From: a bacterium
Lineage (GTDB): Bacteria; CSSED10-310; JAJRTK01
Direction: 5' to 3'
DNA length: 5,865 nucleotides
Assembly: GCA_024278345.1 (NCBI GenBank)
Contig: JAJRTK010000461.1
Location: 1-5,865 of the forward strand
Both the position numbers and the translations under genes were made by a program. The stretch's first letter is position 1, and each line of letters begins with the position of its first letter. Positions 1-5,865 of this stretch are shown here, piece by piece. The notes beneath the pieces are model-generated. The model was not told the DNA's origin, did no database searches, and worked only from the letters and a program-made list of their open reading frames with translations.

Positions 1-2
1 AC

Positions 3-197
3 GACCGGTGGCTCCAAAGGGCCCAGGATTTTGGGCGGCTCGCTTTCTCCTACCACACACCGGGCCAGGATGGAGACACGTGGGCGTCCGACGTGAAAGA
101 GATCGATTCGCCCGACTTCATGTGCGGCGGCGCCGGAGTCGGAATGTTTTTTCTGCGCCTCCTGGCGCCGGAAAAAGTCCCGCTACACTTGACGTAA
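3..197 (+). CDS. LanC-like / lanthionine cyclase domain protein, C-terminal fragment
   Basis: This is an open frame entering from the left edge (first complete codon at base 3), running 64 codons to TAA at 195-197. Seen: fragment residues 21-30 read GQDGDTWASD, residues 36-54 contain SPDFMCGGAGVGMFFLRLL, and the tail is APEKVPLHLT. Known: LanC domains and the C-termini of class II LanM synthetases are alpha-barrels with repeated glycine-rich turns. Their last one typically reads like 'PGLMTGLAGIGYFLLRL', followed by a short 'P-(D/E)-(R/K)-VP' tail, which matches here in order and spacing. Inference: a LanC-like or LanM-type cyclase, which would add cysteine thiols to dehydrated residues in a peptide, or a LanC-like relative of unknown substrate. 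The zinc ligands and any dehydratase or kinase domain would lie upstream, outside the window, so subclass and activity cannot be judged. The family call rests on about 30 residues. Confidence 0.62.
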   Translation, partial: DRWLQRAQDFGRLAFSYHTPGQDGDTWASDVKEIDSPDFMCGGAGVGMFFLRLLAPEKVPLHLT

Positions 198-202
198 CGT
201 CA
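190..202. promoter_or_regulatory. 13-bp palindrome TGACGT-A-ACGTCA
   Basis: Two perfect 6-bp arms (TGACGT and ACGTCA) surround a single central A. The site overlaps the stop codon of the LanC-like gene and lies 32 bases before the isomerase start. The geometry would suit a small dimeric DNA-binding protein, so it is a candidate operator. No matching factor is visible in the window, and a palindrome of this size could be chance. Confidence 0.25.
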
Positions 203-220
203 GGTCAGGTCTTTCAACAC

Positions 221-225
221 AAGGA
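221..225 (+). promoter_or_regulatory. Ribosome binding site AAGGA that decides the isomerase start
   Basis: AAGGA at 221-225 abuts the in-frame ATG at 226 but stands nine bases before the second in-frame ATG at 235. Only the second spacing is normal for a Shine-Dalgarno site. It also places the Arg-Lys of the signal peptide right at the N-terminus, so 235 is preferred. Confidence 0.65.
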
Positions 226-234
226 ATGGAAACC

Positions 235-744
235 ATGCCAAGGAAGTTTCTTTTCGCCGTGGGCTGTCTAGCCCTTTCTACGGCGGCTTTTTCCGGGACC
301 CCCACCACGCGGCCAGCGGGGGCTCCGGCAACCCAGCCAGCAACCTCCCGCCCGGCGGCGAGCCGACCGGCGAAACCGGAGCCGCGGCGGGTTCGCGTCC
401 AGCACGTGCTGGTTGCATTCATGGGCACGTTGCCCGGAAAACCGATCACCCGCTCCTATGAAGAGGCGGAGGCGCGTGCGACGGAGGCCCTTCGACGGGC
501 GAAGGCGGGCGAGGATTTTGGAAAGCTCGTCAAGGAGTTCAGCGATGATGAGTTTCCCGGCATCTACGGCCTTACCAACGACGGAGCGCCTCCCGCCCCG
601 AACTTCAGTCCAAGGAGCGCCTTGGTGAAAGGGTTCGGCGACGTGGCCTTTAGCCTTGAAGTTGGAGAGGTGCGCATGCTTCCTTTCGACCCCAAGAATC
701 GCCGTAGCCCCTTCGGCTGGCACGTGATCAAGCGGTTGGAGTGA
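235..744 (+). CDS. Exported parvulin-type (PpiC-like) peptidyl-prolyl cis-trans isomerase
   Basis: Predicted protein of 169 residues. Residues 1-20 form a signal peptide: MPRK, then a hydrophobic core FLFAVGCLALSTAAF, with likely signal peptidase I cleavage near AFS-G. Residues 21-50 are a low-complexity Thr/Arg/Pro/Ala/Ser linker with repeated TRPA/SRPA units. Residues 53-169 form one rotamase domain: the first strand VQHVLVAF with His57, the helix EEAEARATEALRRAKAGEDF, the parvulin hallmark LVKEFSDD (98-105), VKGFGDVAFSLEVGEV (131-146), and the terminal strand FGWHVIKRLE with His163. Both conserved parvulin histidines are present. Known role: cis-trans isomerisation of prolyl bonds to help proteins fold outside the cytoplasm. 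Unlike SurA or PrsA it has no N-terminal chaperone domain, so it is a minimal catalytic module, probably periplasmic or tethered through the flexible linker. The usual G-G-D-L-G-W segment is replaced by a longer, unusual loop (GIYGLTNDGAPPAPNFSPRSA, about 109-129). The gene begins 37 bases after the LanC-like stop and ends 30 bases before the kinase. Confidence 0.87.
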   Translation: MPRKFLFAVGCLALSTAAFSGTPTTRPAGAPATQPATSRPAASRPAKPEPRRVRVQHVLVAFMGTLPGKPITRSYEEAEARATEALRRAKAGEDFGKLVKEFSDDEFPGIYGLTNDGAPPAPNFSPRSALVKGFGDVAFSLEVGEVRMLPFDPKNRRSPFGWHVIKRLE

Positions 745-774
745 TCTCGGGAAATGGTGCGGTGTAGGTAGGCG

Positions 775-3700
775 ATGTTGCATCTCGAAAGAACTAGAAT
801 TGGACCCTACCGGCTCATGGACTCGCTGGGCGAGGGTGGAATGGGAACGGTCTACCGTGCCCGACACTTCGAAACGGGGGAGGTCGTGGCGCTCAAGACC
901 GTTCGCATGGCCCGTCCCGGGCTTTTGGAAGGTCTGCGGCGTGAGATTTGGGCTTTGGCTAGGATCCGGCATCCCGGGATCGTCGCGATCCTCGATTCGG
1001 GCGTCCACGAGGGGATGCCTTGGTATGCCATGGAGCTTTTGGAAGGAGCTCTCCTGAGCCAGTTCATGAAAAAGATGCCGGGCCTTGGGTCGGCTGGTCC
1101 TGTTTTGTCCGATTCGGCGTCCAGATCGACGGACCCTTTGGAAGTGGCTTCGGAGACGGTTGGAAGTTTCACTCCTTCCGCGTCCGTGACCATGGCTTCG
1201 GCGAATCCATCTGCCGAGGAAGATGGTGTGGAAGGGAAACACCATATTTCCAGGCGTCGTCAAGCCAAAGAGGCCACGACGAGGCCGGACTTGACACAGA
1301 CGCTTACCTCCATGATGGAGGAAAAGGAGGCTCGATCTTGGAACTCAGGTTCGCCAAGGCACCGCCCGCACTTGCCGTGCTCTTGGCAACGGTCGCCAGC
1401 GGCCGCGGGGCGACTGGCCCAGGTGCTTGGGATCGTTTATCGTCTTTGTGAGCCGTTGGCCTACCTTCACGGAGAAGGACTCGTTCATCGGGATCTCAAG
1501 GCGAACAATATCCTGGTGAAGGAAAATGGCTGTCCCGTTCTCATGGACTTTGGCTTGATGTCGCGATTCGGAGGCCAGATCAGCAGAGAAGTACTGGAAA
1601 GGACAGGCCCTGTTTTCGGGACGATCTATGCGATGGCACCGGAGCTCATCCGGGGGCAGCTCGTGGATGCGCGGGCGGATCTCTATTCCCTTGGCTGCAT
1701 CCTGTACGAGCTGGTTGCGGGTTTGAGGCCGTTCGAGGGCAAGACGCCTGGAGAGGTCCTTGTTCGGCACCTAAAAACGCGTCCGGTACCACCTTCCGAT
1801 TTGGTTTCGGGGATACCGGCGGGTCTTGACGAGTTGATCTTAAAACTCTTGGAAAAAGATCCCCGCAACCGGATCGGCTACGCGGAGGACATTGCCAGCG
1901 CTCTCCGGCCGCTGCTCCAAGAGTTGGAATGCCTGCCACCTCCGGCATCCTATCAGGCTCCCAGGCCCAAATCCTATCTGTACAGGGCTGGCTTCGAAGG
2001 GCGGCAAGAGGAGTTTTCCATGCTCCGAAAGAGGCTGGGGGAACTCGTCGGTGGCAAGGGCAGTGCCGTCCTTCTTGGCGGCGAAGCTGGCATTGGCAAG
2101 ACACGGCTGGCGAAGGAGGTGGCCCGGGAGGCGCAGTTGCGAAATCTGACGGTTTTCGTGACTGAGGCGGACCCGGCTCCGCTACAGCGTGACAAACCAC
2201 TCCACCCCCTCCGAACCCTGTTGTGCGCCGTGGCCGACCGGTGTAGGGAAAAAGGGGTCGAGGAGACCGACCACCTGTTGGGTGACCGGGGCCGCATCTT
2301 GGCCCAGTACGAACCGAGTTTTGCGGACCTCCCGGGCCAAGAGCGGTACCCCGAGCCGGCGGCCCTTTCGCTGTCCGGAGCTCGGCTGCGTCTCTTTTCC
2401 TGCCTGACTCAAACACTCCGAGCCCTTTGCTCCCACCGTCCGGTGGTTCTCCTTATCGATGACCTGCAATGGGCGGATGGCCTGACGCTGGGATTTCTTC
2501 GCCATCTTCTTGACGGTCATCAGCTCCAGGAAATGCCCTTGTTCCTGGTGGGCGCCTACCGGAGTGACGAGGTGGGGAAGGAGCTGTCGGCCCTACTCCA
2601 AAGTAATGGATATCGCGACATCCACTTGGGACAACTCAAGGGGGAAGCCGTAGGCGCCATGATCGGAAACATGCTTGCCTTGGGGCGCATTCCACCGGGA
2701 TTTGTCCAGTTCTTGCGCCGGCAGTCGGAAGGCAATCCGCTCTTTGTCGGAGAATATCTCAAAACTGCTGTCAGTCAGGGGTTGTTGCTCCGAGACGCCA
2801 AAGGTTTGTGGCAGATCGCCGAGCCGGGTTCCGCCACGGACACGGATTATGGAAGCCTGCCCATTCCCAAGGCACTTCGATCGCTCATCCTGCGAAGGCT
2901 GGACGAGCTGAGCCAGGATGCCCGCCACCTGCTAGAGGTGGCGGCGCTCCTGGGCCATGACGCGGAAACGGATCTGCTGGCCGAAGTGACGGGACTTGGC
3001 CGAGCTCGCTTGACCCGGGCGACTTTCGATCTCATGGACCGGAAGCTCTTGGAGCCAGTGGGAGAGGAGGCCGTCCGTTTCGTTCACGACAAGTTTCGGG
3101 AGCTGGCTTACGAAGGGATCTCGAAACCGCATCGACGCGAGCTCCACCGGATGACCGCCGCTGTTTTGGAAGAGCTCCACCACGATGGCCGCACTGTTTC
3201 CCTGGCAGCTCTCGCCCACCATTGGGAGCGGGCTGGACGGGGCTCCCGGGCACGGATCTACTATCTGCCAGCCGCCCGGGAGGCACTGAAGCGCCATGCC
3301 TCTTTCGAAGCAGAGAAATTGTTCGAAGCCTACCTGCGCCTGACGCCGAAGCCCACCGCAGAGAGCATCGAAGCCAGAAACGACCTTGCCCACGAGGTTC
3401 TCCAGTTGCAAGGCCGCACCGAGGAAGCAATTTCCATGCACCGGTCGGCTCTCGAAGAAGCGAAGCAGCTCCATCTGCGGCCAGCGGAAACCAGAAGCCT
3501 GCTGGAACTCGGGATCGTCCATGACCGGATCGGTAGAGTCTATTTGGCCGAGGCGTTTTTCCGAGAAACGTTGGAGATCGTTAGAACGCTCGGTGACAAG
3601 CAGATGGAAGCGATTGTGCTGACCAAGCTCGCCGCCATCCAATTGGGCCTGGGAGAGGTGGAAAGTTCCAAGAACTTGCTTTGCCGAGCCGTAGAGCTCA

Positions 3701-4719
3701 ACCGGAAACTCGGGGAAAAGGGTGGTGAGGCTGCGGCTCTGGTCCATTTAGCGGATCTCCACCTTCAGCAAAACCGCCTGGAAGAAGCCGGTAAGCACTA
3801 CCACCGAGCACTGGGCATACACCGGGAAAACCACAACCGGCGAGGGGAAGGTTACACCCTCTTGAACCTGGCGATCCTTCGCCGAAGCCAGGGCGACCTC
3901 CCGGCGGCGGAAGAGCGATTTACTCAGGCGCTGGGAATCTTCTCTGAAATCGGTTGCCGCCGTGGGACTGGGTATACCTCGCTCTGCTTGGGAATTCTTC
4001 ACCGAGACCGAGGCCACCGGAAGCTGAGCCACAAATTTTACCGAACCGCCACGGAGATATTTTCCGAAACTGGTGATGTCCGGGGCAAAGGATATGTCCT
4101 GGTGAACGCTTCAACTCTTCTTCGGGACCACGCCTCATATCGACAGGGATTGGAACTCTCCGAGCAAGCTGCCGAACTCTTCCGACAATTGGGGGAGAAA
4201 CGGGGTTTGGCACACGCTCTGCTGGCCGTGCAGGAGAATCTCCTCGCCGCCGGGCAAATGGATCAGGCGGCGGAGTTGTCCCGGGAAAGCCTCGCCATCT
4301 TCGAGGCCATTAGCGATGAAAGGGGGCAAGCCGCAGCGGAACGCGCCCTTGGGAGCACCAAACTCTTCTTGGGTAAACTCCAGGAAGCACAACGTCTTTT
4401 GGAACGGTCAGTGAACCGATTCACCACGACCCAAGATCCGTTCGAACTCGTGGAAACCCATTGTGTCGCCGGTCGGATCGCTCTCGCCAGGGGCCTTTCT
4501 CCTGACTGGCACCTGGAGGAGGCGGACCGTTTGGCCAAGAGTCTCGATATCAGCGCAACCAGCCAGATCGTCCGCTCCGTCCAACGCCTGGCTCGGGCCA
4601 AAGCTCTCCTGGATGCCGGCCAGGGCGACAAACTTTTCTACGGTCTTCCCTACGAAGAAACTCCGCCTCTCCTGCGCCAGACCCTGGAGCAGACCGATTT
4701 TGCTGTTCAGTCCGCTTGA
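775..4719 (+). CDS. Ser/Thr protein kinase fused to AAA/STAND ATPase and TPR array
   Basis: A 1314-residue protein with no visible signal peptide or membrane segment, so probably cytoplasmic. Kinase domain, about 10-385: glycine loop GEGGMGTVY (19-27), Lys41 in VALK, Glu57, catalytic HRDLKANN (238-245), DFG (258-260), APE (288-290), Asp302 and Arg366. All key catalytic residues are present; the usual HRDLKP has Ala at 243. A polar insert, about 103-212, separates the hinge from helix E. ATPase, about 405-690: Walker A GGEAGIGKT (435-443), Walker B VVLLIDDLQWAD (557-568), then a sensor-like GAYRSDE (593-599). A winged-helix-like part (697-800) includes FVHDKFRELAYEGI. Roughly eight 40-residue TPR units follow (about 875-1215), with recurring RG-x-GY-x-LLNLAILxRxxGD. 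Known: this architecture (PknB-type kinase, AAA_16, TPR) belongs to bacterial signalling proteins, where TPRs sense partners and the ATPase gates output. Ligand and substrates are unknown. The start is supported because the domain begins at residue 9 and the gap to the isomerase is 30 bases. Confidence 0.93.
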   Translation: MLHLERTRIGPYRLMDSLGEGGMGTVYRARHFETGEVVALKTVRMARPGLLEGLRREIWALARIRHPGIVAILDSGVHEGMPWYAMELLEGALLSQFMKKMPGLGSAGPVLSDSASRSTDPLEVASETVGSFTPSASVTMASANPSAEEDGVEGKHHISRRRQAKEATTRPDLTQTLTSMMEEKEARSWNSGSPRHRPHLPCSWQRSPAAAGRLAQVLGIVYRLCEPLAYLHGEGLVHRDLKANNILVKENGCPVLMDFGLMSRFGGQISREVLERTGPVFGTIYAMAPELIRGQLVDARADLYSLGCILYELVAGLRPFEGKTPGEVLVRHLKTRPVPPSDLVSGIPAGLDELILKLLEKDPRNRIGYAEDIASALRPLLQELECLPPPASYQAPRPKSYLYRAGFEGRQEEFSMLRKRLGELVGGKGSAVLLGGEAGIGKTRLAKEVAREAQLRNLTVFVTEADPAPLQRDKPLHPLRTLLCAVADRCREKGVEETDHLLGDRGRILAQYEPSFADLPGQERYPEPAALSLSGARLRLFSCLTQTLRALCSHRPVVLLIDDLQWADGLTLGFLRHLLDGHQLQEMPLFLVGAYRSDEVGKELSALLQSNGYRDIHLGQLKGEAVGAMIGNMLALGRIPPGFVQFLRRQSEGNPLFVGEYLKTAVSQGLLLRDAKGLWQIAEPGSATDTDYGSLPIPKALRSLILRRLDELSQDARHLLEVAALLGHDAETDLLAEVTGLGRARLTRATFDLMDRKLLEPVGEEAVRFVHDKFRELAYEGISKPHRRELHRMTAAVLEELHHDGRTVSLAALAHHWERAGRGSRARIYYLPAAREALKRHASFEAEKLFEAYLRLTPKPTAESIEARNDLAHEVLQLQGRTEEAISMHRSALEEAKQLHLRPAETRSLLELGIVHDRIGRVYLAEAFFRETLEIVRTLGDKQMEAIVLTKLAAIQLGLGEVESSKNLLCRAVELNRKLGEKGGEAAALVHLADLHLQQNRLEEAGKHYHRALGIHRENHNRRGEGYTLLNLAILRRSQGDLPAAEERFTQALGIFSEIGCRRGTGYTSLCLGILHRDRGHRKLSHKFYRTATEIFSETGDVRGKGYVLVNASTLLRDHASYRQGLELSEQAAELFRQLGEKRGLAHALLAVQENLLAAGQMDQAAELSRESLAIFEAISDERGQAAAERALGSTKLFLGKLQEAQRLLERSVNRFTTTQDPFELVETHCVAGRIALARGLSPDWHLEEADRLAKSLDISATSQIVRSVQRLARAKALLDAGQGDKLFYGLPYEETPPLLRQTLEQTDFAVQSA

Positions 4720-4931
4720 GAGCAGCGAGCAATCCACCCATGAAAAACGTCTATGACCAGCTAGGCAAACTAGCCTTCCAGGTTCTTCTGGACCTGCCGG
4801 TCCCGGAAGAGCCGAACAGGAGGTCTTGGCCGAAGTCCAGGCCATCGACTTATGGTTCGAGGGGCCTCGCCATCCAGAAGCATTGAGGGCCCTGGGCCTC
4901 CTGGGACGCCTGGCTCGGAAGGCCACCATCT

Positions 4932-4939
4932 TCGAGTTC
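4932..4939 (+). repeat. Left target-site duplication TCGAGTTC
   Basis: Eight bases immediately outside the left inverted repeat are identical to the eight bases immediately outside the right one (5205-5212). Extending by one base breaks the match on both sides, so the duplication is exactly eight bases. This is the signature of a transposition event. Confidence 0.9.
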
Positions 4940-4962
4940 GGGTATCCACGCAAGGCGGGACA
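4940..4962 (+). repeat. Left terminal inverted repeat (23 bp)
   Basis: It begins GGGTATCCACGCAAGG and ends GCGGGACA. It is the exact reverse complement of 5182-5204; the next base inward (4963 T against 5181 C) does not pair. Confidence 0.95.
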
Positions 4963-4990
4963 TTCCCGGGACTGTGGAATCGCAAGCGTC

Positions 4991-5038
4991 CGGGCAACGC
5001 CTCGCTATCGCTCGGCGGGTCACGCTGCGCGTTACCCG
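4991..5038. repeat. Interior imperfect hairpin 1 of the element
   Basis: CGGGCAACGC (4991-5000) pairs with GCGTTACCCG (5029-5038) with one C-A mismatch, enclosing a 28-base loop. It lies wholly inside the mobile element. The in-frame stop that truncates the host frame starts one base further on (5039). Confidence 0.6.
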
Positions 5039-5040
5039 TA

Positions 5041-5089
5041 GGTGGTCCGGGGATTCCATCCCCTGGCAGGGCTTCGCCCCGCACCCACC
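5041..5089. repeat. Interior branched hairpin 2 of the element
   Basis: GGTGG (5041-5045) can pair with CCACC (5085-5089), closing over two small hairpins: GGGGAT/ATCCCC (5049-5054 with 5058-5063) and GGGC/GCCC (5069-5072 with 5076-5079). Together they suggest a three-way junction. The phrase GGGCTTCGCCCCGCACCCACC resembles REP-like palindromes I recall from intergenic DNA of several phyla; that likeness is from memory. Confidence 0.5.
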
Positions 5090-5107
5090 AGGGAGCGCGC
5101 TCATCTT

Positions 5108-5131
5108 CCCGTTGCAACGAAGGGCAACGGG
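5108..5131. repeat. Interior hairpin 3 of the element
   Basis: CCCGTTGC (5108-5115) and GCAACGGG (5124-5131) are perfect complementary 8-bp arms around an 8-base loop, AACGAAGG. Confidence 0.7.
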
Positions 5132-5181
5132 ATCCCAGCCCACATTTTTGTACGCTACGCGTTTTCCTTTTTTTTCTGTTC

Positions 5182-5204
5182 TGTCCCGCCTTGCGTGGAT
5201 ACCC
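5182..5204 (-). repeat. Right terminal inverted repeat (23 bp)
   Basis: It is the exact reverse complement of 4940-4962 and ends GCGTGGATACCC, directly followed by the second TCGAGTTC copy. A T-rich tract precedes it. Confidence 0.95.
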
Positions 5205-5212
5205 TCGAGTTC
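5205..5212 (+). repeat. Right target-site duplication TCGAGTTC
   Basis: It is identical to 4932-4939. From here the host gene frame resumes as TTC TAC TCC TCC, using the duplicated bases as codons Glu-Phe. Confidence 0.9.
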
Positions 5213-5648
5213 TACTCCTCCGCGCCCGGCATCGACCAGATGAGGCAGTGCATCGCCAAGCACCACGTCTGGCACCTCCATCGGCGGCGACAATCCAAGG
5301 AGGCCCGGGATCCCGACTTTCCACAGATGTGGCTCCTCTCCGCCGGGCGGCCCCAAACCCTTCTTTCTCCAAGCCTACGGCGGAGAAGCGACCGAATATG
5401 GGCCCGGCGTCTACCGTTTCGCAAGCTCCGGCTATGAAGAAGGCATCGTCGTCCTTTCGGAACTCCCGGAGACGGAGGAAACCCTCTTTCTCCGCCTCCT
5501 AACACGCGGAACCAGGCTCCGCAAGGCTCTCCGGGACCTTCTTTCCCTTCCCTGGGACAACCAACTCCGCCAAGAGCGGTTGGACATCTTGAAGCTCTTG
5601 CAATTCAAAATCGGCAATTTTCATCGGGGAACACCAATTTGTCGGTGA

Positions 5649-5865
5649 GCAGCAGTAGGGGCGGCTCCAGAGCCATCCGTTTTTATCGGTGACGAGCAAT
5701 TGAGCAGCGAGATAGGGAGTTAAAAGGGGACCTATCAGATCCGGTTGACAACATCACCGCTGGGGCAGGCCTCCTTCCCGGCTCCGTGCAGCCCGGAGGG
5801 CGCTACACCGGCAAGATGCCGGTGCCACCGTTTCGGCGAAGAAAATTGTAAAGCAAAAACACGAC
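5649..5865. other. Gene-free right flank
   Basis: After the pseudogene stop I see no reading frame with convincing protein character on either strand to the window end. The stretch holds a weak GGCTCCAGAGCC palindrome (5663-5674) with a T run at 5680-5684, and a stronger hairpin at 5806-5824. It probably combines decayed DNA after the dead gene with an intergenic repeat before the next, unseen gene. Confidence 0.5.
5806..5824. repeat. REP-like hairpin CACCGGCA-AGA-TGCCGGTG
   Basis: Perfect 8-bp arms CACCGGCA and TGCCGGTG surround the loop AGA. The core CCGGCAAGATGCCGG is a motif I recall as recurring between genes in Verrucomicrobiota and some other GC-rich bacteria, often within GGGCGCTAC...GCCACCG as here. 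That recollection cannot be verified from one copy. No T tract follows, so it is not a standard terminator. Confidence 0.55.

Follow-up and report, generated by a model that had tools for sequence, protein, structure and literature searches.

A 265-bp bacterial MITE whose terminal repeats point to DUF6399 proteins as its probable transposases

The 265 bp at positions 4940-5204 of the window are a real MITE, an element of an ordinary kind, and a comparison of its ends with those of insertion sequences (ISs) in other bacteria makes it highly likely that it is a non-autonomous DNA transposon moved by a DUF6399 protein, which would act in trans as a DDE-type transposase. The window is the whole of contig C402, 5,865 nucleotides long, in a genome of 6.06 Mb (550 contigs, 88% complete). 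The parent family is well supported and apparently unreported, being new to the libraries searched, a set that did not include ISfinder.

The initial annotation described a 265-bp element with perfect 23-bp inverted repeats, an exact 8-bp duplication and no transposase, and on direct reading each of these proves exact (Table 1). A repeat search gives the same result: the arms are 100% complementary, lie 219 nt apart, and form the longest perfect inverted repeat of the window. The ORFs of the element were examined, and none is transposase-like.

Table 1. Features of the MITE and its insertion site, in window coordinates
Feature	Position	Strand	Basis
Left target-site duplication, 8 bp, TCGAGTTC	4932..4939	.	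Sequence; same spacing rule, with other sequences, in 16 further exact-duplication copies
Left terminal inverted repeat (T1 end), GGGTATCCACGCAAGGCGGGACA	4940..4962	+	Repeat search, genome end counts, end conservation
Interior, non-coding, palindrome-rich, with exchangeable modules	4963..5181	+	Alignment of copies
Right terminal inverted repeat, fully complementary to the left arm	5182..5204	-	Repeat search, genome end count
Right copy of TCGAGTTC	5205..5212	.	Sequence
Decayed host gene, interrupted by the element; limits approximate	4741..5640	+	Joined-flank reading frame; uninterrupted homologue

The inverted ends recur in this genome far beyond chance. At up to three mismatches the T1 23-mer occurs 413 times in the 6.06 Mb, and its reversed control not once; allowing two ends per copy, this corresponds to at least about 200 copies. 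According to the initial annotation, a lack of any other copy would have counted against the element, and the genome instead holds, besides these ends, dozens of relatives of the 265-bp sequence. It had also named copies with different duplications as support. These are indeed present: in 0.7 Mb of contigs, 17 copies have exact target duplications of various sequences (ten of 8 bp, seven of 9 bp), and in six more the duplications differ by one base. The T1 end is strongly conserved over 153 instances, and in the contigs sampled no transposase gene is enclosed by paired T1 ends. The varied duplications and many dispersed copies, together with the short length, the lack of a transposase ORF and the terminal repeats, are the features of a MITE. 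A further feature, ends common to an autonomous element, is found at the family level, in DUF6399 ISs elsewhere and in an IS fragment in this genome with three mismatches; the searches gave no autonomous element with an identical end. The MITE may currently be active. It is missing from all 40 other genomes searched as relatives, of which only seven belong to the same phylum. Sequence searches found neither the full element nor the T1 end in plasmids, and the T1 end is absent from viral contigs.

The initial annotation held that the boundaries and the empty site could both be deduced to the base. The boundaries stand as given. The empty site is deduced from the joined flanks, and not from orthologous empty DNA; a distant protein homologue has no interruption at this point. 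When the flanks are joined with one copy of TCGAGTTC, a single frame crosses the junction, with ...LARKATIFEF on one side and YSSAPGIDQM... on the other. The homologue, a 471-aa frame from another genome in the phylum, has 44% identity and aligns through the insertion point without an insert. The host gene is already decayed, and has two further frame changes besides the element.

An end-pattern scan with GGGTATCCACNNAANNCGGGA over 84,980 species genomes gave, among the matches listed, T1-class ends in the proteobacterial MAG A14_bin-2326, Competibacteraceae, Crenothrix and three cyanobacteria. Matches in Bacillota and Elusimicrobia had no paired ends and were judged to be due to chance. The T1-class elements of Nodosilinea, Crinalium, Competibacteraceae and the proteobacterial MAG carry proteins with a DUF6399 domain (PF19936). 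This domain was found in all six of the end-scan genomes searched, which are phylogenetically non-independent, compared to three of 386 genomes drawn by kinship (the present genome included) and none of 14 control genomes; for the enrichment in end-scan genomes, Fisher p is about 6e-12.

Two of the elements have the organisation of an IS, with one transposase-like gene, inverted ends and a target duplication. The element of Nodosilinea LEGE 07088 (L160:238-1987) is a complete IS of 1750 bp, in which the 534-aa gene is intact and the exact 8-bp duplication is TCCCGATC. That on the Crinalium plasmid pCRI9333.07 (L154:1767-4271) is complete at 2505 bp, also with an exact 8-bp duplication, CGTTTTCT, and contains one small gene besides the transposase-like gene, on the opposite strand to it (L154:1956-2405). 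The Competibacteraceae element is 1724 bp long, with a frameshifted gene containing the DUF6399 domain and no duplication. In A14_bin-2326, a copy at a contig edge retains its two ends, and its 536-aa gene is intact; most of the MITEs examined in that genome lack an exact duplication. In Crenothrix polyspora, T1-type ends are found in a tandem array (L136:1474-2775) with a spacing of about 193 bp, seven of them in one orientation. A short repeat, CCATGAAAGTACATGGTTAAATCC..., breaks the T1-type ends of DUF6399 IS remnants at L043 (about 1900-2070) and L152 (about 1400-1560).

In the present genome (88% complete, 550 contigs), DUF6399 occurs four times, in all cases partial, and the search found no intact gene. 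The initial annotation had suggested that an active transposase with the same ends may exist here. What was found is the family in other genomes, and in this one only broken DUF6399 pieces. The best IS end in this genome is at C188, where 56 bp separate the C-terminus of DUF6399 from the outer edge of a T1 end, GGGTATTCACTTAAGGCGGGACA; this has three mismatches with the MITE end. We infer that a DUF6399 IS copy with the exact MITE end, GGGTATCCACGCAAGG, is, or once was, present in this lineage.

After a second copy, at C80, comes an end of another type, GGCCTTGGTCATAGTACCGACCA (T2). T2 also delimits DUF6399 genes of Thiodictyon, of Competibacteraceae and of G003, a relative from the same phylum. 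There are 264 T2 ends in this genome. The T2 MITEs here are about 200 bp long and have 8-9 bp duplications in two clean cases; their ends are GGCCTYGGTCATNGTACCGGCCA, as at L056:335-535 and L042:6478-6676. One T2 MITE interrupts an ISL3 transposase gene, and its duplication there is GTTCAAGCG.

A T1 or T2 end is found just past the domain in 18 of 23 DUF6399 loci, 17 of them at 52-71 bp, compared to four of 2300 shuffled segments, with end patterns that were partly shaped on some of the 23 loci. With the patterns fixed beforehand, an end is present at 5/5 DUF6399 loci in two genomes that were not chosen by their ends. We incline, by a modest degree, to a broader proposal, in which cyanobacteria, gammaproteobacteria and this small phylum contain an unrecognised IS family with DUF6399 proteins as its transposases. 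The family would have two branches with unrelated ends (GGGTATCC... and GGCCTTGGTCAT...), and both would drive MITEs here, with hundreds of ends and an exchangeable common palindromic interior.

Since the ends of the MITE match those of DUF6399 elements, DUF6399 is very probably the enzyme that moves both it and them. We propose that a DDE-type transposase of this family, supplied in trans, would bind the 23-bp ends and cut out or copy the element, which would then be joined to a target cut with a stagger of 8 (sometimes 9) bp. Repair of the gaps at this cut would generate the duplication of TCGAGTTC. Catalysis by the DUF6399 protein, and its action in trans on the MITE, are both probable readings of the sequence comparisons.

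Pfam lists the C-terminal DUF6399 domain as a family of unknown function, and the N-termini of the proteins are HTH-like. Six DUF6399 proteins have invariant DETF, SD, DLFH and EGRNG motifs, and D142, D196 and E449 (numbered as in the A14_bin-2326 protein) are invariant in all six. These three residues are the putative DDE triad, in which a long insertion precedes the Glu. A structure prediction for the N-terminal ORF of the Competibacteraceae element reached a pLDDT of 41, too low to confirm a fold. There is no NCBIfam equivalog for DUF6399; no relatives were found in viral contigs or PHROGs, and none with a solved structure was found by sequence. A literature search gave no paper on DUF6399, and no description of this family in reports on ISs or MITEs.

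Duplications of 8-9 bp are also left by the ISL3, ISKra4, IS256 and ISAs1 families, and for ISL3-family ISs the length is 8 bp. The MITE might therefore be moved by one of these, with a merely coincidental likeness of its ends to those of DUF6399 elements. Fragments of ISL3, ISKra4-like and ISAs1 elements are present in this genome; however, a T1 end lies beside none of them, the ISL3 copy here seems to end in GGCTCTTCGCC, and IS256 (Transposase_mut) was not found in the genome at all. Coincidence would also have to account for the nearly fixed distance of the T1 and T2 ends from the domain at 18 of the 23 DUF6399 loci, and we regard this explanation as improbable. Profile searches with DDE_Tnp_1, Transposase_mut, ISL3 and ISKra4 as candidate partners gave no T1-ended element. 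Membership of the ISKra4 family was rejected on the ISKra4-like fragments in this genome, which have no T1 ends, and that of IS256 on the lack of any Transposase_mut match. ISKra4-like transposase fragments at L099, L100 and L102 are below the model cut-off. DUF6399 is also not assigned to ISL3: the ISL3 model gives a weak alignment with one DUF6399 protein, which scores 15.4 bits where the curated cut-off is 180, and DUF6399 differs from ISL3 in its ends and in having about 250 residues from the second conserved Asp to the Glu.

The interior of the MITE has no clear similarity to DUF6399 ISs beyond the ends, so that deletion within a known IS copy does not by itself explain the MITE. This point, the three mismatches of the best IS end and the search that found no intact DUF6399 gene in this genome count against the DUF6399 reading. 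The interior is GC-rich and palindromic, and parts of it are common to T1 and T2 MITEs, for example CGCGCAGCGCACAAA(A/G)ATGTGGGTCC. A single strand of the window copy folds strongly (z = -7.8). Such a stable fold, and a palindromic interior common to a second MITE family, are what would be expected of a selected structured RNA or regulatory cassette, in which the inverted ends serve for RNA folding. However, the consensus fold of the copies has no compensatory change in any pair, and the element has no match to Rfam, promoters or terminators. Moreover, duplications of many sequences and the insertion within a gene require transposition, which makes a selected cassette very unlikely.

The alignment of copies shows that they are mosaics, with three versions of the middle hairpin and several of the right arm in many combinations; the window copy has one of each (CCCGTTGCAACGAAGGGCAACGGG and ...TTTTCCTTTTTTTTCTGTTC). 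Copies therefore do exchange modules, as would be expected if recombination or gene conversion, more than transposition, had spread them. Recombination does not, however, give rise to duplications of 8-9 bp when a copy appears at a new, unrelated site, and of the explanations considered here we give this one the least credence. Transposition by DUF6399 proteins remains the preferred explanation.

Known prokaryotic MITEs include Chunjie of Geobacter, QMITE1/2 of Coxiella and Correia of Neisseria (PMC10969869). The present MITE resembles these in being shorter than 500 bp and lacking a transposase gene, and in its inverted ends, duplications, many copies and size variants, and differs from them in its end sequence, its GC-rich palindromic interior with exchanged modules, and its link to a DUF6399 transposase. 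A MITE in hupL of Candidatus Thiomargarita nelsonii has a 10-bp direct repeat and a 19-bp inverted repeat and matched 260 of 439 contigs; its authors did not find its parent IS in ISfinder (PMC4853749). Like the window MITE it splits a gene.

A Pfam family of unknown function thus gains a probable function, and an orphan MITE a parent family. Parentless MITEs elsewhere, such as that in Thiomargarita hupL, can now be tested against the DUF6399 family, and both ends can be used with the DUF6399 profile to search repeat-rich draft genomes. Of the contig ends sampled here, 58 of 106 run into a T1, T2 or T3 repeat (36, 13 and 15, respectively), a share that is biased upward because most of these contigs had been selected as carriers of T1 ends; these repeats therefore explain much of the fragmentation of the assembly. 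The T3 repeat is also seen in the window, where a truncated copy with the end GGGACCTATCA(A/G)AT occupies positions 5727-5865 and runs off the end of the contig. T3-type ends occur 33 times in 0.7 Mb of contigs.
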